A DNA stretch of 64,000 nucleotides from Prochlorococcus sp. AG-347-E23 (GTDB lineage Bacteria; Cyanobacteriota; Cyanobacteriia; PCC-6307; Cyanobiaceae), in the NCBI GenBank assembly GCA_003281685.1, contig QCBH01000001.1, forward strand, positions 62,001-126,000. Reading direction: 5' to 3'. Made by a program: the position numbers and the translations under genes. The notes under the pieces are model-generated. The model was given only the letters and a program-made list of their open reading frames with translations. It had not been told where the DNA came from and did no database searches. This document shows, piece after piece, positions 1 to 64,000 of the stretch (its first letter is position 1; the number at the start of each line of letters is the position of its first letter).

Positions 1-134
1 GCTGCCATCACTACACCTGCAGAAGCTGCAGCAGATACACCAAAAGCCTCTTCAATTTGCTTTACAAGCTCAGATGCTTCTAAAAGTGATAGAGATTTTA
101 ATGATTCAAGAATTTCTTCAGTTTTTGCGGACAT
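1..134 (-). CDS. rplL: 50S ribosomal protein L7/L12, N-terminal part (runs off the window)
   Basis: The translation begins [20 protein letters not shown] and continues into an alanine-rich stretch ending ASAGVVMAA at the window edge. This is the N-terminal dimerisation domain and the start of the hinge of L7/L12, the ribosome stalk protein that recruits translation GTPases. Only about 44 codons are present; the C-terminal factor-binding domain lies outside. It is the last visible gene of the secE-nusG-rplK-rplA-rplJ-rplL cluster, 28 bp after rplJ, the universal L10-L12 arrangement. Confidence 0.93.
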
Positions 135-162
135 TTTCTTAAAAGTTGATTAGGGTTTGAAT

Positions 163-690
163 TTAAGATTCTGATTTTTCAGAATGTTGTTTAAGTGATC
201 TAGCAAGTCCAGAAGGCACTTCATTAATAGAGATGGCAATTTTTGTTGCTACGCCATTTAGAGCGCCAGCAATTTTGGCCATTAATACTTCTTTAGATGG
301 AAGACTTGCAATTTCTTTTATTTCAGAATCGCTAAGAAGTCTACCTTCAAATAAAGCTCCTTTGGTTTCGGATTTTTTGGTGTCTTTTTGAAAAGATTGG
401 ATAGCTTTTACTGCACCACCAACATCTTCTTTAATTAAGACAAAAGCATTTGTTCCGGACAGTAAAGATTCGAGATCGTTCCAATTACTATCTCCATCAA
501 TAGCTTTACGCATTAATGAATTTTTAGTAACTTTGCAGATGCCGTTAGTTGTTTGCAATCTAGATCGCAAATCTGACATCTCTTTGATAGTTAAACCTTT
601 ATAGTCAAGAACTACAGCCATTTCCGAATCGCTTAAAAGAGATTTAATCTCAGAAACGATTTGTTGCTTATTCTCTAGTGTTCGGCCCAT
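163..690 (-). CDS. rplJ: 50S ribosomal protein L10
   Basis: This 175-residue protein matches L10, which anchors L7/L12 dimers on the 50S stalk base. The N-terminus ([19 protein letters not shown]) and the segment [20 protein letters not shown] are typical of the family's RNA-binding domain. The C-terminal helix carries the L7/L12 dimers. The ATG at 690 gives the usual family length. It lies between rplA and rplL and follows a leader of about 190 bp whose structure resembles the L10 autoregulatory leader, so expression is probably controlled by L10-L12 binding to its own mRNA. Confidence 0.97.
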
Positions 691-724
691 TGATGTTTTT
701 TGGATCGTAATTTAGGGAGAGCAG

Positions 725-840
725 GAAATGCGGCAAAGTTCTTTTAAAGAGGCCGCTTTTATTAGATCCAAAAAGAAATAATTTAAGACGAGTCCTCGGT
801 AGGAATTAAAAATTTAGAAGAACTAAATCAACCTACTTTC
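725..840 (-). promoter_or_regulatory. L10-type ribosomal protein leader of rplJ-rplL
   Basis: On the minus strand, between rplA and rplJ, the transcript contains AAAGTAGGT (839-831) and later CCTACCGAGGAC (803-792). GTAGG pairs with CCTAC, and between them sits an inner hairpin, ATTTAG/CTAAAT (828-823 with 817-812). A stem closed by paired purine/pyrimidine runs and followed by CCGAGG is the hallmark of bacterial L10 leaders. Further downstream a GCGGC/GCCGC stem (756-752 with 734-730) lies just before the rplJ start and could act as an attenuator. The folding was done by eye. Confidence 0.7.
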
Positions 841-880
841 TTTGGCCGTATTATTGCACTTTAAATTATACTACAAAGCG

Positions 881-1588
881 TTAACCTTCAGGTTGGTAAT
901 CTTGTACGGCATTTATGTCTAATTGAACTGAAGGCCCCATTGTTGAAGTTACATAAAAAGTTTTCCAATACTTTCCTTTAGCTCCACTTGGTTTATTTTT
1001 ATCAATTGATTCTTGTAAGGTTTTTAAGTTGTCTAATAGCGCCTCTTTTGTGAAACTTGCTTTTCCAAAGCGGACATGAACGATTCCAGCCTTATCTGCT
1101 CTAAATTCGAGCTTACCAGCTTTGAATTCTTTTATTGCATTAGCAATGTCATTAGTTACTGTCCCAGCTTTAGGATTAGGCATTAAACCTCTAGGTCCTA
1201 AAACTCTCCCTAATTTTGCAACCTTTGGCATCATATCTGGAGTTGCAATAAGTAGATCAAACTCCATATTTCCTTTGTTGATGCTTTCCACAAGATCTTC
1301 TTCGCCAAATAAATCTGCGCCAGCAACCTTAGCTTTCGATACATTCTCACCGCTTGTAATTACTGCAATTTTGATGCTTTGGCCAGTACCATGTGGTAAT
1401 GCTACAGTGGTCCTTAATTGTTGATCAGTATATTTTGGATCAATACCTAAACGTATATGTGCTTCAATAGTTTCATCAAATTTTGCATTAGCATTTTCCT
1501 TGATAATACTAAGAGCTTCAAGTGGGGCGTAAATGCGATCTTCTATCTTTGTTGATAGAGCCGCCATTCTTTTAGATAGTTTTTTCAT
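881..1588 (-). CDS. rplA: 50S ribosomal protein L1
   Basis: This 235-residue protein is L1, the mobile stalk protein that helps release deacylated tRNA from the E site. The signature [18 protein letters not shown] is intact, and the protein has the family's usual length. The ATG start is supported by the conserved N-terminal [11 protein letters not shown]. It sits between rplK (66 bp upstream) and the rplJ leader, the standard bacterial order, so L11 and L1 are probably co-transcribed. Confidence 0.98.
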
Positions 1589-1654
1589 AATAATATTGGG
1601 TGCAAACGGTTATTAACTAACCTCCCCTAAATAGTGAGAAATTTTGTATTGAAC

Positions 1655-2080
1655 TCAATCAGTGATAGAGACGCCCATATTACGAGCTGTACCCTCAATT
1701 ACTTTCATTGCTGACTCAACACTAGAACAGTTTAGATCAGGGAGCTTAGTTTTGGCTATTTCCTCTAATTGAGCTTTACTTATATTTCCAACAGAGCCTT
1801 TTGCGGATTCACCTGAACCTTTCTCTATACCAGCTGCTTTTGTTATTAAGACGGCAGCAGGAGGTGTTTTTGTGATAAAAGTAAAGCTTCTATCTTCAAA
1901 AACAGAAATCTCGACTGGAATTACAAAACCTGCTTTATCTTGTGTCCTTGCGTTGTATTCTTTGCAAAATGCCATGATATTGACACCATGTTGTCCTAAA
2001 GCTGGCCCTACAGGAGGAGCAGGATTTGCTTTGCCTGCTTGTAGAGCAAGCTTGATAACTGCAACAATTTTTTTTGCCAT
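1655..2080 (-). CDS. rplK: 50S ribosomal protein L11
   Basis: This 141-residue protein is L11, part of the GTPase-associated centre of the large subunit. The N-terminal domain ([20 protein letters not shown]) and the rRNA-binding C-terminal domain ([20 protein letters not shown]) are both recognisable. Its length is the family norm. It follows nusG by 67 bp in the secE-nusG-rplK-rplA order shared by most bacteria. Confidence 0.98.
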
Positions 2081-2147
2081 TAGATTAGAGAATTTAAGCT
2101 GGAGTAGAAAATCATAATTTTACTCGATAAACAATAATAATTAGAAA

Positions 2148-2759
2148 TTAATTTTGTTTATTGATTTGGGAGAACTCTAATTCTACAGGAGTCTCGCGCC
2201 CAAATATTGAAAGTAATGCTTTTAATTTATTTCTTTCACCGGAAACTTCTATAACTTCTCCCTGGAAATCCTTGAATGGACCGCTGGTTACAATGATTCT
2301 ATCTTTTTCTTCAATATCTAACTTGATTACAGCTTTTTTCTCTGATGCGCGCTTAAAGATTCTATTAACTTCTTGTCTTGATAATGGTCGAGGTTTGATA
2401 TGACCTCGCGATCTTCCACTGCCTCTACCGTCTTCAGCACCGACAAAGTTTATTACATTTGGAGTACTTTTAACAGCCATCATTGTATCTTCATCCAAAA
2501 TCATTCTTACAAGGACATAACCTGGGAAAACTTTTTCTTCAGTAGTTTGTCTGCTTCCATCTTTTTTTAATTTAATTCCTGGAGTTTGGGGAATTTCAAT
2601 TTCAATGATTCTATTATTAACACCTAAAGTTACTGATCTCTGTTCAAGAGTCGCTTTTACTTTTTTTTCACAGCTTGATGCTACTTGAACTGCATACCAT
2701 CTTGCGATGCTTGTATTTGCTTTTGAAGAAGCAAGGTTTGTAGTTAATTCATTACTCAT
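2148..2759 (-). CDS. nusG: Transcription termination/antitermination protein NusG
   Basis: This 203-residue protein has the NusG N-terminal domain (ARWYAVQVASSCEKKVKATL near residues 20-39) and a C-terminal KOW motif (IIVTSGPFKDFQGEVIEVSG). NusG binds RNA polymerase, suppresses pausing and couples it to Rho or the ribosome. The N-terminal 18 or so residues are a low-complexity extension seen in cyanobacterial NusG. It lies 51 bp downstream of secE on the same strand, the classical pair. Confidence 0.97.
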   Translation of the reverse strand: MSNELTTNLASSKANTSIARWYAVQVASSCEKKVKATLEQRSVTLGVNNRIIEIEIPQTPGIKLKKDGSRQTTEEKVFPGYVLVRMILDEDTMMAVKSTPNVINFVGAEDGRGSGRSRGHIKPRPLSRQEVNRIFKRASEKKAVIKLDIEEKDRIIVTSGPFKDFQGEVIEVSGERNKLKALLSIFGRETPVELEFSQINKQN

Positions 2760-2810
2760 TTTTTTGGAAGCTTAATTAAGATCTTTATTAATGGAGATTC
2801 GGGAGAAAAT

Positions 2811-3053
2811 TCAACCAAAAATTTGCGAGGCTGCCCATCCATAGAATCTGCTAACAGAAGCAATGGCTGCAGCAGAAAAAGATACCATAATTATAACTGC
2901 TACTGATTCGCTAAAAAGTTGTTGTTTGTTAGGCCACACGACAAGTTTAAGCTCATCATAGGTAGATCTAAAAAAATTAATCTTTTTTTTAGGCTCTTCA
3001 ACTTCAGGAGAATCCTTTTTAAGAGGTTCTTTATTAGTAGTAGGACTTGTCAC
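2811..3053 (-). CDS. secE: Preprotein translocase subunit SecE
   Basis: This 80-residue protein has a charged N-terminus, the conserved amphipathic segment (FFRSTYDELKLVVWPNKQQL) and a single C-terminal membrane helix, which is the short SecE form of cyanobacteria. It stabilises the SecYEG channel in plasma and thylakoid membranes. It is the first gene of the transcription/ribosomal cluster, 62 bp after the ClpB-like gene on the same strand. Confidence 0.95.
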   Translation of the reverse strand: MTSPTTNKEPLKKDSPEVEEPKKKINFFRSTYDELKLVVWPNKQQLFSESVAVIIMVSFSAAAIASVSRFYGWAASQIFG

Positions 3054-3115
3054 AAAATTTTTTTTTAAATTAAGCTTTATGCTTTAATTTTTATTTTAGC
3101 TTATTGATTTACTCC

Positions 3116-5872
3116 TCAGCTAGGTTTGAAAATGATCTCATTTTTTTTAGCAGGGTTAAGTTTAATTGTTATATTTTTTTTATTTTTGAAGTTATCCTCT
3201 AAAAGTTTTGCAGCCAAGGGATTTTCTATTTGTCTTCTGAGTTCCCTGCTTAGTGGTCTAGCACCATATTCAGGTTCGTAAGAATCGTTTGCAATTTTAT
3301 TGATAACTTTTTTGTCTATATCGATATTTATTTTCTGCTCAAGTAGCAGGTTCTTTAAATCTTCTGTTTGTAGAATGATTATTTTTTGAAGTTCATCAAT
3401 AGATAATGGATCAAACTTTACCACTTCGTCAATTCTATTTAAAAATTCTGGTCTAAAAATTGAAGATAATGCATTACTAATTGAATCATCTAGAGTTTGT
3501 TGATCTTTTTCTAACTTTCCCTCACTTTTAGAAATCTTTTGTGAATACTCCAGTATAGATTTACCAGCTAGGTTACTTGTCATAATGATTACCGTATTTT
3601 TGAAATTTACCGTCCTTCCTTGAGAGTCCGTTAATCTTCCTTCATCTAAGACTTGCAAAAGGATATTAAATACTTCTGCATGTGCTTTTTCTATCTCATC
3701 AAGAAGTATTACTGAATAGGGTTTACGTCTTACAGCTTCAGTTAATTGACCTCCCTCTTCATAACCAACATAACCTGGGGGAGCTCCTAATAGTCTTGCT
3801 ACGGCATTTTTCTCCATATATTCACTCATGTCTAATCTTAAAAGTGCGTCTTCTTCATCAAATAAAGCTGTTGCAAGAGATTTTGCTAATTCTGTTTTAC
3901 CAACACCAGTAGGACCCATAAATAAAAAAGATCCAATAGGTCTTTTAGGACTTTTCATACCAACTCGAGCTCTTCTAATTGCAGCAGAAACAGCTTCTAT
4001 GGCTTTTTCTTGTCCAATAACTTTTTCACTTAGTTCTGTTTCTAGATTGACTAATTTCTTACGTTCATTTGAAACTACTTTAGAAATTGGAATACCTGTG
4101 ATTTTTGATATAACATCAGCAATATCATCAGGTTCAACTTGATATTTAAAAGGAAAATTTCTATTTTTCTTGATTATATTAAAGTTCTCTTCAACTTTTT
4201 GTATGTCATTCTCTATTTCACTTAACTCTTCTTCAAGCTTTTCTAAATAATCTAGATCATTTTCAATTTCAAGATTTGATTTATCTTTAATTTGTTTGGT
4301 TAGCTTATCTTCTTCTTTCATCAAAAAAGATAATTGCTCCATTTCTTCACGTAAATTGTTCCAATTTTCCAAAAGAACGTTCAATTTTGCCTCTGATTGT
4401 AGTCTATTATTCAATAGTTTTTCTTGAGCTTCGATATTTTCTCCTTGTAAATTATTCAGTTTTTCATCAATAGTATTAAGTTTGTTTTCTTGTTGAAGAA
4501 TGATTTGAGGCATATTATTAGAATCGATTTTCAACTGTGCAGCTGCTTCATCAATTAAATCTATTGCACTATCAGGGAGACATTTATCGCTGATGTATCT
4601 ATCGGCCAATTTTGCAGAATAATTTACAGCCTCTTCAGAAATTTTTATGCCATGATGTGATTCATATTTCTTTTTGATACCTTGCAGTATTTTTGCGCTT
4701 AATTCTACTGTTGGTTCATTAACAGCTATCTTTTGAAAGCAATTATTCAATGCCTGATCTTTTTCAATAGTTTCACGAAATTTCTCAGGTGTTGTTGTAC
4801 CGATACATCTAAGTTCTCCTTCAGCCAGTAAAGGTTTTAAGATATTGCTAATGTCGGAAGAAGATCTGTCAGAACTTAATATTGAGTGAATTTCATCAAT
4901 AAATAGAATCATTCCTTGGCTTGGATTTTTTAGTTCCTGCATTATTAAGCTCAGTCGTTCCTCTAGTTGGCCTCTAAATTTTGTCCCAGAAACTAAAGCA
5001 CCTAAGTCAAGTGAAATAATTTTTAAGTCTTTTAAAGAATCAGGAACTTTTTTGTCTACAATTAGTTGTGCAAGTAATTTTGCAATTGAGGTTTTACCAA
5101 CTCCAGAATTGCCGATAAGTATAGGATTATTTTTGTTTCTTCTGCAAAGCACTCTCATTAAATTATTGATCTCATTTTCTCTTCCTAAAACAGGGTCCAG
5201 TAAGCCTTTTTTAGCTGATTCTGTTAAATCTTTTCCATAAATTGAAAGGGCATTTTCATCTTTTCCAACTTGTTTTTTTATTTCAATTTGAAGTTCACTT
5301 TTGGGTAATGGAACAATAGCTTTTTCAACTTTTTCTTCTTTAACTAAAGTCTTTTTGTTTGATTCAAAATTAGATTGATTATTAATCTCAATTACGTTCT
5401 TATAATTAAAAGAATCTTTTGATTGATTAATATTTGGGAAAAACTTTAACTCTTCCTCTAATTTCTCCATTGAAAGGTTGCCTTCTTCAAAAACGTAATT
5501 TCCAATTCTTAAATCTCTTCCAAGAGCAATTAGTAAATGAGGAATTTCTATTAATCTCGATCCCCATTGAATTTTTATCTGATTCGCATTATCTAATAAA
5601 ATTTCTAAATCTTCTCCGATAGTAAAAATATCTGATTCATTTGTTGGTGTCTCATCTAAAAAATCTTCTGTTATATCTAAAACTGTATCTTGGTCGATTG
5701 ATAATTTTTCAATGAAAGCAAAGAATTCACTTGATGAGAACAATGTATGAATTATGTGCTCAATATTAAATTCGCTATGATCCCATTTTTTTGCTGTTTC
5801 TTCCCCTAATAAAAGAAGATTCCAACTTATATCGCTGAAAAGTTCTGGACAGGATGTAAGTGTTTCTTTCAT
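3116..5872 (-). CDS. clpB2: ClpB-like AAA+ disaggregase (second ClpB type, divergent N-domain)
   Basis: This 918-residue Hsp100 protein has two AAA+ modules. The first has Walker A GNSGVGKT at 254-261 and Walker B ILFIDEIHS near 322-330. The second has Walker A GPTGVGKT at 653-660, the pore loop region GYVGYEEGGQLTEAV, Walker B SVILLDEIEKAH and the sensor-2 region YGARPLSRELRR. Between them lies a long charged coiled coil, about 455-570, matching the ClpB middle domain. I saw no ClpP-docking loop, so it more likely remodels aggregates than feeds a protease. The first 150 residues are only weakly like Clp N repeats, and residues 150-205 form a lysine/glutamate-rich linker. It is divergent from enolase across a 271-bp spacer. 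Confidence 0.9.
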   Translation of the reverse strand: MKETLTSCPELFSDISWNLLLLGEETAKKWDHSEFNIEHIIHTLFSSSEFFAFIEKLSIDQDTVLDITEDFLDETPTNESDIFTIGEDLEILLDNANQIKIQWGSRLIEIPHLLIALGRDLRIGNYVFEEGNLSMEKLEEELKFFPNINQSKDSFNYKNVIEINNQSNFESNKKTLVKEEKVEKAIVPLPKSELQIEIKKQVGKDENALSIYGKDLTESAKKGLLDPVLGRENEINNLMRVLCRRNKNNPILIGNSGVGKTSIAKLLAQLIVDKKVPDSLKDLKIISLDLGALVSGTKFRGQLEERLSLIMQELKNPSQGMILFIDEIHSILSSDRSSSDISNILKPLLAEGELRCIGTTTPEKFRETIEKDQALNNCFQKIAVNEPTVELSAKILQGIKKKYESHHGIKISEEAVNYSAKLADRYISDKCLPDSAIDLIDEAAAQLKIDSNNMPQIILQQENKLNTIDEKLNNLQGENIEAQEKLLNNRLQSEAKLNVLLENWNNLREEMEQLSFLMKEEDKLTKQIKDKSNLEIENDLDYLEKLEEELSEIENDIQKVEENFNIIKKNRNFPFKYQVEPDDIADVISKITGIPISKVVSNERKKLVNLETELSEKVIGQEKAIEAVSAAIRRARVGMKSPKRPIGSFLFMGPTGVGKTELAKSLATALFDEEDALLRLDMSEYMEKNAVARLLGAPPGYVGYEEGGQLTEAVRRKPYSVILLDEIEKAHAEVFNILLQVLDEGRLTDSQGRTVNFKNTVIIMTSNLAGKSILEYSQKISKSEGKLEKDQQTLDDSISNALSSIFRPEFLNRIDEVVKFDPLSIDELQKIIILQTEDLKNLLLEQKINIDIDKKVINKIANDSYEPEYGARPLSRELRRQIENPLAAKLLEDNFKNKKNITIKLNPAKKNEIIFKPS

Positions 5873-6140
5873 AAACTATAAAATCTATAGTTGGTTATTG
5901 ATTAATATTCTAAATAAGATCTGCATTAATAATCATCCAATAATTCTCAAATTGTAAGATGAATTTGACAATTATGTTTATGTGAGGGGTTCATGGAAAT
6001 TTGGAATTAATAAAAGCGTTAACTAATATCTATCTAAATTTGCTCTGAAATTAAAAAAATCATATTTGATTAACATAAATATATTTCAGATATTAGCCAA
6101 ATAGTTCAGCTATTAATAGGATTTAAATAGTAATAATTAA

Positions 6141-7436
<1,296 letters not shown>

Positions 7437-7440
7437 TTTT

Positions 7441-9111
7441 TTAGCGCTTAAGTTTTTCTATACGTGAGCCTTTTCTCATACTTAATTGGCACTTTATCCA
7501 ATCAATACTTATTGGTAGTGCAAAAAAAAGTGGCAATAATGCAAAATTATTTTGTTTATTGGTTACAAGTAAAGCAGATGCAATTGATAAGCTTCCTATA
7601 AGAATGGAATGGCCTAAAGTTTTTTGAGCAGTAAACATTTTTTTGAATTGCCTATCAGACTCTCCCATTCTTATTTGCAATTGCAAATCGCCCTGCTCTA
7701 ATCTTTCTAAACTTTCATCGATTCTTTTGGGAATTCCAACAGCTTTCGATCCTAGTTCACCTACTTGCCTTCCAAATTGGTTAATTAAATCATTAGGAGT
7801 TTGATTATTTGAAGTCATAAGTTCTATTAAATAAGGCTTGGTAACTGATACAAGGTTAAACCCTGGATCAAGCATTCTACCAACTCCTTCAAAGGTTGAT
7901 AAAGCTCTCATCACAAATATTAAATCTACTGGCAATTGAAATGGTGTTTCATAAACAAGTTCGTATAAATCTCCAGATAATTTTTCAATAATATTTGGAC
8001 TAAATGGTGGAGTTAAGGCTTCTTTAAGCATCAATCTGACTAATCTTCTTACTGGTCCTACGTCAATATCTTTTGAAATTAGCCCAGCTTGTTGAAGTTG
8101 ACTTACAAGTGATGAGGCGTCTCTTAAAGCAGCTGCCTTAACCATCCCCCCTAAGCTTTTTTGCAGATTATTTGAAATATTACCCATCATTCCAAAATCA
8201 TAAAAAATTAATTTACCTTTATCGGAAACTGCTAGATTTCCTGGATGAGGGTCTGCATGAAAAAAACCGTAGTTTACTAATTGTTTTAAGTAGCTGATAG
8301 CACCTATTTCTGCGATTTTAGGTAAATCAATTTCTTGCGATTGTAATTTTTCTAAATCGCTTATTTTTGTTCCTTCTAGATAACTTAAACAAAGCACTTT
8401 TTCACTGCTCATATCCCAAATTACTTCAGGAATTTCAACATTGTCATCATCAAGAAATTGTTGTCTAAATCTTGCTGCATATTGTGCTTCACAACTAAAA
8501 TCAAGCTCCTTCATGAGAACTTTCCTACACTCTTTAGCAATCTCAACCCAGTTTCTACCTCGACTCCAATTCTTATTTTTCTGCAATAATCCTGCTATTC
8601 GCTGCATTATGCCCAAATCGATAATAAACAATTCTTTTAAATTGGGTCTTTGAACTTTAAAGACTACTCTCTTACCATCTTTTAGAGTCGCTCTATGAAC
8701 CTGAGCTAGTGATGCCGATCCAACCGGATCGCATATTATTTGATCTATTTCATTAAACTTGGATCCTAGTTCTTTTCTTATAGTTTCTTCAACTTGCGCA
8801 AATGCAAAATTCGGAACTTGATCCTGCAATTTAGACAATTCTTGTATCCAGGTATTAGGAATTAAATCAGGTCTAGCTGATAATAATTGTCCAATTTTAA
8901 TAAATGCTGAACCAAGCTTTATTAATTGATTAGTAAACCACCTAGCTCTTTTAATCTGGACCTTACTTTTTTTATTGTTTTTAGTTTGGAAAATTGTAAA
9001 TCTAATATTATCTATCCACAAATTAATTAAAAGTGAAATCAGAGTTATCCAAATAAGAAAGGACCTCTTTATTTTTTTTAAACGATAATTAAGAATGTGA
9101 TTTCTCATCAT
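7441..9111 (-). CDS. ABC1/UbiB (AarF) family atypical kinase
   Basis: This 556-residue protein is a UbiB/ABC1 kinase-like protein. It shows the KxGQ helix (FIKIGQLLSARPDLIP), the alanine-rich nucleotide loop (VGSASLAQVHRATL), the ion pair lysine (VVFKVQRPN) and the catalytic/metal segments FFHADPHPGNL and IFYDFGMMG. Two hydrophobic stretches near the C-terminus suggest membrane attachment. Relatives support prenylquinone synthesis or membrane lipid homeostasis; cyanobacteria encode several, so the exact role is open. Its start overlaps the stop of the 104-residue gene at 9108 by 4 bp, which indicates translational coupling. Confidence 0.93.
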   Translation of the reverse strand: MMRNHILNYRLKKIKRSFLIWITLISLLINLWIDNIRFTIFQTKNNKKSKVQIKRARWFTNQLIKLGSAFIKIGQLLSARPDLIPNTWIQELSKLQDQVPNFAFAQVEETIRKELGSKFNEIDQIICDPVGSASLAQVHRATLKDGKRVVFKVQRPNLKELFIIDLGIMQRIAGLLQKNKNWSRGRNWVEIAKECRKVLMKELDFSCEAQYAARFRQQFLDDDNVEIPEVIWDMSSEKVLCLSYLEGTKISDLEKLQSQEIDLPKIAEIGAISYLKQLVNYGFFHADPHPGNLAVSDKGKLIFYDFGMMGNISNNLQKSLGGMVKAAALRDASSLVSQLQQAGLISKDIDVGPVRRLVRLMLKEALTPPFSPNIIEKLSGDLYELVYETPFQLPVDLIFVMRALSTFEGVGRMLDPGFNLVSVTKPYLIELMTSNNQTPNDLINQFGRQVGELGSKAVGIPKRIDESLERLEQGDLQLQIRMGESDRQFKKMFTAQKTLGHSILIGSLSIASALLVTNKQNNFALLPLFFALPISIDWIKCQLSMRKGSRIEKLKR

Positions 9112-9422
9112 ATTTGATTATTTATATTTTTATTAAAGAGATCAATTTGCTTATTGATACCTTCAATTTCATTTAAAGTTTTTTTTATTTTGGAATCTTG
9201 ATAAGTATTTGTAGACTCATTTTCATTAATATCTTCAGCTTTTTCCAGTCTTGCTGCTTCTTCCATTATGGATTCTTTTAAACTATCAAATTCTTTTTTG
9301 AGAATTTCTGGAGCATCTTGAGCAATATTTGTTGCTTCTTCAATTTTTTCAACCAATATTTCGTTTAATTTTTCGGTTACTTTCTTAATGGCAGCTTTTA
9401 AAAGGTAATCAGAGTTGGTCAT
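9108..9422 (-). CDS. Hypothetical coiled-coil protein coupled to the ABC1 kinase
   Basis: A 104-residue acidic protein with no signal peptide or membrane helix and many Glu/Lys/Ile heptad-like positions, so it is probably helical and coiled-coil. I do not recognise the family. Its ATGA overlap with the kinase gene downstream argues for a real, co-translated gene and a possible partner role. The name of any function would be a guess. Confidence 0.75.
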   Translation of the reverse strand: MTNSDYLLKAAIKKVTEKLNEILVEKIEEATNIAQDAPEILKKEFDSLKESIMEEAARLEKAEDINENESTNTYQDSKIKKTLNEIEGINKQIDLFNKNINNQI

Positions 9423-9676
9423 GAAAAATATAATGTTTCAACGGCGATTAATTTTTCGATATGTCCTAATAATAGATCAATACAGAACATTTCACGTATC
9501 TGATCATTTTGATAATTAATTTTTTTGTTTTTCCTATGTAAGTTTGTTTCTATATTAAGCTTTTTTCTCTTTTTTCTTTTAACTTATATCTATATAAAGG
9601 TTCAGATATTTGCTTTAAAAATATCTTCTAACCAAGAACTCATCTTATTAACTACTAAAAAAGGAGTTTTTAAAAA

Positions 9677-10633
9677 TTGGAAATCATTGAGTCAGATGTA
9701 GTTATTATCGGAGGAGGCCCGGCAGGATGTACTTGCGCACTTTATACAGCTCGTTCAAACTTAAAGACAGTAATTTTAGATAAAAATCCATCTGTTGGCG
9801 CCTTAGCAATAACTCATCAAATAGCTAATTATCCAGGTGTTCCGGTTGATATAAGTGGAGAGAAATTACTCACTCTAATGAGAGAACAGGCTGTACAATA
9901 CGGCACAGATTATAGAAGAGCGCAAGTGTTTGGAATAGACGCTAGCGGAGAATGGAAAATGGTATATACGCCCGAAGGCACTTTTAAAGCTAAAGCACTT
10001 GTACTTGCAAGTGGAGCTATGGGTAGGCCTGCATCATTTAAGGGCGAAGCAGATTTTCTCGGCAAAGGAGTAAGTTATTGTGCTACATGTGATGGGGCTT
10101 TTTATAAAAATAGAGAAGTTGCCGTTGTTGGAGTGAACAAGGAGGCAATTGAGGAGGCAACAGTTTTAACTAAATTTGCATCAACTGTGCATTGGATTAC
10201 ATCAAGCGATCCTAAATCCGATAATGAAGAAGCTATGGAATTGATGGACAATTCAAATATAAAACATTGGAGTAGAACAAGATTATTGGAAATATTGGGC
10301 GATGATATGGGTGTGAATGGGGTTGTTGTAAAAAATAAACAAGAAGAAAATCCTATCAATTTAAATTTAGATGGAGTTTTTGTCTACATGAGTGGTTCAA
10401 AGCCGATTACTGATTTTTTAGGGGATCAAATTGCTTTAAAAGAAGACGGAGGAGTTATTGTTGATGACTTTATGTCTACAAACTCTGATGGAGTATGGGC
10501 TATTGGAGATATAAGAAATACACCATTTAAGCAAGCCGTAGTTGCGGCTTCTGATGGATGTATTGCTGCAATGTCAATTGATAGATACTTAAATAGTCGA
10601 AAAAATATAAGAGTAGATTGGATTCATTCTTAA
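9677..10633 (+). CDS. Thioredoxin-reductase-like flavoprotein with degenerate NADPH motifs
   Basis: This 318-residue protein has the low-molecular-weight thioredoxin reductase fold. FAD is bound through GGGPAG at 12-17 and the C-terminal GVWAIGDIRN, and the redox-active pair CATC is at 135-138. The second nucleotide domain is unusual: the GGGDSA-type loop is replaced by GVNKEA (152-157), and the HRRxxxRA 2'-phosphate-binding motif by WITSSDPKS. This fits the pyridine-nucleotide-independent reductases described in cyanobacteria that lack NADPH-dependent enzymes (DTR/DDOR groups). The start is TTG at 9677, supported by an AAAGGAG ribosome site about 11 bases upstream. An 8-bp hairpin (9604-9626) lies in the leader. 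Confidence 0.88.
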   Translation: MEIIESDVVIIGGGPAGCTCALYTARSNLKTVILDKNPSVGALAITHQIANYPGVPVDISGEKLLTLMREQAVQYGTDYRRAQVFGIDASGEWKMVYTPEGTFKAKALVLASGAMGRPASFKGEADFLGKGVSYCATCDGAFYKNREVAVVGVNKEAIEEATVLTKFASTVHWITSSDPKSDNEEAMELMDNSNIKHWSRTRLLEILGDDMGVNGVVVKNKQEENPINLNLDGVFVYMSGSKPITDFLGDQIALKEDGGVIVDDFMSTNSDGVWAIGDIRNTPFKQAVVAASDGCIAAMSIDRYLNSRKNIRVDWIHS

Positions 10634-10653
10634 AAAAATATTACTTATTTAAT

Positions 10654-10935
10654 TTAAAGGGGTGTTGCTTCAGAAATATAAGCAACTCCTCCGTAGTAGC
10701 TTAAATCATCCCTGATGTTATCTCTCATTTTATCAATTAATTCTTGCTCACAAAAAACAATTACATGAGCATTTGCTCCTAATCCTGTAAATTCCATATC
10801 TTCAGTAACAACTCTTTCAGGCCCTCTGCCTGTGGCGTGTTTCATAACTGTATATCCAGGAACATTAGCTTTTTCTAATGTTTTAATGATTGCATCTAGT
10901 TCTCTTTCACTAAATATTAAATCTAATCTTTTCAT
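10654..10935 (-). CDS. sbtB: SbtB-like PII family regulator, short form
   Basis: This 93-residue protein resembles the PII-like SbtB proteins that bind adenyl nucleotides and inhibit SbtA. The N-terminal strand MKRLDLIFSERELDAIIKTL and the glycine-rich T-loop region KHATGRGPERV are consistent with a PII-like fold. It ends at ISEATPL and has no C-terminal cysteine loop of the kind found in Synechocystis SbtB; its only cysteine is in VIVFCEQEL. It is the third gene of a tight operon, 3 bp after sbtA, so its target is almost certainly SbtA. Confidence 0.85.
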   Translation of the reverse strand: MKRLDLIFSERELDAIIKTLEKANVPGYTVMKHATGRGPERVVTEDMEFTGLGANAHVIVFCEQELIDKMRDNIRDDLSYYGGVAYISEATPL

Positions 10936-10938
10936 TTT

Positions 10939-11937
10939 TTATAGAGGAGATAATGGGATAATGGTATTTACTAAACTCATATATATGGGAATGCCAAGAA
11001 CTATATTGAATGGGAAAGTTAGACCTAGCGTAGTTGAAATATAATAACTAGATTTAGCTTCTGGAACTGTCATCCTCATCGCTGCAGGAACTGCTAAATA
11101 AGAGGCGCTTGCACATAAAACCACAAATAAAAGTGCGTTGCCAGGTCCTAAAGATAAAAATCTTGCAATGAAAACACCAATAAATGCATTAAACAAAGGC
11201 ATAAAAATGGCAAAGCTAATCAAGAAAGAACCCGCATTCTTCAGCCTCGGCAATCTTTGAGCAGCTACTATTCCCATATCTAACAAGAAGAAGCATTCTG
11301 CTCCATAAAATAATTGTCCAGTAAAAGGCTCCATTTTTGCAATTCCTGAGGGATTACTGGAAGCAGTGAGAAATCCTACAATTAAACTTGAGAGCAATAA
11401 ATAAACTGATCCATTCAAAAGTGATTCATGTAATATTGAGCTTAGATGCATTTTTCTTGACTTTGGTCTATTTGTGGGAGCTGCAAATTTCACAAGTAAT
11501 AATCCGACAATTATTGCAGGAGATTCCATTAAAGCTAATGCTCCAACCATAAACCCATCAAAGTCTATTTTTTGACTTTCCAAAAAACTTTCTGCGGAAA
11601 TAAATGTAACAGCACTAATTGAACCGTATGCTGCTGCTATTGCGGCTGAATTAAAGACATCAAACTTAAGTCTTAAAATTAAAAATCCAATCAGCGGGAT
11701 TACTAGTGACATAAGTATTGCAGCGCTTAAAGTAGGTAATACTTGATCAGTAAAACCACTTTTCTGTATCTCTATACCTCCTTTAAACCCAATAGCTAGG
11801 AGCAGATATAATGAGAAGAGTTTAGGTAATGGTGCTGGTATTTCTAAATCAGATTTAAAGAGTACTGATATTGCTCCAATCAAAAAGAAAAGAACTGGCG
11901 GGGCTAATACATTTTGCAGAATTGGATTTATTTCCAT
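10939..11937 (-). CDS. sbtA: SbtA-type sodium-dependent bicarbonate transporter
   Basis: This 332-residue protein has about ten hydrophobic segments in two inverted halves and strong similarity to SbtA, the high-affinity Na+/HCO3- symporter of the cyanobacterial plasma membrane. Diagnostic stretches include AIGFKGGIEI, AAAYGSISAVTF and GLTFPFNIVLGIP. It is somewhat shorter than beta-cyanobacterial SbtA (about 370), mainly in the cytoplasmic loop between the halves. It lies between the SulP gene (3 bp upstream) and the sbtB-like gene (3 bp downstream), forming an inorganic-carbon uptake operon for the alpha-carboxysome system. Confidence 0.92.
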   Translation of the reverse strand: MEINPILQNVLAPPVLFFLIGAISVLFKSDLEIPAPLPKLFSLYLLLAIGFKGGIEIQKSGFTDQVLPTLSAAILMSLVIPLIGFLILRLKFDVFNSAAIAAAYGSISAVTFISAESFLESQKIDFDGFMVGALALMESPAIIVGLLLVKFAAPTNRPKSRKMHLSSILHESLLNGSVYLLLSSLIVGFLTASSNPSGIAKMEPFTGQLFYGAECFFLLDMGIVAAQRLPRLKNAGSFLISFAIFMPLFNAFIGVFIARFLSLGPGNALLFVVLCASASYLAVPAAMRMTVPEAKSSYYISTTLGLTFPFNIVLGIPIYMSLVNTIIPLSPL

Positions 11938-11940
11938 AAA

Positions 11941-13596
11941 TTACTTGGCTAATTCATTTAGAGCAGTTTCTAAAGCTTCTTTTCTTGTTTCAATAATGCC
12001 TTCAACTCCAAACTTAGCTAATCTATCCTTCACTTTTTCATTTGCACCAGCAACAAATGCTTTTCTGGAATTATTTTTTGCTTCTTGCATCATATCCTCT
12101 ATTGCCAGAGTCGCCGTAACTCCAAGTCTTGGTACATCAGTGATATCTAATATCAAAACCTTGTAGTTTCTTACAAGCATCATTCTCTCAGATATGCCTT
12201 TAGCTGCTCCAAAACTAAGTGGTCCTTTTAGTCTAAACAACATTACTTCTCCTGAACATCTATCTAGAAGTGCTTTTTCGTCAGCAGGCAATGCATTTTT
12301 TCCTTGATCATCTTCTGGTAAAGGATTATCCTCGTCCATACCTTCTAATTGAGTTTCGGTTATTGAATCAATAGTGAGCATATTTGCTATGAATACACCG
12401 ACTAAAACTGCCCAAATTAAATCCCAAAAAACAGTCATTAAAAGTACGCCGTACATTACTACTGATGTTTTTAAAGATAATTTGTGAGCCCTCCTCAAGA
12501 ATCCCCAATCAATAATATCAAGGCCTACTTTTATAAGAATTCCTGCTAGTAATGCAGTTGGTATTTGCTCGGCTAAAGGTCCCGCACCAACTAAAACTAT
12601 CAACAACACAACCGAGTGAACCATTCCAGAAATGGGAGTTGATCCTCCAGATTTAACATTTATAACTGTTCTCATGGTTGCTCCCGCTCCAGGTAAACCT
12701 GAAAAGAGACCTGCTACAGCATTTCCAATTCCTTGACCAATAAGTTCTCTATCAGAATTATGTTTTGTTTGAGAGATATTGTCTGCTACTAGAGATGTCA
12801 GTAAAGAGTCAATTGCGCCAAGTACTGCTAGGACTAATCCTGCTTTGAAAATAATTGGGAAATATTGATTAAAACTTGGGAAATTTAAAGATGGAACTCC
12901 CCTTGGGATTTCTCCAATTCTATCAATAGCTCCATCTCCAAAAATTAATATTGATATTGGAGTTACTATCAATAAGGCCAAGAGAGGAGAAGGAACCCAC
13001 TGACTTATTTTTCTAGGAGTAAGAAATACTATACCAAGAGTCATTATTGCTACTCCAATAGCTGCACCATTGGGCTGGAAATTTGAAAATACAGTAGTTA
13101 AAGATTCGACTACTCCACCTCGAGTGCTAATTCCAAGTAATGGTCCAATTTGAAGCGCAATGATTATTACTCCAATACCAGACATAAATCCTGAAACAAC
13201 AGAATATGGAACTAAAGTAATATACTTTCCTAGTTTTAGAAGCCCGAATAATATTTGGAGTAAGCCCCCAATAACTACTGCTGCCATAACTAAAGGTAAA
13301 ATTTGTCCTGCAGATAGATCTCTTGGAACCCCGACTGCTGCTAAGCCTGCTACTACACCTGCAACAGTTACACTCATGGGACCGGTAGGCCCACTAACTT
13401 GAGCAGGTGTTCCGCCGAATAATGCTGCTAAAAAACCAACTACTACTGCTCCATATAGTCCATAAATTGCTCCGCCAGGTCCTAACGCAGCATTACCAAA
13501 AGCAAGAGCAAGAGGTAAAGCCACTACTGCGGCTGTGATGCCTCCAAGAATATCGCCTCTTACATTTTTCAGATGAAATCCATTAATTATTTTCAA
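11941..13596 (-). CDS. SulP family anion transporter with STAS domain (BicA-like)
   Basis: This 551-residue protein is a SulP/SLC26 transporter. It has about 12-14 membrane segments (roughly residues 10-420) with the signature AQVSGPTGPMSVTVAG, followed by a cytoplasmic STAS domain (about 440-551, ending in the VLILDITDVPRLGVTATLAI strand-helix). BicA, a Na+-dependent bicarbonate transporter, belongs to this family. The tight operon with sbtA and sbtB makes bicarbonate the most likely substrate, but sulfate or another anion cannot be excluded from sequence alone. Confidence 0.9.
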   Translation of the reverse strand: MKIINGFHLKNVRGDILGGITAAVVALPLALAFGNAALGPGGAIYGLYGAVVVGFLAALFGGTPAQVSGPTGPMSVTVAGVVAGLAAVGVPRDLSAGQILPLVMAAVVIGGLLQILFGLLKLGKYITLVPYSVVSGFMSGIGVIIIALQIGPLLGISTRGGVVESLTTVFSNFQPNGAAIGVAIMTLGIVFLTPRKISQWVPSPLLALLIVTPISILIFGDGAIDRIGEIPRGVPSLNFPSFNQYFPIIFKAGLVLAVLGAIDSLLTSLVADNISQTKHNSDRELIGQGIGNAVAGLFSGLPGAGATMRTVINVKSGGSTPISGMVHSVVLLIVLVGAGPLAEQIPTALLAGILIKVGLDIIDWGFLRRAHKLSLKTSVVMYGVLLMTVFWDLIWAVLVGVFIANMLTIDSITETQLEGMDEDNPLPEDDQGKNALPADEKALLDRCSGEVMLFRLKGPLSFGAAKGISERMMLVRNYKVLILDITDVPRLGVTATLAIEDMMQEAKNNSRKAFVAGANEKVKDRLAKFGVEGIIETRKEALETALNELAK

Positions 13597-13817
13597 AGAT
13601 ACTCTCCTTAAAATAAATACTTAACTAGAAGATATTATCTCTTAATGACGTAAATTTGTGAAAAATGAAGTTTGTGCAAAATATTTTTGTAACTTTTTTT
13701 TCTTATTTAGATAAATTTTAGTTAATTTTCCTGAACAAAATGAGTCTCTGATTGATTTAAGTGCGAGGTGAGCGATTAATGTATTAAATAATATTTTTAA
13801 ATTTAAATAATATTCAA

Positions 13818-14819
13818 ATGAATTCGATTATTCGTCCAAGAAGATTAAGAAGGTCTGAGGCAATTAGAGAAATGGTAAGAGAAAACTATCTTAAAGCTTC
13901 GGACTTGATATATCCATTATTTATTCATGAAAAAGATCTTAAAGAGGAAATTTCGGCAATGCCAGGAACTTTTAGATGGGATATGAATGGCTTAATAAAG
14001 GAGGTCACTAGGGCATGGGAATTGGGAATAAGGTGTATTGTTCTTTTTCCAAAAATAAAAGATAGCTTAAAGACTGAAGATGGAGCAGAGTGTTTTAATG
14101 AAGACGGTTTAATTCCTAGAGCTATTCGAATATTAAAAAAAGAGATTCCAGAAATGGCAATAATGACAGATGTTGCCTTGGACCCTTACTCGTGTGATGG
14201 ACATGATGGCTTAGTTGATGAAACTGGAAAAATATTGAATGATGAAACGATTGAAATTTTAAAAAAACAAGCTTTAACTCAAGCTAGAGCTGGAGCAGAT
14301 TTTATTGGCCCTAGTGACATGATGGATGGGAGAGTTGGAGCAATTAGGACTGCTCTTGATAGTGAAGGATTTAGTGATGTAGGTATTATTAGTTATACAG
14401 CTAAATATTCATCTGCTTATTATGGTCCGTTTAGAACTGCTTTAGATTCGGCTCCTAGAGAAAATAGTAAGAAAATAATTCCAGACGATAAGTCTACATA
14501 TCAAATGGACCCTGCCAATTCAAAAGAGGCTTTGATTGAATCTGCATTGGATCAGTATGAAGGAGCTGATATTTTGATGGTAAAACCGGGAATTTCATAT
14601 TTGGATATTGTTTATAGACTAAGCACATTTTCAAATAAACCCATAGCTGCATACAACGTTAGTGGGGAGTACTCCATGGTAAAGTCTGCTGCTATGAAAA
14701 ACTGGATTAATGAAAAAGATATTGTGTTAGAAACGTTGCTTAGTTTCAAAAGAGCAGGAGCAAAACTGATACTTACTTATCATGCTTGCGATGCATCTCA
14801 ATGGTTGCAGGATAAGTAA
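13818..14819 (+). CDS. hemB: Porphobilinogen synthase (delta-aminolevulinate dehydratase)
   Basis: This 333-residue protein condenses two 5-aminolevulinates to porphobilinogen, the common step to haem, chlorophyll and bilins. Motifs present include MTDVALDPYSCDGHDG, GADFIGPSDMMDGR, the Schiff-base region ADILMVKPGISYLDI and AAYNVSGEYSMV. Cysteine content around the DVALDPYSCDGHDG loop is reduced, consistent with Mg-dependent rather than Zn-dependent forms. It starts at an ATG 221 bp from the divergent SulP gene. Confidence 0.97.
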   Translation: MNSIIRPRRLRRSEAIREMVRENYLKASDLIYPLFIHEKDLKEEISAMPGTFRWDMNGLIKEVTRAWELGIRCIVLFPKIKDSLKTEDGAECFNEDGLIPRAIRILKKEIPEMAIMTDVALDPYSCDGHDGLVDETGKILNDETIEILKKQALTQARAGADFIGPSDMMDGRVGAIRTALDSEGFSDVGIISYTAKYSSAYYGPFRTALDSAPRENSKKIIPDDKSTYQMDPANSKEALIESALDQYEGADILMVKPGISYLDIVYRLSTFSNKPIAAYNVSGEYSMVKSAAMKNWINEKDIVLETLLSFKRAGAKLILTYHACDASQWLQDK

Positions 14820-14881
14820 AAACTCATTATTAACAAAAATTTGGTTTATTCTTAGATTAATAATAGATTAATTACTTTGTT

Positions 14882-15268
14882 TTGAAGTTATCACAGGAAG
14901 TAAATAGGATTGGTCACATCGCACTTAGAGTAGAGAATCTCGAAAGGGCCAAATCTTTTTATATTAAGCTTGGTATGAATTTAGTTTGGGACGATAAAGA
15001 TTGGTCTTATTTAGAGGCTGGTAAAGGGAAGGATGGACTTGCGTTGTTAGGCCCTAGCTACAAAGCTGCAGGACCACACTTTGCTTTTCATTTTGAAAAT
15101 AAAAAAGAAGTGGAAAATATTCAAAATGATTTAAAGAATTCTGGTGTGAAAGTTGGTCCTTTACATGAACATAGAGATGGAACAGCATCTTTTTATATGA
15201 AGGATACTGAAGGCAACTGGCTCGAGATGCTTTATGTTCCTCCTGAAGGGATTCAATCAAATGTTTGA
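14882..15268 (+). CDS. VOC superfamily protein (glyoxalase I-like)
   Basis: This 128-residue protein has a paired beta-alpha-beta-beta-beta fold signature: the first module begins RIGHIALRVENLERAKSFYI and the second includes PHFAFHF and the final GNWLEMLYVP. Candidate metal ligands are His near residue 10, a central His and the Glu in WLEML. Relatives include lactoylglutathione lyases and dioxygenases, so the substrate is uncertain. The only in-frame start that keeps the first strand is TTG at 14882. The 3' end abuts mutS2. Confidence 0.85.
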   Translation: MKLSQEVNRIGHIALRVENLERAKSFYIKLGMNLVWDDKDWSYLEAGKGKDGLALLGPSYKAAGPHFAFHFENKKEVENIQNDLKNSGVKVGPLHEHRDGTASFYMKDTEGNWLEMLYVPPEGIQSNV

Positions 15269-15282
15269 TTCTTTTTTTTTGT

Positions 15283-17694
15283 ATGCAAGAGAAAAGTTAT
15301 TCTAAAAAATCATATTCAGATAACACCTTAGAAGAAGAATCTATAAGCCTTTTAGAGTGGGATTCATTAAAAATGCATTTATCTTCATTCGCCTCAACGG
15401 AAATGGGTAAACGAGCAATTTTAAGTTTTGATATTCCTTCAGAATACGAAGCCTCTAAAAGACTATTGAATGAAACTGTTGAAATAAATGAGCTAGAAAA
15501 TAATTTAGATAAATCAATTAGTTTTTCTGGTGTTTTTGATATTAATAGAAATATTGAAATTTGTTCCAAGGGAGGTGTAATTTCATCTTCTGAATTGTTA
15601 GAAATTGCGAAAACAATTGCTGCAGCAAGAAATTTAAAAAAAATATTATTAGATTTTGAACAAAGGCCTTACATTTCATCATTTACAAAAAATTTAATTG
15701 ACCATCAGAATATCGAAAAGATTTTTAAAAAAGGCATTGAATCTAATGGAAGGATTTCAGACAATGCAAGTAATGAACTATCTATTTTTAGAAAAGAATT
15801 ATTATCTAAAAAACTTGAAAGAAAAATATTAGTTGAGAAATTTATTCAAAAGAATTTAGCTTATTTGCAAGATACTACTATTGGAGATCGATATGGTAGA
15901 CCTGTTTTAGCAGTCAAAGTTAATTATGTAGATAAATTTAAAGGCATAATTCATGACTCTTCATCCTCAGGAAATACAGTATATTTTGAGCCTGAAAGTG
16001 TAGTAATGAAAGGTAATAAGATTGCTTCTTTAGAGGCTAGGATAACAGCAGAAGAATTTAAATTACTTAAGAAATGGTCTCAAGTTGTTAGTGATAATTC
16101 AGAAAATCTTATTGAAATGGCATATATTTTATTGAGATTAGAAAATGCTTTTACTCGTTCAAGATATTCGAAATGGATTGGAGGCAAAGCTCCTACCTTT
16201 GAGAAAAATCCTATTATTTCTTTAATTGGTTTTTCTCATCCGTTATTGATTTGGGAACATAAGAAAAAAGGAGCCCCTCCACCAGTGGCCGTCGATTTTC
16301 ATATTAATAGAAATATTAAGGTTGTAGCTATTACAGGTCCAAATACTGGAGGTAAAACTGCAGCTTTAAAAGGTTTGGGTTTGTCTTTACTAATGGCAAG
16401 AGTAGGATTATTGATACCCTCAACTAATAACCCTATTATTCCTTTTTGTCCAAATATATATGTGGATATAGGAGATAATCAATCATTAGAAGAAAATTTA
16501 TCTACTTTCAGTGGGCATATATCCCGCATAAAAGAGATATTGGATTCACTTGATAATAAAAAAGGATTATCAGTTGTTTTGTTAGATGAGATTGGATCTG
16601 GTACAGATCCTTTTGAAGGAAGTGCTCTTGCGATGGCTTTATTAAAAGAATTTGCAAATAAATCTGATATCACTTTAGCAACTACACATTATGGAGATAT
16701 TAAGGCTTTAAAATATAATGACTCAAGATTTGAAAACGTATCAGTTGCCTTTGATGAGGATTCTTTGAAGCCAAAGTATATACTCAACTGGGGTATTCCT
16801 GGGAGAAGTAATGCTTTGTCAATTTCAAAGAGAATTGGTCTCGATGAAAGCATACTTAATGAAGCTGCAAATTATCTAAAGCCAAAAGAAGTTGATAATA
16901 TTAACAGTATTATCAAAGGACTTGAGGAAGAGAGGATTAAGCAACAAAATTCTGCAGAAGAGGCTGCGGAACTGATTGCAAGAACTGAAATATTACATGA
17001 TGAACTGAAGAGAAATTATGAATATCAAAAAATAAATGCTGAAAAAATGCAAGAAATTGAAAGGTCTAAACTATCAAAACATATCGTATCCGCTAAAAAA
17101 GAGGTAATAGATTTGATTAAAAAATTAAGAGATAAAAATGTTAATGGAGAGGATACGAGAATTATTGGAAAAAGATTAAAGGAAATTGAGATGGAACATT
17201 TATCCCAAAAAAAATTTGAAAAGTCAATATCATGGAATCCTCAGGTAGGCGATTTTGTAAAAATTAAAAGTCTAAATAGTACGGGACAAATTGTAGATTT
17301 AGATAAAAAATGTGGTTTTTATGAAGTTAAATGTGGTTCATTCAGAAGCACATTATCTATAAATGACTTTGAAGGTATTAATGGAGAAAAGCCTAATTTC
17401 AAAATGTCAAAAATTGAGATCAAGTCTACAAGAGAAGATTTTTCTTTTTCTAAAATTAGAACGAGTAAAAATACAATTGACGTAAGAGGACTAAGAGTTC
17501 ATGAAGCCGAAATAATTATTGAGGAGAAAATTAGAAAATTTCATGGACCGCTATGGATTGTTCATGGAATTGGCACAGGGAAATTAAAAAAAGGACTAAG
17601 AAATTGGTTATCAGGTTTAAATTATGTTGATAAGATTGAAGATGCAGCCAACAACGAGGGTGGTCCTGGTTGCAGTATTGCGTGGATAAAATAA
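15283..17694 (+). CDS. mutS2: MutS2 family ATPase with C-terminal Smr domain
   Basis: This protein of about 803 residues carries the MutS core and ATPase domains (Walker A GPNTGGKT near 352-359, Walker B VVLLDEIGSGTDP), a long coiled coil and a C-terminal Smr domain (IDVRGLRVHEAEIIIEEKIR and WIVHGIGTGKLKKGL). MutS2 acts in suppression of recombination or in ribosome collision rescue rather than in mismatch repair. I chose the ATG at 15283. A TTG at 15265 would add six hydrophobic residues and overlap the upstream gene. The Smr LDLR tetrapeptide is IDVR here. Confidence 0.93.
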   Translation: MQEKSYSKKSYSDNTLEEESISLLEWDSLKMHLSSFASTEMGKRAILSFDIPSEYEASKRLLNETVEINELENNLDKSISFSGVFDINRNIEICSKGGVISSSELLEIAKTIAAARNLKKILLDFEQRPYISSFTKNLIDHQNIEKIFKKGIESNGRISDNASNELSIFRKELLSKKLERKILVEKFIQKNLAYLQDTTIGDRYGRPVLAVKVNYVDKFKGIIHDSSSSGNTVYFEPESVVMKGNKIASLEARITAEEFKLLKKWSQVVSDNSENLIEMAYILLRLENAFTRSRYSKWIGGKAPTFEKNPIISLIGFSHPLLIWEHKKKGAPPPVAVDFHINRNIKVVAITGPNTGGKTAALKGLGLSLLMARVGLLIPSTNNPIIPFCPNIYVDIGDNQSLEENLSTFSGHISRIKEILDSLDNKKGLSVVLLDEIGSGTDPFEGSALAMALLKEFANKSDITLATTHYGDIKALKYNDSRFENVSVAFDEDSLKPKYILNWGIPGRSNALSISKRIGLDESILNEAANYLKPKEVDNINSIIKGLEEERIKQQNSAEEAAELIARTEILHDELKRNYEYQKINAEKMQEIERSKLSKHIVSAKKEVIDLIKKLRDKNVNGEDTRIIGKRLKEIEMEHLSQKKFEKSISWNPQVGDFVKIKSLNSTGQIVDLDKKCGFYEVKCGSFRSTLSINDFEGINGEKPNFKMSKIEIKSTREDFSFSKIRTSKNTIDVRGLRVHEAEIIIEEKIRKFHGPLWIVHGIGTGKLKKGLRNWLSGLNYVDKIEDAANNEGGPGCSIAWIK

Positions 17695-17734
17695 AATTTA
17701 AATTACCTAGAAAACAATTTAATAAGTGTATTAA

Positions 17735-18718
17735 GTGCAATTTATTGATCAAGCAAACATTATTCTTAAAGCTGGAAAAGGTGGAAATGGAATAGTCTCA
17801 TTTAGAAGAGAAAAATTCGTTCCTGCTGGAGGACCTTCGGGGGGAAATGGTGGCAGAGGGGGTTCAGTTATTTTGATGGCTGACAATAATCTTCAAACAT
17901 TATTAGATTTCAAATTCAAACGTGAAATAATTGCTGAAGATGGATGCAAAGGAGGTCCTAATAAGAGATCAGGTGCTTCAGGTGAGGATACAATCCTTAA
18001 AGTTCCTTGTGGTACAGAAATTAGGGATATTAAAACCGGCATTATTTTAGGAGACTTAACTAAAGATAAACAGAGTTTAACTATTGCCATTGGAGGAAGA
18101 GGTGGACATGGTAACGCTTACTATTTAAGTAATCAAAATAGAGCCCCAGAATCATTCACTGAAGGAAAAGAAGGTGAGATATGGGAGGTTCAATTAGAAC
18201 TAAAACTTCTTGCAGAGGTTGGGATTATAGGCCTTCCAAATGCTGGAAAAAGTACTTTGATTTCCGTTGTATCATCTGCCCGTCCAAAAATCGCAAATTA
18301 TCCTTTCACAACTCTAATACCTAACTTAGGTGTAGTAAGAAAAATTGATGGGAACGGTTGCCTTTTTGCAGATATTCCTGGATTAATATCAGGGGCAGCT
18401 AATGGAGTAGGTTTAGGACATGATTTTTTAAGGCACATCCAAAGAACGAAAATACTCGTTCACTTAATTGATGCAATTGCAGAAAATCCTTTAGATGATT
18501 TTGAGATAATTGAGCAGGAGTTAAAAAAATATGGGAAAGGTCTTTTAGATAAAGAGAGGATAATAGTATTGAATAAAATGGAGCTGGTAGATGATGATTA
18601 TTTGAAAATAATTTCAAAAAAGTTAGAAGATTTATCTAAAAAGAAAGTTTTAGTTATTTCTTCATCTTTAAAAAAAGGTTTATCTTCACTCCTTTCTGAA
18701 GTATGGAAAAGGATTTAA
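17735..18718 (+). CDS. obgE: Obg family GTPase (ribosome assembly)
   Basis: This 327-residue protein has the glycine-rich Obg fold first ([20 protein letters not shown]) and then a GTPase domain with G1 GLPNAGKST, a switch region [11 protein letters not shown]3 DIPGLI and G4 NKMEL. It assists late 50S assembly and stress control. The start is GTG at 17735, giving MQFIDQANI, the canonical Obg N-terminus. No C-terminal OCT domain is present, as in many cyanobacterial forms. It follows mutS2 by 40 bp and may be co-transcribed. Confidence 0.97.
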
Positions 18719-18803
18719 CTAAAATTAAAAATTATTTTGTAAAAAATACACTTGATTTAATAATGAAAATTAGTCATAAATAAGATACTTCTCTAAACAC
18801 AAT

Positions 18804-18986
18804 ATGAATTTCTATACTTGCTTTGATCAACAAGGAAAAATAATAGCTAGATGTCAAACCATTCAAGATATTGAGGTTTTGAAAAAAATGGGGAGACCAA
18901 TTGTAGAAGTTAAGGAAATGAAAAATGAGGAGTCGGTTGTATGTTCCCTTACAGGAAGTCCATCCGACTTTAATAGAGATTACTGA
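18804..18986 (+). CDS. Small hypothetical protein (60 aa)
   Basis: A 60-residue protein starting MNFYTCFDQQGKIIARCQTI, with no signal peptide or membrane helix and three cysteines. I do not recognise a named family. Its coding quality, an ATG start, and a strong hairpin terminator immediately downstream support a real gene rather than chance. It stands 85 bp after obg on the same strand and converges on CP12. Confidence 0.7.
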   Translation: MNFYTCFDQQGKIIARCQTIQDIEVLKKMGRPIVEVKEMKNEESVVCSLTGSPSDFNRDY

Positions 18987-19002
18987 TATAATTTAAAAGA
19001 AT

Positions 19003-19029
19003 AAAAAAGGGCTTTTAAAGCCCTTTTTT
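19003..19029. terminator. Bidirectional intrinsic terminator between two convergent genes
   Basis: A GGGCTTT/AAAGCCC stem (19009-19015 with 19017-19023) is flanked by an A-tract on the left and a T-tract on the right. It can therefore terminate transcripts from both the 60-residue gene on the plus strand and the CP12 gene on the minus strand. Confidence 0.85.
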
Positions 19030-19054
19030 ATTGTGAATTATCTATCGAAAAAAC

Positions 19055-19273
19055 TTAATCATCATAAACAAGACATTCTGGTTCATCCGGGTTGGCATCG
19101 CAGAATAGTTCCAAAGCATTAGGGTCATGTTTATCCTCTGGATGATGATCCTTATATTCTTCTAGTTCTTTTAGCTCTTCAGTTAAATGTCTGACCTTTG
19201 GAAGATTGCCCTCTGCTTTTGCAGATTCGATTTCCGATTGATCTTTTTTGATGTGTTCGTCAATGGATTTCAT
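19055..19273 (-). CDS. CP12-like Calvin cycle regulator
   Basis: This 72-residue acidic protein ends with LELFCDANPDEPECLVYDD, the CP12 C-terminal loop with its paired cysteines around a proline. CP12 links GAPDH and phosphoribulokinase in the dark under thioredoxin control. The N-terminal cysteine pair and the AWDxVEEL core of canonical CP12 are missing; the segment RHLTEELKELEEY holds the equivalent helix. With only one disulfide, it would be expected mainly to bind GAPDH through its C-terminus. It is followed by the shared terminator at 19003-19029. Confidence 0.88.
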   Translation of the reverse strand: MKSIDEHIKKDQSEIESAKAEGNLPKVRHLTEELKELEEYKDHHPEDKHDPNALELFCDANPDEPECLVYDD

Positions 19274-19397
19274 TTTAAGCTTTTCGTACTTTAGTAGACA
19301 TACATAACATAGTTAATTTCTAATGAAATTGCATTATCTATGAACTAAATAAGTGTTCATTACAACATTTTTTTTGCTAAATTGATTTATGGATTTT

Positions 19398-20342
19398 TTA
19401 GGACTCTACTCTCATTATTTCCTTTAAAGATGGTAGAACTGGGATTAGCTGATTTGGGTTTAAAGGGAATAAAGCTTTGTAGTAATCTTTTTTCCATTCA
19501 TTCTCAAAGCATGTCCTATTTACGTTAGACAATTTGAAGAATTTTAATCTCCATTCATTGATCTTTTCGAAACTTGATAGTTCTTGTTCAGTACACTTGA
19601 AAAGTTTGCTATATATCAATTCCCATCTTATAAGCGTTGGAAAAAGGTAAATATCTGCGTAGGTTAACTCTTCTCCAAATATCCAGTCCCCTTTGTTTTT
19701 TTGTAGTAAATTTTCAACTTCATTTATAGCTGCGAAAAGATTTTGACTTGCTTTTTCGTAAGCTGACTGGTTTCTGGCGAAACCACATTTGTATACGCCA
19801 TCATTAATGTTGTTATTGATTAAATCTAAAAATTTTTGATTACAGTCTTTAATAGTTAATATTTGATATTTAGATTGAATTTTTATTGAATTTAGTTGTC
19901 TAATAATCTGTGAACTTTCATTAGTCAAAATATTTACTTCATCTTTTACAAAACTAATTAAAAGAGGTAATGTCGCTCTAAAAATAATCTTTTTATTAGC
20001 TTTTTTGTAAAGGTCTGAAAGTCTCATACATTCCTTAAACTTTTTATTGAAAATCCATTCTCCATGCTCAACATCTGCTTTTAAAAAAATAACTTTAACT
20101 TTTTTAGATAAATGTTTTATTTCGTGGACGAGTAAAGTTCTTTGACACCATGGACAAGAATTCCCTACCAATAAATAAATTTGTCCATTCTCATTATTGA
20201 TATTGTATTCACTTTCAATTGTTATACCTTTAGGTCTTTTATAATTACCTTGTATATCTGATGGCGCGAAGCCATTCATTAATTTGGTCCAAAACCAAAA
20301 CCAGAATTTTCTGGTGGCATTTATAAGGTATTTGTTTTGCAT
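19398..20342 (-). CDS. Glutathione S-transferase-like protein (glutathionyl-hydroquinone reductase family)
   Basis: This 314-residue protein has an N-terminal thioredoxin-like domain with the active-site motif NSCPWCQRTLLVHEIKHL and a C-terminal all-helical GST domain (GDWIFGEELTYADIYLFPTL). The overall length and CPWCQR position fit the ECM4/Xi-class glutathionyl-hydroquinone reductases, although the classical motif is CPWAHR. The second cysteine could give glutaredoxin-like chemistry. The substrate is unknown. It is divergent from the aspartoacylase gene with 23 bp between starts. Confidence 0.8.
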   Translation of the reverse strand: MQNKYLINATRKFWFWFWTKLMNGFAPSDIQGNYKRPKGITIESEYNINNENGQIYLLVGNSCPWCQRTLLVHEIKHLSKKVKVIFLKADVEHGEWIFNKKFKECMRLSDLYKKANKKIIFRATLPLLISFVKDEVNILTNESSQIIRQLNSIKIQSKYQILTIKDCNQKFLDLINNNINDGVYKCGFARNQSAYEKASQNLFAAINEVENLLQKNKGDWIFGEELTYADIYLFPTLIRWELIYSKLFKCTEQELSSFEKINEWRLKFFKLSNVNRTCFENEWKKDYYKALFPLNPNQLIPVLPSLKEIMRVES

Positions 20343-20365
20343 AAAATTTTATTTTCAAAGAAAAA

Positions 20366-21271
20366 ATGACTGTTCAAAGAATACTTATCGTTTCAGGCAC
20401 TCATGGGAATGAAATAAATCCTGTTTGGGCGGTTAAGCAATTTAATAGAGAGGAAAATAGTTTAAATCATGGTATTGAGTATGAGTTCATCATAGGTAAT
20501 CCTGTTGCCTATGAAAAAGGGTGCAGATATATAGATGTAGATTTAAATAGATCTTTTAAAGAATGTGAGAATTTTGATCAACACAAGAATAGCCTTTATG
20601 AAACTAAGAGAGCTAATTTTTTAGTAGATAAATTTGGAATTGGCGGATCTAAACCCTGTCAAATTGCAATTGACTTGCATACCACTACTGCAAATATGGG
20701 AACTAGCATTGTTTTGTATGGGAGGAGATTCAAAGATTTTTGTTTAGCAGCATTACTGCAGAACAAATTTGGATTGCCTATTTATTTGCACGAAAAAGAC
20801 AAAGCGCAAACAGGCTTTCTTGTAGAAGCTTGGCCATGTGGTTTAGTTATTGAAATAGGAGCTGTTGCACAAAATTTTTATGATCAAAATATCATAAATA
20901 GATTCTTAATAATAATTAGATCTTTAAGGGAAGAGATAGATAAATTGAAGAACAGTCTTATAGAACTCCCAAAGGAATTGGTTGTTCATGTTCATCAAGG
21001 GAGTATAGATTACCCAAGGGATAAGAAAGGAAATATTGATGGCTTAATTCATCCTGAGAGAATAAACCAAGATTGGAAATTAATTAAGAAAGGAGATCCA
21101 TTATTTCTTGATAGCCAAGGAATAATTCACAAATATGATGGAGACCAATTGATTTGGCCTGTTTTTATTAGCGAAGTTGCTTATAAAGAAAAAAAAATTG
21201 CGATGAGCTACACGAAGAAAGAAATTATTTTTTCCAACAATAAGTGGGTTAATGAGTTTGAAAGCCTTTAA
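20366..21271 (+). CDS. Aspartoacylase/succinylglutamate desuccinylase family zinc hydrolase
   Basis: This 301-residue protein matches aspartoacylase (AspA), which splits N-acetyl-aspartate into acetate and aspartate. The zinc site GTHGNE (residues 12-17), the substrate arginine region RYIDVDLNRSF, and the third ligand in DLHTTTANMG are all present, with a catalytic glutamate in VIEIGAVAQ. Its real physiological substrate in marine cyanobacteria is not established. It precedes psbA with an intervening small minus-strand gene. Confidence 0.9.
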   Translation: MTVQRILIVSGTHGNEINPVWAVKQFNREENSLNHGIEYEFIIGNPVAYEKGCRYIDVDLNRSFKECENFDQHKNSLYETKRANFLVDKFGIGGSKPCQIAIDLHTTTANMGTSIVLYGRRFKDFCLAALLQNKFGLPIYLHEKDKAQTGFLVEAWPCGLVIEIGAVAQNFYDQNIINRFLIIIRSLREEIDKLKNSLIELPKELVVHVHQGSIDYPRDKKGNIDGLIHPERINQDWKLIKKGDPLFLDSQGIIHKYDGDQLIWPVFISEVAYKEKKIAMSYTKKEIIFSNNKWVNEFESL

Positions 21272-21388
21272 ATCAAGAAAACAGAACAATAAACTAGTAT
21301 TCTTAAATAAGGATTGTTTATTTAATAGATAAGTTTATTTAATATTCAATACTTTTATTTTTTTTCTAACTCTTAAATCCTTAAAAAC

Positions 21389-21517
21389 TTAAATTCTTTC
21401 GGTCCAATAAATAACAGCTCCAAAAGCCTCTAATTGCAGTCTTCTATGCTTAGCTTCTCTTAAGAGAACTACCTCTTTTGATCTTTTTCCGTTAAGAAGC
21501 CATTCAATTATTACCAA
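21389..21517 (-). CDS. Small hypothetical basic protein (42 aa) upstream of psbA
   Basis: On the minus strand, a TTG start at 21517 is preceded by a GAGG ribosome-binding site at a 7-base spacing. It encodes 42 residues beginning MVIIEWLLNGKRSKEVVLLR, continuing REAKHRRLQLEAFGAVIYWT and ending ERI. The composition (no low-complexity run, clear amphipathic pattern) looks coding. I recall similar short proteins in marine picocyanobacteria but know no function. It is convergent with the aspartoacylase gene and divergent from psbA. The rest of the 21272-21706 spacer holds the psbA promoter and leader. Confidence 0.6.
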   Translation of the reverse strand: MVIIEWLLNGKRSKEVVLLREAKHRRLQLEAFGAVIYWTERI

Positions 21518-21675
21518 GTTAAATCCTCAAGAACAAAGAAAATATTAAGACATCGAGGTTCTTTTCTTCGATATTGCAAAAAATAAGTTTACTTAAGGAA
21601 AAATAATTACACATTTTTTGCAATTATGGTCTAAAATCTTCGAAGCGGATGTTTATTTTCCGTTTTTATTTACAC

Positions 21676-21691
21676 GTCTCATTATAGAGAC
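21676..21691 (+). promoter_or_regulatory. Leader hairpin just before the psbA start
   Basis: A perfect GTCTC/GAGAC stem with a six-base loop (ATTATA) ends 15 bases before the psbA ATG. No Shine-Dalgarno sequence is visible between it and the start codon. A position inside the psbA 5' untranslated region suggests a role in mRNA stability or translation, as known for psbA leaders in other phototrophs. This function is inferred. Confidence 0.5.
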
Positions 21692-21706
21692 ATACTTTAC
21701 GAACTC

Positions 21707-22789
21707 ATGACAACTATTCAGCAGCAGCGTTCTTCGCTGTTAAAAGGTTGGCCACAGTTTTGTGAGTGGGTAACATCAACTAACAACAGAATTTATGTTG
21801 GTTGGTTCGGCGTCTTAATGATCCCATGCCTACTTACAGCAGCGGCTTGCTTCATCGTTGCATTCATCGCAGCACCACCAGTAGACATCGACGGAATTAG
21901 AGAGCCAGTTGCTGGTTCATTCCTATATGGAAACAACATCATCTCAGGTGCAGTTGTTCCTTCATCTAATGCTATTGGTCTACACTTCTACCCAATTTGG
22001 GAAGCAGCTACTGTAGATGAGTGGCTATACAACGGTGGTCCTTACCAGCTTGTAATTTTCCACTTCCTAATTGGTATCTCAGCATACATGGGAAGACAGT
22101 GGGAGCTTTCATACCGTTTAGGTATGCGTCCTTGGATCTGTGTTGCTTATTCTGCACCAGTTTCAGCAGCTTTCGCAGTATTCCTTGTATATCCATTCGG
22201 TCAAGGTTCATTCTCTGACGGAATGCCTCTAGGTATCTCTGGAACATTCAACTTCATGTTTGTTTTCCAGGCAGAGCACAACATTCTTATGCACCCATTC
22301 CATATGGCTGGTGTTGCAGGTATGTTTGGAGGATCTTTATTCTCAGCTATGCATGGTTCACTTGTTACTTCATCTCTAATCAGAGAAACAACTGAGACAG
22401 AGTCTCAGAACTATGGTTACAAGTTCGGACAAGAAGAAGAAACATACAACATCGTTGCAGCTCATGGCTACTTCGGTCGTTTGATCTTCCAATATGCAAG
22501 TTTCAACAACAGCAGAAGTCTTCACTTCTTCCTAGCTGTATTCCCAGTTGTTTGTGTATGGTTAACTTCAATGGGTATCTGCACAATGGCATTTAACCTT
22601 AACGGTTTCAACTTCAACCAGTCAGTTGTTGATGCAAACGGTAAGATTGTTCCTACATGGGGTGACGTTCTTAACAGAGCTAACCTAGGTATGGAAGTAA
22701 TGCACGAGCGTAACGCTCACAACTTCCCACTTGATCTAGCAGCAGCTGAGTCTACAACAGTAGCTCTTTCAGCTCCAGCTATCGGTTAA
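21707..22789 (+). CDS. psbA: Photosystem II D1 protein
   Basis: This 360-residue protein is D1, the reaction-centre subunit that binds P680, pheophytin, QB and the Mn cluster. It has five membrane helices, the helix motif [16 protein letters not shown] and the C-terminal extension after NFPLDLA that is removed by CtpA. Allowing for one extra N-terminal residue relative to Synechocystis, the residue equivalent to 130 is Gln (D1:1-type). Codons are richer in C than in neighbouring genes, as expected for a highly expressed gene. A strong terminator follows at 22812. Confidence 0.99.
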
Positions 22790-22811
22790 GCTTAAAGTTC
22801 TTAAACTTACT

Positions 22812-22838
22812 AGCCCCCTATTAGGGGGCTTTTTTTTG
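22812..22838 (+). terminator. Intrinsic terminator of psbA
   Basis: AGCCCCCT pairs with AGGGGGCT around a three-base loop, followed by a run of seven or more T. This is one of the strongest hairpins in the window, 22 bp after the psbA stop. Confidence 0.95.
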
Positions 22839-22897
22839 TTTAATTTTCAATTGGTTTCATATAATGTTTATATATAGATAAAACATTTGATATTTCT

Positions 22898-23995
22898 ATG
22901 AGTAGTAGTTTTGGAAAAATTTTTCGTGTTAGTACTTTTGGAGAATCACATGGTGGTGCAGTAGGAGTTATCCTTGATGGATGTCCCCCTATGTTAAAAG
23001 TAGATATAAATCTTATACAAAATGAATTAGATAGGCGCAGACCTGGTCAAAGTGACATTACAACACCCCGAAATGAAGAAGATAAAATTGAAATATTAAG
23101 TGGGATAAAGGAAGGGTTAACACTTGGAACTCCAATAGCAATGTTGGTAAGAAACAAGGATCAAAGACCAGGAGACTATAATAATTTAGAACAGGTATTT
23201 AGACCCTCTCATGCAGATGGTACATATCATCTAAAATATGGAATTCAGGCAAGTTCTGGCGGTGGAAGAGCCTCTGCAAGAGAAACAATTGGGAGAGTAG
23301 CTGCTGGTTCTGTAGCAAAACAACTATTAAAAAGCTTCTGTAACACTGAAATACTATCTTGGGTAAAGCGTATACATGATATTGATTCTGATATAAATAA
23401 AGAGAAGATTTCTCTCAAAAAAATAGATTCTAATATTGTTAGATGTCCTGATGAAAAAGTATCAACAGAAATGATCGAGCGAATTAAGGAATTAAAGCGT
23501 CAAGGAGACTCTTGCGGCGGAGTTATTGAATGTCTAGTAAGAAATGTGCCATCTGGTCTTGGAATGCCTGTTTTTGATAAATTAGAAGCTGATTTAGCAA
23601 AGGCCTTGATGTCTTTGCCTGCCACGAAGGGCTTTGAAATAGGTTCAGGTTTCTCTGGAACTTATTTGAAAGGAAGCGAACACAATGATGCCTTCATTAA
23701 ATCTGATGATATTAGGAAGTTAAGAACAATATCTAATAATTCTGGCGGTATACAGGGAGGAATAAGTAATGGCGAAAATATTGAGATGAAAATAGCTTTT
23801 AAACCTACAGCAACTATAGGGAAAGAACAGAAAACAGTAAATGCTGAAGGTAAAGAAGTACTTATGAAAGCAAAAGGGAGACATGATCCATGCGTTCTAC
23901 CAAGAGCAGTTCCTATGGTTGATGCTATGGTAGCTTTAGTACTTGCTGATCATTTACTTTTAAATCAAGCTCAATGTGGCTTAATGAATAATTAG
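22898..23995 (+). CDS. aroC: Chorismate synthase
   Basis: This 365-residue protein catalyses the last shikimate pathway step, EPSP to chorismate, with reduced FMN. Family signatures are present: [20 protein letters not shown] at the N-terminus, [31 protein letters not shown], and [18 protein letters not shown] near the C-terminus. It starts at an ATG 59 bp after the psbA terminator and ends next to the eda remnant, which runs on the opposite strand. Confidence 0.98.
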
Positions 23996-24029
23996 TAGTT
24001 TTGTTAAATAAATTATATTTATCTTTTAT

Positions 24030-24615
24030 TTAATTATTTTTGAGCCCTAAACATATTTTTGGATCAAATTTTTTATTTATAATTCCTTTATCTCCAATCA
24101 TGATTGCTTTATATCCTAAAGATTTATAAGTTTTGACAACATTGATTGATAGTCCTCAAGCAGTAATGAAATCAATATTTTTATAGTTGAGTGTATCTAT
24201 CTACCTATCTTTACTTTTTATTGGGTAAATTTTGATATTATTATTAATTCTAGGAATTAATAAATAATTATTTACTGCGCATAATTGAAAAGATCTTCAT
24301 CCCAAAATTTTATCATTGAAAAATTTAATCCAATTTTTAAGGAATCTTCTATTGATTGCTTATTAACTATGGAGGCAAAGCCTAAATTAATTCTTGGATA
24401 TTAATTTTGCTTTGGGTACAAAATCTGACTAATTTTCGTTTTTAAGACCAGCTTATTTCAATATTCTTAAATTCTAATTTTACTAAGCTTTCTAATTCTT
24501 CAAAAAATAAATTTCTTATAGAGGTATTTGAGTAAATATTATCTTCAGGTTTTATAAGTAAAAAAAGACTCTGTTTTCAGGAACTCTGAAAAAGAGAATC
24601 TTCTTTATTAATCAT
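24030..24615 (-). pseudogene. eda: Decayed 2-keto-3-deoxy-6-phosphogluconate aldolase (eda) gene
   Basis: No intact frame spans 23996-24636, but minus-strand fragments in shifting frames line up as one decayed protein. In order they are MINKEDSLFQSS-stop (ATG at 24615), LEFKNIEISWS-stop, RINLGFASIVNKQSIEDSLK, IGLNFSMIKFWDEDLFNYA, VNNYLLIPRI, IKIYPIKSKDR-stop, and NYKNIDFITA-stop-GLSINVV, ending in SLGYKAIMIGDKG and GLKNN-stop at 24030. Order and content fit a KDPG/KHG aldolase as found between aroC and ftsH in related strains (from memory). I see at least three in-frame stops, two or more frameshifts and probably an internal deletion after the LLIPRI segment. The normal gene would act in the Entner-Doudoroff route. 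Confidence 0.75.
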
Positions 24616-24636
24616 TAAAAATTCAAACTTTCACAC

Positions 24637-26490
24637 TTAAATATAGTTTGCGACTTTTACTTCTGAGCGGTTAAGCAAATCTTGAATATCTTCAGTATCT
24701 ATAGTTTCTCTTTCAATTAGCATTTGAGCCATTTCGTCGAGAACAGTTCTATTATCTGATAAAACTTTTGTAGCCCTCTTATAGGCGACATCAACAAGTT
24801 CTGAAACCTCTACATCAATTGTGGCAGCAGTGTCTTCAGAGAAGTCTCTTGTAGAACTCATATCTCTTCCGAGAAACATTCCACCTTGAGATTGACCTAG
24901 AGCGACTGGACCTATTTTGTCACTCATGCCAAATTTAGTGATCATTTGTCTGGCCACATTGGCAACCTGTTGTAAATCATTTGAAGCTCCGGTTGTTACC
25001 TCTTCTTCGCCATATACTATTTCTTCAGCAACTCTTCCACCAAGAGCTACAGCCATTTGATTTTGAAGGTAAGAACGTGAGTAAAGACCAGATTCCATTC
25101 TTTCTTCACTAGGAGTAAAGAAGGTTAAACCTCCAGCTTGACCTCTTGGAATTATTGAAACTTTTGCTACGGGATCATAATCAGGCATTAATGCTCCAAC
25201 CAGTGCATGACCAGCTTCGTGATAAGCAACTAATTCTTTTTTCTTATCACTGATTACTCTATCTTTCTTTTCTGGACCAGCCATAACTCTTTCAATAGCA
25301 TCACCGACTTCGTCATTACTGACTTTATCTAAATCTTTTCTGGCCGCCAGTATTGCTGCTTCATTTAAAAGATTAGCTAAATCTGCGCCAGTAAATCCTG
25401 GTGTTCTTCTAGCAACTTTATCTAAATCAACGTCTTTTGAAAGAGTTTTATCTTTAGCATGAACATTTAATATCTGTAATCTGCCAGCGTAATCTGGTCT
25501 ATCAACTGTTACCTGTCTATCGAATCTTCCAGGACGCATTAAAGCTGAATCTAAGACATCGGGTCTATTGGTTGCAGCTACTATTATTATTCCGGAATTA
25601 CCTTCAAAACCATCCATTTCGGTTAGGAGTTGATTTAATGTTTGTTCTCTTTCATCATTTCCTCCGCCCATACCAGCACCTCTTTGTCTTCCAACTGCAT
25701 CTATTTCGTCAATAAAAACAATACAGGGAGCATTCTTTTTAGCTTGTTCAAAAAGATCCCTAACTCTGCTAGCTCCAACTCCTACAAACATCTCTACAAA
25801 TTCTGATCCAGATATTGAGAAAAAAGGTACACCTGCTTCTCCAGCTACTGCTTTTGCTAGTAATGTTTTTCCTGTACCAGGTGGACCAACAAGAAGAACT
25901 CCTTTAGGAATTTTGGCTCCGACTGCAGTAAATCTATCTGGGCTTTTAAGAAAATCTACAACTTCAGTAAGTTCTAATTTTGCACCTTCAACACCAGCAA
26001 CATCTGAAAAGGTTACTTGTGTAGATGGTTCCATTTGCAATCTAGCTTTGCTTTTGCCAAAACTCATGGCAGGGTTGCCACCTCCAGAATTACCACTTTG
26101 GGACCTTCTAAAAAGAAAAAATAAGCCTCCAATCAAAAGTACTGGGAAAATTAAGCTACTTACAGCTTGTTGCCATGGATTGGATAATTTTGTAGGAGTT
26201 ACAGCAATATCTACATTATTCTCGGTAAGTATTTTTAATAAATCCTTGTCAGGAGCTAAATTGACCTCAGATCTACTCCCATCATTTTCAACAACTTGAG
26301 CTGTGGCATTATCTGGAGATATTAGGACTCTACTGATTTCTTTATCTTGTACTGCCTCTATAAAATCACTATATCTCAAGGTTTTTGTAGAACTTTCAGT
26401 ACTAGGTTTATCAAAAACTGAAGTACCAATGAAAATTACAGTAATAACAGCTAGGACATAAAGTCCTACGTTTCTCCAACGTTTGTTCAC
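24637..26490 (-). CDS. ftsH: ATP-dependent zinc metalloprotease FtsH
   Basis: This 617-residue membrane protease has an N-terminal membrane helix, a lumenal/periplasmic domain, a second helix (about 110-128), an AAA+ domain (Walker A GPPGTGKT at 202-209, Walker [17 protein letters not shown]) and a zinc peptidase domain with HEAGH. In cyanobacteria such proteins degrade damaged D1 during photosystem II repair; proximity to psbA and psbO fits but is not proof. It lies 46 bp downstream of the ATP sulfurylase gene on the same strand. Confidence 0.97.
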
Positions 26491-26536
26491 AATAAAAAAA
26501 CTTTAATAAATCTATAATACTAATAATAAAACAATA

Positions 26537-27712
26537 TTAAGAGCGTCTTAGAACATCTACTACACTTTTGAATGCAAACCATTCGGGAATTGGTTCGCCA
26601 TTCCTCAATTTCTTTCTAAATTCAGTACCACTAAGTTTCATAATTTCATAATTAAATTCTTTAGCTTCTTCAGCTGTTATATATCCTTTTTCCTTTGTAT
26701 AAACTAAATTTTTTGAAGGAACAGTTTGCATCATCAATTCATCTGCACACTTATTCGCAAAATTCTGGGCATCATATGGACCATAAAAGTCTTCACCAGT
26801 TAATGAAGACTTACAACCAGCCATATCTCTACCAATAATAAAGTGGGTGCAGCCATAATTTCTTCTGATTATCATATGTTGAAGAGCTTCTCTTGGCCCT
26901 GCCATATGCATTGAATAAGGTAAAAAAGCCCATTTTATTCTTTCATCAGATATTTCCTCTTCTAATTCTTTATAGGTCAAATATCTAACTTTTCCGGGGA
27001 TATCATCTTGTTGAGTTGGCCCACAAGTTGGATGAACTAAAACAACTGAGTTAGAGGAGACATTATCTGAAAGTAAGGCATTAGTAAATAATTCATAATG
27101 TGCTCTATGAATTGGATTTCTGCATTGAAATGCAACTACATCATGATTTGATGGCAGTGTAGATCTAACTTCTTCTGGGGTTTTGCAGGGGAATTCTCTA
27201 ATTGGCAGTTCGAAACCATAAACTCTGCCTCCTATATAAAATCTCCCTCTCTCGTTAAAAATCATCTTAACTGCGGGATGATCTAAAGAATTAGTACCAT
27301 AACAAAGTTCAGCTTCTAAGGATTTGTCAGGCTCCCATTTAGAGCTAACTTCTAAAACTGCTATTTTTTGTTTTTTATAAGTAAGCAATATTGTCTCTCC
27401 AGCTTTTACTTTTTCATTATTTGAATCAAATACAATAGGCAAGCCAAAAAGCAACCCGTTTGTGTTTCTATTATTTTTAATTACCGAATTGTAGTTAGTT
27501 TCATCCATAAAACCTTCCAATGGAGAAAAAGCTCCAACCATCAAAAGTTCTACATCGCATGCATTTCTCTCGCTACATTCAAACTCAAAAGTAGCTTTAG
27601 AGATAAGATCATTTTTATGGTTTTTATCTTTGATAATTAAATTTTTTAGTTCCCCTCCATAAGGCGGTATTAGTCCATTAGTATCCGTTTTAGTTTTTTG
27701 TTGTAATTCCAT
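26537..27712 (-). CDS. sat: Sulfate adenylyltransferase (ATP sulfurylase)
   Basis: This 391-residue protein activates sulfate to APS for assimilation. The nucleotide-binding signature QCRNPIHRAHYE and the HMAGPREALQHMIIRRNYGC region identify the homo-oligomeric Sat family rather than the CysDN type. No APS kinase domain is fused. It follows psbO on the same strand, but a terminator at 27741-27770 separates them, so sat probably has its own promoter in the short spacer or depends on read-through. Confidence 0.97.
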   Translation of the reverse strand: MELQQKTKTDTNGLIPPYGGELKNLIIKDKNHKNDLISKATFEFECSERNACDVELLMVGAFSPLEGFMDETNYNSVIKNNRNTNGLLFGLPIVFDSNNEKVKAGETILLTYKKQKIAVLEVSSKWEPDKSLEAELCYGTNSLDHPAVKMIFNERGRFYIGGRVYGFELPIREFPCKTPEEVRSTLPSNHDVVAFQCRNPIHRAHYELFTNALLSDNVSSNSVVLVHPTCGPTQQDDIPGKVRYLTYKELEEEISDERIKWAFLPYSMHMAGPREALQHMIIRRNYGCTHFIIGRDMAGCKSSLTGEDFYGPYDAQNFANKCADELMMQTVPSKNLVYTKEKGYITAEEAKEFNYEIMKLSGTEFRKKLRNGEPIPEWFAFKSVVDVLRRS

Positions 27713-27740
27713 TTTTTAAATTGATAAAGAAAAATTTTGA

Positions 27741-27770
27741 AAAAAAAAGAGGGGTTTAACCCCCTTTTTC
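27741..27770 (-). terminator. Intrinsic terminator of psbO
   Basis: On the minus strand a run of G pairs with CCCC around a short AT loop, inside a longer AAAGGGGG...CCCCTCTTT frame, followed by a T-run (the complement of 27741-27748). It begins 14 bp after the psbO stop. Confidence 0.85.
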
Positions 27771-27783
27771 TCTTAAGTAGGAT

Positions 27784-28578
27784 TTATGCCTTTCTTCCGT
27801 AAAGCTCACCAATTATTTTTACATCAAGAGGATCCTTTGAACCCATATCTGTATCTGAAGGTTGGATAGCTTCAAAAGTACCAGTAAATTCGTCTGTGTC
27901 AGAATCTACATTGTTGATTGAAAGAGTAATAACGCCAGTTCCGTTGACATCAACTTTAATATTTTCTTTTGCAAGTTCTTCGTCATCTCCTCCTAATGCA
28001 ACTAAACCTTGAGCATATTCAACACCAGTATTTTTAGCTCTTGCCTTAGGATCTAGAAAGTCACCAGTTCTGTAGTTAGGTGTAAATGTTGAACCACTAA
28101 CCTCAGTACCTGGCTCAATAGATGAAGGTAAATCAGCTGTAAGATCTTTTGCTGAGAATGCAAATGGCACCTCTAAACCACCAGGAGTTAATACAGTAAT
28201 AAGTTGAAAATCAATACCACCCTTTTCAGTGAAAGTTCCTGAATCTATATCTCCATAAACTTCTGTCACTGTGGTGTTGTTTCTAGGACTAATAATTTTT
28301 GTAGAAACAAATTCTGCAGCTTTTCGTTTTGTCCCTGGCACTTTCACATAAACTTCTGTTGGATGCATGCATATTCCTTTAAGGCTATCTCCATTCCCTA
28401 GAGATATTGATCCGACAAGAGATGAGTCTAATGTAGGGCAATCATTAGCTTTTCCTGTGTTAACAACATCTGTGAATTGTGCATTTCCTCTTTCAGAAAA
28501 AGCAAATGTTTTAACAGGTACGAAAGCAAAAGTTATACAAATTGAAATAACAAAAGCTAAGAAAGAACGAATTCTCAT
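27784..28578 (-). CDS. psbO: Photosystem II manganese-stabilising protein PsbO
   Basis: This lumenal extrinsic subunit stabilises the Mn4CaO5 cluster. I chose the ATG at 28578 (264 residues), because it starts directly with a classical signal peptide, MRIRSFLAFVISICITFAFV, cleaved before the mature N-terminus near FSERGNAQFTDVVNTG. An upstream ATG at 28623 would place 15 extra residues before the signal. The conserved CPTLD and the second cysteine in GICMHPTEVYVKVPG form the PsbO disulfide. It has its own terminator. Confidence 0.96.
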   Translation of the reverse strand: MRIRSFLAFVISICITFAFVPVKTFAFSERGNAQFTDVVNTGKANDCPTLDSSLVGSISLGNGDSLKGICMHPTEVYVKVPGTKRKAAEFVSTKIISPRNNTTVTEVYGDIDSGTFTEKGGIDFQLITVLTPGGLEVPFAFSAKDLTADLPSSIEPGTEVSGSTFTPNYRTGDFLDPKARAKNTGVEYAQGLVALGGDDEELAKENIKVDVNGTGVITLSINNVDSDTDEFTGTFEAIQPSDTDMGSKDPLDVKIIGELYGRKA

Positions 28579-28805
28579 AATTAAAGTTGCAGTAAAGTTC
28601 TGTGACAATAGATTAAAGATCATCTAAATAGTTCAGTACGGATATTACAAGGGAAAGGACCATAAAAGGTAGGACTTTTAAATCCTCGAAACAACCCGTA
28701 GCTTTTTAGATTTTAAAAAACTTGAATTATTTTAAGCTATCCAATTATTTTTAATGATTAAGATTACAAAAAAATACAAATTAAAAAATTTTTTTTTATT
28801 TTTTT

Positions 28806-30053
28806 TTATGAAATAATTTGGGTTATTAATTTATTTGCTAATTCAATTTTTGATGTTTTGTTAATGTAGTGTTCCATATTGTTCGTATCGAACAGCCAAC
28901 CTTCATTTTGTGCCAAAAAGCCAAATCCTTGGCCTTCAAGATCAATTGGATTCGCGAATAGATAATCACAACCCTTTTGGATAATCTTCTCTTTAATTGT
29001 CATTCGTGCTTCTTCGATAGATCCTGTAAAAGCACAAAAGCCTACAAAAACTTGGTTATCTTTTTTTGATTTACTAATTTTTTTTAAAATATCTGGGACC
29101 AGCTCAAAGTTTTTATTCAAATGATCATTAATTTGATTTTTTGGAATTTTAGCTGAAGTATCAGAGTTTATCTTGAAATCAGATACTGCTGCATTCATGA
29201 AAAAATAATCGCAATTTGATATTTCATTATCAAGTGCTCTAATTAAATCAATACTAGTTTCAATTTCATATCTTTTTATTCCATCAGTAAGATTCTTATC
29301 TATTTTCAGAGGCCCATGAACATATTTTACTTGTGCTCCTCTGAACCTCGCTACTTGAGAAAGAAGTAGGCCCATAGCTCCAGAACTTTTGTTAGTAATG
29401 TGTCTTGCCGCGTCAATTTTCTCTGAGGTACACCCTCCAGTTATTAAAATTTCTTTATTAAGTAAATCTTTGCGATATTCATTTTGTTTGTGTGAAGCTA
29501 TAAATTCAAGAGCTAATTGGATTAGATCATTTGGAGGCATCTTACCGATGCCAATAGCATCACATGCTAAGAGGCCTTCACTTGGTTGCAAAGACAAAAC
29601 ATTTTCGTAATTCTGTAAATTCTCATAATTTTTTTGGACAGCTTTATTTAGCCACATTTGTGTATTCATTGCTGGTGCAACAATAATTGGCTTTATATTT
29701 GCTATTAAGATGCTTGGGATCAATCCCTCTGCATTTCCAGTTACCCATTTTGCTAATGTTGTCGCTGTTAAAGGTGCGATGATTAAAATATCAGCCCAAT
29801 TACTTAGTTCTATGTGAAGAGGTCTTGATTGACTATTTGACCATTGATCATTTTCTAAAATGCACGGGTTTCTACTTAAAATAGAAAGAGAAAGCGGCTT
29901 TATTAATTTTTCGGCATTTTTTGATAGAACGCATCTTATTTCATAATTTTCTTTCGCTAATTGGCTAACTAATAATGGAATTCTTACAGCTGCAATACTT
30001 CCCGTTATCAATAAAAGAATCTTTATTTTGGAGGCTTTAGTTTTAGTTTTCAT
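28806..30053 (-). CDS. coaBC: Bifunctional phosphopantothenoylcysteine decarboxylase/synthetase (CoaBC, Dfp)
   Basis: This 415-residue protein makes 4'-phosphopantetheine for coenzyme A. The N-terminal flavin-dependent decarboxylase domain has GSIAAVRIPLLVSQL and the PxMNxxMW motif (APAMNTQMW), and the C-terminal synthetase domain begins EILITGGCTSEKIDAARHIT. A DFP-specific glycine-proline is replaced by GGCTSE in this lineage. It overlaps the upstream DUF2555 gene by 11 bp, suggesting coupling. Confidence 0.95.
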   Translation of the reverse strand: MKTKTKASKIKILLLITGSIAAVRIPLLVSQLAKENYEIRCVLSKNAEKLIKPLSLSILSRNPCILENDQWSNSQSRPLHIELSNWADILIIAPLTATTLAKWVTGNAEGLIPSILIANIKPIIVAPAMNTQMWLNKAVQKNYENLQNYENVLSLQPSEGLLACDAIGIGKMPPNDLIQLALEFIASHKQNEYRKDLLNKEILITGGCTSEKIDAARHITNKSSGAMGLLLSQVARFRGAQVKYVHGPLKIDKNLTDGIKRYEIETSIDLIRALDNEISNCDYFFMNAAVSDFKINSDTSAKIPKNQINDHLNKNFELVPDILKKISKSKKDNQVFVGFCAFTGSIEEARMTIKEKIIQKGCDYLFANPIDLEGQGFGFLAQNEGWLFDTNNMEHYINKTSKIELANKLITQIIS

Positions 30054-30264
30054 CGAAAGGTTCCTGATCGAGGAGATGGATATAATTACTTGTTAATTCA
30101 GGTCTATTGATTGCAAGAGCCCTAAGTAAGTGCCAGTCTTTTAAACCATCAAATGGAGTATTATAATTATCTTCCTCTAGCCTTTTAGCGAGCTCAAGGG
30201 TCATTTCTTCATCAAAAGAATTTACTAGTTCCTCACTTATTTTATTTTCAGAAATGAATTTCAT
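30043..30264 (-). CDS. DUF2555 family small protein
   Basis: A 73-residue soluble acidic protein (MKFISENKISEELVNSFDEE; later DWHLLRALAINRPEL) that I associate with the cyanobacteria-specific DUF2555 family. The function is unknown. It overlaps coaBC by 11 bp, so the two are translated from one mRNA. Confidence 0.75.
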   Translation of the reverse strand: MKFISENKISEELVNSFDEEMTLELAKRLEEDNYNTPFDGLKDWHLLRALAINRPELTSNYIHLLDQEPFDEN

Positions 30265-30483
30265 ATTGAGTAAGCCAATATATTCTAATAATAATGCCTC
30301 AAGTAATTATTTAAAATTGATATGAGTATTAAGTAAATATTTTCAAGAATTGTGAATATTGGAAATTTTCATATTCTTTTCATATTATTTTTAATTCATT
30401 TATCTTCATTCTGAGTCATAAATATGCAAACTCCCTTCTTCAAAAATATTCTCTTATAAAATATAATTTTCAAAATTCATATC

Positions 30484-30684
30484 ATGTCGCAAACTAAAAG
30501 AGAGCAAGTAATTACTCACATACGCTATTTAAGACAAGAGCTCAGAGAAATGCATTTAGGAATTATAGAAGATGACCTTTTACCTGAACCAAGCGAAATA
30601 AGAGGATTAATTGCTCAGTTTGAAGCATTACTTGAATTAATAGAAGGAAATACTAAAATTCAATCAAACGCTGAAGCGGCTTAG
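30484..30684 (+). CDS. Small hypothetical protein, helical (66 aa)
   Basis: A 66-residue protein beginning MSQTKREQVITHIRYLRQEL, predicted helical with no membrane segment, followed by an AIAQFEALLELI-like amphipathic helix. I do not know a family name. An AT-rich TATAAAAT-type element lies about 25 bases before the start. It is 11 bp upstream of the Ycf20-like gene and is likely co-transcribed with it. Confidence 0.75.
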   Translation: MSQTKREQVITHIRYLRQELREMHLGIIEDDLLPEPSEIRGLIAQFEALLELIEGNTKIQSNAEAA

Positions 30685-30695
30685 TTCAATGCAAA

Positions 30696-31037
30696 ATGGT
30701 TGTTAAACCTCAAAAGACAAAATTTCAGCTAAAAATTGTGGAAAATATTCAGACATTAAGTATTTGGGCAAATAATCCATGGCGAAGATATTCCATATCA
30801 CTTATTACACTTTTAATTGGCTACTTTTTTGGAAGTTCTCTTGGTATGGTAAGTGCCGTTGTGGAACTAATGGATCCTGTAGCTGCTTTCTTATCAGTAG
30901 TTTTTATCGAAATTTTGATAGTTCTGAGAAGAAATTTTAGATTTGAAAGGAAAAAGAAATTTTTAATACTTTTATTGGATTCTTTAAGATTAGGATTATT
31001 TTATGGTTTCTTTACTGAAAGTCTAAAGTTGCTATGA
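30696..31037 (+). CDS. ycf20: DUF565/Ycf20-like membrane protein
   Basis: This 113-residue protein has about three membrane segments (around 35-52, 58-77 and 88-106) and motifs of the Ycf20/DUF565 family (NPWRRYSISLITLLIGYFFG, and FRFERKKKFLILLLDSLRLG near the end). Plant and algal relatives affect non-photochemical quenching, but the cyanobacterial role is unclear. It converges on pyrB with a 2-bp gap. Confidence 0.82.
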   Translation: MVVKPQKTKFQLKIVENIQTLSIWANNPWRRYSISLITLLIGYFFGSSLGMVSAVVELMDPVAAFLSVVFIEILIVLRRNFRFERKKKFLILLLDSLRLGLFYGFFTESLKLL

Positions 31038-31039
31038 AT

Positions 31040-32056
31040 TTATTTTTGGTATTTCTGTAATAGGTAAAGCAAAGCCATTCTTATAGGGATACCATTTGCA
31101 ACTTGATTATTAATTAAGCAATTTGGATACCGATCTACCACTTTACTACTTATTTCAATATCTCTGTTAATGGGACCAGGATGAAGAATTGGAATTGCTT
31201 TATTATTCAAAGATAATTTCTCTGGGGTTAAGCCATAATCCAAACTATATGAATCAATGCTACTTAGTAAATTCTCCATCATTCTCTCTTTCTGGAGTCT
31301 TAAAACAATAATTGCATCTGCAATTTTGATTGACTCTTCCAATGATCTAGAAATTGTTATAGAACCTCTTGATTTAACAGGATCTTCAATGTGATTTGGC
31401 CCAGGGTTTTTTAAAAAATTAATAAATTCATCAGGTATTAATGTCTTAGGACCACACAAGATTATTTCTGCGCCGAATGCACTCAAAGCCCAAAGATTTG
31501 ATCTGGCAACCCTTGAATGATTAACGTCTCCAATTATTAAAATTTTTTTGGAATTTAAAACCTCTGGATTTAGTGTTTTTTTGGAAAAGAATTTTATCAA
31601 TGTATAGATGTCAAGCAATCCTTGGCTAGGATGACTGTGTAATCCATCTCCAGCATTAAGAATCGAAGTCTTGGAATTTATTGCATCAAGTTTTTTAGCG
31701 ATTTCGAAGGTTATGTAACTTGATGAATGTCTGATAACTAATGTATCCGCCCCCATAGCAGAGTAAGTTATGGCTGTATCAATTATTGTTTCGCCCTTAG
31801 TTAGAGAACTAGAGGTTGGTGCAAACGTTTGGACATCAGCAGAAAGCCTTTTCGCTGCAAGCTCAAAACTGTTTTTTGTTCTTGTACTAGGTTCAAAAAA
31901 TAAAGACGTTACCAAAGTCCCTTGTAAGGCCGGTATCTTTTTAGTTCCTGCATTCTTTAGTGCATCAAATCTATTAGCTAATTCAAATACTGACTTGTAA
32001 TCTTTAATTGAAAAATTAGCTAGTGTGTGAATATGTTTATGAGACCAAATTTGCAT
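31040..32056 (-). CDS. pyrB: Aspartate carbamoyltransferase catalytic subunit
   Basis: This 338-residue protein forms carbamoyl-aspartate in pyrimidine synthesis. The carbamoyl-phosphate motif [19 protein letters not shown] and the C-terminal [12 protein letters not shown] are intact, as is HPSQGLLD. No regulatory subunit is nearby. It is 21 bp after the 3-methyladenine glycosylase gene on the same strand, so the two probably share an mRNA. Confidence 0.97.
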
Positions 32057-32077
32057 TACGCTTAAAAAGATAAATGA

Positions 32078-32563
32078 TTATTGAAATTTAGGTGTTCTGT
32101 CACCTTTTAATCTTTTACTTACACTCCTACTATTTTTGAGATACCAACGCCATTTTATATTTTTTGCCTTTGATATGCCAATTCTCGTAGTTTGAATAAG
32201 ATCTTTTCTTTTTAGAGTGGAGTCTCTTGGAGAAATCCATAAAGATTTGTTATTGAGAACTTCAAGTGAGTTATATGAAATGTCTACATTGAATGACTTA
32301 GTAACTAGGCCAGGTCCAGAAGCTAATCTTTCTTGGTTTTTAGAGATAAAAACTGATCTTATTAATACACCACTCGCAAAATTTTCTTTATCAGTGACTA
32401 TGTTTAAACAATGATGAATGCCATAAGATTTGTAAATATAAAATGTTCCAGGTTTGCCAAATAATGATTTATTTGATTCGGTCATTTTGCTGTAGCCATG
32501 ACAGGCCTCTTCTTCCTGTGAATAAGCTTCGGTTTCAACAATAACACCCTTAACTTGATCCAT
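32078..32563 (-). CDS. 3-methyladenine DNA glycosylase (AAG family), 5' end cut by an in-frame stop
   Basis: This 161-residue frame has the AAG core: VIVETEAYSQEEEACHGYSK holds the catalytic glutamate region, then GTFYIYKSYGIHHCLNIV and ASGPGLVTKSF. AAG excises alkylated purines. The family normally begins about 40 residues earlier. The missing segment is still present in frame upstream (FYRHSKLVAPDLIGCYLIRQ), but a TGA at 32668-32666 separates it from the natural ATG at 32686, and no ATG/GTG/TTG lies between. Initiation at the ATG at 32563 would lose the conserved LVAPDLIG helix and strand, so the gene may be non-functional. Confidence 0.75.
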   Translation of the reverse strand: MDQVKGVIVETEAYSQEEEACHGYSKMTESNKSLFGKPGTFYIYKSYGIHHCLNIVTDKENFASGVLIRSVFISKNQERLASGPGLVTKSFNVDISYNSLEVLNNKSLWISPRDSTLKRKDLIQTTRIGISKAKNIKWRWYLKNSRSVSKRLKGDRTPKFQ

Positions 32564-32686
32564 CTTATTATTTTGTCTTATTAGATAACAGCCTATTAAA
32601 TCAGGGGCAACAAGTTTAGAGTGCCGATAAAAAAAATTTTTTGGAAATAATTCTTCTTCTATTTTTCAATATTTATCTAATAACAT
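32564..32686 (-). other. In-frame 5' coding remnant of the AAG glycosylase gene
   Basis: Translating upstream in frame gives MLLDKY-stop-KIEEELFPKNFF and then YRHSKLVAPDLIGCYLIRQ joining the downstream frame. The single TGA at codon 7 could come from one base change of a TTA leucine codon. The rest of the remnant keeps family residues, so the change looks recent or is a sequencing error. Confidence 0.6.
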
Positions 32687-32828
32687 ATTTAGCTGAGAAA
32701 GATAATTAAGGCTATTAATTGATATCGATTTTCAAAAATATGTGATGTTTTTTTAATTATTTGAAATTCAAAGGATATTTGAATACAATGTTACTAATAA
32801 ACTCTTATTAATAAAAAATATTAAAAGT

Positions 32829-33122
32829 ATGACAAAAATAACTAAAGAGGAAGTAAAAAAAGTTGCTCATTTAGCGAGATTAGAACTTAATGAGAATGAA
32901 ATTAATAATCATGCAGAACAATTAGAAAAGATATTAGAATATATAAGACAACTTGAAAAAATCGATACAGATGATACACCTTGTACAACGAGGGCAATAG
33001 AAGTTATAAATGTTTTTAGAAAAGACGAAAATAAAAATTTTGATTGCAATGAAGAGCTTTTAGAATTGGGCCCATCGAGAGAAGATAAATATTTTAAAGT
33101 CCCAAAAATTATAAATGAATGA
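32829..33122 (+). CDS. gatC: Glutamyl-tRNA(Gln) amidotransferase subunit C
   Basis: This 97-residue protein matches GatC, which holds together the GatCAB complex that makes Gln-tRNA(Gln) from Glu-tRNA(Gln). The motif VKKVAHLARLELNENEI at the N-terminus and EQLEKILEYIRQLEKIDTDD are typical. Prochlorococcus uses this indirect route, so gatA and gatB should be elsewhere. It converges on crtR with a 1-bp gap. Confidence 0.95.
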   Translation: MTKITKEEVKKVAHLARLELNENEINNHAEQLEKILEYIRQLEKIDTDDTPCTTRAIEVINVFRKDENKNFDCNEELLELGPSREDKYFKVPKIINE

Positions 33123-33123
33123 G

Positions 33124-34146
33124 CTAGTTGCTTCCTATAAATGTTTTATTGACTATTTTTAATAAAAATTTCTTTATTTTATAACTTGGATATAAATTAA
33201 TTATTTTTCTTATTTTACCCCTCTTTTTGCTATGACTCCTTACACCTATTAATAAATCATAAATAAAATTAAAAATGTCTTCTCTACTTTCAAATATCCC
33301 AACCCTTTGGGGAGAACCTTTTTTATCCAATAATGGCTTAGTTTTTTCATAGGCTACTTTGTATTCAAACCAAGGAATCGAAGGCCAAAGATGGTGAATG
33401 AGATGGTAATTTTGACCCATTATTAATAGATTCATAAACTTGCTTGGATAAACTCGAGAATTTATCCATTTATTTCTTGATCGAAAAGGTCTATGAGGTA
33501 AATAATCAAAAAATATTCCTAAAGTGACACCTACCATTAATGCTGGGCCGAACCATAGATTATAGATTAAATTCATAAAATCAAACTTCAAACCTGCCAA
33601 GATAATTGTAATGAATATGGATCTTTCAATACCCCATTGCAGTAATTCATATCTTCGCCAAAGTTTTCTTTGAAAGAAAAATACCTCATGATAAAAAAAT
33701 CTTGGAGCAATTAGCCAAATTGGACCAAAAGTACTGACAATATGATCTGGATCATTTTTTGGATGATTCACGTGAATGTGATGTTGTAAGTGAACTCTTG
33801 TAAAAACTGGGAAGCTAAACCCTAACAAAATTGCTGAGCCATGCCCCATTGCTTGATTTATCCAAGGAACTGGATGCGCAGCTTTATGACAAGCATCGTG
33901 AATTACAGTACCTTCTATATGTAAAGCTAAAAAGGCAGTGGCTACAAGTAAAGGTAAAGGCCAAACACCTCTATACCATTGCCATATGCTTAGAAAAGCA
34001 AGAAAATAACCACCAAAAAATAAACCTAATGTTGGATTCCAAAAACTTGGCGGATCTACGTAATTTTTAATCTCTTTTTGCCAATTAGTTGTTTTCGAAG
34101 AATTAGTATTATTCGTTGTATTTTTACAGGTTAAGTTTGAAATCGT
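33124..34146 (-). CDS. crtR: Beta-carotene hydroxylase (CrtR), start codon non-canonical
   Basis: This membrane di-iron hydroxylase converts beta-carotene to zeaxanthin. The frame from 34146 (340 residues) is open and holds all histidine clusters: HIEGTVIHDACHKAAHPVP (HDACH at residues 83-87), HLQHHIHVNHP and HLIHHLWPS. The first ATG in frame is at 33849, beyond the first cluster, so it cannot be the true start. No ATG, GTG or TTG occurs between the upstream TAA and that ATG. The reading begins with codons ACG (34146) and ATT (34143) followed by SNLTCKNTT; an ATG-to-ACG change or an ATT start are the options. Conserved sequence resumes at KNYVDPPSFWNPTLGL. Confidence 0.85.
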   Translation of the reverse strand, partial: TISNLTCKNTTNNTNSSKTTNWQKEIKNYVDPPSFWNPTLGLFFGGYFLAFLSIWQWYRGVWPLPLLVATAFLALHIEGTVIHDACHKAAHPVPWINQAMGHGSAILLGFSFPVFTRVHLQHHIHVNHPKNDPDHIVSTFGPIWLIAPRFFYHEVFFFQRKLWRRYELLQWGIERSIFITIILAGLKFDFMNLIYNLWFGPALMVGVTLGIFFDYLPHRPFRSRNKWINSRVYPSKFMNLLIMGQNYHLIHHLWPSIPWFEYKVAYEKTKPLLDKKGSPQRVGIFESREDIFNFIYDLLIGVRSHSKKRGKIRKIINLYPSYKIKKFLLKIVNKTFIGSN

Positions 34147-34310
34147 TTCTTAATATTCTTTAATTAATATAACTAATATTTTCTGATGATTGCATATCAA
34201 ATATAAAAATTTCTTTTAAGAGGTATTAAATTTAATTTAATGTGTCAAATTAATTATCTTAAGAAAAAAAATTTTTAAAATATACCTCTTTCAATTATCA
34301 TTTTATTTGA

Positions 34311-34392
34311 GCGGTCGTGGCGGAATTGGTAGACGCGCGAGTTTTAGGTACTCGTATCTTCGGGTGTGGGAGTTCAAGTCTCCCCGACCGCA
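34311..34392 (+). tRNA. tRNA-Leu (anticodon UAG)
   Basis: The acceptor arms GCGGTCG and CGACCGC pair, followed by discriminator A. The anticodon arm CGAGT-TTTAGGT-ACTCG gives anticodon TAG. A long variable arm (TATCTTCGGGTGT-type) is typical of a class II leucine tRNA, and the T-loop GTTCAAGTC is present. It lies 164 bp from the divergent crtR start. Confidence 0.97.
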
Positions 34393-34464
34393 CTTGAGGG
34401 AATTATGATAGAAAGTTTGTTTATCTATATCAACTTCTTATAATTTAATTAGTTACTTAATTTA

Positions 34465-34914
34465 ATGCATAGTTTTCTATTTTATGTGGGAACTTTTTAT
34501 ATGGTAATTGGGACCATTTTTCTATTTATACCGATAATTTATCTTGAGCTTGGCAAACCAAAAGACTTAATAAAAGCTTTTTTAAATTTACTAATAGGTC
34601 TAATTTTAATAATTAAAAATAAAACAATAGACGAATCATTTTTTGTAATTCTCCTCTTTTTAACAGTATTAGTCATTTTTTACCTAATGGAGCTTTTTTT
34701 ATCTAGATGGAACCAATTGACAGATAACGAAAAGAAAAAATTAACTACCTTTTTGGAATTTAAACATAACTTTGCGAAAATATTAGAAGCTATTAATCTT
34801 GGATTTGGTAATTTTACGAAACCTTCAAATTTTTTTAATTTTAGTAGTAATAATAAAAGTACAACCCAAAAAAAGTGGGTAAGAAATGATAAAAATGATA
34901 ATATAAAACTTTGA
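34465..34914 (+). CDS. Small membrane protein, possibly Ycf66-like (149 aa)
   Basis: A 149-residue protein with three hydrophobic segments (about 4-27, 38-50 and 60-80) and a charged C-terminus. The segment YLMELFLSRWNQLTDNEKKKL resembles the end of the Ycf66 membrane module, but similarity is too weak to be sure. The C-terminal third is rich in Asn, Lys and Ser and looks disordered. No function can be assigned. Confidence 0.72.
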   Translation: MHSFLFYVGTFYMVIGTIFLFIPIIYLELGKPKDLIKAFLNLLIGLILIIKNKTIDESFFVILLFLTVLVIFYLMELFLSRWNQLTDNEKKKLTTFLEFKHNFAKILEAINLGFGNFTKPSNFFNFSSNNKSTTQKKWVRNDKNDNIKL

Positions 34915-35033
34915 AATCAAGTAAATAATCTATTTGAAACATCCTCCAAAAACTACAGTTCAATTAAGAAAGAATATAATAAATTAGATTTATTTAAATA
35001 ATTCTTTGCTCACCATATTTCTTATATCTTCGT

Positions 35034-37940
35034 ATGAAATCTCAAAATAATAAAGAACAAAAATCAGACTTTTCTTATAAAGAAACTTTAAATTTACTTA
35101 AAACTGACTTTTCAATGCGCGCTAACTCAGTTGTAAGAGAACCTGAGATTCAGAATTTTTGGGCTAACAATAATATCGATTTCCAATTAGGCGCAACCAA
35201 CTCAGGCGAAATATTTACATTACATGATGGCCCCCCTTACGCAAATGGGGCGCTTCATATGGGTCATGCCCTTAATAAAGTTTTAAAAGACATAATAAAT
35301 AAGTACAAAACTTTAAGAGGATTTAGGGTGCATTATGTGCCTGGCTGGGACTGTCATGGATTACCTATTGAATTAAAAGTTCTTCAGAATTTAAAATCTG
35401 ATGAAAGAAAGAATCTTGACACTCTAAGTCTAAGAAAAAGAGCAACAGATTATGCCCATATCCAAATTAATAATCAAATGGAGGGTTTCAAAAGGTGGGG
35501 CATATGGGGAGATTGGGATAACCCTTACTTAACTCTTAAGAAAAGTTATGAATCTGCTCAGATTGGAGTATTTGGGAAAATGTTTTTAAATGGCTACATA
35601 TATCGAGGTCTTAAACCTGTGCATTGGAGTCCAAGTTCGAGGACTGCACTTGCAGAAGCAGAATTAGAATATCCTGATGAACATTATTCAAAAAGTATTT
35701 ATGTTTCTTTAAAAATTACTAAAATATCTGAAAAGATTTTATTAAATCTCATCCAAGAAAATCCTAATATCAAAAAAGATTTTTTTGAAAATAATTCTTT
35801 CATAACTATTTGGACGACTACTCCGTGGACTATACCTGCAAATGAAGCAGTTGCAGTAAACCCAAAAATAAAGTACGTTTTTGCTATCGATCAAGAGAAA
35901 CGAGTTTATCTTTTTGCAAAAGATTTATCTTCAGAAATAAGTAAGAAATTTAATAAAGATTTTGAGGTACTTTTAGAGGTTAAAGGTTCTAAATTGGAAA
36001 ATATCGAATATCAACATCCCTCAAAGAATAAAAACTGCAGAATTGTAATTGGAGGTGATTACATTACTACAGAATCAGGTACTGGAATTGTTCATACTGC
36101 CCCTGGTCATGGTATGGATGATTTTAATGTGGGACAAAAATATAATTTACCAATAACATGTGTTGTTGATGAAAAAGGTAACTTAAATGAATATTCTGGT
36201 GAATTTGAAGGATCAAATGTCCTAAGAGACGCAAATGATTTAATAATTGAATATTTAGAGGGAAATAATTTGCTTCTATTACAAGAAAATTATAAGCATA
36301 GATATCCTTATGATTGGAGAACCAAAAAACCAACTATTTTTAGGGCAACAGAACAATGGTTTGCATCTGTAGATGGTTTTAGATCATCTGCATTAAAGGC
36401 AATCGAGGATGTTGAATGGATGCCAGTAACTGGAAAGAAAAGAATTTATTCTATGGTTGTTGGAAGAGGAGATTGGTGTATTTCTAGACAAAGGTCATGG
36501 GGAGTCCCAATACCTGTTTTTTACAGTAAAAACGGTAATGATATTCTGCTTAACAGCGAGATAATTGATTATATTCAAAAACTTTTTAGTGAACATGGAG
36601 CAGATATTTGGTGGGATTGGGATGTTAAGAATCTATTGCCAGAAAATTATGCAAAAGAATCGGATCTATGGAAAAAAGGGACAGATACAATGGATGTTTG
36701 GTTCGATTCGGGATCTAGCTGGGCCGCAGTATGTGAACTAAGAAGCGAATTAAAGTATCCAGCTGATCTTTATTTAGAGGGCTCAGATCAACATCGAGGA
36801 TGGTTCCAGTCCTCTTTGCTAACATCTGTCGCAGTCAATAATAAACCTCCATATAAGAAAGTTTTAACTCACGGTTTTGCACTTGATGAAAACGGAAGAA
36901 AAATGAGCAAATCTTTAGGCAATGTTGTTGATCCAAATATAATTATTAACGGAGGTAATAATAAAAAAACTGAACCTGCATATGGCGCTGATGTTTTAAG
37001 GCTATGGGTAAGCTCAGTAGATTATTCAGTAGATGTTCCAATTGGCTCAAATATACTCAAGCAACTTTCAGACGTTTACAGAAAAGTTCGTAATACTGCA
37101 AGATATCTTCTAGGTAATATTCATGATTATGATCCTAAAATTGATTTTTTTGAAATTGATCAATTGCCTCTGTTAGATCAATGGATGTTAGGTAGATTAG
37201 TTGAGGTTACAGATCAAATATCAAATGCTTATGAAAATTATGAATTTTCAAAATTCTTCCAAATTTTACAAAGTTTTTGCGTTGTAGATCTATCAAATTT
37301 TTATTTGGATATTGCAAAGGATAGGTTATATGTAAGTTCAAAATCACAATTTAGGAGAAGATCATGTCAGTTTGTCATGTCAAAAGTTGTTGAAAATTTA
37401 GCCGTACTTATTTCTCCTGTGCTTTGTCATATGGCTGAAGATATTTGGCAAAATATTCCATATACAACTAAAGAAAAATCAGTATTTCAAAGAGGATGGC
37501 CAATCTTTTCGGACTCTTGGAAAAATCAAATTCTTAATGAGCATATTGCGAATTTAAGAAATTTGAGAGTTGAAATTAATAAGGCTATAGAGGCATGTAG
37601 GAACAAACAAATAATTGGAGCAGCCTTGGAAACTGAAGTTAAGTATTTACCTGAAGATAAAGTTGTAAAAGATTCACTTACTTGGCTAAAAGAATTTGGT
37701 AATCAAGATGTGGATTTATTTAGAGATTGGCTTATAGTATCAAATTTCGAAGTGGTAACTGATTTAGTAGAGAATTCTCTAATTATCGATAACAATTTAC
37801 TTGGGAAAATTCAAATAGTAAAAGCTCATGGTCAAAAATGTGATAGATGTTGGCATTATCAAAAAGAAACTTTTAATGGAATCCAAAATACAAAATTATG
37901 CAAAAGATGTTCAAATATTATTAATCTTGAATTAACTTAA
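35034..37940 (+). CDS. ileS: Isoleucyl-tRNA synthetase
   Basis: This 968-residue class I synthetase has the HIGH-type motif HMGH (75-78) after [10 protein letters not shown], the CP1 editing domain ([18 protein letters not shown]), KMSKS near residue 623 and a C-terminal zinc motif ([14 protein letters not shown]). The length is typical of bacterial IleRS. The start ATG at 35034 is the first in a frame with a normal N-terminus. It overlaps a small convergent gene by 4 bp at the 3' end. Confidence 0.98.
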
Positions 37941-38272
37941 ATCCAGTTTCTTTGATTCAAAAAGAAAACTGAGTTTTGATTTTCTCTTATAAAATTATCT
38001 TTGGTTTCTGTTAAGGGTGCTTTATAAAGTTTAAAGTTCGTCAGTTTATAACTTAATGCTATAACTTTCTTTTCTAAATCTATTTCAATTGGATGCGTTG
38101 TTGAGCTACTGAAACCTTTGAAAATAAGTATTTCTAATTTTTCTTTGTGATGTTTTTTTAGAATGAAACCTTCTAGTTTCAGTATCCTATTAGGTATCTC
38201 GGAACTTATTTTTTCAAGATTATTTATTAAATCAATTTCGGCCATTTTCAGAAAAGCAAGAGTTTCTTCCAT
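37937..38272 (-). CDS. Hypothetical protein (up to 111 aa)
   Basis: A soluble protein with the segments [20 protein letters not shown] and [21 protein letters not shown] do not recognise a named domain with confidence. The ATG at 38272 overlaps the upstream DUF3177 gene by 41 bp; an alternative ATG at 38245 (MAEIDLINN, 102 residues) would reduce the overlap to 14 bp and may be the real start. It is co-directional with the DUF3177 gene and convergent with ileS. Confidence 0.7.
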
Positions 38273-38855
38273 GTTTAGGTAATTTGATGATTGACCATTG
38301 AATAAGGCCTAAAATATAGATTAATAATGAAAATAATCCCAAAAATTTTGCTATCGGCTGAGTAAAGTTTGCTCCGAAAAAAAAATTAAATAACTTTTTT
38401 ATAATAATATATAAATTTGAAGAAGGCTGAAGCCATATTACACATGCATCTGAGTTAATAAAAGAAAAGCAATTAAAGTTTTGTAGACTCTGAATTAAGA
38501 AACTGAGAGATATGAAAGTTATCGCCCATCTCCATATTTTTGTCGTTGTGGTAAGAGAATAAGAAAAATCATATTCTCTTAATTCATCATTAATATCGTT
38601 CCAAAACCAAACTGAAATTGTTATTAATAAGGTTGCAATATTTGTTATCAAAAGAGCATAATTATAATTTCCTATTAAAAGTAGAAGGCTTATAAAAAAT
38701 AAAAGAGATATTTTCCAATAAATTGATAGAAGTTTATTAACTGCTTTATTTCTTTTTTTTATTGACCAAAACGATAGCGTAATAGGTATACCTATAAGGA
38801 AAATTGTTGAAAGTTGAAAGGATAGCCAAATAGAGAGTTGATTAAAAACGTTCAA
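38232..38855 (-). CDS. DUF3177 family membrane protein
   Basis: This 207-residue protein has about five hydrophobic segments. The C-terminal part FFFGANFTQPIAKFLGLFSL and [16 protein letters not shown] fits the cyanobacterial DUF3177 family as I remember it. It is probably in the plasma or thylakoid membrane with unknown function. Its end overlaps the downstream hypothetical gene, indicating coupled translation. Confidence 0.8.
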   Translation of the reverse strand: MNVFNQLSIWLSFQLSTIFLIGIPITLSFWSIKKRNKAVNKLLSIYWKISLLFFISLLLLIGNYNYALLITNIATLLITISVWFWNDINDELREYDFSYSLTTTTKIWRWAITFISLSFLIQSLQNFNCFSFINSDACVIWLQPSSNLYIIIKKLFNFFFGANFTQPIAKFLGLFSLLIYILGLIQWSIIKLPKHGRNSCFSENGRN

Positions 38856-38975
38856 AACTTTTTATTTTTAAACACATAATAATTAAACATCAAACTGTTA
38901 CTTTTGAACTTACTATTGTCATAGTTATGAATATTATGCATCCTTATATTATTGGCAAAATATATCTAGAAGTGT

Positions 38976-39605
38976 ATGAGACAACATGTTAATCCGCTTA
39001 GTAGTAATTTTAATCAAATTGAGGGAATACCCTCTCTGAGTGAAATGTTTGGTGATTCTAAATTGAATCTTCATCTGGATATAGGTTGTGCTGCTGGTGA
39101 ATTTCTATTCGATTTAGCTTTAATTAACACTAGTTGGAATTATATGGGAATTGAAATACGTGAAAAATTAGTCAAAAATGCTAAATTAAAAGTGCTTGAA
39201 AGAGAAATCAAGAATCTATATTTTCTATTTGGTAATGCTAAAAATATTTTGAATGATGCCCAAAGTAAATTTATTATCAAAAATCTAAAAAGTATTTCTT
39301 TCAATTTTCCTGATCCATGGTTCAAAAAGAGACATTATAAAAGGCGTATAATTCAGCCAGAATTTATTAATTTCCTCTCAAATTCATTGCAAAAAGGGAC
39401 AATTATTTTTATAAAAACGGATGTAAAGGATTTATTCGATTATATGGACTGCACTATATCAAGTAATTTTTATTTTAAAATCATTGACCAAAAAGATTTT
39501 AATTATTCCGAAAGTTTTAATCCAAATAAAGTTAAAACTAATCGGGAAAAGTATGTTATCGTCAACCAGCTTGATATTTTTGAAAGGATTTATATAAAAA
39601 TTTAA
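38976..39605 (+). CDS. trmB: tRNA (guanine-N7-)-methyltransferase
   Basis: This 209-residue Rossmann-fold methyltransferase adds the m7G46 modification in tRNA variable loops. The SAM-binding strand [27 protein letters not shown] and the TrmB-specific [16 protein letters not shown] are intact. The ATG at 38976 gives a normal start; it is divergent from the DUF3177 gene by 120 bp. Confidence 0.95.
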
Positions 39606-39612
39606 TTCATCT

Positions 39613-40965
39613 TTAATTAATTATTTTATTAATTTCTAAAAAGAGTTTGTTTTTAATTGCCTTTGATAAAGAATCAACTTTCTTTTGATTTTGGGCCTCA
39701 ACTAGAACTCTTATTACGGGTTCTGTGCCGCTCGGCCTTATAAAAACTCTACAATTATCCGAATATATTGCCTGAAAATTTTCTAGAGTTTGATAAATTA
39801 AGAGTTTTGTTTTTGGATTTAATTTATTAATATTAAAACCAAAATTAATATTAGTCAGTTTTTGGGGAAAAGGTTCGAAACTAGTACTAAGCCAATCACT
39901 TAAATTAATATTTTTATTTTTACAATATTTACAAATTTGAAGTGCAGTTAATATACCATCTCCAGAAAAATTATTAATTTTTGAAAGTATATGACCTGAC
40001 TGCTCACCTCCTAAAACAGCTTTTTTTTCCTTAATAGCGTCATGCACATATTTATCTCCTACATCAGTTCGATATAAAATTCCTCCAATTTTCTTCCAAG
40101 CATTTTCAAAACCTAAGTTTGCCATTTGCGTGGATATTAGTAAATTGTTTGTGAGAATTTTTTGTTCCATTAGTTCTCTACCCCAAAGAAAAAGTATGTG
40201 ATCTCCGTCTAAAAAATTGCCTTTTGAATCTATTCCAATTACTCTATCGGCATCTCCATCGAAGCTAAATCCCATATCTGCTGGACTTTCTCTTAATGCT
40301 TTTTTTAATGGTTCGAGGTTAGTAGAACCACAATTCATATTAATTTTCAACCCATTTTTAGAGTCATTTATAACTCTTACATCAGCACCAAGAGACTGAA
40401 AAATTTTTTTTGCACAGGTTGTCGCTGATCCATGGCAAGTGTCTAATATTATTTTCAACCCACTTAGATTTTCTCCACCCATTGATTGGATGAGGCTTTT
40501 AATGTAGATATTGATAAGATTTTTATTTGTATTTAGGGGGATATCTTTTTTAGGAACTGAAATAATATAATTAGCCTCTTCAATTAATTCTTGAATTTTA
40601 TTTTCAAAATATTTGGTAATTTTTTGACCATTATGATCAAAAATTTTAATGCCATTATATTCTGGCGGATTATGACTTGCAGATATCATAATCCCACTAC
40701 TTAGGTTCTTTTGTTTGATTAAAAAAGGTATAGCTGGGGTAGGGCAGATTCCAAGATTTATATATTCTTTGCCACTTTCATTTATACCTTGCGTTATTGC
40801 CTGAAGCAGAATATCTCCACTAACTCTTGTATCTCTTCCAATTAATATTGGATTTTTCTTCTCTAAAGTCGAACCTAGAGCATATCCTACTTTGTAGGCT
40901 AGAGAATAAGTAATCTCTTCATTAAATTTTCCTCTTATTCCATCAGTTCCAAAGATTGATTGCAT
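39613..40965 (-). CDS. glmM: Phosphoglucosamine mutase
   Basis: This 450-residue alpha-phosphohexomutase converts glucosamine-6-phosphate to glucosamine-1-phosphate for UDP-GlcNAc, peptidoglycan and LPS. It begins [13 protein letters not shown], has the phosphoserine loop SASHNP (95-100), the metal loop [12 protein letters not shown] and the substrate loop [17 protein letters not shown]. The family length is normal. It converges on trmB with a 7-bp gap. Confidence 0.96.
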
Positions 40966-41097
40966 AGTAAGGTTTCAGGAATCAAAGAGATTTAATGATT
41001 CTTCAATTCTTATTTTATCAGTTGATTAAAAGCTTATAGATTTCAATTCTCTTTATTTGTTTAACTTATTTAAGATGGTTTTAGTTAAATTTTTTTA

Positions 41098-41646
41098 ATG
41101 GAGCAATCTGAAAGTCGAGAGCTAATTTTAAAGAGAAATTTAAAAACAATAGTTAGTTTGATTATATCTGTTGTTCTAGCTTCACTTCTTTTGTTAGGAA
41201 ATATCTTTTTAAAATCAACTTATCTTCTTAAGAATTTTGGAGAGTTATCTGTTGAGCCTGAAATAGCTTTTACAAATAATAAGCCTACATTTCTCGAATT
41301 CTATGCTGAGTGGTGCGAAGTTTGCAAAGAAATGGCTCCACAAGTTTCTGCTCTTAAAGATGAATACGAAAAAAATATTAATTTTGTTTTTTTAAATGTT
41401 GATAATCAAAAATGGGGTAATTACATTCAGAAGTTCGCCGTAAACGGGATTCCTCAAATTAATCTTTTTGATAAAAAGGGTAATCTAATATCTACTTTTA
41501 TTGGTAAACAAGATGAAATAAATATAAGAGAATCTATTAATAATTTAGAAAAAGAAGAGAAACCCTATGAGGAAATTATTAATGCTGAATTTTCAAAAAT
41601 TCAAGAAAATAAAAGTAATGAAGTTAGTCCTCGTAGTCATGGATAG
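41098..41646 (+). CDS. Membrane-anchored thioredoxin-like protein (TxlA/HCF164 type)
   Basis: This 182-residue protein has one N-terminal membrane helix (about 17-40) and a thioredoxin domain with the motif AEWCEVCKEMAP (CxxC is CEVC). The cis-proline appears in NGIPQINLFDKKG. This fits the thylakoid TxlA/HCF164 family needed for cytochrome b6f assembly, with the redox domain facing the lumen. The C-terminal 25 residues are acidic and extended. It is divergent from glmM. Confidence 0.9.
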   Translation: MEQSESRELILKRNLKTIVSLIISVVLASLLLLGNIFLKSTYLLKNFGELSVEPEIAFTNNKPTFLEFYAEWCEVCKEMAPQVSALKDEYEKNINFVFLNVDNQKWGNYIQKFAVNGIPQINLFDKKGNLISTFIGKQDEINIRESINNLEKEEKPYEEIINAEFSKIQENKSNEVSPRSHG

Positions 41647-41648
41647 TT

Positions 41649-42281
41649 TTACCATTCTAAAGATCTTGATACAATCGGAAAACTTTGTTTAAAAATAGAC
41701 TTACAACTTTGGGCTATAGACTTGTGCTCTTTTTGTGTACCGTGAGCTGATCTTAAATGAATGTAATGGATCCATGATCTGCATGATCCAGACATATAAA
41801 TTCTTGTTGGAGTTGCTAATGGTAGAACAAATCTTGCACATTCTTTGGCTACGCCTTCAGAAAGTAAATCTTCATATAGTTTTGAAGCAGCTTGAAAATG
41901 CAAACCAATTTTTTCATTGAATCTTTTTTTTAACTCATCAGGGAGGTCAGGGATTGAATTTTGCCTGTTTTTGAAGTCTTGACGCCTCAAGTCAGGTAAG
42001 GGAATATTACCTAATTGAGAACTATCTGCATATCTCTGGGAAAATTCCTGAAAAGTAAATGATCTATGTCTTAATATTTGGGCAGCGATTCCTCTGTTGG
42101 TTTCTATTTGTAAGGTCATAAATGACTGTTCAAAAACGCTCCAATGTTCATTTTTAATGCAATAACTCAATAATTTCGAGTAGTCCTCATTTTCCTGATT
42201 TTTTGGATTACTAACTCTTGCAATGTAAGCCATTGTTTTTTCTGCATCAGGAGTTAGGGAAATTAGTTCAACTTTACTCAT
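41649..42281 (-). CDS. thyX: Flavin-dependent thymidylate synthase
   Basis: This 210-residue protein carries the ThyX signature RHRX7S (RHRSFTFQEFS) followed by QRYAD, which binds FAD and dUMP. It makes dTMP using reduced flavin rather than the ThyA mechanism. It is 1 bp downstream of dcd, which supplies deoxyuridine nucleotides, so the two form a thymidylate module. It converges on the TxlA-like gene with a 2-bp gap. Confidence 0.97.
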   Translation of the reverse strand: MSKVELISLTPDAEKTMAYIARVSNPKNQENEDYSKLLSYCIKNEHWSVFEQSFMTLQIETNRGIAAQILRHRSFTFQEFSQRYADSSQLGNIPLPDLRRQDFKNRQNSIPDLPDELKKRFNEKIGLHFQAASKLYEDLLSEGVAKECARFVLPLATPTRIYMSGSCRSWIHYIHLRSAHGTQKEHKSIAQSCKSIFKQSFPIVSRSLEW

Positions 42282-42282
42282 T

Positions 42283-42876
42283 TTAAATCTTCGCTAGAGT
42301 TACTTTTTCTGGTTGGTTTTGATACTTACCTCTTCTATCTTCATAGGTTGTAGAGCATGGATCACCTTCAAAAAAGAGTAGTTGGCAAATACCCTCTTCA
42401 GCATAAATTCTGCAATCTGCACCTGAGCTATTACTAAACTCTAAAGTTAGATGACCCTCCCAACCTGCCTCTGCGGGCGTTGTATTAACAATAATTCCTA
42501 GTCTTGCGTATGTACTTTTGCCTATACAGATTACTGTTATATTTTCTGGTACTTTCATCTTTTCTAAAGCCACTCCTAAACCATAGGAGTGAGCAGGTAG
42601 GATAAAAAAGTCCCCATCTTTATCATGGTGAAGAACAGTTTTTTCTAAATTATTAGGATTGAACTTTTTGGGATTCATCACAGTACCAGGAATATGTCTG
42701 AAAATTAGGAATTCTTTTGATGAAAGTCTTAAATCATATCCATATGATGAACATCCGTAACTCAAAACTGGTTTTTGTTTATTATCAGGCTCAAGATGCC
42801 TCACTAAATTTGATTGAAAGGGCTTTATCATTCCTTCCGAGGCTTTTTGATTTATCCAGAGATCATTTTTTAGCAT
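42283..42876 (-). CDS. dcd: dCTP deaminase
   Basis: This 197-residue protein is in the dUTPase/Dcd trimer superfamily. The motif GKSTYARLGIIVNTTPAEAG with the following WEGHLTLEFSNSS identifies dCTP deaminase, which makes dUTP from dCTP. Its stop is 1 bp before thyX, and the start follows the CobO-like gene by 7 bp, so cobO-like, dcd and thyX appear to be one operon. Confidence 0.95.
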   Translation of the reverse strand: MLKNDLWINQKASEGMIKPFQSNLVRHLEPDNKQKPVLSYGCSSYGYDLRLSSKEFLIFRHIPGTVMNPKKFNPNNLEKTVLHHDKDGDFFILPAHSYGLGVALEKMKVPENITVICIGKSTYARLGIIVNTTPAEAGWEGHLTLEFSNSSGADCRIYAEEGICQLLFFEGDPCSTTYEDRRGKYQNQPEKVTLAKI

Positions 42877-42883
42877 TGTTTTA

Positions 42884-43462
42884 TTAGCGAAGTTCGGTAA
42901 TTTGGTTGGCCATTAATAACAGTTCTTTAGGAATATCTGTACCAGTAAGGATTACATCTCCTGATATAAATCGGTTTTCAAGTGTTGAAATCAAATCATC
43001 TTTATCGATAATTTTCAGCTCAATAGCTAAAAAAATTTCATCAAGTATGATTTGATCATTATCTCCAGACTGAAGTTCTTTTTTACAAAAATTCCATAAT
43101 TCATTAGTAGATTCATGAATAGTTTTTTTTAAATTTTTATTATTTTCAATTGCTTCAGAATTATATTGATCAAAGGAATGTGATGATCTCACCCATTTTA
43201 AATTACCGCATAGCGTTACTGCATTATCAATTCCTTGGTTGACTCCCCCTTTCATAAATTGTATTAAGAGTACTTTCATTCCAAGAGCAGCGTTTCTTAG
43301 AGAGTCTCTTATGATAGATGGGTAGCATCCTCGGTATGTAGATCGATAGATTTGAATTTGTCCATTTTGTGCAATTTTTTTAACGTTAATTTTGTTAGCA
43401 GTATTTACATTTACAACATCAAGATTACTTTTGGAAAAATTATGGGATGAGCTAATTACCAT
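42884..43462 (-). CDS. CobO/BtuR-like protein lacking a P-loop
   Basis: This 192-residue protein resembles ATP:cob(I)alamin adenosyltransferase of the CobO/BtuR type in its middle and C-terminal parts: LRNAALGMKVLLIQFMKGG, DQIILDEIFLAIELKII and GDVILTGTDIPKELL. However, the ATP-binding G(N/D)GKGKT loop near the N-terminus is replaced by YRSTYRGCYPSII, with no GK(S/T). The N-terminal 35 residues are an extension. ATP transfer in the usual way is therefore doubtful; a divergent mechanism or new role is possible. It is divergent from ntcA across 200 bp. Confidence 0.75.
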   Translation of the reverse strand: MVISSSHNFSKSNLDVVNVNTANKINVKKIAQNGQIQIYRSTYRGCYPSIIRDSLRNAALGMKVLLIQFMKGGVNQGIDNAVTLCGNLKWVRSSHSFDQYNSEAIENNKNLKKTIHESTNELWNFCKKELQSGDNDQIILDEIFLAIELKIIDKDDLISTLENRFISGDVILTGTDIPKELLLMANQITELR

Positions 43463-43600
43463 TATTTAGATTCTTTCTATATGCAGTATAATTAGAATAT
43501 ATTTACGCTGCATATAGTGTAATTTTACTTAAAAAAGGGTTAAGCAATTAGAAACTTACTGTAAAAGGCTTTATTGATAAACCAATAAGAATTGAAAATT

Positions 43601-43642
43601 GTTACTGTTGATACAAGATATTTTAGAGTGTCTCCTTAAATT
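43601..43642 (+). promoter_or_regulatory. Probable NtcA-activated promoter of ntcA
   Basis: GTT-N8-TAC (43601-43614) is one base from the NtcA consensus GTA-N8-TAC. It is followed after 22 bases by TAAATT (43637-43642), a TAN3T -10 element. This is the class II NtcA promoter spacing and suggests autoregulation. Transcription would start near 43649, leaving a short leader before the ATG at 43663. Confidence 0.6.
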
Positions 43643-43662
43643 TTTTAATAGTAAAGATACTT

Positions 43663-44397
43663 ATGATACCTGCTTCACGAGGATTCAACAGCTTTAGTTC
43701 GCAACAGTCAGGACAAAGTAAAATCAACTCTGTTGGGGAACGTTTTCCAATTAATAGAACTTTAATGGAAGTTATTAAAGGTCTTGATGGTGCAAGCACA
43801 GAAATGGTTGAGAGATCTAAAACAATATTTTTTCCTGGGGACCCTGCTGAAAGGGTCTATCTTATAAGAAGAGGAGCAGTAAGACTATCAAGAGTTTATG
43901 AGTCAGGTGAAGAAATAACTGTTGCTCTTCTAAGAGAGAATAGTCTCTTTGGTGTTTTATCTCTTCTAACAGGTCATAGATCTGATCGTTTTTACCATGC
44001 AATAGCATTCACAAGAGTTGAAATGATAACAGCACCTGCAAGTTCTGTTTTAAGAGCTATACAGGAAGATGCATCAGTAGGACTGCTGCTTTTACAGGGC
44101 CTTTCAAGTAGGATCCTGCAAACTGAAACAATGATAGAAACTCTTACACATAGAGATATGTCTTCTCGTTTAGTAAGTTTTTTAATGGTTCTTTGTAGAG
44201 ACTTCGGAGTTGCGAGTGAAAAAGGTATTACAATAGACCTAAGGCTTTCACATCAGGCTATTGCTGAAGCTATTGGTTCTACAAGAGTAACCATTACTAG
44301 ATTATTGGGAGATTTAAAGGATTCAGGGCTTCTCAATATTGAAAGAAAAAAGATCACAGTGTTTGATCCAATTGCCCTTGCAAAAAGATTTAATTGA
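43663..44397 (+). CDS. ntcA: Global nitrogen regulator NtcA
   Basis: This 244-residue CRP/FNR family activator responds to 2-oxoglutarate. The N-terminal effector domain has [20 protein letters not shown], and the C-terminal helix-turn-helix has [20 protein letters not shown], matching NtcA. It controls amt1, glnA and other nitrogen genes. The first 20 residues are a Ser/Gln-rich extension. It may be autoregulated through the site at 43601. Confidence 0.98.
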
Positions 44398-44436
44398 TTC
44401 ATCATAAATTATGATGTACTGAGTGTATCCAGAAGT

Positions 44437-45402
44437 GTGGCTTGGATTTTAATTGTTTTTTTAATATTTTTAGGGGGATTAATTGCACCATTTGGGGATA
44501 TTCTTGGAACAAAGATCGGAAAAGCAAGATTTAGTATTTTAAAACTAAGACCAAAAAAAACAGCAACTATAATAACTATAATTACCGGTGGGTTTATTAG
44601 TTCAATATCAATAGGGTTACTGATTTTAGTTAGTGAAGAATTTAGGCAAAGGCTTTTTGTTGATATTCCTTTTTTACAAAAAACTTTAGATGAAAGTAAA
44701 AAGGCTTTAATTCCTTTACAGAAAGAACGAAAGGAACTTGAAAGTAAAATTATTCAAAAAGAAAAGGAGTTAAATCAATTAAAAAGTAATATTAAGGAAT
44801 TTAGGAGAGGAAATATTGTTATCAAAAGAGGGCAAACTTTATTTATTGCTGAAGTTAATTCCAGCTCAGATACAAAAATAGACTTAACAAAAATCTATAA
44901 TGAAGCTGATAAATTTGTTAGAAAAATTGTTATCCCAATTAATAAAGATGCAAAAAATATTCTTTTGTGGAGACCTAGTGATATCACAAAAATTGAGACA
45001 ATAGCTTCTCGCGGTGGTGACTGGATTTTATTAATTAAATCAGCAACAAATGTTCTAAAAGGGGATAGCTATGTTTTTGTATCTCCTGATTTATTAGAGA
45101 ATAAATTTATAGTAAAAAAAGGGGACGTTATTACAAGTTCAATTCTTGGAGCAAGTGATTTAAATTTTAAAGCAATAAATTTAAAAATTAAATCATTGCT
45201 TAGAGAAACAAGAGATGAAATTAAGTATAAAGGTTCACAAGTTAGTGAAATTAATACAAATGGAAATTTTGTAAAAAAAATTAGAGACTTTCTCAAAGAA
45301 AATCAAAATGTTAATTTTAAGTTAGAAGTAGTATCTTTGAGAGATAGTAAAACTGTTGAACCCATAGTCGTTGAAATTAATATTGTAAAGACTCCATCTT
45401 AA
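44437..45402 (+). CDS. DUF3084 family membrane-anchored coiled-coil protein
   Basis: This 321-residue protein has two N-terminal membrane helices (about 2-20 and 46-66) with KIGKARFSILKLRPKKTATI between, then a coiled coil (about 85-130) and a beta-rich C-terminal domain. It fits the cyanobacterial DUF3084 family as I remember it. The start is GTG at 44437. The function is unknown. It is followed immediately by the YqgF-like gene with no gap. Confidence 0.85.
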   Translation: MAWILIVFLIFLGGLIAPFGDILGTKIGKARFSILKLRPKKTATIITIITGGFISSISIGLLILVSEEFRQRLFVDIPFLQKTLDESKKALIPLQKERKELESKIIQKEKELNQLKSNIKEFRRGNIVIKRGQTLFIAEVNSSSDTKIDLTKIYNEADKFVRKIVIPINKDAKNILLWRPSDITKIETIASRGGDWILLIKSATNVLKGDSYVFVSPDLLENKFIVKKGDVITSSILGASDLNFKAINLKIKSLLRETRDEIKYKGSQVSEINTNGNFVKKIRDFLKENQNVNFKLEVVSLRDSKTVEPIVVEINIVKTPS

Positions 45403-45840
45403 ATGCCTAAAGTAATAACTATTGATCCTGGGAAAAGTAAATGTGGCTTAGTTTTAGCTGACATAAGTGAAAAAAAAGTTTATAAAGCGATTATTCTTAA
45501 AAGTGAATCACTTGAGAATTATGTTAGAAATTTAATTACCGCTGAGGACATATCACAAATTATTATTGGCAATGGCACAACATGTAGAGAAATTAGAGAA
45601 AAACTATGTTGTTTTAAAAAAGAAATAATAACTTTTGAGGAGAAAAATACTACCTACAGGGCTAAAGCAAGATATTTTGAACTTTTTCCATTAAGTGGTC
45701 TGAAGTTTTTAATGCCTAGAGAGATATTTATTCTTAATAAAAACCTTGATGCGATATCAGCTTTGATAATTTTAGAAGATTATTGCAAAATGAATTTTAC
45801 TTTGAATCAAAATCAAGATTTTAAAACTTGGCTGAAATAG
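45403..45840 (+). CDS. RNase H-like fold protein (YqgF/RuvC type)
   Basis: This 145-residue protein begins MPKVITIDPGKSKCGLVLAD, the first strand and acidic residue of YqgF/RuvC-like resolvase folds. The later strand IIIGNGTTCREI and the end NKNLDAISALIILEDY, with a second possible acidic ligand, fit the same fold. The bacterial 16S maturation RNase YqgF is similar in size, but a dedicated assignment is not possible. It directly follows the DUF3084 gene and overlaps the convergent DUF3146 gene by 20 bp. Confidence 0.75.
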   Translation: MPKVITIDPGKSKCGLVLADISEKKVYKAIILKSESLENYVRNLITAEDISQIIIGNGTTCREIREKLCCFKKEIITFEEKNTTYRAKARYFELFPLSGLKFLMPREIFILNKNLDAISALIILEDYCKMNFTLNQNQDFKTWLK

Positions 45841-46078
45841 TGAATTTATATTCATTCCCTGCCTCTAGTTCATAATCTTTTTTTATTAGAAATCTCAATA
45901 AGGGGTCTTCAATTAATGCTCTTCCCAAAGGTGGATTTACCGTTAATAAACCTTTATTAAAGGACCACGTAAAAGTCCACTTAAATTGACTAGCTTCCAC
46001 AACCCCCTGAATTTGCTTTTTTGAAAAACAATATTCCTTAACACTTACATTGGCAATCGTTTCAGGTTTTGAAAGCAT
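45821..46078 (-). CDS. DUF3146 family small protein
   Basis: An 85-residue soluble protein (MLSKPETIANVSVKEYCFSK; later GLLTVNPPLGRALIEDPLLR) that I associate with cyanobacterial DUF3146. No function is known. It follows pth by 3 bp on the same strand and overlaps the YqgF-like gene tail-to-tail. Confidence 0.78.
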   Translation of the reverse strand: MLSKPETIANVSVKEYCFSKKQIQGVVEASQFKWTFTWSFNKGLLTVNPPLGRALIEDPLLRFLIKKDYELEAGNEYKFTISAKF

Positions 46079-46081
46079 TTC

Positions 46082-46684
46082 TTAAGTTTGGTCTTTATCA
46101 AAAGAATTTAATTCATTAATTATGTATTCTTCTTTTTTAGTATTTAGTTGTACGAGGGATTCGATTACTCTCTCATATACTTTATCTAATATTAATTTCT
46201 CTTCTAGAGAAATATTTCCTAATACATGTGAAATGGTATTGAAATTATTTTTTCCTTTTATTAAAGGAGGTGACCCAATACCAATTTTTATTCTCTTAAA
46301 GTTTTGAGTCTGTAATTGTTCAATGATGCTTTTAAGGCCGTTGTGTCCACCTGAGCTTCCTTTTCTTCTAAATCTTATTTTTCCAAGGGGAAGATCTTTA
46401 TCATCGACTATTACGAAAATCTGATTTAAATTTACTTTATACCAATCAACTATTGCTCGGACAGCATCACCACTGTTATTCATAAATGTATTTGGTAAAA
46501 ATAACCTGAAAGTAGAATTATTGATTTGAAATTCTGAGAAGAAACTTTTGAGTTTATATTTTAATAAAAAATTAGAATTATACTTTTTCGAAAAATTTTC
46601 TAGAAGCAAGAAACCTATATTATGTCTACTATTAATATATCTTTTACCAGGATTACCAAGGCCAATAATATATATTTCTTTCAT
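46082..46684 (-). CDS. pth: Peptidyl-tRNA hydrolase
   Basis: This 200-residue enzyme recycles peptidyl-tRNA. The N-terminal GLGNPGKRYINSRHNIGF holds the catalytic histidine, NTFMNNSGDAV and VDDKDLPLGKIRFRRKGSSG the other conserved motifs. The length is normal. It follows psbH, but a long inverted repeat at 46763-46805 separates them. Confidence 0.96.
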   Translation of the reverse strand: MKEIYIIGLGNPGKRYINSRHNIGFLLLENFSKKYNSNFLLKYKLKSFFSEFQINNSTFRLFLPNTFMNNSGDAVRAIVDWYKVNLNQIFVIVDDKDLPLGKIRFRRKGSSGGHNGLKSIIEQLQTQNFKRIKIGIGSPPLIKGKNNFNTISHVLGNISLEEKLILDKVYERVIESLVQLNTKKEEYIINELNSFDKDQT

Positions 46685-46762
46685 GGTTTATTTCTAAATC
46701 TCTTTTATTGAGAATTATGAATATATATAAACTATAACTAATCAATTAAAATAAAAATTTCA

Positions 46763-46805
46763 AAAAAGTTATTTAGCAATGTTCACATTAGCTAAATAAC
46801 TTTTT
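46763..46805 (-). terminator. Long inverted repeat, terminator of psbH
   Basis: Perfect 15-base arms, AAAAAGTTATTTAGC (46763-46777) and GCTAAATAACTTTTT (46791-46805), flank a 13-base loop. The element begins 17 bases after the psbH stop on the minus strand and ends in a T-run in that direction. The stem is AT-rich and unusually long for a terminator. Confidence 0.75.
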
Positions 46806-46822
46806 GATAAAAATTATGGAAT

Positions 46823-47023
46823 TTAGTTTCCGTTCCAATCAACTGAGAAACCTTGTAGTAGTAAGGATTGGTTATAGATTTGCAGAAGAATAACTAAGAA
46901 AACCAAAAGTAGTAAACCAATTACTGTCATGACAGGAACTGCTCCCCAACCGGGTACTACTTTTCCTTGACCTGAATTGCCAATTGCTTTTAAAAGACTT
47001 CCTAAGGCTGTTTTTTGACCCAT
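46823..47023 (-). CDS. psbH: Photosystem II protein PsbH
   Basis: This 66-residue protein has one membrane helix (about 29-47) after the N-terminal [20 protein letters not shown] and the [13 protein letters not shown] segment typical of PsbH. It helps assembly of the photosystem II core and bicarbonate binding near QB. It is divergent from psbN, a conserved arrangement in cyanobacteria and plastids. Confidence 0.97.
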
Positions 47024-47103
47024 GTTAAATTCACAAAATCGAATATTATTTCGCTATTGTATAAGAACTTATACATAAATTGTTTACAAACTTAGCAAAA
47101 TTG

Positions 47104-47256
47104 ATGCAAACTTTATCATCAGCTCCAGATCCTGCAGTTTCTATAGCTGTAACAATTCTGGCATTACTTTTAGCTTTGACTGGTTTTGGTCTATGGACTG
47201 CCTTTGGACCTAAAGCAGCAAAGCTTACTGATCCATGGGATGATCATGACGATTAA
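47104..47256 (+). CDS. psbN: PsbN, photosystem II assembly factor
   Basis: A 50-residue protein, MQTLSSAPDPAVSIAVTILA, then one membrane helix, and the conserved tail FGPKAAKLTDPWDDHDD. PsbN is needed for reaction-centre repair and assembly rather than being a stable subunit. It lies opposite psbH, 80 bp away, as in other cyanobacteria. Confidence 0.95.
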   Translation: MQTLSSAPDPAVSIAVTILALLLALTGFGLWTAFGPKAAKLTDPWDDHDD

Positions 47257-47364
47257 TTACCCTTAAAGTATTTCAAAATTTTCCAAAAATACAAAAAGTA
47301 AACAATTAACCATAGTTTAATTATAAATTTAATAGGATATAAATCTGTCAGCACTAGTAATTCC

Positions 47365-47493
47365 ATGCTCGCCTTAAAAATTTCTGTTTACACTATCGTC
47401 TTTTTCTTTGTTGGAATATTTCTCTTCGGATTTTTAGCAAGTGACCCAACAAGAACGCCAAACAGAAAAGACTTAGAAAGTCCTCAAGATTAA
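47365..47493 (+). CDS. psbI: Photosystem II protein PsbI
   Basis: A 42-residue protein starting [20 protein letters not shown] with a single membrane helix and the tail [16 protein letters not shown]. PsbI binds at the periphery of D1 and supports early photosystem II assembly. It is 19 bp upstream of the OstA-like gene and may share its transcript. Confidence 0.96.
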
Positions 47494-47512
47494 TCTCATA
47501 TTAAACTTTAAA

Positions 47513-49519
47513 TTGATTTTTGGAATTTCAAAAAAAATAATATTTTTCTCTTTTCTGTTTATTAATTTCCTTCAGTCATCAAAATCAGCTGATTTCTTAA
47601 AAATTAATAAAAATAGCAATAATCAGGATACCAAGTTGATTGGGTTAAATACTTCTTACTCAGAGACTTTATCAAATTCTTCTAAAATTTCTGATGATAA
47701 TAATTCCTATGTAAATTTATTACAGAAAAATCTTGTTTTATTTTTAGCGGCTAAAGCTGAAAAGCAGGAGGAGTTAATAATCCAATCTGATAAACAGTCT
47801 GAAATAAATGATGTTATTAGTGCAGAAGGAAATGTATCCGTTGCTTATAAAGGCAAACTGCTTAAAGCAGATACTTTAATTTACGATAAGTTAAATAAAA
47901 AAATAAGAGCTAAAGGAAATATATCTTTGGAAATAGGGGATCAATTCTTTAAGGCTAGACAACTAGAGTACAGTTTTATTAGTGAAAAAGGTTATTTATT
48001 AGATGTTGAGGGATCTTTTAATACCAATACATTGATGGATGATTTATCGTCAAATTTCAGCGTATCAGACTCTAATAAGATAGAAAATTTACTTAAATTA
48101 AAAAAAAAAGAAGTTTTAAATACTCCTGGCAAAGTTGAAAATTGGTTATTTTTTACAGATAAAATATCTATAGATGGCCAAAAATGGGAAAGTAAGAAGG
48201 CTGTATTTAGTAATGATTTACTTGAATCGAAACAGGTTAAATTAGCCATTAATTCATTAAAAGTAATTTCTGAAGCAGAGAAATTACGATTTAAGTCATC
48301 AATAAACTATTTAATATTTGAAGAAAAAGTTTCAATTCCATTTTGGGTTGGAGATAGAACTTTAACAAAGTCAAAATCTGGAGAATTAGAATTCTTAGCC
48401 TTTGAAAATAGGTGGAATTTAGGATATGAAAACTTAGATAAGGATGGTTATTTTATTGGTAGGAAATTTAATTCTGTAGATATTTTTGATGATTTTGTTC
48501 TGGATTTAGAGCCGCAATTTTTAATTCAGAGATTATTAAAAGGGTATACAAAAAGTTTTGTAAAGAAGGACGAATCAATCACTTCAGATAGGGTGAAGAG
48601 AAATTTAAGTTTTGAAGATTATTTTGCACTAAAATCCCAGATAAAAGGGAAAATAAAAAATTGGGATTTAGGAATAGAAAAGAATTTAAATTCTCTTGAT
48701 TTAGATAAATTTTCAGATGCATTTAGATTTAAGACTGAATTGAGTAAAGAAATTGATTTATTTAATTCAAAATGGAAAAAAACTTTTTTTGGAATTTATA
48801 GAGAGAGAGTCTGGAATGGTTCATTGGGTGAAGCAGAAATTTACTCAGGTTTTGGTTCAAAATTGCAAAAAGAAAATACTTGGGTTGTTGATGGCATTAA
48901 AAAGTCAGAATTTTTATCTTTAGGTTTGGCAAACATAACAGCAGAAGCTTTGAATACTAAAAAATTAGAAACTAGCCTTAAAGGTAATCTGTTTTATTCT
49001 CTTGATCAAAAGTTTCCAATTAGTATTGTAGATTCAAAAAAGAAATCTATTGATATTTCATATAAGTATATTCCTGAACCAATCACAAAAGGCCTAAGTC
49101 TTAATACAAGATTTGAAGCATCATATTCTTTCTATGAAAATGGAGATCATCAAGAATATTTAGGGCTAGGTATGGGACCAGAATTAACATTTGGTAATTT
49201 TAAAAACAAAACTTTTGACTATACTCGTATAAGTTTTTTCCCTTTCTATAGATTAAGTAGTGGTGATAGTGTTTTTAAGTTTGATCAGAATTATGAAAAA
49301 TTCACCTTAGATATTTCTTTTGATCAGCAATTATATGGACCGGTTTTACTCAAAACTACTGGGACTTTAAATTTGTCAAGTGATTCAGATGATTATGGTG
49401 AATTTATAAATTCTAAGATCTCATTAAATTGGAAAAAAAGATCCTATGAATTTGGTATTTTTTATCAACCTTATAATCAAGTAGGAGGAATTTCTTTTAG
49501 TCTCTTTGGATTTAAATAG
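47513..49519 (+). CDS. OstA/LptD-like outer-membrane protein (DUF3769)
   Basis: This 668-residue protein has an N-terminal signal-like helix (IIFFSFLFINFLQSSKSA), an OstA-type domain (INDVISAEGNVSVAYKGKLL, LKADTLIYDKLNKKIRAKGN) and a long C-terminal region of alternating beta strands ending in GGISFSLFGFK, whose terminal aromatic residue suits BAM-inserted barrels. It fits the cyanobacterial DUF3769 group and is a candidate LPS-transport (LptD) protein. The start is TTG at 47513, 19 bp after psbI. It overlaps leuD by 8 bp, tail to tail. Confidence 0.82.
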   Translation: MIFGISKKIIFFSFLFINFLQSSKSADFLKINKNSNNQDTKLIGLNTSYSETLSNSSKISDDNNSYVNLLQKNLVLFLAAKAEKQEELIIQSDKQSEINDVISAEGNVSVAYKGKLLKADTLIYDKLNKKIRAKGNISLEIGDQFFKARQLEYSFISEKGYLLDVEGSFNTNTLMDDLSSNFSVSDSNKIENLLKLKKKEVLNTPGKVENWLFFTDKISIDGQKWESKKAVFSNDLLESKQVKLAINSLKVISEAEKLRFKSSINYLIFEEKVSIPFWVGDRTLTKSKSGELEFLAFENRWNLGYENLDKDGYFIGRKFNSVDIFDDFVLDLEPQFLIQRLLKGYTKSFVKKDESITSDRVKRNLSFEDYFALKSQIKGKIKNWDLGIEKNLNSLDLDKFSDAFRFKTELSKEIDLFNSKWKKTFFGIYRERVWNGSLGEAEIYSGFGSKLQKENTWVVDGIKKSEFLSLGLANITAEALNTKKLETSLKGNLFYSLDQKFPISIVDSKKKSIDISYKYIPEPITKGLSLNTRFEASYSFYENGDHQEYLGLGMGPELTFGNFKNKTFDYTRISFFPFYRLSSGDSVFKFDQNYEKFTLDISFDQQLYGPVLLKTTGTLNLSSDSDDYGEFINSKISLNWKKRSYEFGIFYQPYNQVGGISFSLFGFK

Positions 49520-50138
49520 CTAAATGAGTGTTGAATTTTATATAAGGTAATTGGTTAAATTTATTTTCAATTAAATTTTCATTGGCAAGTAGTGTTGAAG
49601 TAGCATCCCATTCCCCAGATAAAAACATTTTTCTTGTGCTTTCTTTAATCTCAAGATTGGAAGTTAAATCTTTTGATTTTGCTAATGAATTTTCAAGATC
49701 AATTTCTAAGAATAAGAATTGGTTATCGCAATAGTTTTGTATTTCTTCTATTGATTTCTTAGGTAGCGTAAAACATGGGATTCCTATTGCAATACAGTTA
49801 CTATAAAAAATGTCAGCGAAACTCTCTCCTATGATTGCTTTTATACCCCATCTCATAAGCGCTTGGGGGGCATGTTCTCTGCTGGAACCACATCCAAAAT
49901 TGCTATTAACAACTAGTATTGCGGCATTTTTGTTTTCCTCTAAGTCGAAAGGATGCCTTCCCTTTAAAGTTTTTCTATCATCCTCAAAAACAGATTCACC
50001 TAATGAATCAAAGTTAACACACTTCAAGAAACGTGCTGGAATTATTCGATCTGTATCAATGTCGTTTCCAATCAAGGCGATACATTGCCCGTCTATTTGT
50101 GTAATTTTTCCAATTGGTGGCGTGAACTCGGATTTCAT
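49512..50138 (-). CDS. leuD: 3-isopropylmalate dehydratase small subunit
   Basis: This 208-residue protein is the swivelling small subunit of isopropylmalate isomerase in leucine synthesis. GNDIDTDRIIPARFLKC and NFGCGSSREHAPQALMRWGI are characteristic. It overlaps the leuC stop by one base (TAATG), so the two subunits are translationally coupled. Confidence 0.96.
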   Translation of the reverse strand: MKSEFTPPIGKITQIDGQCIALIGNDIDTDRIIPARFLKCVNFDSLGESVFEDDRKTLKGRHPFDLEENKNAAILVVNSNFGCGSSREHAPQALMRWGIKAIIGESFADIFYSNCIAIGIPCFTLPKKSIEEIQNYCDNQFLFLEIDLENSLAKSKDLTSNLEIKESTRKMFLSGEWDATSTLLANENLIENKFNQLPYIKFNTHLAI

Positions 50139-51544
50139 TAGTTTATAAATTCTCGAACATCACTGACTTTCCCATTAATTGCAGCAGCAGCAACCATTGC
50201 GGGACTCATGAGTAGTGTTCTTCCGCTAGGAGATCCCTGCCTACCCTTGAAATTTCTGTTACTAGAACTGGCACTAATTTGATTACCTATTAGCTTATCT
50301 GAATTCATTGCTAAACACATTGAGCAGCCTGGCTCTCTCCATTGAAATCCAGAATCCTTGAATATCTGATCAAGACCTTCTTGTTTTGCTTCATTGGCGA
50401 CTTTTTCTGAACCAGGCACTACGAATGCTTTTACGTTCCTAGATACTTTTTTCCCTTTTAATACTTCAGCTGCAACTCTTAAGTCACTGATTCGCCCATT
50501 TGTGCAACTGCCTATGAAACAAACTTCTACTGGAATATCTTTTATTGATTGTCCTGGATTAAAACTCATATATTCATAAGCCTCTTCAGCAACTAATTTG
50601 TCATTTGGTGACAATTCATCTAAAAGAGGGATTTGTTGATTAATGCCTATACTCTGGCCCGGTGTAATACCCCAGGTTACGGTGGGTTCTATTTTACAAG
50701 AATCAATTTTAATTACATCATCATAAATCGAATCTTCATCGCTTTTTAATGATTTCCACCATGTGAGCGCTTTTTCCCAATTCTTATTTTTTGGTGCGCA
50801 TAATTTATTTTTAATGTAACTAAAGGTCTTTTCATCAGGGTTTATGTAGCCGCATCTTGCTCCTCCTTCAATAGACATATTGCATATTGTCATTCTTTCT
50901 TCCATTGATAATGCGTTGATTGCAGGCCCTGAGAACTCATATGCAAAACCCACCCCAGCCTTTACACCGAGTTTATTAATAATATGAAGTACTAAATCCT
51001 TAGCATAAACCCCATTAGATAATTTATTTTCACACCAGATTTGCCTTACCTTTAGTTTGTTCATGGCTATTGTTTGGGTAGCAAGAACATCTCTTACTTG
51101 GCTTGTACCTATCCCAAAAGCAATTGATCCAAAAGCTCCATGAGTTGAAGTGTGAGAATCTCCGCAAGCGATTGTCATTCCTGGCTGAGTCAGCCCTAAT
51201 TCTGGGGCTACTACATGAACTATTCCTTGATTACCGCTACCAATATTAAAAAATCTTATTTTATGTTCTAGGCAATTCTTTTCAAGTGTTGTAATCATCT
51301 GTTCAGCGAGATTATCTTTGAAAGGCCTGCTCTGATTATCTGTTGGTACAATATGATCAACAGTAGCAACAGTTCTATCAGGGAATTTTACTTTTAAGTT
51401 TTTGTCTTTTAAAGCGCCAAAGGCTTGAGGACTTGTCACTTCATGAATAAGATGAAGACCAATAAATATTTGATCAGATCCTCCAGGGAGACTTGAAACT
51501 TTGTGTAAATCCCAAACTTTATCAAATAGGGTATTTTGACTCAA
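50138..51544 (-). CDS. leuC: 3-isopropylmalate dehydratase large subunit
   Basis: This 468-residue aconitase-family protein has three [4Fe-4S] ligands, in [11 protein letters not shown] and [11 protein letters not shown]. It isomerises 2- to 3-isopropylmalate with LeuD. Other motifs include [20 protein letters not shown]. It follows cinA by 13 bp on the same strand, in a glyA-cinA-leuC-leuD run. Confidence 0.97.
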
Positions 51545-51557
51545 TTTGTAAAAAAAG

Positions 51558-52832
51558 TTACTTTCTATCTGATAATAGGATTAATCTGAAGCTGTTCAAA
51601 CACACATTTACACTTAGTGTTTGAATTTCAATTCTGTTGCGGGTTGAGTTAAATTTTTTTTTGATGTTAGTAATATGATTATTTGGTCCTGAAATCGATA
51701 TATAGACAAGTCCAACCGGTTTATCTTGACTGCCTCCCTTAGGACCAGCTATCCCACTGATTGCTATGGACCAATCCGCTCCTAATTTCTCTTTTACATT
51801 AATCGCCATAGCTTCACAAACTTCTTTAGAAACAGCTCCATATTTTTCAAGCTTTTTTTCTGAAATATTTAATAATGAATTTTTGAGGGCATTGCTATAG
51901 GAAACAATACTACCTAGAAAAACTTGTGATGAGCCTGATATTGATGTGATTGATGAAGAGAGTAATCCTCCGGTACAGGATTCAGCAAAAACTATTGTTT
52001 CTTTTCTCTCATCTAATTTATTTATTAAAACGCTAGGTAGGGTATCATTATCCTCTCCAAAAATAAACTTAGAAAACTCTTTTTTTAATTTTTCTTTTAT
52101 AGGTTTAATAATATTCTTTGCTTCCAATTCGTTCTTTGCTCTGGCTGTGATTCTGAGTTTAACCTCTCCTAAGTTTGCATATGGAGCAACAGTAGGGTTT
52201 TTAAGATTGAATAGATCGTTAATTTTTTCTGCAACACTAGATTCTCCAATGCCTGCAAATTTTAGAGTATTTGAAAAAAAGGAATAACTATCTGAGAATT
52301 TTGTTTTAATGAAATCACACGCCGTCTCTTCCCACATTGTTTTCATTTCACTTGGTACTCCTGGGAAAGTGAGAATAGTAAATCCTTTTATTGGTTCCCA
52401 TATCATTCCAGGTGCAGTGCCCCTAGGGTTATTAATTATTTGAGCATTTTTTGGGAAGAAACATTGTTTCCTTAAGCTAGAGGAATCGTCCTTTAGATTT
52501 GAGTTTGAAAGTTTCTGTTTAATTTCATCCCACAAATGCGGTCTTTCAAAAAGAGTTACATTAAAAGATTTGGCTATTGCTTCAGTAGTTAAGTCATCTG
52601 GGGTGGGTCCCAAGCCACCCGTTGTGATAAGAAGATTACTTCTTTTCGATATTTCTTGAATCACTTTAATAATACGATCACAGTTATCACCTACAGTTGA
52701 TTGCCTAAAGTGATTTAAGCCTAATTGAGATAACTGTTCAGAAATCCATTGAGCATTCGTGTTTGTAATATTTCCTAGGAGTAGCTCTGTTCCAATAGAA
52801 AGAATTTCAACTCCCTTGGAGTAAGGACTCAT
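51558..52832 (-). CDS. cinA: CinA-like protein (molybdopterin-binding and nicotinamide-nucleotide amidase domains)
   Basis: This 424-residue protein has the N-terminal MoCF-like domain ([31 protein letters not shown]) and the C-terminal CinA amidase domain ([20 protein letters not shown]). In bacteria such proteins can hydrolyse NMN or ADP-ribose, and have a historical link to competence. It overlaps glyA by 4 bp (ATGA). Confidence 0.92.
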
Positions 52833-54100
52833 TTAATTGATGCTTCAAGTTTGCCTTCATAAAGAGGGAAACGATTGCATAATATTGATACTCTTTCTTT
52901 ACATTGACTTTCAATCACTGAATCGTTTGGGTTAAGTAATCTATCAGCGATGATATCACCAACTTCAGCAAAAGCATTCTCATTAAAGCCTCTAGTTGTT
53001 AAAGCAGCAGTGCCTAATCTCAGTCCACTGGTCACAAAAGGTGATTCAGGGTCAAATGGAACAGTATTTTTATTTGCAGTGATATTAACTTCACTTACTA
53101 GCAAGTCAGCAATTTTCCCAGTCATATTGATACTTCTTAAATCCAGCAAAACAATATGATTATCAGTGCCTCCACTAACTATCTCAATACCTCTATTTAT
53201 TAAAGTTGAAGCTAGAACTTTGGCATTTTTTATTACTTGTTTAGAATAATTAATGAAATCTGGCTGTAAGGCTTCTCCAAATGCAACAGCTTTAGCGGCA
53301 ATAATATGTTCTAGTGGCCCACCCTGAGTTCCAGGGAAAACAGATTTATCAAATTTCTTTCCAAATTCTGCATCATTACATAAAATAAGTCCCCCTCTAG
53401 GTCCTCTTAGTGTTTTATGAGTAGTTGTAGTTACCACATCACAATAAGGTATTGGATTTGGGTGAAGTTTACTTGCTACAAGACCGGCAATATGTGCAAT
53501 ATCAGCCATTAAGAATGCACCAACTTCATCTGCAATTTTTCTAAATGATTCAAAATCTATTTTTCTTGGATAAGCAGAATATCCGCATATGATTAATTTT
53601 GGTTTTGTTTCTAGTGCGATCTCTCTTATCTCATTAAAATTTAATTCACTAGTTTCTTTATTTACACCGTAGTGAACTGCATTGAACCACTTTCCGCTCA
53701 TATTTACTGGAGATCCATGAGTTAGGTGCCCACCATGAGATAAATCCATCCCCATGATTGTGTCGCCAGGTTTAAGTAGACTTAGGAAAACAGCAGCATT
53801 TGCCTGAGCTCCACTATGGGGTTGAACATTAGCCCAATTTGCATTAAATAATTTTTTTGCTCTCTGAATAGCTAACTCTTCGATTTCATCAACAAATTCA
53901 CATCCCCCGTAATATCTTTTTTGAGGTAATCCCTCGGCGTATTTATTTGTAAGGACGGATCCTTGAGCCTGCATAACAGCAATTGATGCGAAATTTTCAC
54001 TTGCTATTAACTCAAGATGGGTTTCCTGTCTATTTTTTTCAGAGTTGATAAAATTGGATATTACTGGATCACTTTCTTTTAGATTTTGAAGGATATTCAT
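52829..54100 (-). CDS. glyA: Serine hydroxymethyltransferase
   Basis: This 423-residue PLP enzyme interconverts serine and glycine with tetrahydrofolate, linking photorespiratory and one-carbon metabolism. The PLP lysine lies in [25 protein letters not shown] and [17 protein letters not shown] are also conserved. It is the first gene of the glyA-cinA-leuC-leuD set. Confidence 0.98.
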
Positions 54101-54177
54101 TGAATTTGATAAGTAATACCCATAATATAGACGATATTTTTTAGAAAAATATAAAAAGAATATTTCAGAATTTTAAA

Positions 54178-54251
54178 CGCGCCTGGAGAGATTCGAACTC
54201 CCGACACCCTGATCCGTAGTCAGGTGCTCTAATCCACTGAGCTACAGGCGC
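54178..54251 (-). tRNA. tRNA-Arg (anticodon ACG)
   Basis: On the minus strand the acceptor GCGCCTG pairs with CAGGCGC. The anticodon arm CCTGA-CTACGGA-TCAGG gives ACG, and the T-loop GTTCGAATC is present. The ACG wobble base would be edited to inosine by TadA. It lies 78 bp upstream of glyA on the same strand. Confidence 0.97.
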
Positions 54252-54337
54252 ATAATTATGTAATATCTCTGTTTCAGGGTCTCTTAGTCAACTAGATTTC
54301 GGGTAAAATATCTATTATTAACAATCTAATTATAAAT

Positions 54338-54589
54338 ATGCCTATAAAGTGGTACGGAAATGGTGATTTAGAAGATCCTATCTATAAACATTTTTCTCGA
54401 ATAGTAAATTTTGTAATTCACTGCATGATATTTACTGCCATTGTAAGCGGCACATGGCTTTTAAAACAAATTAAATATGAAATCGGCTATTTTAATAATT
54501 TTGCAATTGTCTGGTCAGTTCTTTTGATCTCCCATTTACTTTTCGTAATTATAAAAAAACCTAAAGAAAATTCAAAACAATCAACTTAA
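54338..54589 (+). CDS. Small two-helix membrane protein (83 aa)
   Basis: An 83-residue protein (MPIKWYGNGDLEDPIYKHFS) with two hydrophobic helices (about 26-44 and 55-72) and a basic end KKPKENSKQST. I recognise no family. It precedes the DUF3181 gene by 14 bp and may be co-transcribed with it. Confidence 0.72.
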   Translation: MPIKWYGNGDLEDPIYKHFSRIVNFVIHCMIFTAIVSGTWLLKQIKYEIGYFNNFAIVWSVLLISHLLFVIIKKPKENSKQST

Positions 54590-54603
54590 ATCAATTTATA
54601 TTT

Positions 54604-54894
54604 ATGGACTCTCAGATACAAATAAGTGATCTAGAAAATGTGATTTCCGAAAAGGTTTTTATTAAAATAGAAAAGTGGAATTTGTATCTTGGAGACGCTG
54701 GCCTGGCTAGACATCTTGCTATTGAATGTATCAGTAATAAAGATCAAGGCCCATTCGAGGCCGCAAAATTAAGTTTGAAAACAATAAATGTAAAAGTAGG
54801 GGATGGTGTTAACAGTATTCCACTTATTAATTTAATCACTACCTCACAAATTCTAGAATTAGAGGAGATTTTGGAAAGTTTTTTTGAAAACTAA
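54604..54894 (+). CDS. DUF3181 family protein
   Basis: A 96-residue soluble protein. The stretch VFIKIEKWNLYLGDAGLARH resembles the cyanobacterial DUF3181 signature (from memory). Its function is unknown. It overlaps the murJ stop by 4 bp on the opposite strand. Confidence 0.78.
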   Translation: MDSQIQISDLENVISEKVFIKIEKWNLYLGDAGLARHLAIECISNKDQGPFEAAKLSLKTINVKVGDGVNSIPLINLITTSQILELEEILESFFEN

Positions 54895-56513
54895 ATCTTT
54901 TTTTTATAAACTTTAAATCTATTTACTTTCAGGCATTTGGTAAGAAAAAAATAGATTCCAAAAAAAGTTAGAGATCCAAATATTAATAATAAAAATTCTA
55001 CGAGATTAGAATTGAAGTTATTTATAGTTTTGAGAATAGTAAAACAAAGTGTGCTACCTATAAATGCTGCTAATGACATGAGGATAATTTTCCTTAATAA
55101 ATCCAAGTTAGGCAAATGGATATTTTCATTTCTCAGATTATAAGAAAGCAAAATACAAACTATAAAGTTGACTATTCCTGAAGATAAAATTATTCCTACA
55201 ACTCCAAAATTATATGGTGAAAGATTCCCATAATTATTAATTGGTGCGCCAATTAAAAACCAATCAAAAAAAATATTTAATATTATCCCTGCAAATGATG
55301 ACTTAAAAGGGAAGTTTGTTTTTTCTATTGAATAGTATGTTCTTACTAATAAATCTCTGTAAAGATAAAAAGGTATACCAACTGCATAAGCAATTAATAT
55401 ATTCTTTACTTTTAAAGCCGCTGAATAATCAAAAGATCCTCTCTGAAAAACCAACTGTACTATTTGATTATTAAATGTTATGAAAAATCCGGTTAAAAAT
55501 ATAGTCGTCAAGAAACAGTACTCTATTCCTGAGATCAATTTTTTTTGGAGGCCTATATGGTCTTTATCACTTCTCAATTTTGAGAATTTTGGAAGTAATG
55601 GCAAAATCAAAGAGTTAGATAATATGCCTAATGGCGCTTGTATCAAAAAGTTTCCGTAAGCTAGTCCCGATGCTGCTCCTTGAAAACTTGAAGCGAAAAA
55701 CATATCGATAAAAACGTTAATTTGACTGAGGCCTGATGAGATAGATGCTGGAATAATTAGTTTGAAAATCCTCCTCTCTTCATCATTAAATAGTTGGAAG
55801 TTTGACTTTAATCTCAAGAGACCGATTTTCTTTATTTCCGAAATTTGAACAACAAACTGAATTAAAGTTCCTGTCAAAGTTGCAAAAGCTAGTAATCCCG
55901 AATAAGTAAAGAAATGAGAATTTGTATTTTCTTGGTTGAATATCCAACTTAATAAAATAAAAAAAATAGTAGTTATGCTTGTTATTGCTGGACTTATACT
56001 TGATAAAAAGAATTTTCTCTGAGAGTTTAAGGCACCAAAGCTTAAACCTATTAATCCGGATAAAGGGATACAAGGTGTAAGTATTTTTAATTGGTAAGTG
56101 GCAATAGATTTAGCTTCGTTACTTAAATTGGGGGCTAATAATTCAATTAATAAACTTGAATTAAAGTAAATCAATATTGCTAAACAAATTAATAATATTG
56201 AAAGTTTTATGCTTACTTGAGTTAAAACAATCCCTCCATTTTTTTTGTTAAGGGGAGTTAGAACTGCAACGACTGCGTTATGTAGGGGACCATTAATCCC
56301 TCCAATGATTATTAGCAAAAAACCTGGAATTATGTAGGCATAATTAAATGCGTCGTATGTGACCCCTACTCCAAAAGCAGCAGCTATAAATATTTGTCTT
56401 ATACATCCAGCTAATTTACTTAGACTAGTACCAAACGAAATTGAAAAAACACTATTCTTTAAAAATGAATGCATTTGGATTTGTCTAAATTTTTCAAGAA
56501 GTTTAAGTTTCAA
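54891..56513 (-). CDS. murJ: Lipid II flippase MurJ (MviN family)
   Basis: This 540-residue protein has about 14 membrane helices and MOP-family traits: FGVGVTYDAFNYAYIIPGFL near the N-terminus, and SGLSQINVFIDMFFASSFQG in the second half. It moves lipid II across the plasma membrane for peptidoglycan synthesis. The ATG at 56513 lies 31 bp from the divergent sfsA start. Confidence 0.93.
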   Translation of the reverse strand: MKLKLLEKFRQIQMHSFLKNSVFSISFGTSLSKLAGCIRQIFIAAAFGVGVTYDAFNYAYIIPGFLLIIIGGINGPLHNAVVAVLTPLNKKNGGIVLTQVSIKLSILLICLAILIYFNSSLLIELLAPNLSNEAKSIATYQLKILTPCIPLSGLIGLSFGALNSQRKFFLSSISPAITSITTIFFILLSWIFNQENTNSHFFTYSGLLAFATLTGTLIQFVVQISEIKKIGLLRLKSNFQLFNDEERRIFKLIIPASISSGLSQINVFIDMFFASSFQGAASGLAYGNFLIQAPLGILSNSLILPLLPKFSKLRSDKDHIGLQKKLISGIEYCFLTTIFLTGFFITFNNQIVQLVFQRGSFDYSAALKVKNILIAYAVGIPFYLYRDLLVRTYYSIEKTNFPFKSSFAGIILNIFFDWFLIGAPINNYGNLSPYNFGVVGIILSSGIVNFIVCILLSYNLRNENIHLPNLDLLRKIILMSLAAFIGSTLCFTILKTINNFNSNLVEFLLLIFGSLTFFGIYFFLTKCLKVNRFKVYKKKI

Positions 56514-56544
56514 TTATATTTGATTTTTAACTAACGACATATTT

Positions 56545-57330
56545 ATGAATGATCGGATAATTGAATTTGATCCACTAATTGAAGGGGTTTTAATTAAGAG
56601 GTATAAAAGGTTTCTTGCTGATATAAAATTAAAGAGTGGAGAGGTAGTAACTGCTCATTGTGCTAATACAGGTCCAATGAAGGGACTTTTGAGTGAGGGA
56701 GTAAAAGTAAGAATAAGTGTTTCCCCTTCTCCAAAAAGAAAATTACCTTTTACTTGGGAACAGATATGCGTTTTGGATGCAAAAAATGAGGAGGTTTGGG
56801 TAGGAATTAATACTTTATTTGCAAATAAGTTAATCAAAAAGGTTATTGAGAAAAATTTGTTGAACCAAATAATAGGAGATATAGAGACAATTAAATCTGA
56901 AGTTCCTTATGGAAAAGATAAAAAAAGCAGAATTGACTTTTTTTTAACTCCAAAATCTTCAAATCCTGATAAACGTAACATTTACATAGAGGTTAAAAAT
57001 ACGACTTGGATTAAAGAAAATGTAGCTCTATTCCCAGATACAGTAACGAAAAGAGGTCAAAAACACCTCGTGGAATTAAAGGAATTAATTCCTGCTAGTA
57101 AAAGTGTTTTAGTACTTTGTATTACAAGAAAAGACGCTTGTTTTTTTGCCCCCGGAGATGAAGCAGATCCCTTGTACGGCAATCTCTTTAGAGAATCTTT
57201 AAGTGCAGGAATGATAACTATTCCATGTTCATTTGAATTTCACATAGACCACGTATCATGGAATGGAATTAAACCTTTAAAAATAGCCGAAAAACTTGAT
57301 ATTTTGAAATCCAAAAAAAATAATTTTTAA
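56545..57330 (+). CDS. sfsA: SfsA family protein
   Basis: This 261-residue protein has the SfsA layout: an OB-fold N-terminal part ([20 protein letters not shown]), then a nuclease-like core with SRIDFFLTP and [20 protein letters not shown], where the Asp/Glu/Lys triad resembles a PD-(D/E)xK nuclease. It was named for sugar fermentation stimulation in E. coli, but its molecular role is unclear. It precedes amt1 by 136 bp. Confidence 0.93.
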
Positions 57331-57369
57331 ATTTAACAAATAATTTTTTAAGGTGCAACTATAAAAATG

Positions 57370-57412
57370 GTATAAACAACTACTAGACACGGATAAGTTT
57401 TTTGAATAAATT
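57370..57412 (+). promoter_or_regulatory. NtcA box and -10 element of amt1
   Basis: GTA-TAAACAAC-TAC (57370-57383) is a perfect NtcA site. After 23 bases comes TAAATT (57407-57412), a TAN3T -10 element. This is the canonical class II NtcA promoter, expected to switch amt1 on under nitrogen limitation. Transcription would start near 57419. Confidence 0.88.
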
Positions 57413-57425
57413 TAAATTTGAAAGG

Positions 57426-57443
57426 AAACAGCACAAACTGTTT
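57426..57443 (+). promoter_or_regulatory. Hairpin in the amt1 leader followed by T-run
   Basis: AAACAG pairs with CTGTTT around a CACAAA loop, and seven T end at 57447. It falls at the very 5' end of the predicted amt1 mRNA, so it may be a stability element or attenuator. It starts with GGAAACA, a motif also known from Yfr2-type cyanobacterial RNAs, but no other Yfr2 features are seen. Confidence 0.45.
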
Positions 57444-57466
57444 TTTTGCAGATCTAATTTTTTTTT

Positions 57467-58927
57467 ATGACCACTGCTTTGCAAACGCCTCAAAGGCGCT
57501 CTAGGTCCAAACTTCAAGATGCAAGTCTTGTCAATGGACCTATGCTCCTTTTGAGGAGTATTCGAGGATTTAGTTCAAACCGCTCTATGTTGTGGCTTGC
57601 AACTGTTCCCCTAGCTTTGTTTGGTTTAGGTATTTTTAATCTTTCAGCTCACGCAGCTGATTTACCTGAGTTGAATGCAGCTTTTCTTGCTAACAATTTA
57701 TGGCTTTTGATCGCTACCATTCTAGTGATCTTCATGAACGCCGGTTTCGCTATGGTTGAGGCAGGTATGTGCCGTTCTAAGAACGCTGTTAACATTCTTG
57801 CTAAAAACCTCTTTGTATTTGCTTTAGCTGTAACTTCTTATTGGTTTATCGGCTATTCATTAATGTACGGAGGAAGCGTTGCTGACGGTTGGCTTTATTT
57901 TGGCGGCTTATTTTTTGATCCCACAGTTACTGCAGATATGGTAACTGATGCTGGATTAGTCCCAACTGTTGATTTCTTGTTCCAGTCTGCTTTTGCAGGA
58001 ACTGCCGCAACTATCGTTTCCGGTCTTGTTGCTGAAAGAGTTAAATTTGGAGAATTTGTTGTTTTTGCTGTTGTATTAACTGCATTTATATATCCAATTG
58101 CTGGTAGCTGGAAATGGAATGGTGGTTGGCTTGATTCTTTAGGTTTTGTTGATTTTGCTGGTTCTTCAATTGTTCACTCAGTTGGAGCATGGGCGGGTCT
58201 TGTAGGAGCTATGCTTCTTGGACCAAGAATTGGCAAATACTCTGATGGAAAACCACAAGCTATGCCAGGACACAATATGGCTATAGCTACTTTAGGTGCA
58301 TTAGTCCTATGGATAGGTTGGTACGGATTTAACCCCGGTTCTCAACTTGCTATGGATCAATGGGTTCCATATGTTGCTGTAACAACTACTTTGGCAGCAG
58401 CTGCTGGAGCTATTGGTGCAACTATTGTTTCAACATTAACTTCTGGTAAGCCTGATCTTACAATGATAATTAACGGAATCCTCGCTGGTTTGGTTAGTAT
58501 CACCGCTGGTTGTGGAGATATGACTCTTGCTGGAGCCTGGTTCGCAGGACTAGTAGGTGGAATTATTGTTGTATTTTCTGTTGCAGCACTTGATGCCGCT
58601 GAGATCGATGATCCCGTAGGTGCATTCTCTGTTCACGGAGTTTGTGGTGTATGGGGTACTGTAGTTATCGGTCTTTGGGGTACAGCTGTACAAGGTGATG
58701 GAGCAGGTATGGGATTGTTCAATGGTGGAGGTATTACCCTTCTTCTAGTTCAAGCTCTTGGTGCCGCAGCTTATGCTATTTGGACACTAGTTACTTGCTG
58801 GATTGCCTGGTCTGTAATTGGAGGATTATTCGGTGGAATCCGAGTATCTGAAGAGGAAGAGACTCAAGGCTTAGATATAGGAGAGCATGGAATGGAAGCA
58901 TATCCAGACTTTGCATCTGCTAAATAA
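57467..58927 (+). CDS. amt1: Ammonium transporter Amt1
   Basis: This 486-residue protein is an Amt/Rh channel with about 11 membrane helices after a hydrophobic leader (LWLATVPLALFGLGIFNLSA) and an AHAADLPELN mature start. The motifs AGFAMVEAGMCRSKNAVNIL, DFAGSSIVHSVGAWAGLVGA and the paired pore histidines (one in SVHGVCGVWG) are present. It is the main ammonium uptake system of marine picocyanobacteria. An NtcA box lies upstream and a strong terminator downstream. Confidence 0.97.
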   Translation: MTTALQTPQRRSRSKLQDASLVNGPMLLLRSIRGFSSNRSMLWLATVPLALFGLGIFNLSAHAADLPELNAAFLANNLWLLIATILVIFMNAGFAMVEAGMCRSKNAVNILAKNLFVFALAVTSYWFIGYSLMYGGSVADGWLYFGGLFFDPTVTADMVTDAGLVPTVDFLFQSAFAGTAATIVSGLVAERVKFGEFVVFAVVLTAFIYPIAGSWKWNGGWLDSLGFVDFAGSSIVHSVGAWAGLVGAMLLGPRIGKYSDGKPQAMPGHNMAIATLGALVLWIGWYGFNPGSQLAMDQWVPYVAVTTTLAAAAGAIGATIVSTLTSGKPDLTMIINGILAGLVSITAGCGDMTLAGAWFAGLVGGIIVVFSVAALDAAEIDDPVGAFSVHGVCGVWGTVVIGLWGTAVQGDGAGMGLFNGGGITLLLVQALGAAAYAIWTLVTCWIAWSVIGGLFGGIRVSEEEETQGLDIGEHGMEAYPDFASAK

Positions 58928-58946
58928 TCTAACTGAAAATTGATTT

Positions 58947-58981
58947 AAGAAACCTGACTTATGTCAGGTTTCTTTTTTTTT
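58947..58981 (+). terminator. Intrinsic terminator of amt1
   Basis: A perfect 12-bp stem, AAGAAACCTGAC with GTCAGGTTTCTT, around a TTAT loop is followed by a T-run. It is 19 bp after the amt1 stop. Confidence 0.93.
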
Positions 58982-59016
58982 ACGAAAAATTATTTAAAAC
59001 GTTGTAATATAAAAAG

Positions 59017-60213
59017 ATGGATACTCAAGCTTTTAGAAGATCTCTTCATCATTCTGATAGGTACAATAGAAGGGGTTTCGATTCTCCAACAAAAAGAGCT
59101 CAAGCATTAGAAGAAGCTTACCAAAGTGATTTGATAAGTTCTATTAGGGATAATGGTTTTAATTACACAAAAGGCAGACTAAATATTAAGTTGGCTCAAG
59201 CCTTCGGTTTCTGTTGGGGAGTTGAAAGAGCTGTTGCAATGGCTTATGAAACTAGAAGACATTACCCAAATGAGAATATTTGGATAACAAATGAAATAAT
59301 TCATAATCCCTCGGTTAATGATCATTTAAGAAAAATGGATGTAAAATTCATCTCAGCTAAAAATGGAATTAAAGATTTTTCTTTAGTTTCTAATGGGGAT
59401 GTTGTTATTCTTCCTGCTTTCGGAGCTACTGTTCAAGAAATGAAACTCTTGCATGAGAAAGGTTGTCATATTATTGATACAACTTGTCCATGGGTTTCTA
59501 AGGTTTGGCATACAGTTGAAAAACATAAAAAACATATTTTCACATCTATTATTCACGGAAAATTTAAACATGAAGAGACTCTCGCTACAAGTTCATTCGC
59601 AGGTAAATATTTAGTTGTACTTGATCTAGAAGAAGCGAACTACGTTTCTCAATATATTCTGGGGAGAGGTAATAGAAATGAGTTTATGAACAAATTTGCT
59701 AAAGCTTGTTCTAATGGATTTGATCCTGATAAAGATTTAGATAGAGTTGGAGTTGCAAATCAGACAACTATGCTTAAGAGCGAGACTGAAGAAATTGGAA
59801 AGGTTTTTGAAAAGACGATGTTAAAAAAATTTGGCCCAGAAAACTTAAATAGTCACTTTTTAGCTTTTAATACCATTTGTGATGCAACTGAAGAAAGACA
59901 AGATGCAATGTTCTCTTTGGTTGATGAAGATCTTGATATTCTAGTGGTTATTGGAGGCTTCAATTCTTCTAATACTACTCATTTACAAGAAATAGCAATT
60001 ACTAAAAATATTTCTTCTTTTCACATTGACACGCCAGAGAGGATATCAGTCAAAGAAAACTCAATATTTCATAAACCACTTGGATCAGATTTAGAACTTA
60101 AAAATAATTTTCTTCCTAGTGGAAAAATTAATGTTGGAATTACCTCAGGTGCATCCACTCCTGATAAGGTTGTCGCAGATGTTATTGAAAAGTTAATTGA
60201 TATTGCTTCCTGA
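59017..60213 (+). CDS. ispH: 4-hydroxy-3-methylbut-2-enyl diphosphate reductase
   Basis: This 398-residue protein does the last step of the MEP isoprenoid pathway. Iron-sulfur ligands are found in [30 protein letters not shown] and [15 protein letters not shown]. The long form with an N-terminal extension ([13 protein letters not shown]) is the plant/cyanobacterial type. It begins 36 bp after the amt1 terminator. Confidence 0.97.
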
Positions 60214-60318
60214 ATTTGATATTTCATTTATGATTTTGCTTAGTTTTTTTAATTTATTAGGTAGATAATTCCAAAAGATCTACTTTATTAACTAGAATAT
60301 TAAAAAAATTTATGAAGT

Positions 60319-60879
60319 ATGGAAGACAAAGCACAAACTAATCAGGTTCAAACTGCAAGTATGAATAGAACTAAAGCGCCCCAAAAAGTTGAAGTTGTAG
60401 TTGCTAATTCATCTTCTGGGTTAGAAGTAAATATCCTTGGAGAACTATCGATTTTTGTGTTAAGGATTGGTTTTTGTGCTTTGATGATTCATCATGGCCT
60501 AGAGAAACTTCAGGATCCACAGGGTTTTGCTGAGTTTGTAGTTGGCAAGTACTTCTCATTTTTGCCAGGTGACCCTGTTATTTGGACTTTTGGAGCAGCA
60601 ATTACTCAATTAGTATGCCCATTAGGATTGGCTGTGGGAATTTTTGCGAGACTTTCAGCTCTTGGTTTATTCTCCACAATGGCATTTGCTGTTTATTTTC
60701 ATCTCCTTGATACTGGACTGGAAGGTTTTCCTCTGGCAGTGGTTGAAGGTCATAATTACGCTTTCGAATTGTCTTTTATATATGGGGCTATTTCACTCTA
60801 CTTTCTATGCGCAGGTCCAGGCAGACTTTCTTTATTCAGAAAAACCAACAAAATTACATATTATCCAAAGTCAACATAA
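60319..60879 (+). CDS. DoxX family membrane protein
   Basis: This 186-residue protein has a 45-residue soluble N-terminal part, then four membrane helices. LRIGFCALMIHHGLEKLQDP and the TFGAAITQLVCPLGLAVGIF region fit DoxX. Relatives are subunits or partners of quinol and thiosulfate oxidases and of redox systems, but no partner is adjacent. It converges on purH with a 1-bp gap. Confidence 0.87.
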   Translation: MEDKAQTNQVQTASMNRTKAPQKVEVVVANSSSGLEVNILGELSIFVLRIGFCALMIHHGLEKLQDPQGFAEFVVGKYFSFLPGDPVIWTFGAAITQLVCPLGLAVGIFARLSALGLFSTMAFAVYFHLLDTGLEGFPLAVVEGHNYAFELSFIYGAISLYFLCAGPGRLSLFRKTNKITYYPKST

Positions 60880-60880
60880 T

Positions 60881-62434
60881 TTAATGCAAAAAATGTCTTT
60901 TTTGCGTAAATACCATCGATATCCCTTTAGAATTACACATATCAATACTCTCTTGGTCTCTTAGACTACCTCCAGGTTGGATAATAGCTTTTATACCGTA
61001 TTCATTTGCAAGCTCTACAGTATCTGCAAATGGGAAAAAACCATCGCTGGCTAAGACAGCATCTGAACATAATTTTCCAGCTGCTTTTAATGCAATTTTT
61101 GCTGCTCCGACTCTATTCATTTGTCCAGCTCCAATACCAATTGTTTTTTGGTCTTTTGCAATAACAATGGCATTAGATTTCACGTGTTTACATATTTTCC
61201 ATGCAAAATTTAGATCTAAGTTCATTTGATTACCTGGATTTTTATTAGTTACTGAAATCCAACTTTCAGTTTTTTCTTCACTATCATCAGTATCTTGGAC
61301 GAGTAATCCTCCCATTATTGATTTAGTAGAAGTTTGATTTTTTTGTGGCAGTTGATCTTTTGAAAACTTTAAAATTCTTAAATTCTTTTTAACTTTTAAA
61401 ATTTCTAAAGCTTCCTCATCAAAAGATGGAGCGACGACACACTCTAAGAAAATATCTTTGAGGTGAATTGCGGTCTCACTATCAACATTTGCATTAAAAG
61501 CAACTATGCCTCCAAATGCACTAATAGAGTCGCATTCCAAAGCGTTCAAAAATGCTTTAGAAGCTGAATTACTTATAGAGGCACCACAAGGATTATTGTG
61601 TTTTAAAATAACAGAGGCAAACACATCTTTTGTAAGTTCATCTTTTTCTGTGTAGCCAAATTCTAAAACTGTTGAAAGTGCCGACTCTAGATCTAATAGA
61701 TTGTTATAACTTAAGTCTTTTCCTTGTAATTGTTCTGCTGAGTTCCATCCAATGTTACTTAAACCATACCAGACAGCTTTTTGATGTGGATTTTCCCCAT
61801 ATCTTAAGGTTTTGATTAGTGGATAAGATTCAATATATTTGGAGGATTGTAAATCTCTTTCTTTTCTTATCCAATTAGATATTGCAGTGTCATAGTCTGC
61901 TGTATGTTGAAAAGCTTCAAAAGCTAATTTTGCTTTATATGAGTCTTTCAATTCACCTTTTTTACTTTCTTCAAGAAAATTTTGATACTGACTAGGGTCT
62001 ACTAAAACGGAAACGTCTTTATGATTTTTAGCTGCAGAACGAATCATAGATGGCCCTCCGATATCGATATTTTCAATAGCATCTTCCCATTTAGCTCCCT
62101 GATCTACAGTTTTTTTAAAAGGGTATAAATTTACAACTACTAAGTCAATTAAGTCAAGATTGTTAGCTTCTATGTCTTTTTTATGTTCTTCATCAGTTCT
62201 TTTAGCTAATATTCCCCCGTGTATTTTTGGATGTAAAGTTTTAACTCTTCCTCCAAGAATTTCTGGAGAATTAGTAAAATCAGCAACTTTAATAACTGGA
62301 ATTTTAGCCTCTATTAGATGTTTAGCAGTTCCTCCACTTGATAGAATTTTATAATTAAATTGCTCTACCAATTCCTTACAAAATGGGATTATATTTTTTT
62401 TATCAGAGACACTTACTAAAGCTAATGGAGACAT
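60881..62434 (-). CDS. purH: Bifunctional AICAR transformylase/IMP cyclohydrolase
   Basis: This 517-residue enzyme performs the final two steps of IMP synthesis. The N-terminal IMP cyclohydrolase domain has LSSGGTAKHLIEA and GGRVKTLHPKIHGGIL; the transformylase domain has LKHNNPCGASI and GAGQMNRVGAAKIAL. Length and order are typical. It is divergent from the esterase gene by 33 bp. Confidence 0.97.
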   Translation of the reverse strand: MSPLALVSVSDKKNIIPFCKELVEQFNYKILSSGGTAKHLIEAKIPVIKVADFTNSPEILGGRVKTLHPKIHGGILAKRTDEEHKKDIEANNLDLIDLVVVNLYPFKKTVDQGAKWEDAIENIDIGGPSMIRSAAKNHKDVSVLVDPSQYQNFLEESKKGELKDSYKAKLAFEAFQHTADYDTAISNWIRKERDLQSSKYIESYPLIKTLRYGENPHQKAVWYGLSNIGWNSAEQLQGKDLSYNNLLDLESALSTVLEFGYTEKDELTKDVFASVILKHNNPCGASISNSASKAFLNALECDSISAFGGIVAFNANVDSETAIHLKDIFLECVVAPSFDEEALEILKVKKNLRILKFSKDQLPQKNQTSTKSIMGGLLVQDTDDSEEKTESWISVTNKNPGNQMNLDLNFAWKICKHVKSNAIVIAKDQKTIGIGAGQMNRVGAAKIALKAAGKLCSDAVLASDGFFPFADTVELANEYGIKAIIQPGGSLRDQESIDMCNSKGISMVFTQKRHFLH

Positions 62435-62467
62435 TATGGGAAAGTTTACTTACTTAAGAATATAAAC

Positions 62468-63085
62468 ATGAAATATGCTATCAATCATGAATTTGTCTCG
62501 ATTAGCTCTCAAACTGCAACTCATAGAATTATTTTGATGCATGGTTGGGGAGCTGATTCGGATGACCTTTTAATATTTGGAAAGGAGATGGCTGAAAAAA
62601 TAAATCTTGATTTTGAGGTAATTTCTTTGCGGGCTCCTGGATTACACCCAAGCGGTCAGGGAAGACAGTGGTATGGATTATACCCACATGATTGGAATGG
62701 AGCTGAGGTTGAAGTAAATAAACTTTTAGTTACATTAAAAAAATTTGATACTGATCAGATTCCACTAAGAAAAACAATTTTGTTGGGGTTCTCTCAGGGA
62801 GCGGCAATGGCAATTGATGCGGGATCTAAGTTAAATTTTGGATTAATTGTTGCTTGTAGTGGTTATCCTCACCCTAACTGGGCTCCGGGAGAAAAATTCT
62901 CACCATTGATTATTAGTCATGGTTTATTTGATGACGTTGTACCTCTAGATGCTTCTAGGACTATTTATGAAAAAGTAAAGAGTAAGTCTTCTAAATTTTG
63001 TGAATTATTAGAATTCGATGGATTTCATCAAATTGATTCAAATTTAGTTAATTTTGTAAGTTCAAATATAAGTAATATTTTTTAA
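62468..63085 (+). CDS. Alpha/beta hydrolase, carboxylesterase/phospholipase type
   Basis: This 205-residue hydrolase has the nucleophile elbow LLGFSQGAAMA (GFSQG), the oxyanion segment HGWGADSDDL, an acid in SHGLFDDVVPLDAS and a histidine in FDGFHQI, which together form a complete catalytic triad. It fits the small carboxylesterase/lysophospholipase family, and the substrate is unknown. It overlaps the DUF3155 gene by 4 bp on the opposite strand. Confidence 0.88.
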   Translation: MKYAINHEFVSISSQTATHRIILMHGWGADSDDLLIFGKEMAEKINLDFEVISLRAPGLHPSGQGRQWYGLYPHDWNGAEVEVNKLLVTLKKFDTDQIPLRKTILLGFSQGAAMAIDAGSKLNFGLIVACSGYPHPNWAPGEKFSPLIISHGLFDDVVPLDASRTIYEKVKSKSSKFCELLEFDGFHQIDSNLVNFVSSNISNIF

Positions 63086-63450
63086 ACAAAAGCATATTCG
63101 TATTCTTCAATCTCTTCCCAATCATCTGCAGTAAGTTCTAGACCCTCAAATATTTTTTCTTCACCAATTCCTTCAACTACAACTTTTAGTGATGGAAATA
63201 GAAAATGATTTTCTTCAGCATATTGGGCACTAAATAACCCTTTTTCACCCCAAAAAAACCTATCGGTGGTATGTTCATTTCTTCTGACATTGAAAACTGA
63301 AGGCGCAGAGAGGCCATTTTCAGCTATGAATCTTCTTGCTGCAGTAACTGGTTTATGTTTGCCAGTTTCGATATGGTAAATAGGTACATGTGCCATTACT
63401 CTTTGGCCAGCCAATCTTCTTCTGCTGATTCTTTTTCTTTTTTTTGACAT
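63082..63450 (-). CDS. DUF3155 family protein
   Basis: This 122-residue protein begins with a strongly basic stretch, MSKKRKRISRRRLAGQRVMA, then NVRRNEHTTDRFFWGEKGL, and ends in an acidic tail. This polarity fits cyanobacterial DUF3155 as I remember it and could mean nucleic-acid binding. No function is known. The next gene, on the plus strand, starts 255 bp away. Confidence 0.8.
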   Translation of the reverse strand: MSKKRKRISRRRLAGQRVMAHVPIYHIETGKHKPVTAARRFIAENGLSAPSVFNVRRNEHTTDRFFWGEKGLFSAQYAEENHFLFPSLKVVVEGIGEEKIFEGLELTADDWEEIEEYEYAFV

Positions 63451-63540
63451 TGATCGGTACTCCTGAAATTATTAATGAGATTAGTCTTATTTATTTTTAC
63501 TAATCTTATTTATATATGTGATTTTAAATTCACTTCAAAT

Positions 63541-63599
63541 TACATAGAGGACCCATCTACCCCTCATGTAGCTTAAAATATGATTAAATAATCATATTT
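63541..63599. other. Structured inverted repeats in the spacer between the DUF3155 and kinase genes
   Basis: TACAT(A)GAGG (63541-63550) pairs with CCTCATGTA (63562-63570), with one bulged base. It is followed by perfect 11-base arms AAATATGATTA and TAATCATATTT around AA (63576-63599). A weaker GGCTG...CAG-A-CC hairpin follows near 63602. The group sits in the 255-bp divergent spacer and could be a small RNA, a leader structure or an operator. No T-run marks it as a terminator. Confidence 0.4.
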
Positions 63600-63705
63600 A
63601 AGGCTGGCCAAAGTCAGACCTCTTTATATATCTTAATACTTTTTTCATATTTTACAAGCCCTTTTCAAGTTTTTAAAAAAAAAATTTCTCAAAATTTTAT
63701 TTATT

Positions 63706-64000
63706 ATGAATCTTTCAAAAAAATTTGAAGAACTCATCATAAAACAGCTAGAGAGTTTTGGTTGCTCAATGGGCGTGACTAATTTAGTTATGTATCTTGC
63801 TTCAGCTAAGCAAGGAACTAAAGCATCTTTTGAAATGATTGGTCAATGGCCACAAATTGATAGGCTACTTACATCAATAGAAGATGATCCTTCACTAAAA
63901 GTTTCATCTCCAAATAGAAGATGGTACCCGCTTCAAGAAAACGATATTCTACTTGGTGTCCTGAGGGTGGAAACAGATTTGAAAGGGGAGAATTGGCCAG
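63706..64000 (+). CDS. N-terminal part of a probable sensor histidine kinase (runs off the window)
   Basis: The visible 98 codons read MNLSKKFEELIIKQLESFGC and later NRRWYPLQENDILLGVLRVE. The ENDILLGVLRVE pattern resembles the end of a GAF-like sensory domain of marine cyanobacterial sensor kinases. The kinase core is outside the window, so the assignment is tentative. Confidence 0.6.
   Translation, partial: MNLSKKFEELIIKQLESFGCSMGVTNLVMYLASAKQGTKASFEMIGQWPQIDRLLTSIEDDPSLKVSSPNRRWYPLQENDILLGVLRVETDLKGENWP

Follow-up and report, generated by a model that had tools for sequence, protein, structure and literature searches.

The aroC-ftsH Spacer Holds the Remains of an Aldolase Gene

In the window (the whole 64,000-nucleotide stretch that was analysed), the stop codons of the intact aroC and ftsH genes delimit a spacer of 641 bp (23996-24636), in which no long open reading frame was present, the longest one listed having 39 codons. 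The remains of a gene for a KHG/KDPG aldolase-like protein (eda) occupy most of this spacer, and the features of the locus are collected in Table 1.

Table 1. Features of the aroC-ftsH locus, in positions of the window.
Feature	Position	Strand	Remarks
aroC, intact flank	22898..23995	+	365-aa ORF; 1056/1095 bases identical to G231
eda pseudogene (KHG/KDPG aldolase-like, PF01081 family)	24030..24615	-	former start region at 24615, former stop at 24030
Site of 39-base deletion within the eda pseudogene	24241..24243	-	gap placed at about 24242 in the alignment with G231
T-rich run, shortened in the window copy	24560..24570	-	nine T in 127/132 intact loci
ftsH, intact flank	24637..26490	-	617-aa ORF; 1185/1250 compared bases identical to G231

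The genome to which the window belongs (G000) is represented by an assembly that totals 1.50 Mb over 31 contigs and is 93% complete. The public records closest to it by AroC are those of Prochlorococcus. Used as a DNA query, the spacer found matches in 226 of 266 genus genomes at E ≤ 0.001, and the closest one, in genome G231, reached 87% over the whole query, end to end (E 7e-252). At the same place, G231 carries an open eda-like gene of 208 codons whose protein falls within PF01081, so that the spacer presents full-length homology to a functional orthologue in the same position. The similarity search against Eda that had been proposed as a check matched the G231 protein to the spacer by tblastn at 114 and 79 bits. 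Chance similarity was rejected, since only 4 of 1000 dinucleotide-preserving shuffles matched at E ≤ 10, the best of them at 22.7 bits against 114. A search of 23900-24700 for structured RNA yielded no match to Rfam at E values of 1 or below.

The global alignment of the window and G231 spacers showed 596 identical bases out of 638 aligned and seven indels, which in the window copy amount to +2, -2, +1, -1, -1, -1, and -39 bases. When read in the old register of the G231 gene, the window copy is interrupted by four stop codons, 16 of its codons are missing or gapped, and despite this decay 155 of the 192 readable residues agree with G231. The original prediction of a decayed eda between aroC and ftsH, with at least three stops, frameshifts, and an apparent internal deletion, was thus borne out by the full-length match and by these lesions: the deletion is real, the 39 bases concerned occurring in every other eda copy shown that is not itself deleted there, and both of the fragments that had been singled out, SLGYKAIMIGDKG and GLKNN followed by a stop, are present in the spacer. 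The seven indels, four stops, and 39-base deletion exceed what chance or simple error would leave. Moreover, the 25 substitutions private to the window copy fell 10, 11, and 4 times on the first, second, and third codon positions, against 92, 67, and 117 summed over 95 intact copies (third positions versus the rest, Fisher p 0.01), a comparison that is supportive and not strict because third positions vary more among relatives and are therefore undercounted as private.

The Only Copy Found, at Its Ancestral Place

The assembly of the window's genome was searched for another eda, as had been suggested, and none was found: at 93% completeness, it gave no match to the PF01081 profile, and tblastn with the G231 protein at E ≤ 10 returned only three overlapping pieces, all at the aroC-ftsH spacer (24033-24506, 24272-24601, and 24271-24615, contig coordinates minus 62000). 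At the order level, aroC, eda, and ftsH occurred together in 28 of 30 loci, and this place is therefore ancestral. Because the assembly is 93% complete, a second copy elsewhere retains a very slim chance, namely that the dead gene is one of two, with a functional eda in the 7% that the assembly lacks; against it stand the single PF01081 match in each of the 150 genomes with a match and the synteny, which marks the dead copy as the one in the ancestral place.

Frequency and Stages of eda Loss in the Genus

The G231 protein found a tblastn match in 216 of the 266 genus genomes, and in 82 of the 87 that are at least 90% complete. The remaining 50 genomes were rejected as losses in nearly all cases, since 46 of them lack aroC as well and, with the region missing, are uninformative. 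Among these 50, aroC was found only in G071, G189, G198, and G248, and in G189 and G248 the locus ends at a contig edge and is likewise uninformative. G095, searched alongside, has aroC, and its own match (33% identity, weak, and on a different contig) was not counted as eda. The counts exclude six further genomes in which a contig end interrupts eda (G049, G114, G123, G194, G242, and G263); an estimate from the numbers of contigs gives about six interruptions of this kind as expected by chance.

Among the 209 readable loci with eda remaining, 192 are open, 10 carry multiple lesions (the window copy, G031, G038, G059, G084, G129, G137, G166, G172, and G235), six carry a single lesion (G013, G019, G034, G052, G181, and G206), and one is unclear. 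In three others (G071, G095, and G198) both flanks lie on one contig and eda is absent, leaving spacers of 72, 148, and 100 bp, respectively. Clear losses, that is, multi-lesion and absent copies, thus make up 13 of 212 readable loci, and the states grade from copies with a single frameshift, via copies with many lesions, to loci reduced to a spacer of 72-148 bp. These counts were taken from table rows, with the suspicious and fetched loci alone re-read as DNA, and the lesions of G059 are less certain because its assembly is fragmented (380 contigs) and contaminated (4%). A second sample of 80 named loci, selected for the similarity of their AroC irrespective of eda and overlapping the genus-genome sample, comprised 73 intact loci, six broken ones, of which L096, L117, and L125 are single-lesion copies, and one locus without a readable flank. 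The eda copies of the cultured strains MIT 9314 (L120) and MIT 9201 (L137) are open.

Several loci presented peculiarities of their own. The single-contig genome G206 (L222) has one frameshift near codon 175 of eda and was counted as single-lesion, and the single-contig genome G204 (L219) has an odd amino end of eda and is the copy counted as unclear. In G232, two equal-scoring eda stretches lie about 1.3 kb apart (C1:113800-114491 and C1:115119-115810), owing either to local duplication or to faulty assembly. Near contig ends, the order of eda and aroC halves is inverted in L080 (G123), L083 (G049), and L076 (G194), which are probably amplification chimeras of single-cell genomes. As for phage-borne copies, none of 15 pattern-matched stretches in viral_contigs encoded a relative in a single-protein query, which reaches close relatives only.

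The nine-T run lies in the first codons of eda, and it has eight or ten T in five lossy haplotypes (L022, L029, L045, L052, and L064), in which the frame is otherwise nearly open, L052 also having a stop. A role of this run as a dedicated switch is weakened by the presence of 12 runs of at least nine A or T in the 64-kb window and by the draft state of the affected genomes. In principle, the copies altered at the run only (L022, L029, L045, and L064), being otherwise open, could be rescued, and the gene would then be partly used, with slippage at the run or internal restarts giving a working protein. For the window copy this is scarcely credible, since its several shifts, four stops, and 39-base deletion put it beyond rescue and its private changes do not favour third positions.

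Losses Beyond the Genus

At the order level, a PF01081 match was found in 115 of 120 genomes, the exceptions being the window's genome, G270, G277, G328, and G330. In G270 (L227) and G277 (L223), which belong to another picocyanobacterial genus and are assembled as one contig each, aroC and ftsH are separated by a gap of about 50 bp, and their state is a clean deletion of eda. G330, from another genus, also has no aroC match and was not counted as a loss. In G328 (L225), about 1.35 kb without an eda match (positions 150-1505) lie beside aroC where eda and ftsH would be expected, and this stretch contains a 260-codon frame rich in Lys/Ala/Ser/Thr repeats, which we take to resemble a histone H1-type protein.

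These deletions bear on the possibility that the lesions are artefacts of assembly or whole-genome amplification and that the real gene is open. The window's genome is indeed a draft of 31 contigs, the public records of its relatives are mostly single-cell assemblies, to judge from their titles, and single-base changes in the nine-T run belong to an error-prone class. Nevertheless, error is an extremely unlikely explanation of the window copy, in which seven indels, a 39-base deletion, four stops, and 25 private substitutions are concentrated in one gene between two open neighbours, and the deletion-only state occurs in single-contig genomes of a different genus as well.

Scattered Losses on the Tree of the Flanking Genes

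A tree was built from the aroC and ftsH DNA of 121 haplotypes, and it is to be read as one of two genes, obtained by a short search and open to recombination. L007 (G063) and L032 (G231), both with intact eda, fall into one group with the window (SH-aLRT 97). The 18 lossy rows among the 121 (15 broken and 3 absent) demand at least 16 changes between the intact state and the rest, of which at least 12 are forced by well supported branches, and shuffled labels gave a mean of 16.9. Without five single-lesion rows, 13 of 116 rows are lossy and at least 11 changes remain. The lossy rows are therefore neither more nor less clustered than shuffled labels, which fits scattered loss and, for the single-lesion copies, random error as well. 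Since lossy loci were sought out, the tree counts events and not their frequency. A single loss may account for both G031 and G137, which are sister rows.

The loss had been proposed as a metabolic marker of this strain or clade. It can stand as a marker of the window's assembly alone; it is not a marker of a clade, because both rows closest to the window on the tree have an intact gene, and the losses are scattered. As in the genome streamlining described for Prochlorococcus in the accessible parts of PMC3940434 and PMC10837832, a single-copy metabolic gene was lost from a small AT-rich marine genome. Unlike one old genus-wide loss, the eda losses are scattered near the tips, with every stage of decay caught.

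Constraint, Fold, and Substrate Residues of the Intact Gene

The median pairwise dN/dS among intact rows close to the window, in pairs that are not independent, was 0.318 for eda (600 pairs), 0.084 for aroC (261 pairs), and 0.010 for ftsH (555 pairs). Intact eda is thus weakly constrained in comparison with its two neighbours; it does something useful, because 192 of 212 copies are open and dN/dS is clearly below 1.

The protein of the intact relative scored 45.7 bits against the PF01081 cut-off of 27.8, which places it in the family. Its predicted fold (mean pLDDT 92.8) matched KDPG aldolase 4e38 in first rank (Z 23.4, rmsd 2.3, 199 aligned residues) and the E. coli structure 1fq0 with Z 20.9 and rmsd 2.7, also over 199 residues, so that fold and Schiff-base lysine together assign it to the KHG/KDPG superfamily. 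The sequence match to the E. coli enzyme was weak (1eua, E 0.0011), and with 58.6 bits the protein stays below the cut-off of 156.05 bits of the NCBIfam model for bifunctional Eda, TIGR01182.

The substrate residues of the E. coli enzyme are given in the accessible text of PMC5334617 as Glu45, Arg49, Thr73, Pro94, and Phe135. In 58 genus rows, among which some genomes appear twice and some copies are frameshifted, the equivalents of Lys133 and Glu45 were kept without exception, and all 58 rows have Arg49 replaced by Ser, Thr73 by Ser, Pro94 by Lys, and Phe135 by Tyr, leaving Glu45 as the sole one of the five kept. The change of Thr73 to Ser likewise occurs in the enzyme described in that paper. 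The replacement of Arg49 and Thr73 extends to 30 order-level rows, of which all 30 keep Pro94 and 29 keep Phe135. In summary, the intact relative resembles E. coli Eda (eda b1850, PF01081) in family, fold, Lys133, and Glu45, and differs from it in scoring below the TIGR01182 cut-off, in its replaced pocket, and in having no edd partner, whereas the window copy is dead.

The Entner-Doudoroff Route

A search for edd, the other check proposed for this genome, revealed a single TIGR01196 match at 269.4 bits, below the cut-off of 708.25 bits; the same cut-off was exceeded in none of the 101 genus genomes searched and in 2 of 14 in a control set. The sub-threshold match is likely a dihydroxy-acid dehydratase (IlvD/DHAD), judging from its score, its frame of 563-570 aa, and the account in PMC10847513, as far as its accessible text goes. 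The known confusion of IlvD/DHAD with Edd likely applies here, with one sub-threshold match per matching genome. According to the same part of that paper, DHAD is unable to replace EDD, and its presence therefore makes no pathway. The gene gnd is present. Neither a true edd nor a working eda was found in the 93% complete assembly of the window's genome.

The literature is divided, and it is cited here from the openly accessible part of each paper. True EDD is reported in only four cyanobacteria and EDA in all cyanobacterial groups listed, Prochlorococcus included (PMC10847513, 2024), and EDA was also noted in this obligate phototroph in PMC9424857. In Synechocystis, neither flux nor KDPG nor EDA activity was detected, and an eda mutant grew 15-20% more slowly in fluctuating light (PMC9034593). 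Proteomics of Prochlorococcus and marine Synechococcus gave no sign of the route, Eda being detected only in SS120 (PMC10100731). A review describes cyanobacterial Eda homologues as active aldolases of several specificities, with KDPG as a possible substrate, reports decreased photoautotrophic growth and other phenotypes of eda mutants, and discusses a role in 4-hydroxy-2-oxoglutarate metabolism (PMC11257934). On the other side, a genome-scale model of Prochlorococcus MED4 contains the complete route and sends daytime carbon through it (PMC7900632).

The loss had been interpreted as removing the enzyme that ends the Entner-Doudoroff route, which some cyanobacteria employ in darkness. PF01081 membership and the predicted fold are compatible with this, as are the complete route in the accessible account of the MED4 model (PMC7900632) and the proposals on glucose use in papers cited by PMC10100731. 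It is nonetheless a very unlikely interpretation, and the results did not sustain it: edd over the cut-off was found in 0 of 101 genomes, the substrate site has replacements, and, in the available portions of these papers, EDD is described as absent, with neither KDPG nor flux in the cyanobacteria that were examined (PMC10847513 and PMC9034593), and the proteomes of Prochlorococcus show no sign of the route (PMC10100731). Because no edd passed the cut-off and these papers report no route activity, a working pathway was probably not cut.

Interpretation and Significance

The window copy is regarded, with a probability of about 0.88, as a unitary pseudogene, the single eda-like gene of its genome being dead at the ancestral place in one of repeated losses of a marginally useful aldolase. 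Small indels and substitutions would kill eda first, and deletion would later clear the remains. In a genus without edd, no Entner-Doudoroff route would rely on eda, whose use would then be marginal, and the evidence suggests a gene that is only weakly needed and does not complete a functioning sugar pathway. Against this reading stand the many open copies, the growth defects of eda mutants (PMC9034593 and PMC11257934), and the active aldolase homologues described in PMC11257934. The intact enzyme may catalyse a side reaction, for example on 4-hydroxy-2-oxoglutarate or oxaloacetate, instead of glycolytic KDPG cleavage. A more specific version, which we consider tentative and rather unlikely, would give the Eda-like enzyme a non-glycolytic job whose value differs by lineage or whose product can come from neighbouring cells. 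Lineages with and without the gene would then live side by side, and eda would be killed repeatedly near the tips, often first via slippage in the nine-T run.

The eda copy of the window fits the description of one among several independent losses better than that of a broken Entner-Doudoroff route or a clade marker. No report of eda decay within Prochlorococcus was found in the titles and abstract starts of the open-access journal papers searched. The use of the Entner-Doudoroff route by cyanobacteria, and the role of Eda otherwise, are disputed. That eda has been lost repeatedly in nature within a genus lacking edd argues against the model of PMC7900632 and qualifies the statement that all groups possess EDA (PMC10847513), each as given in its accessible text. 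If only drift on a nearly useless gene were at work, this would be an ordinary pseudogene. The matched strains that keep or have lost eda offer material for probing the real role of the enzyme, and if the non-glycolytic reading is true, the genus would constitute a natural knock-out series for the function of cyanobacterial Eda.
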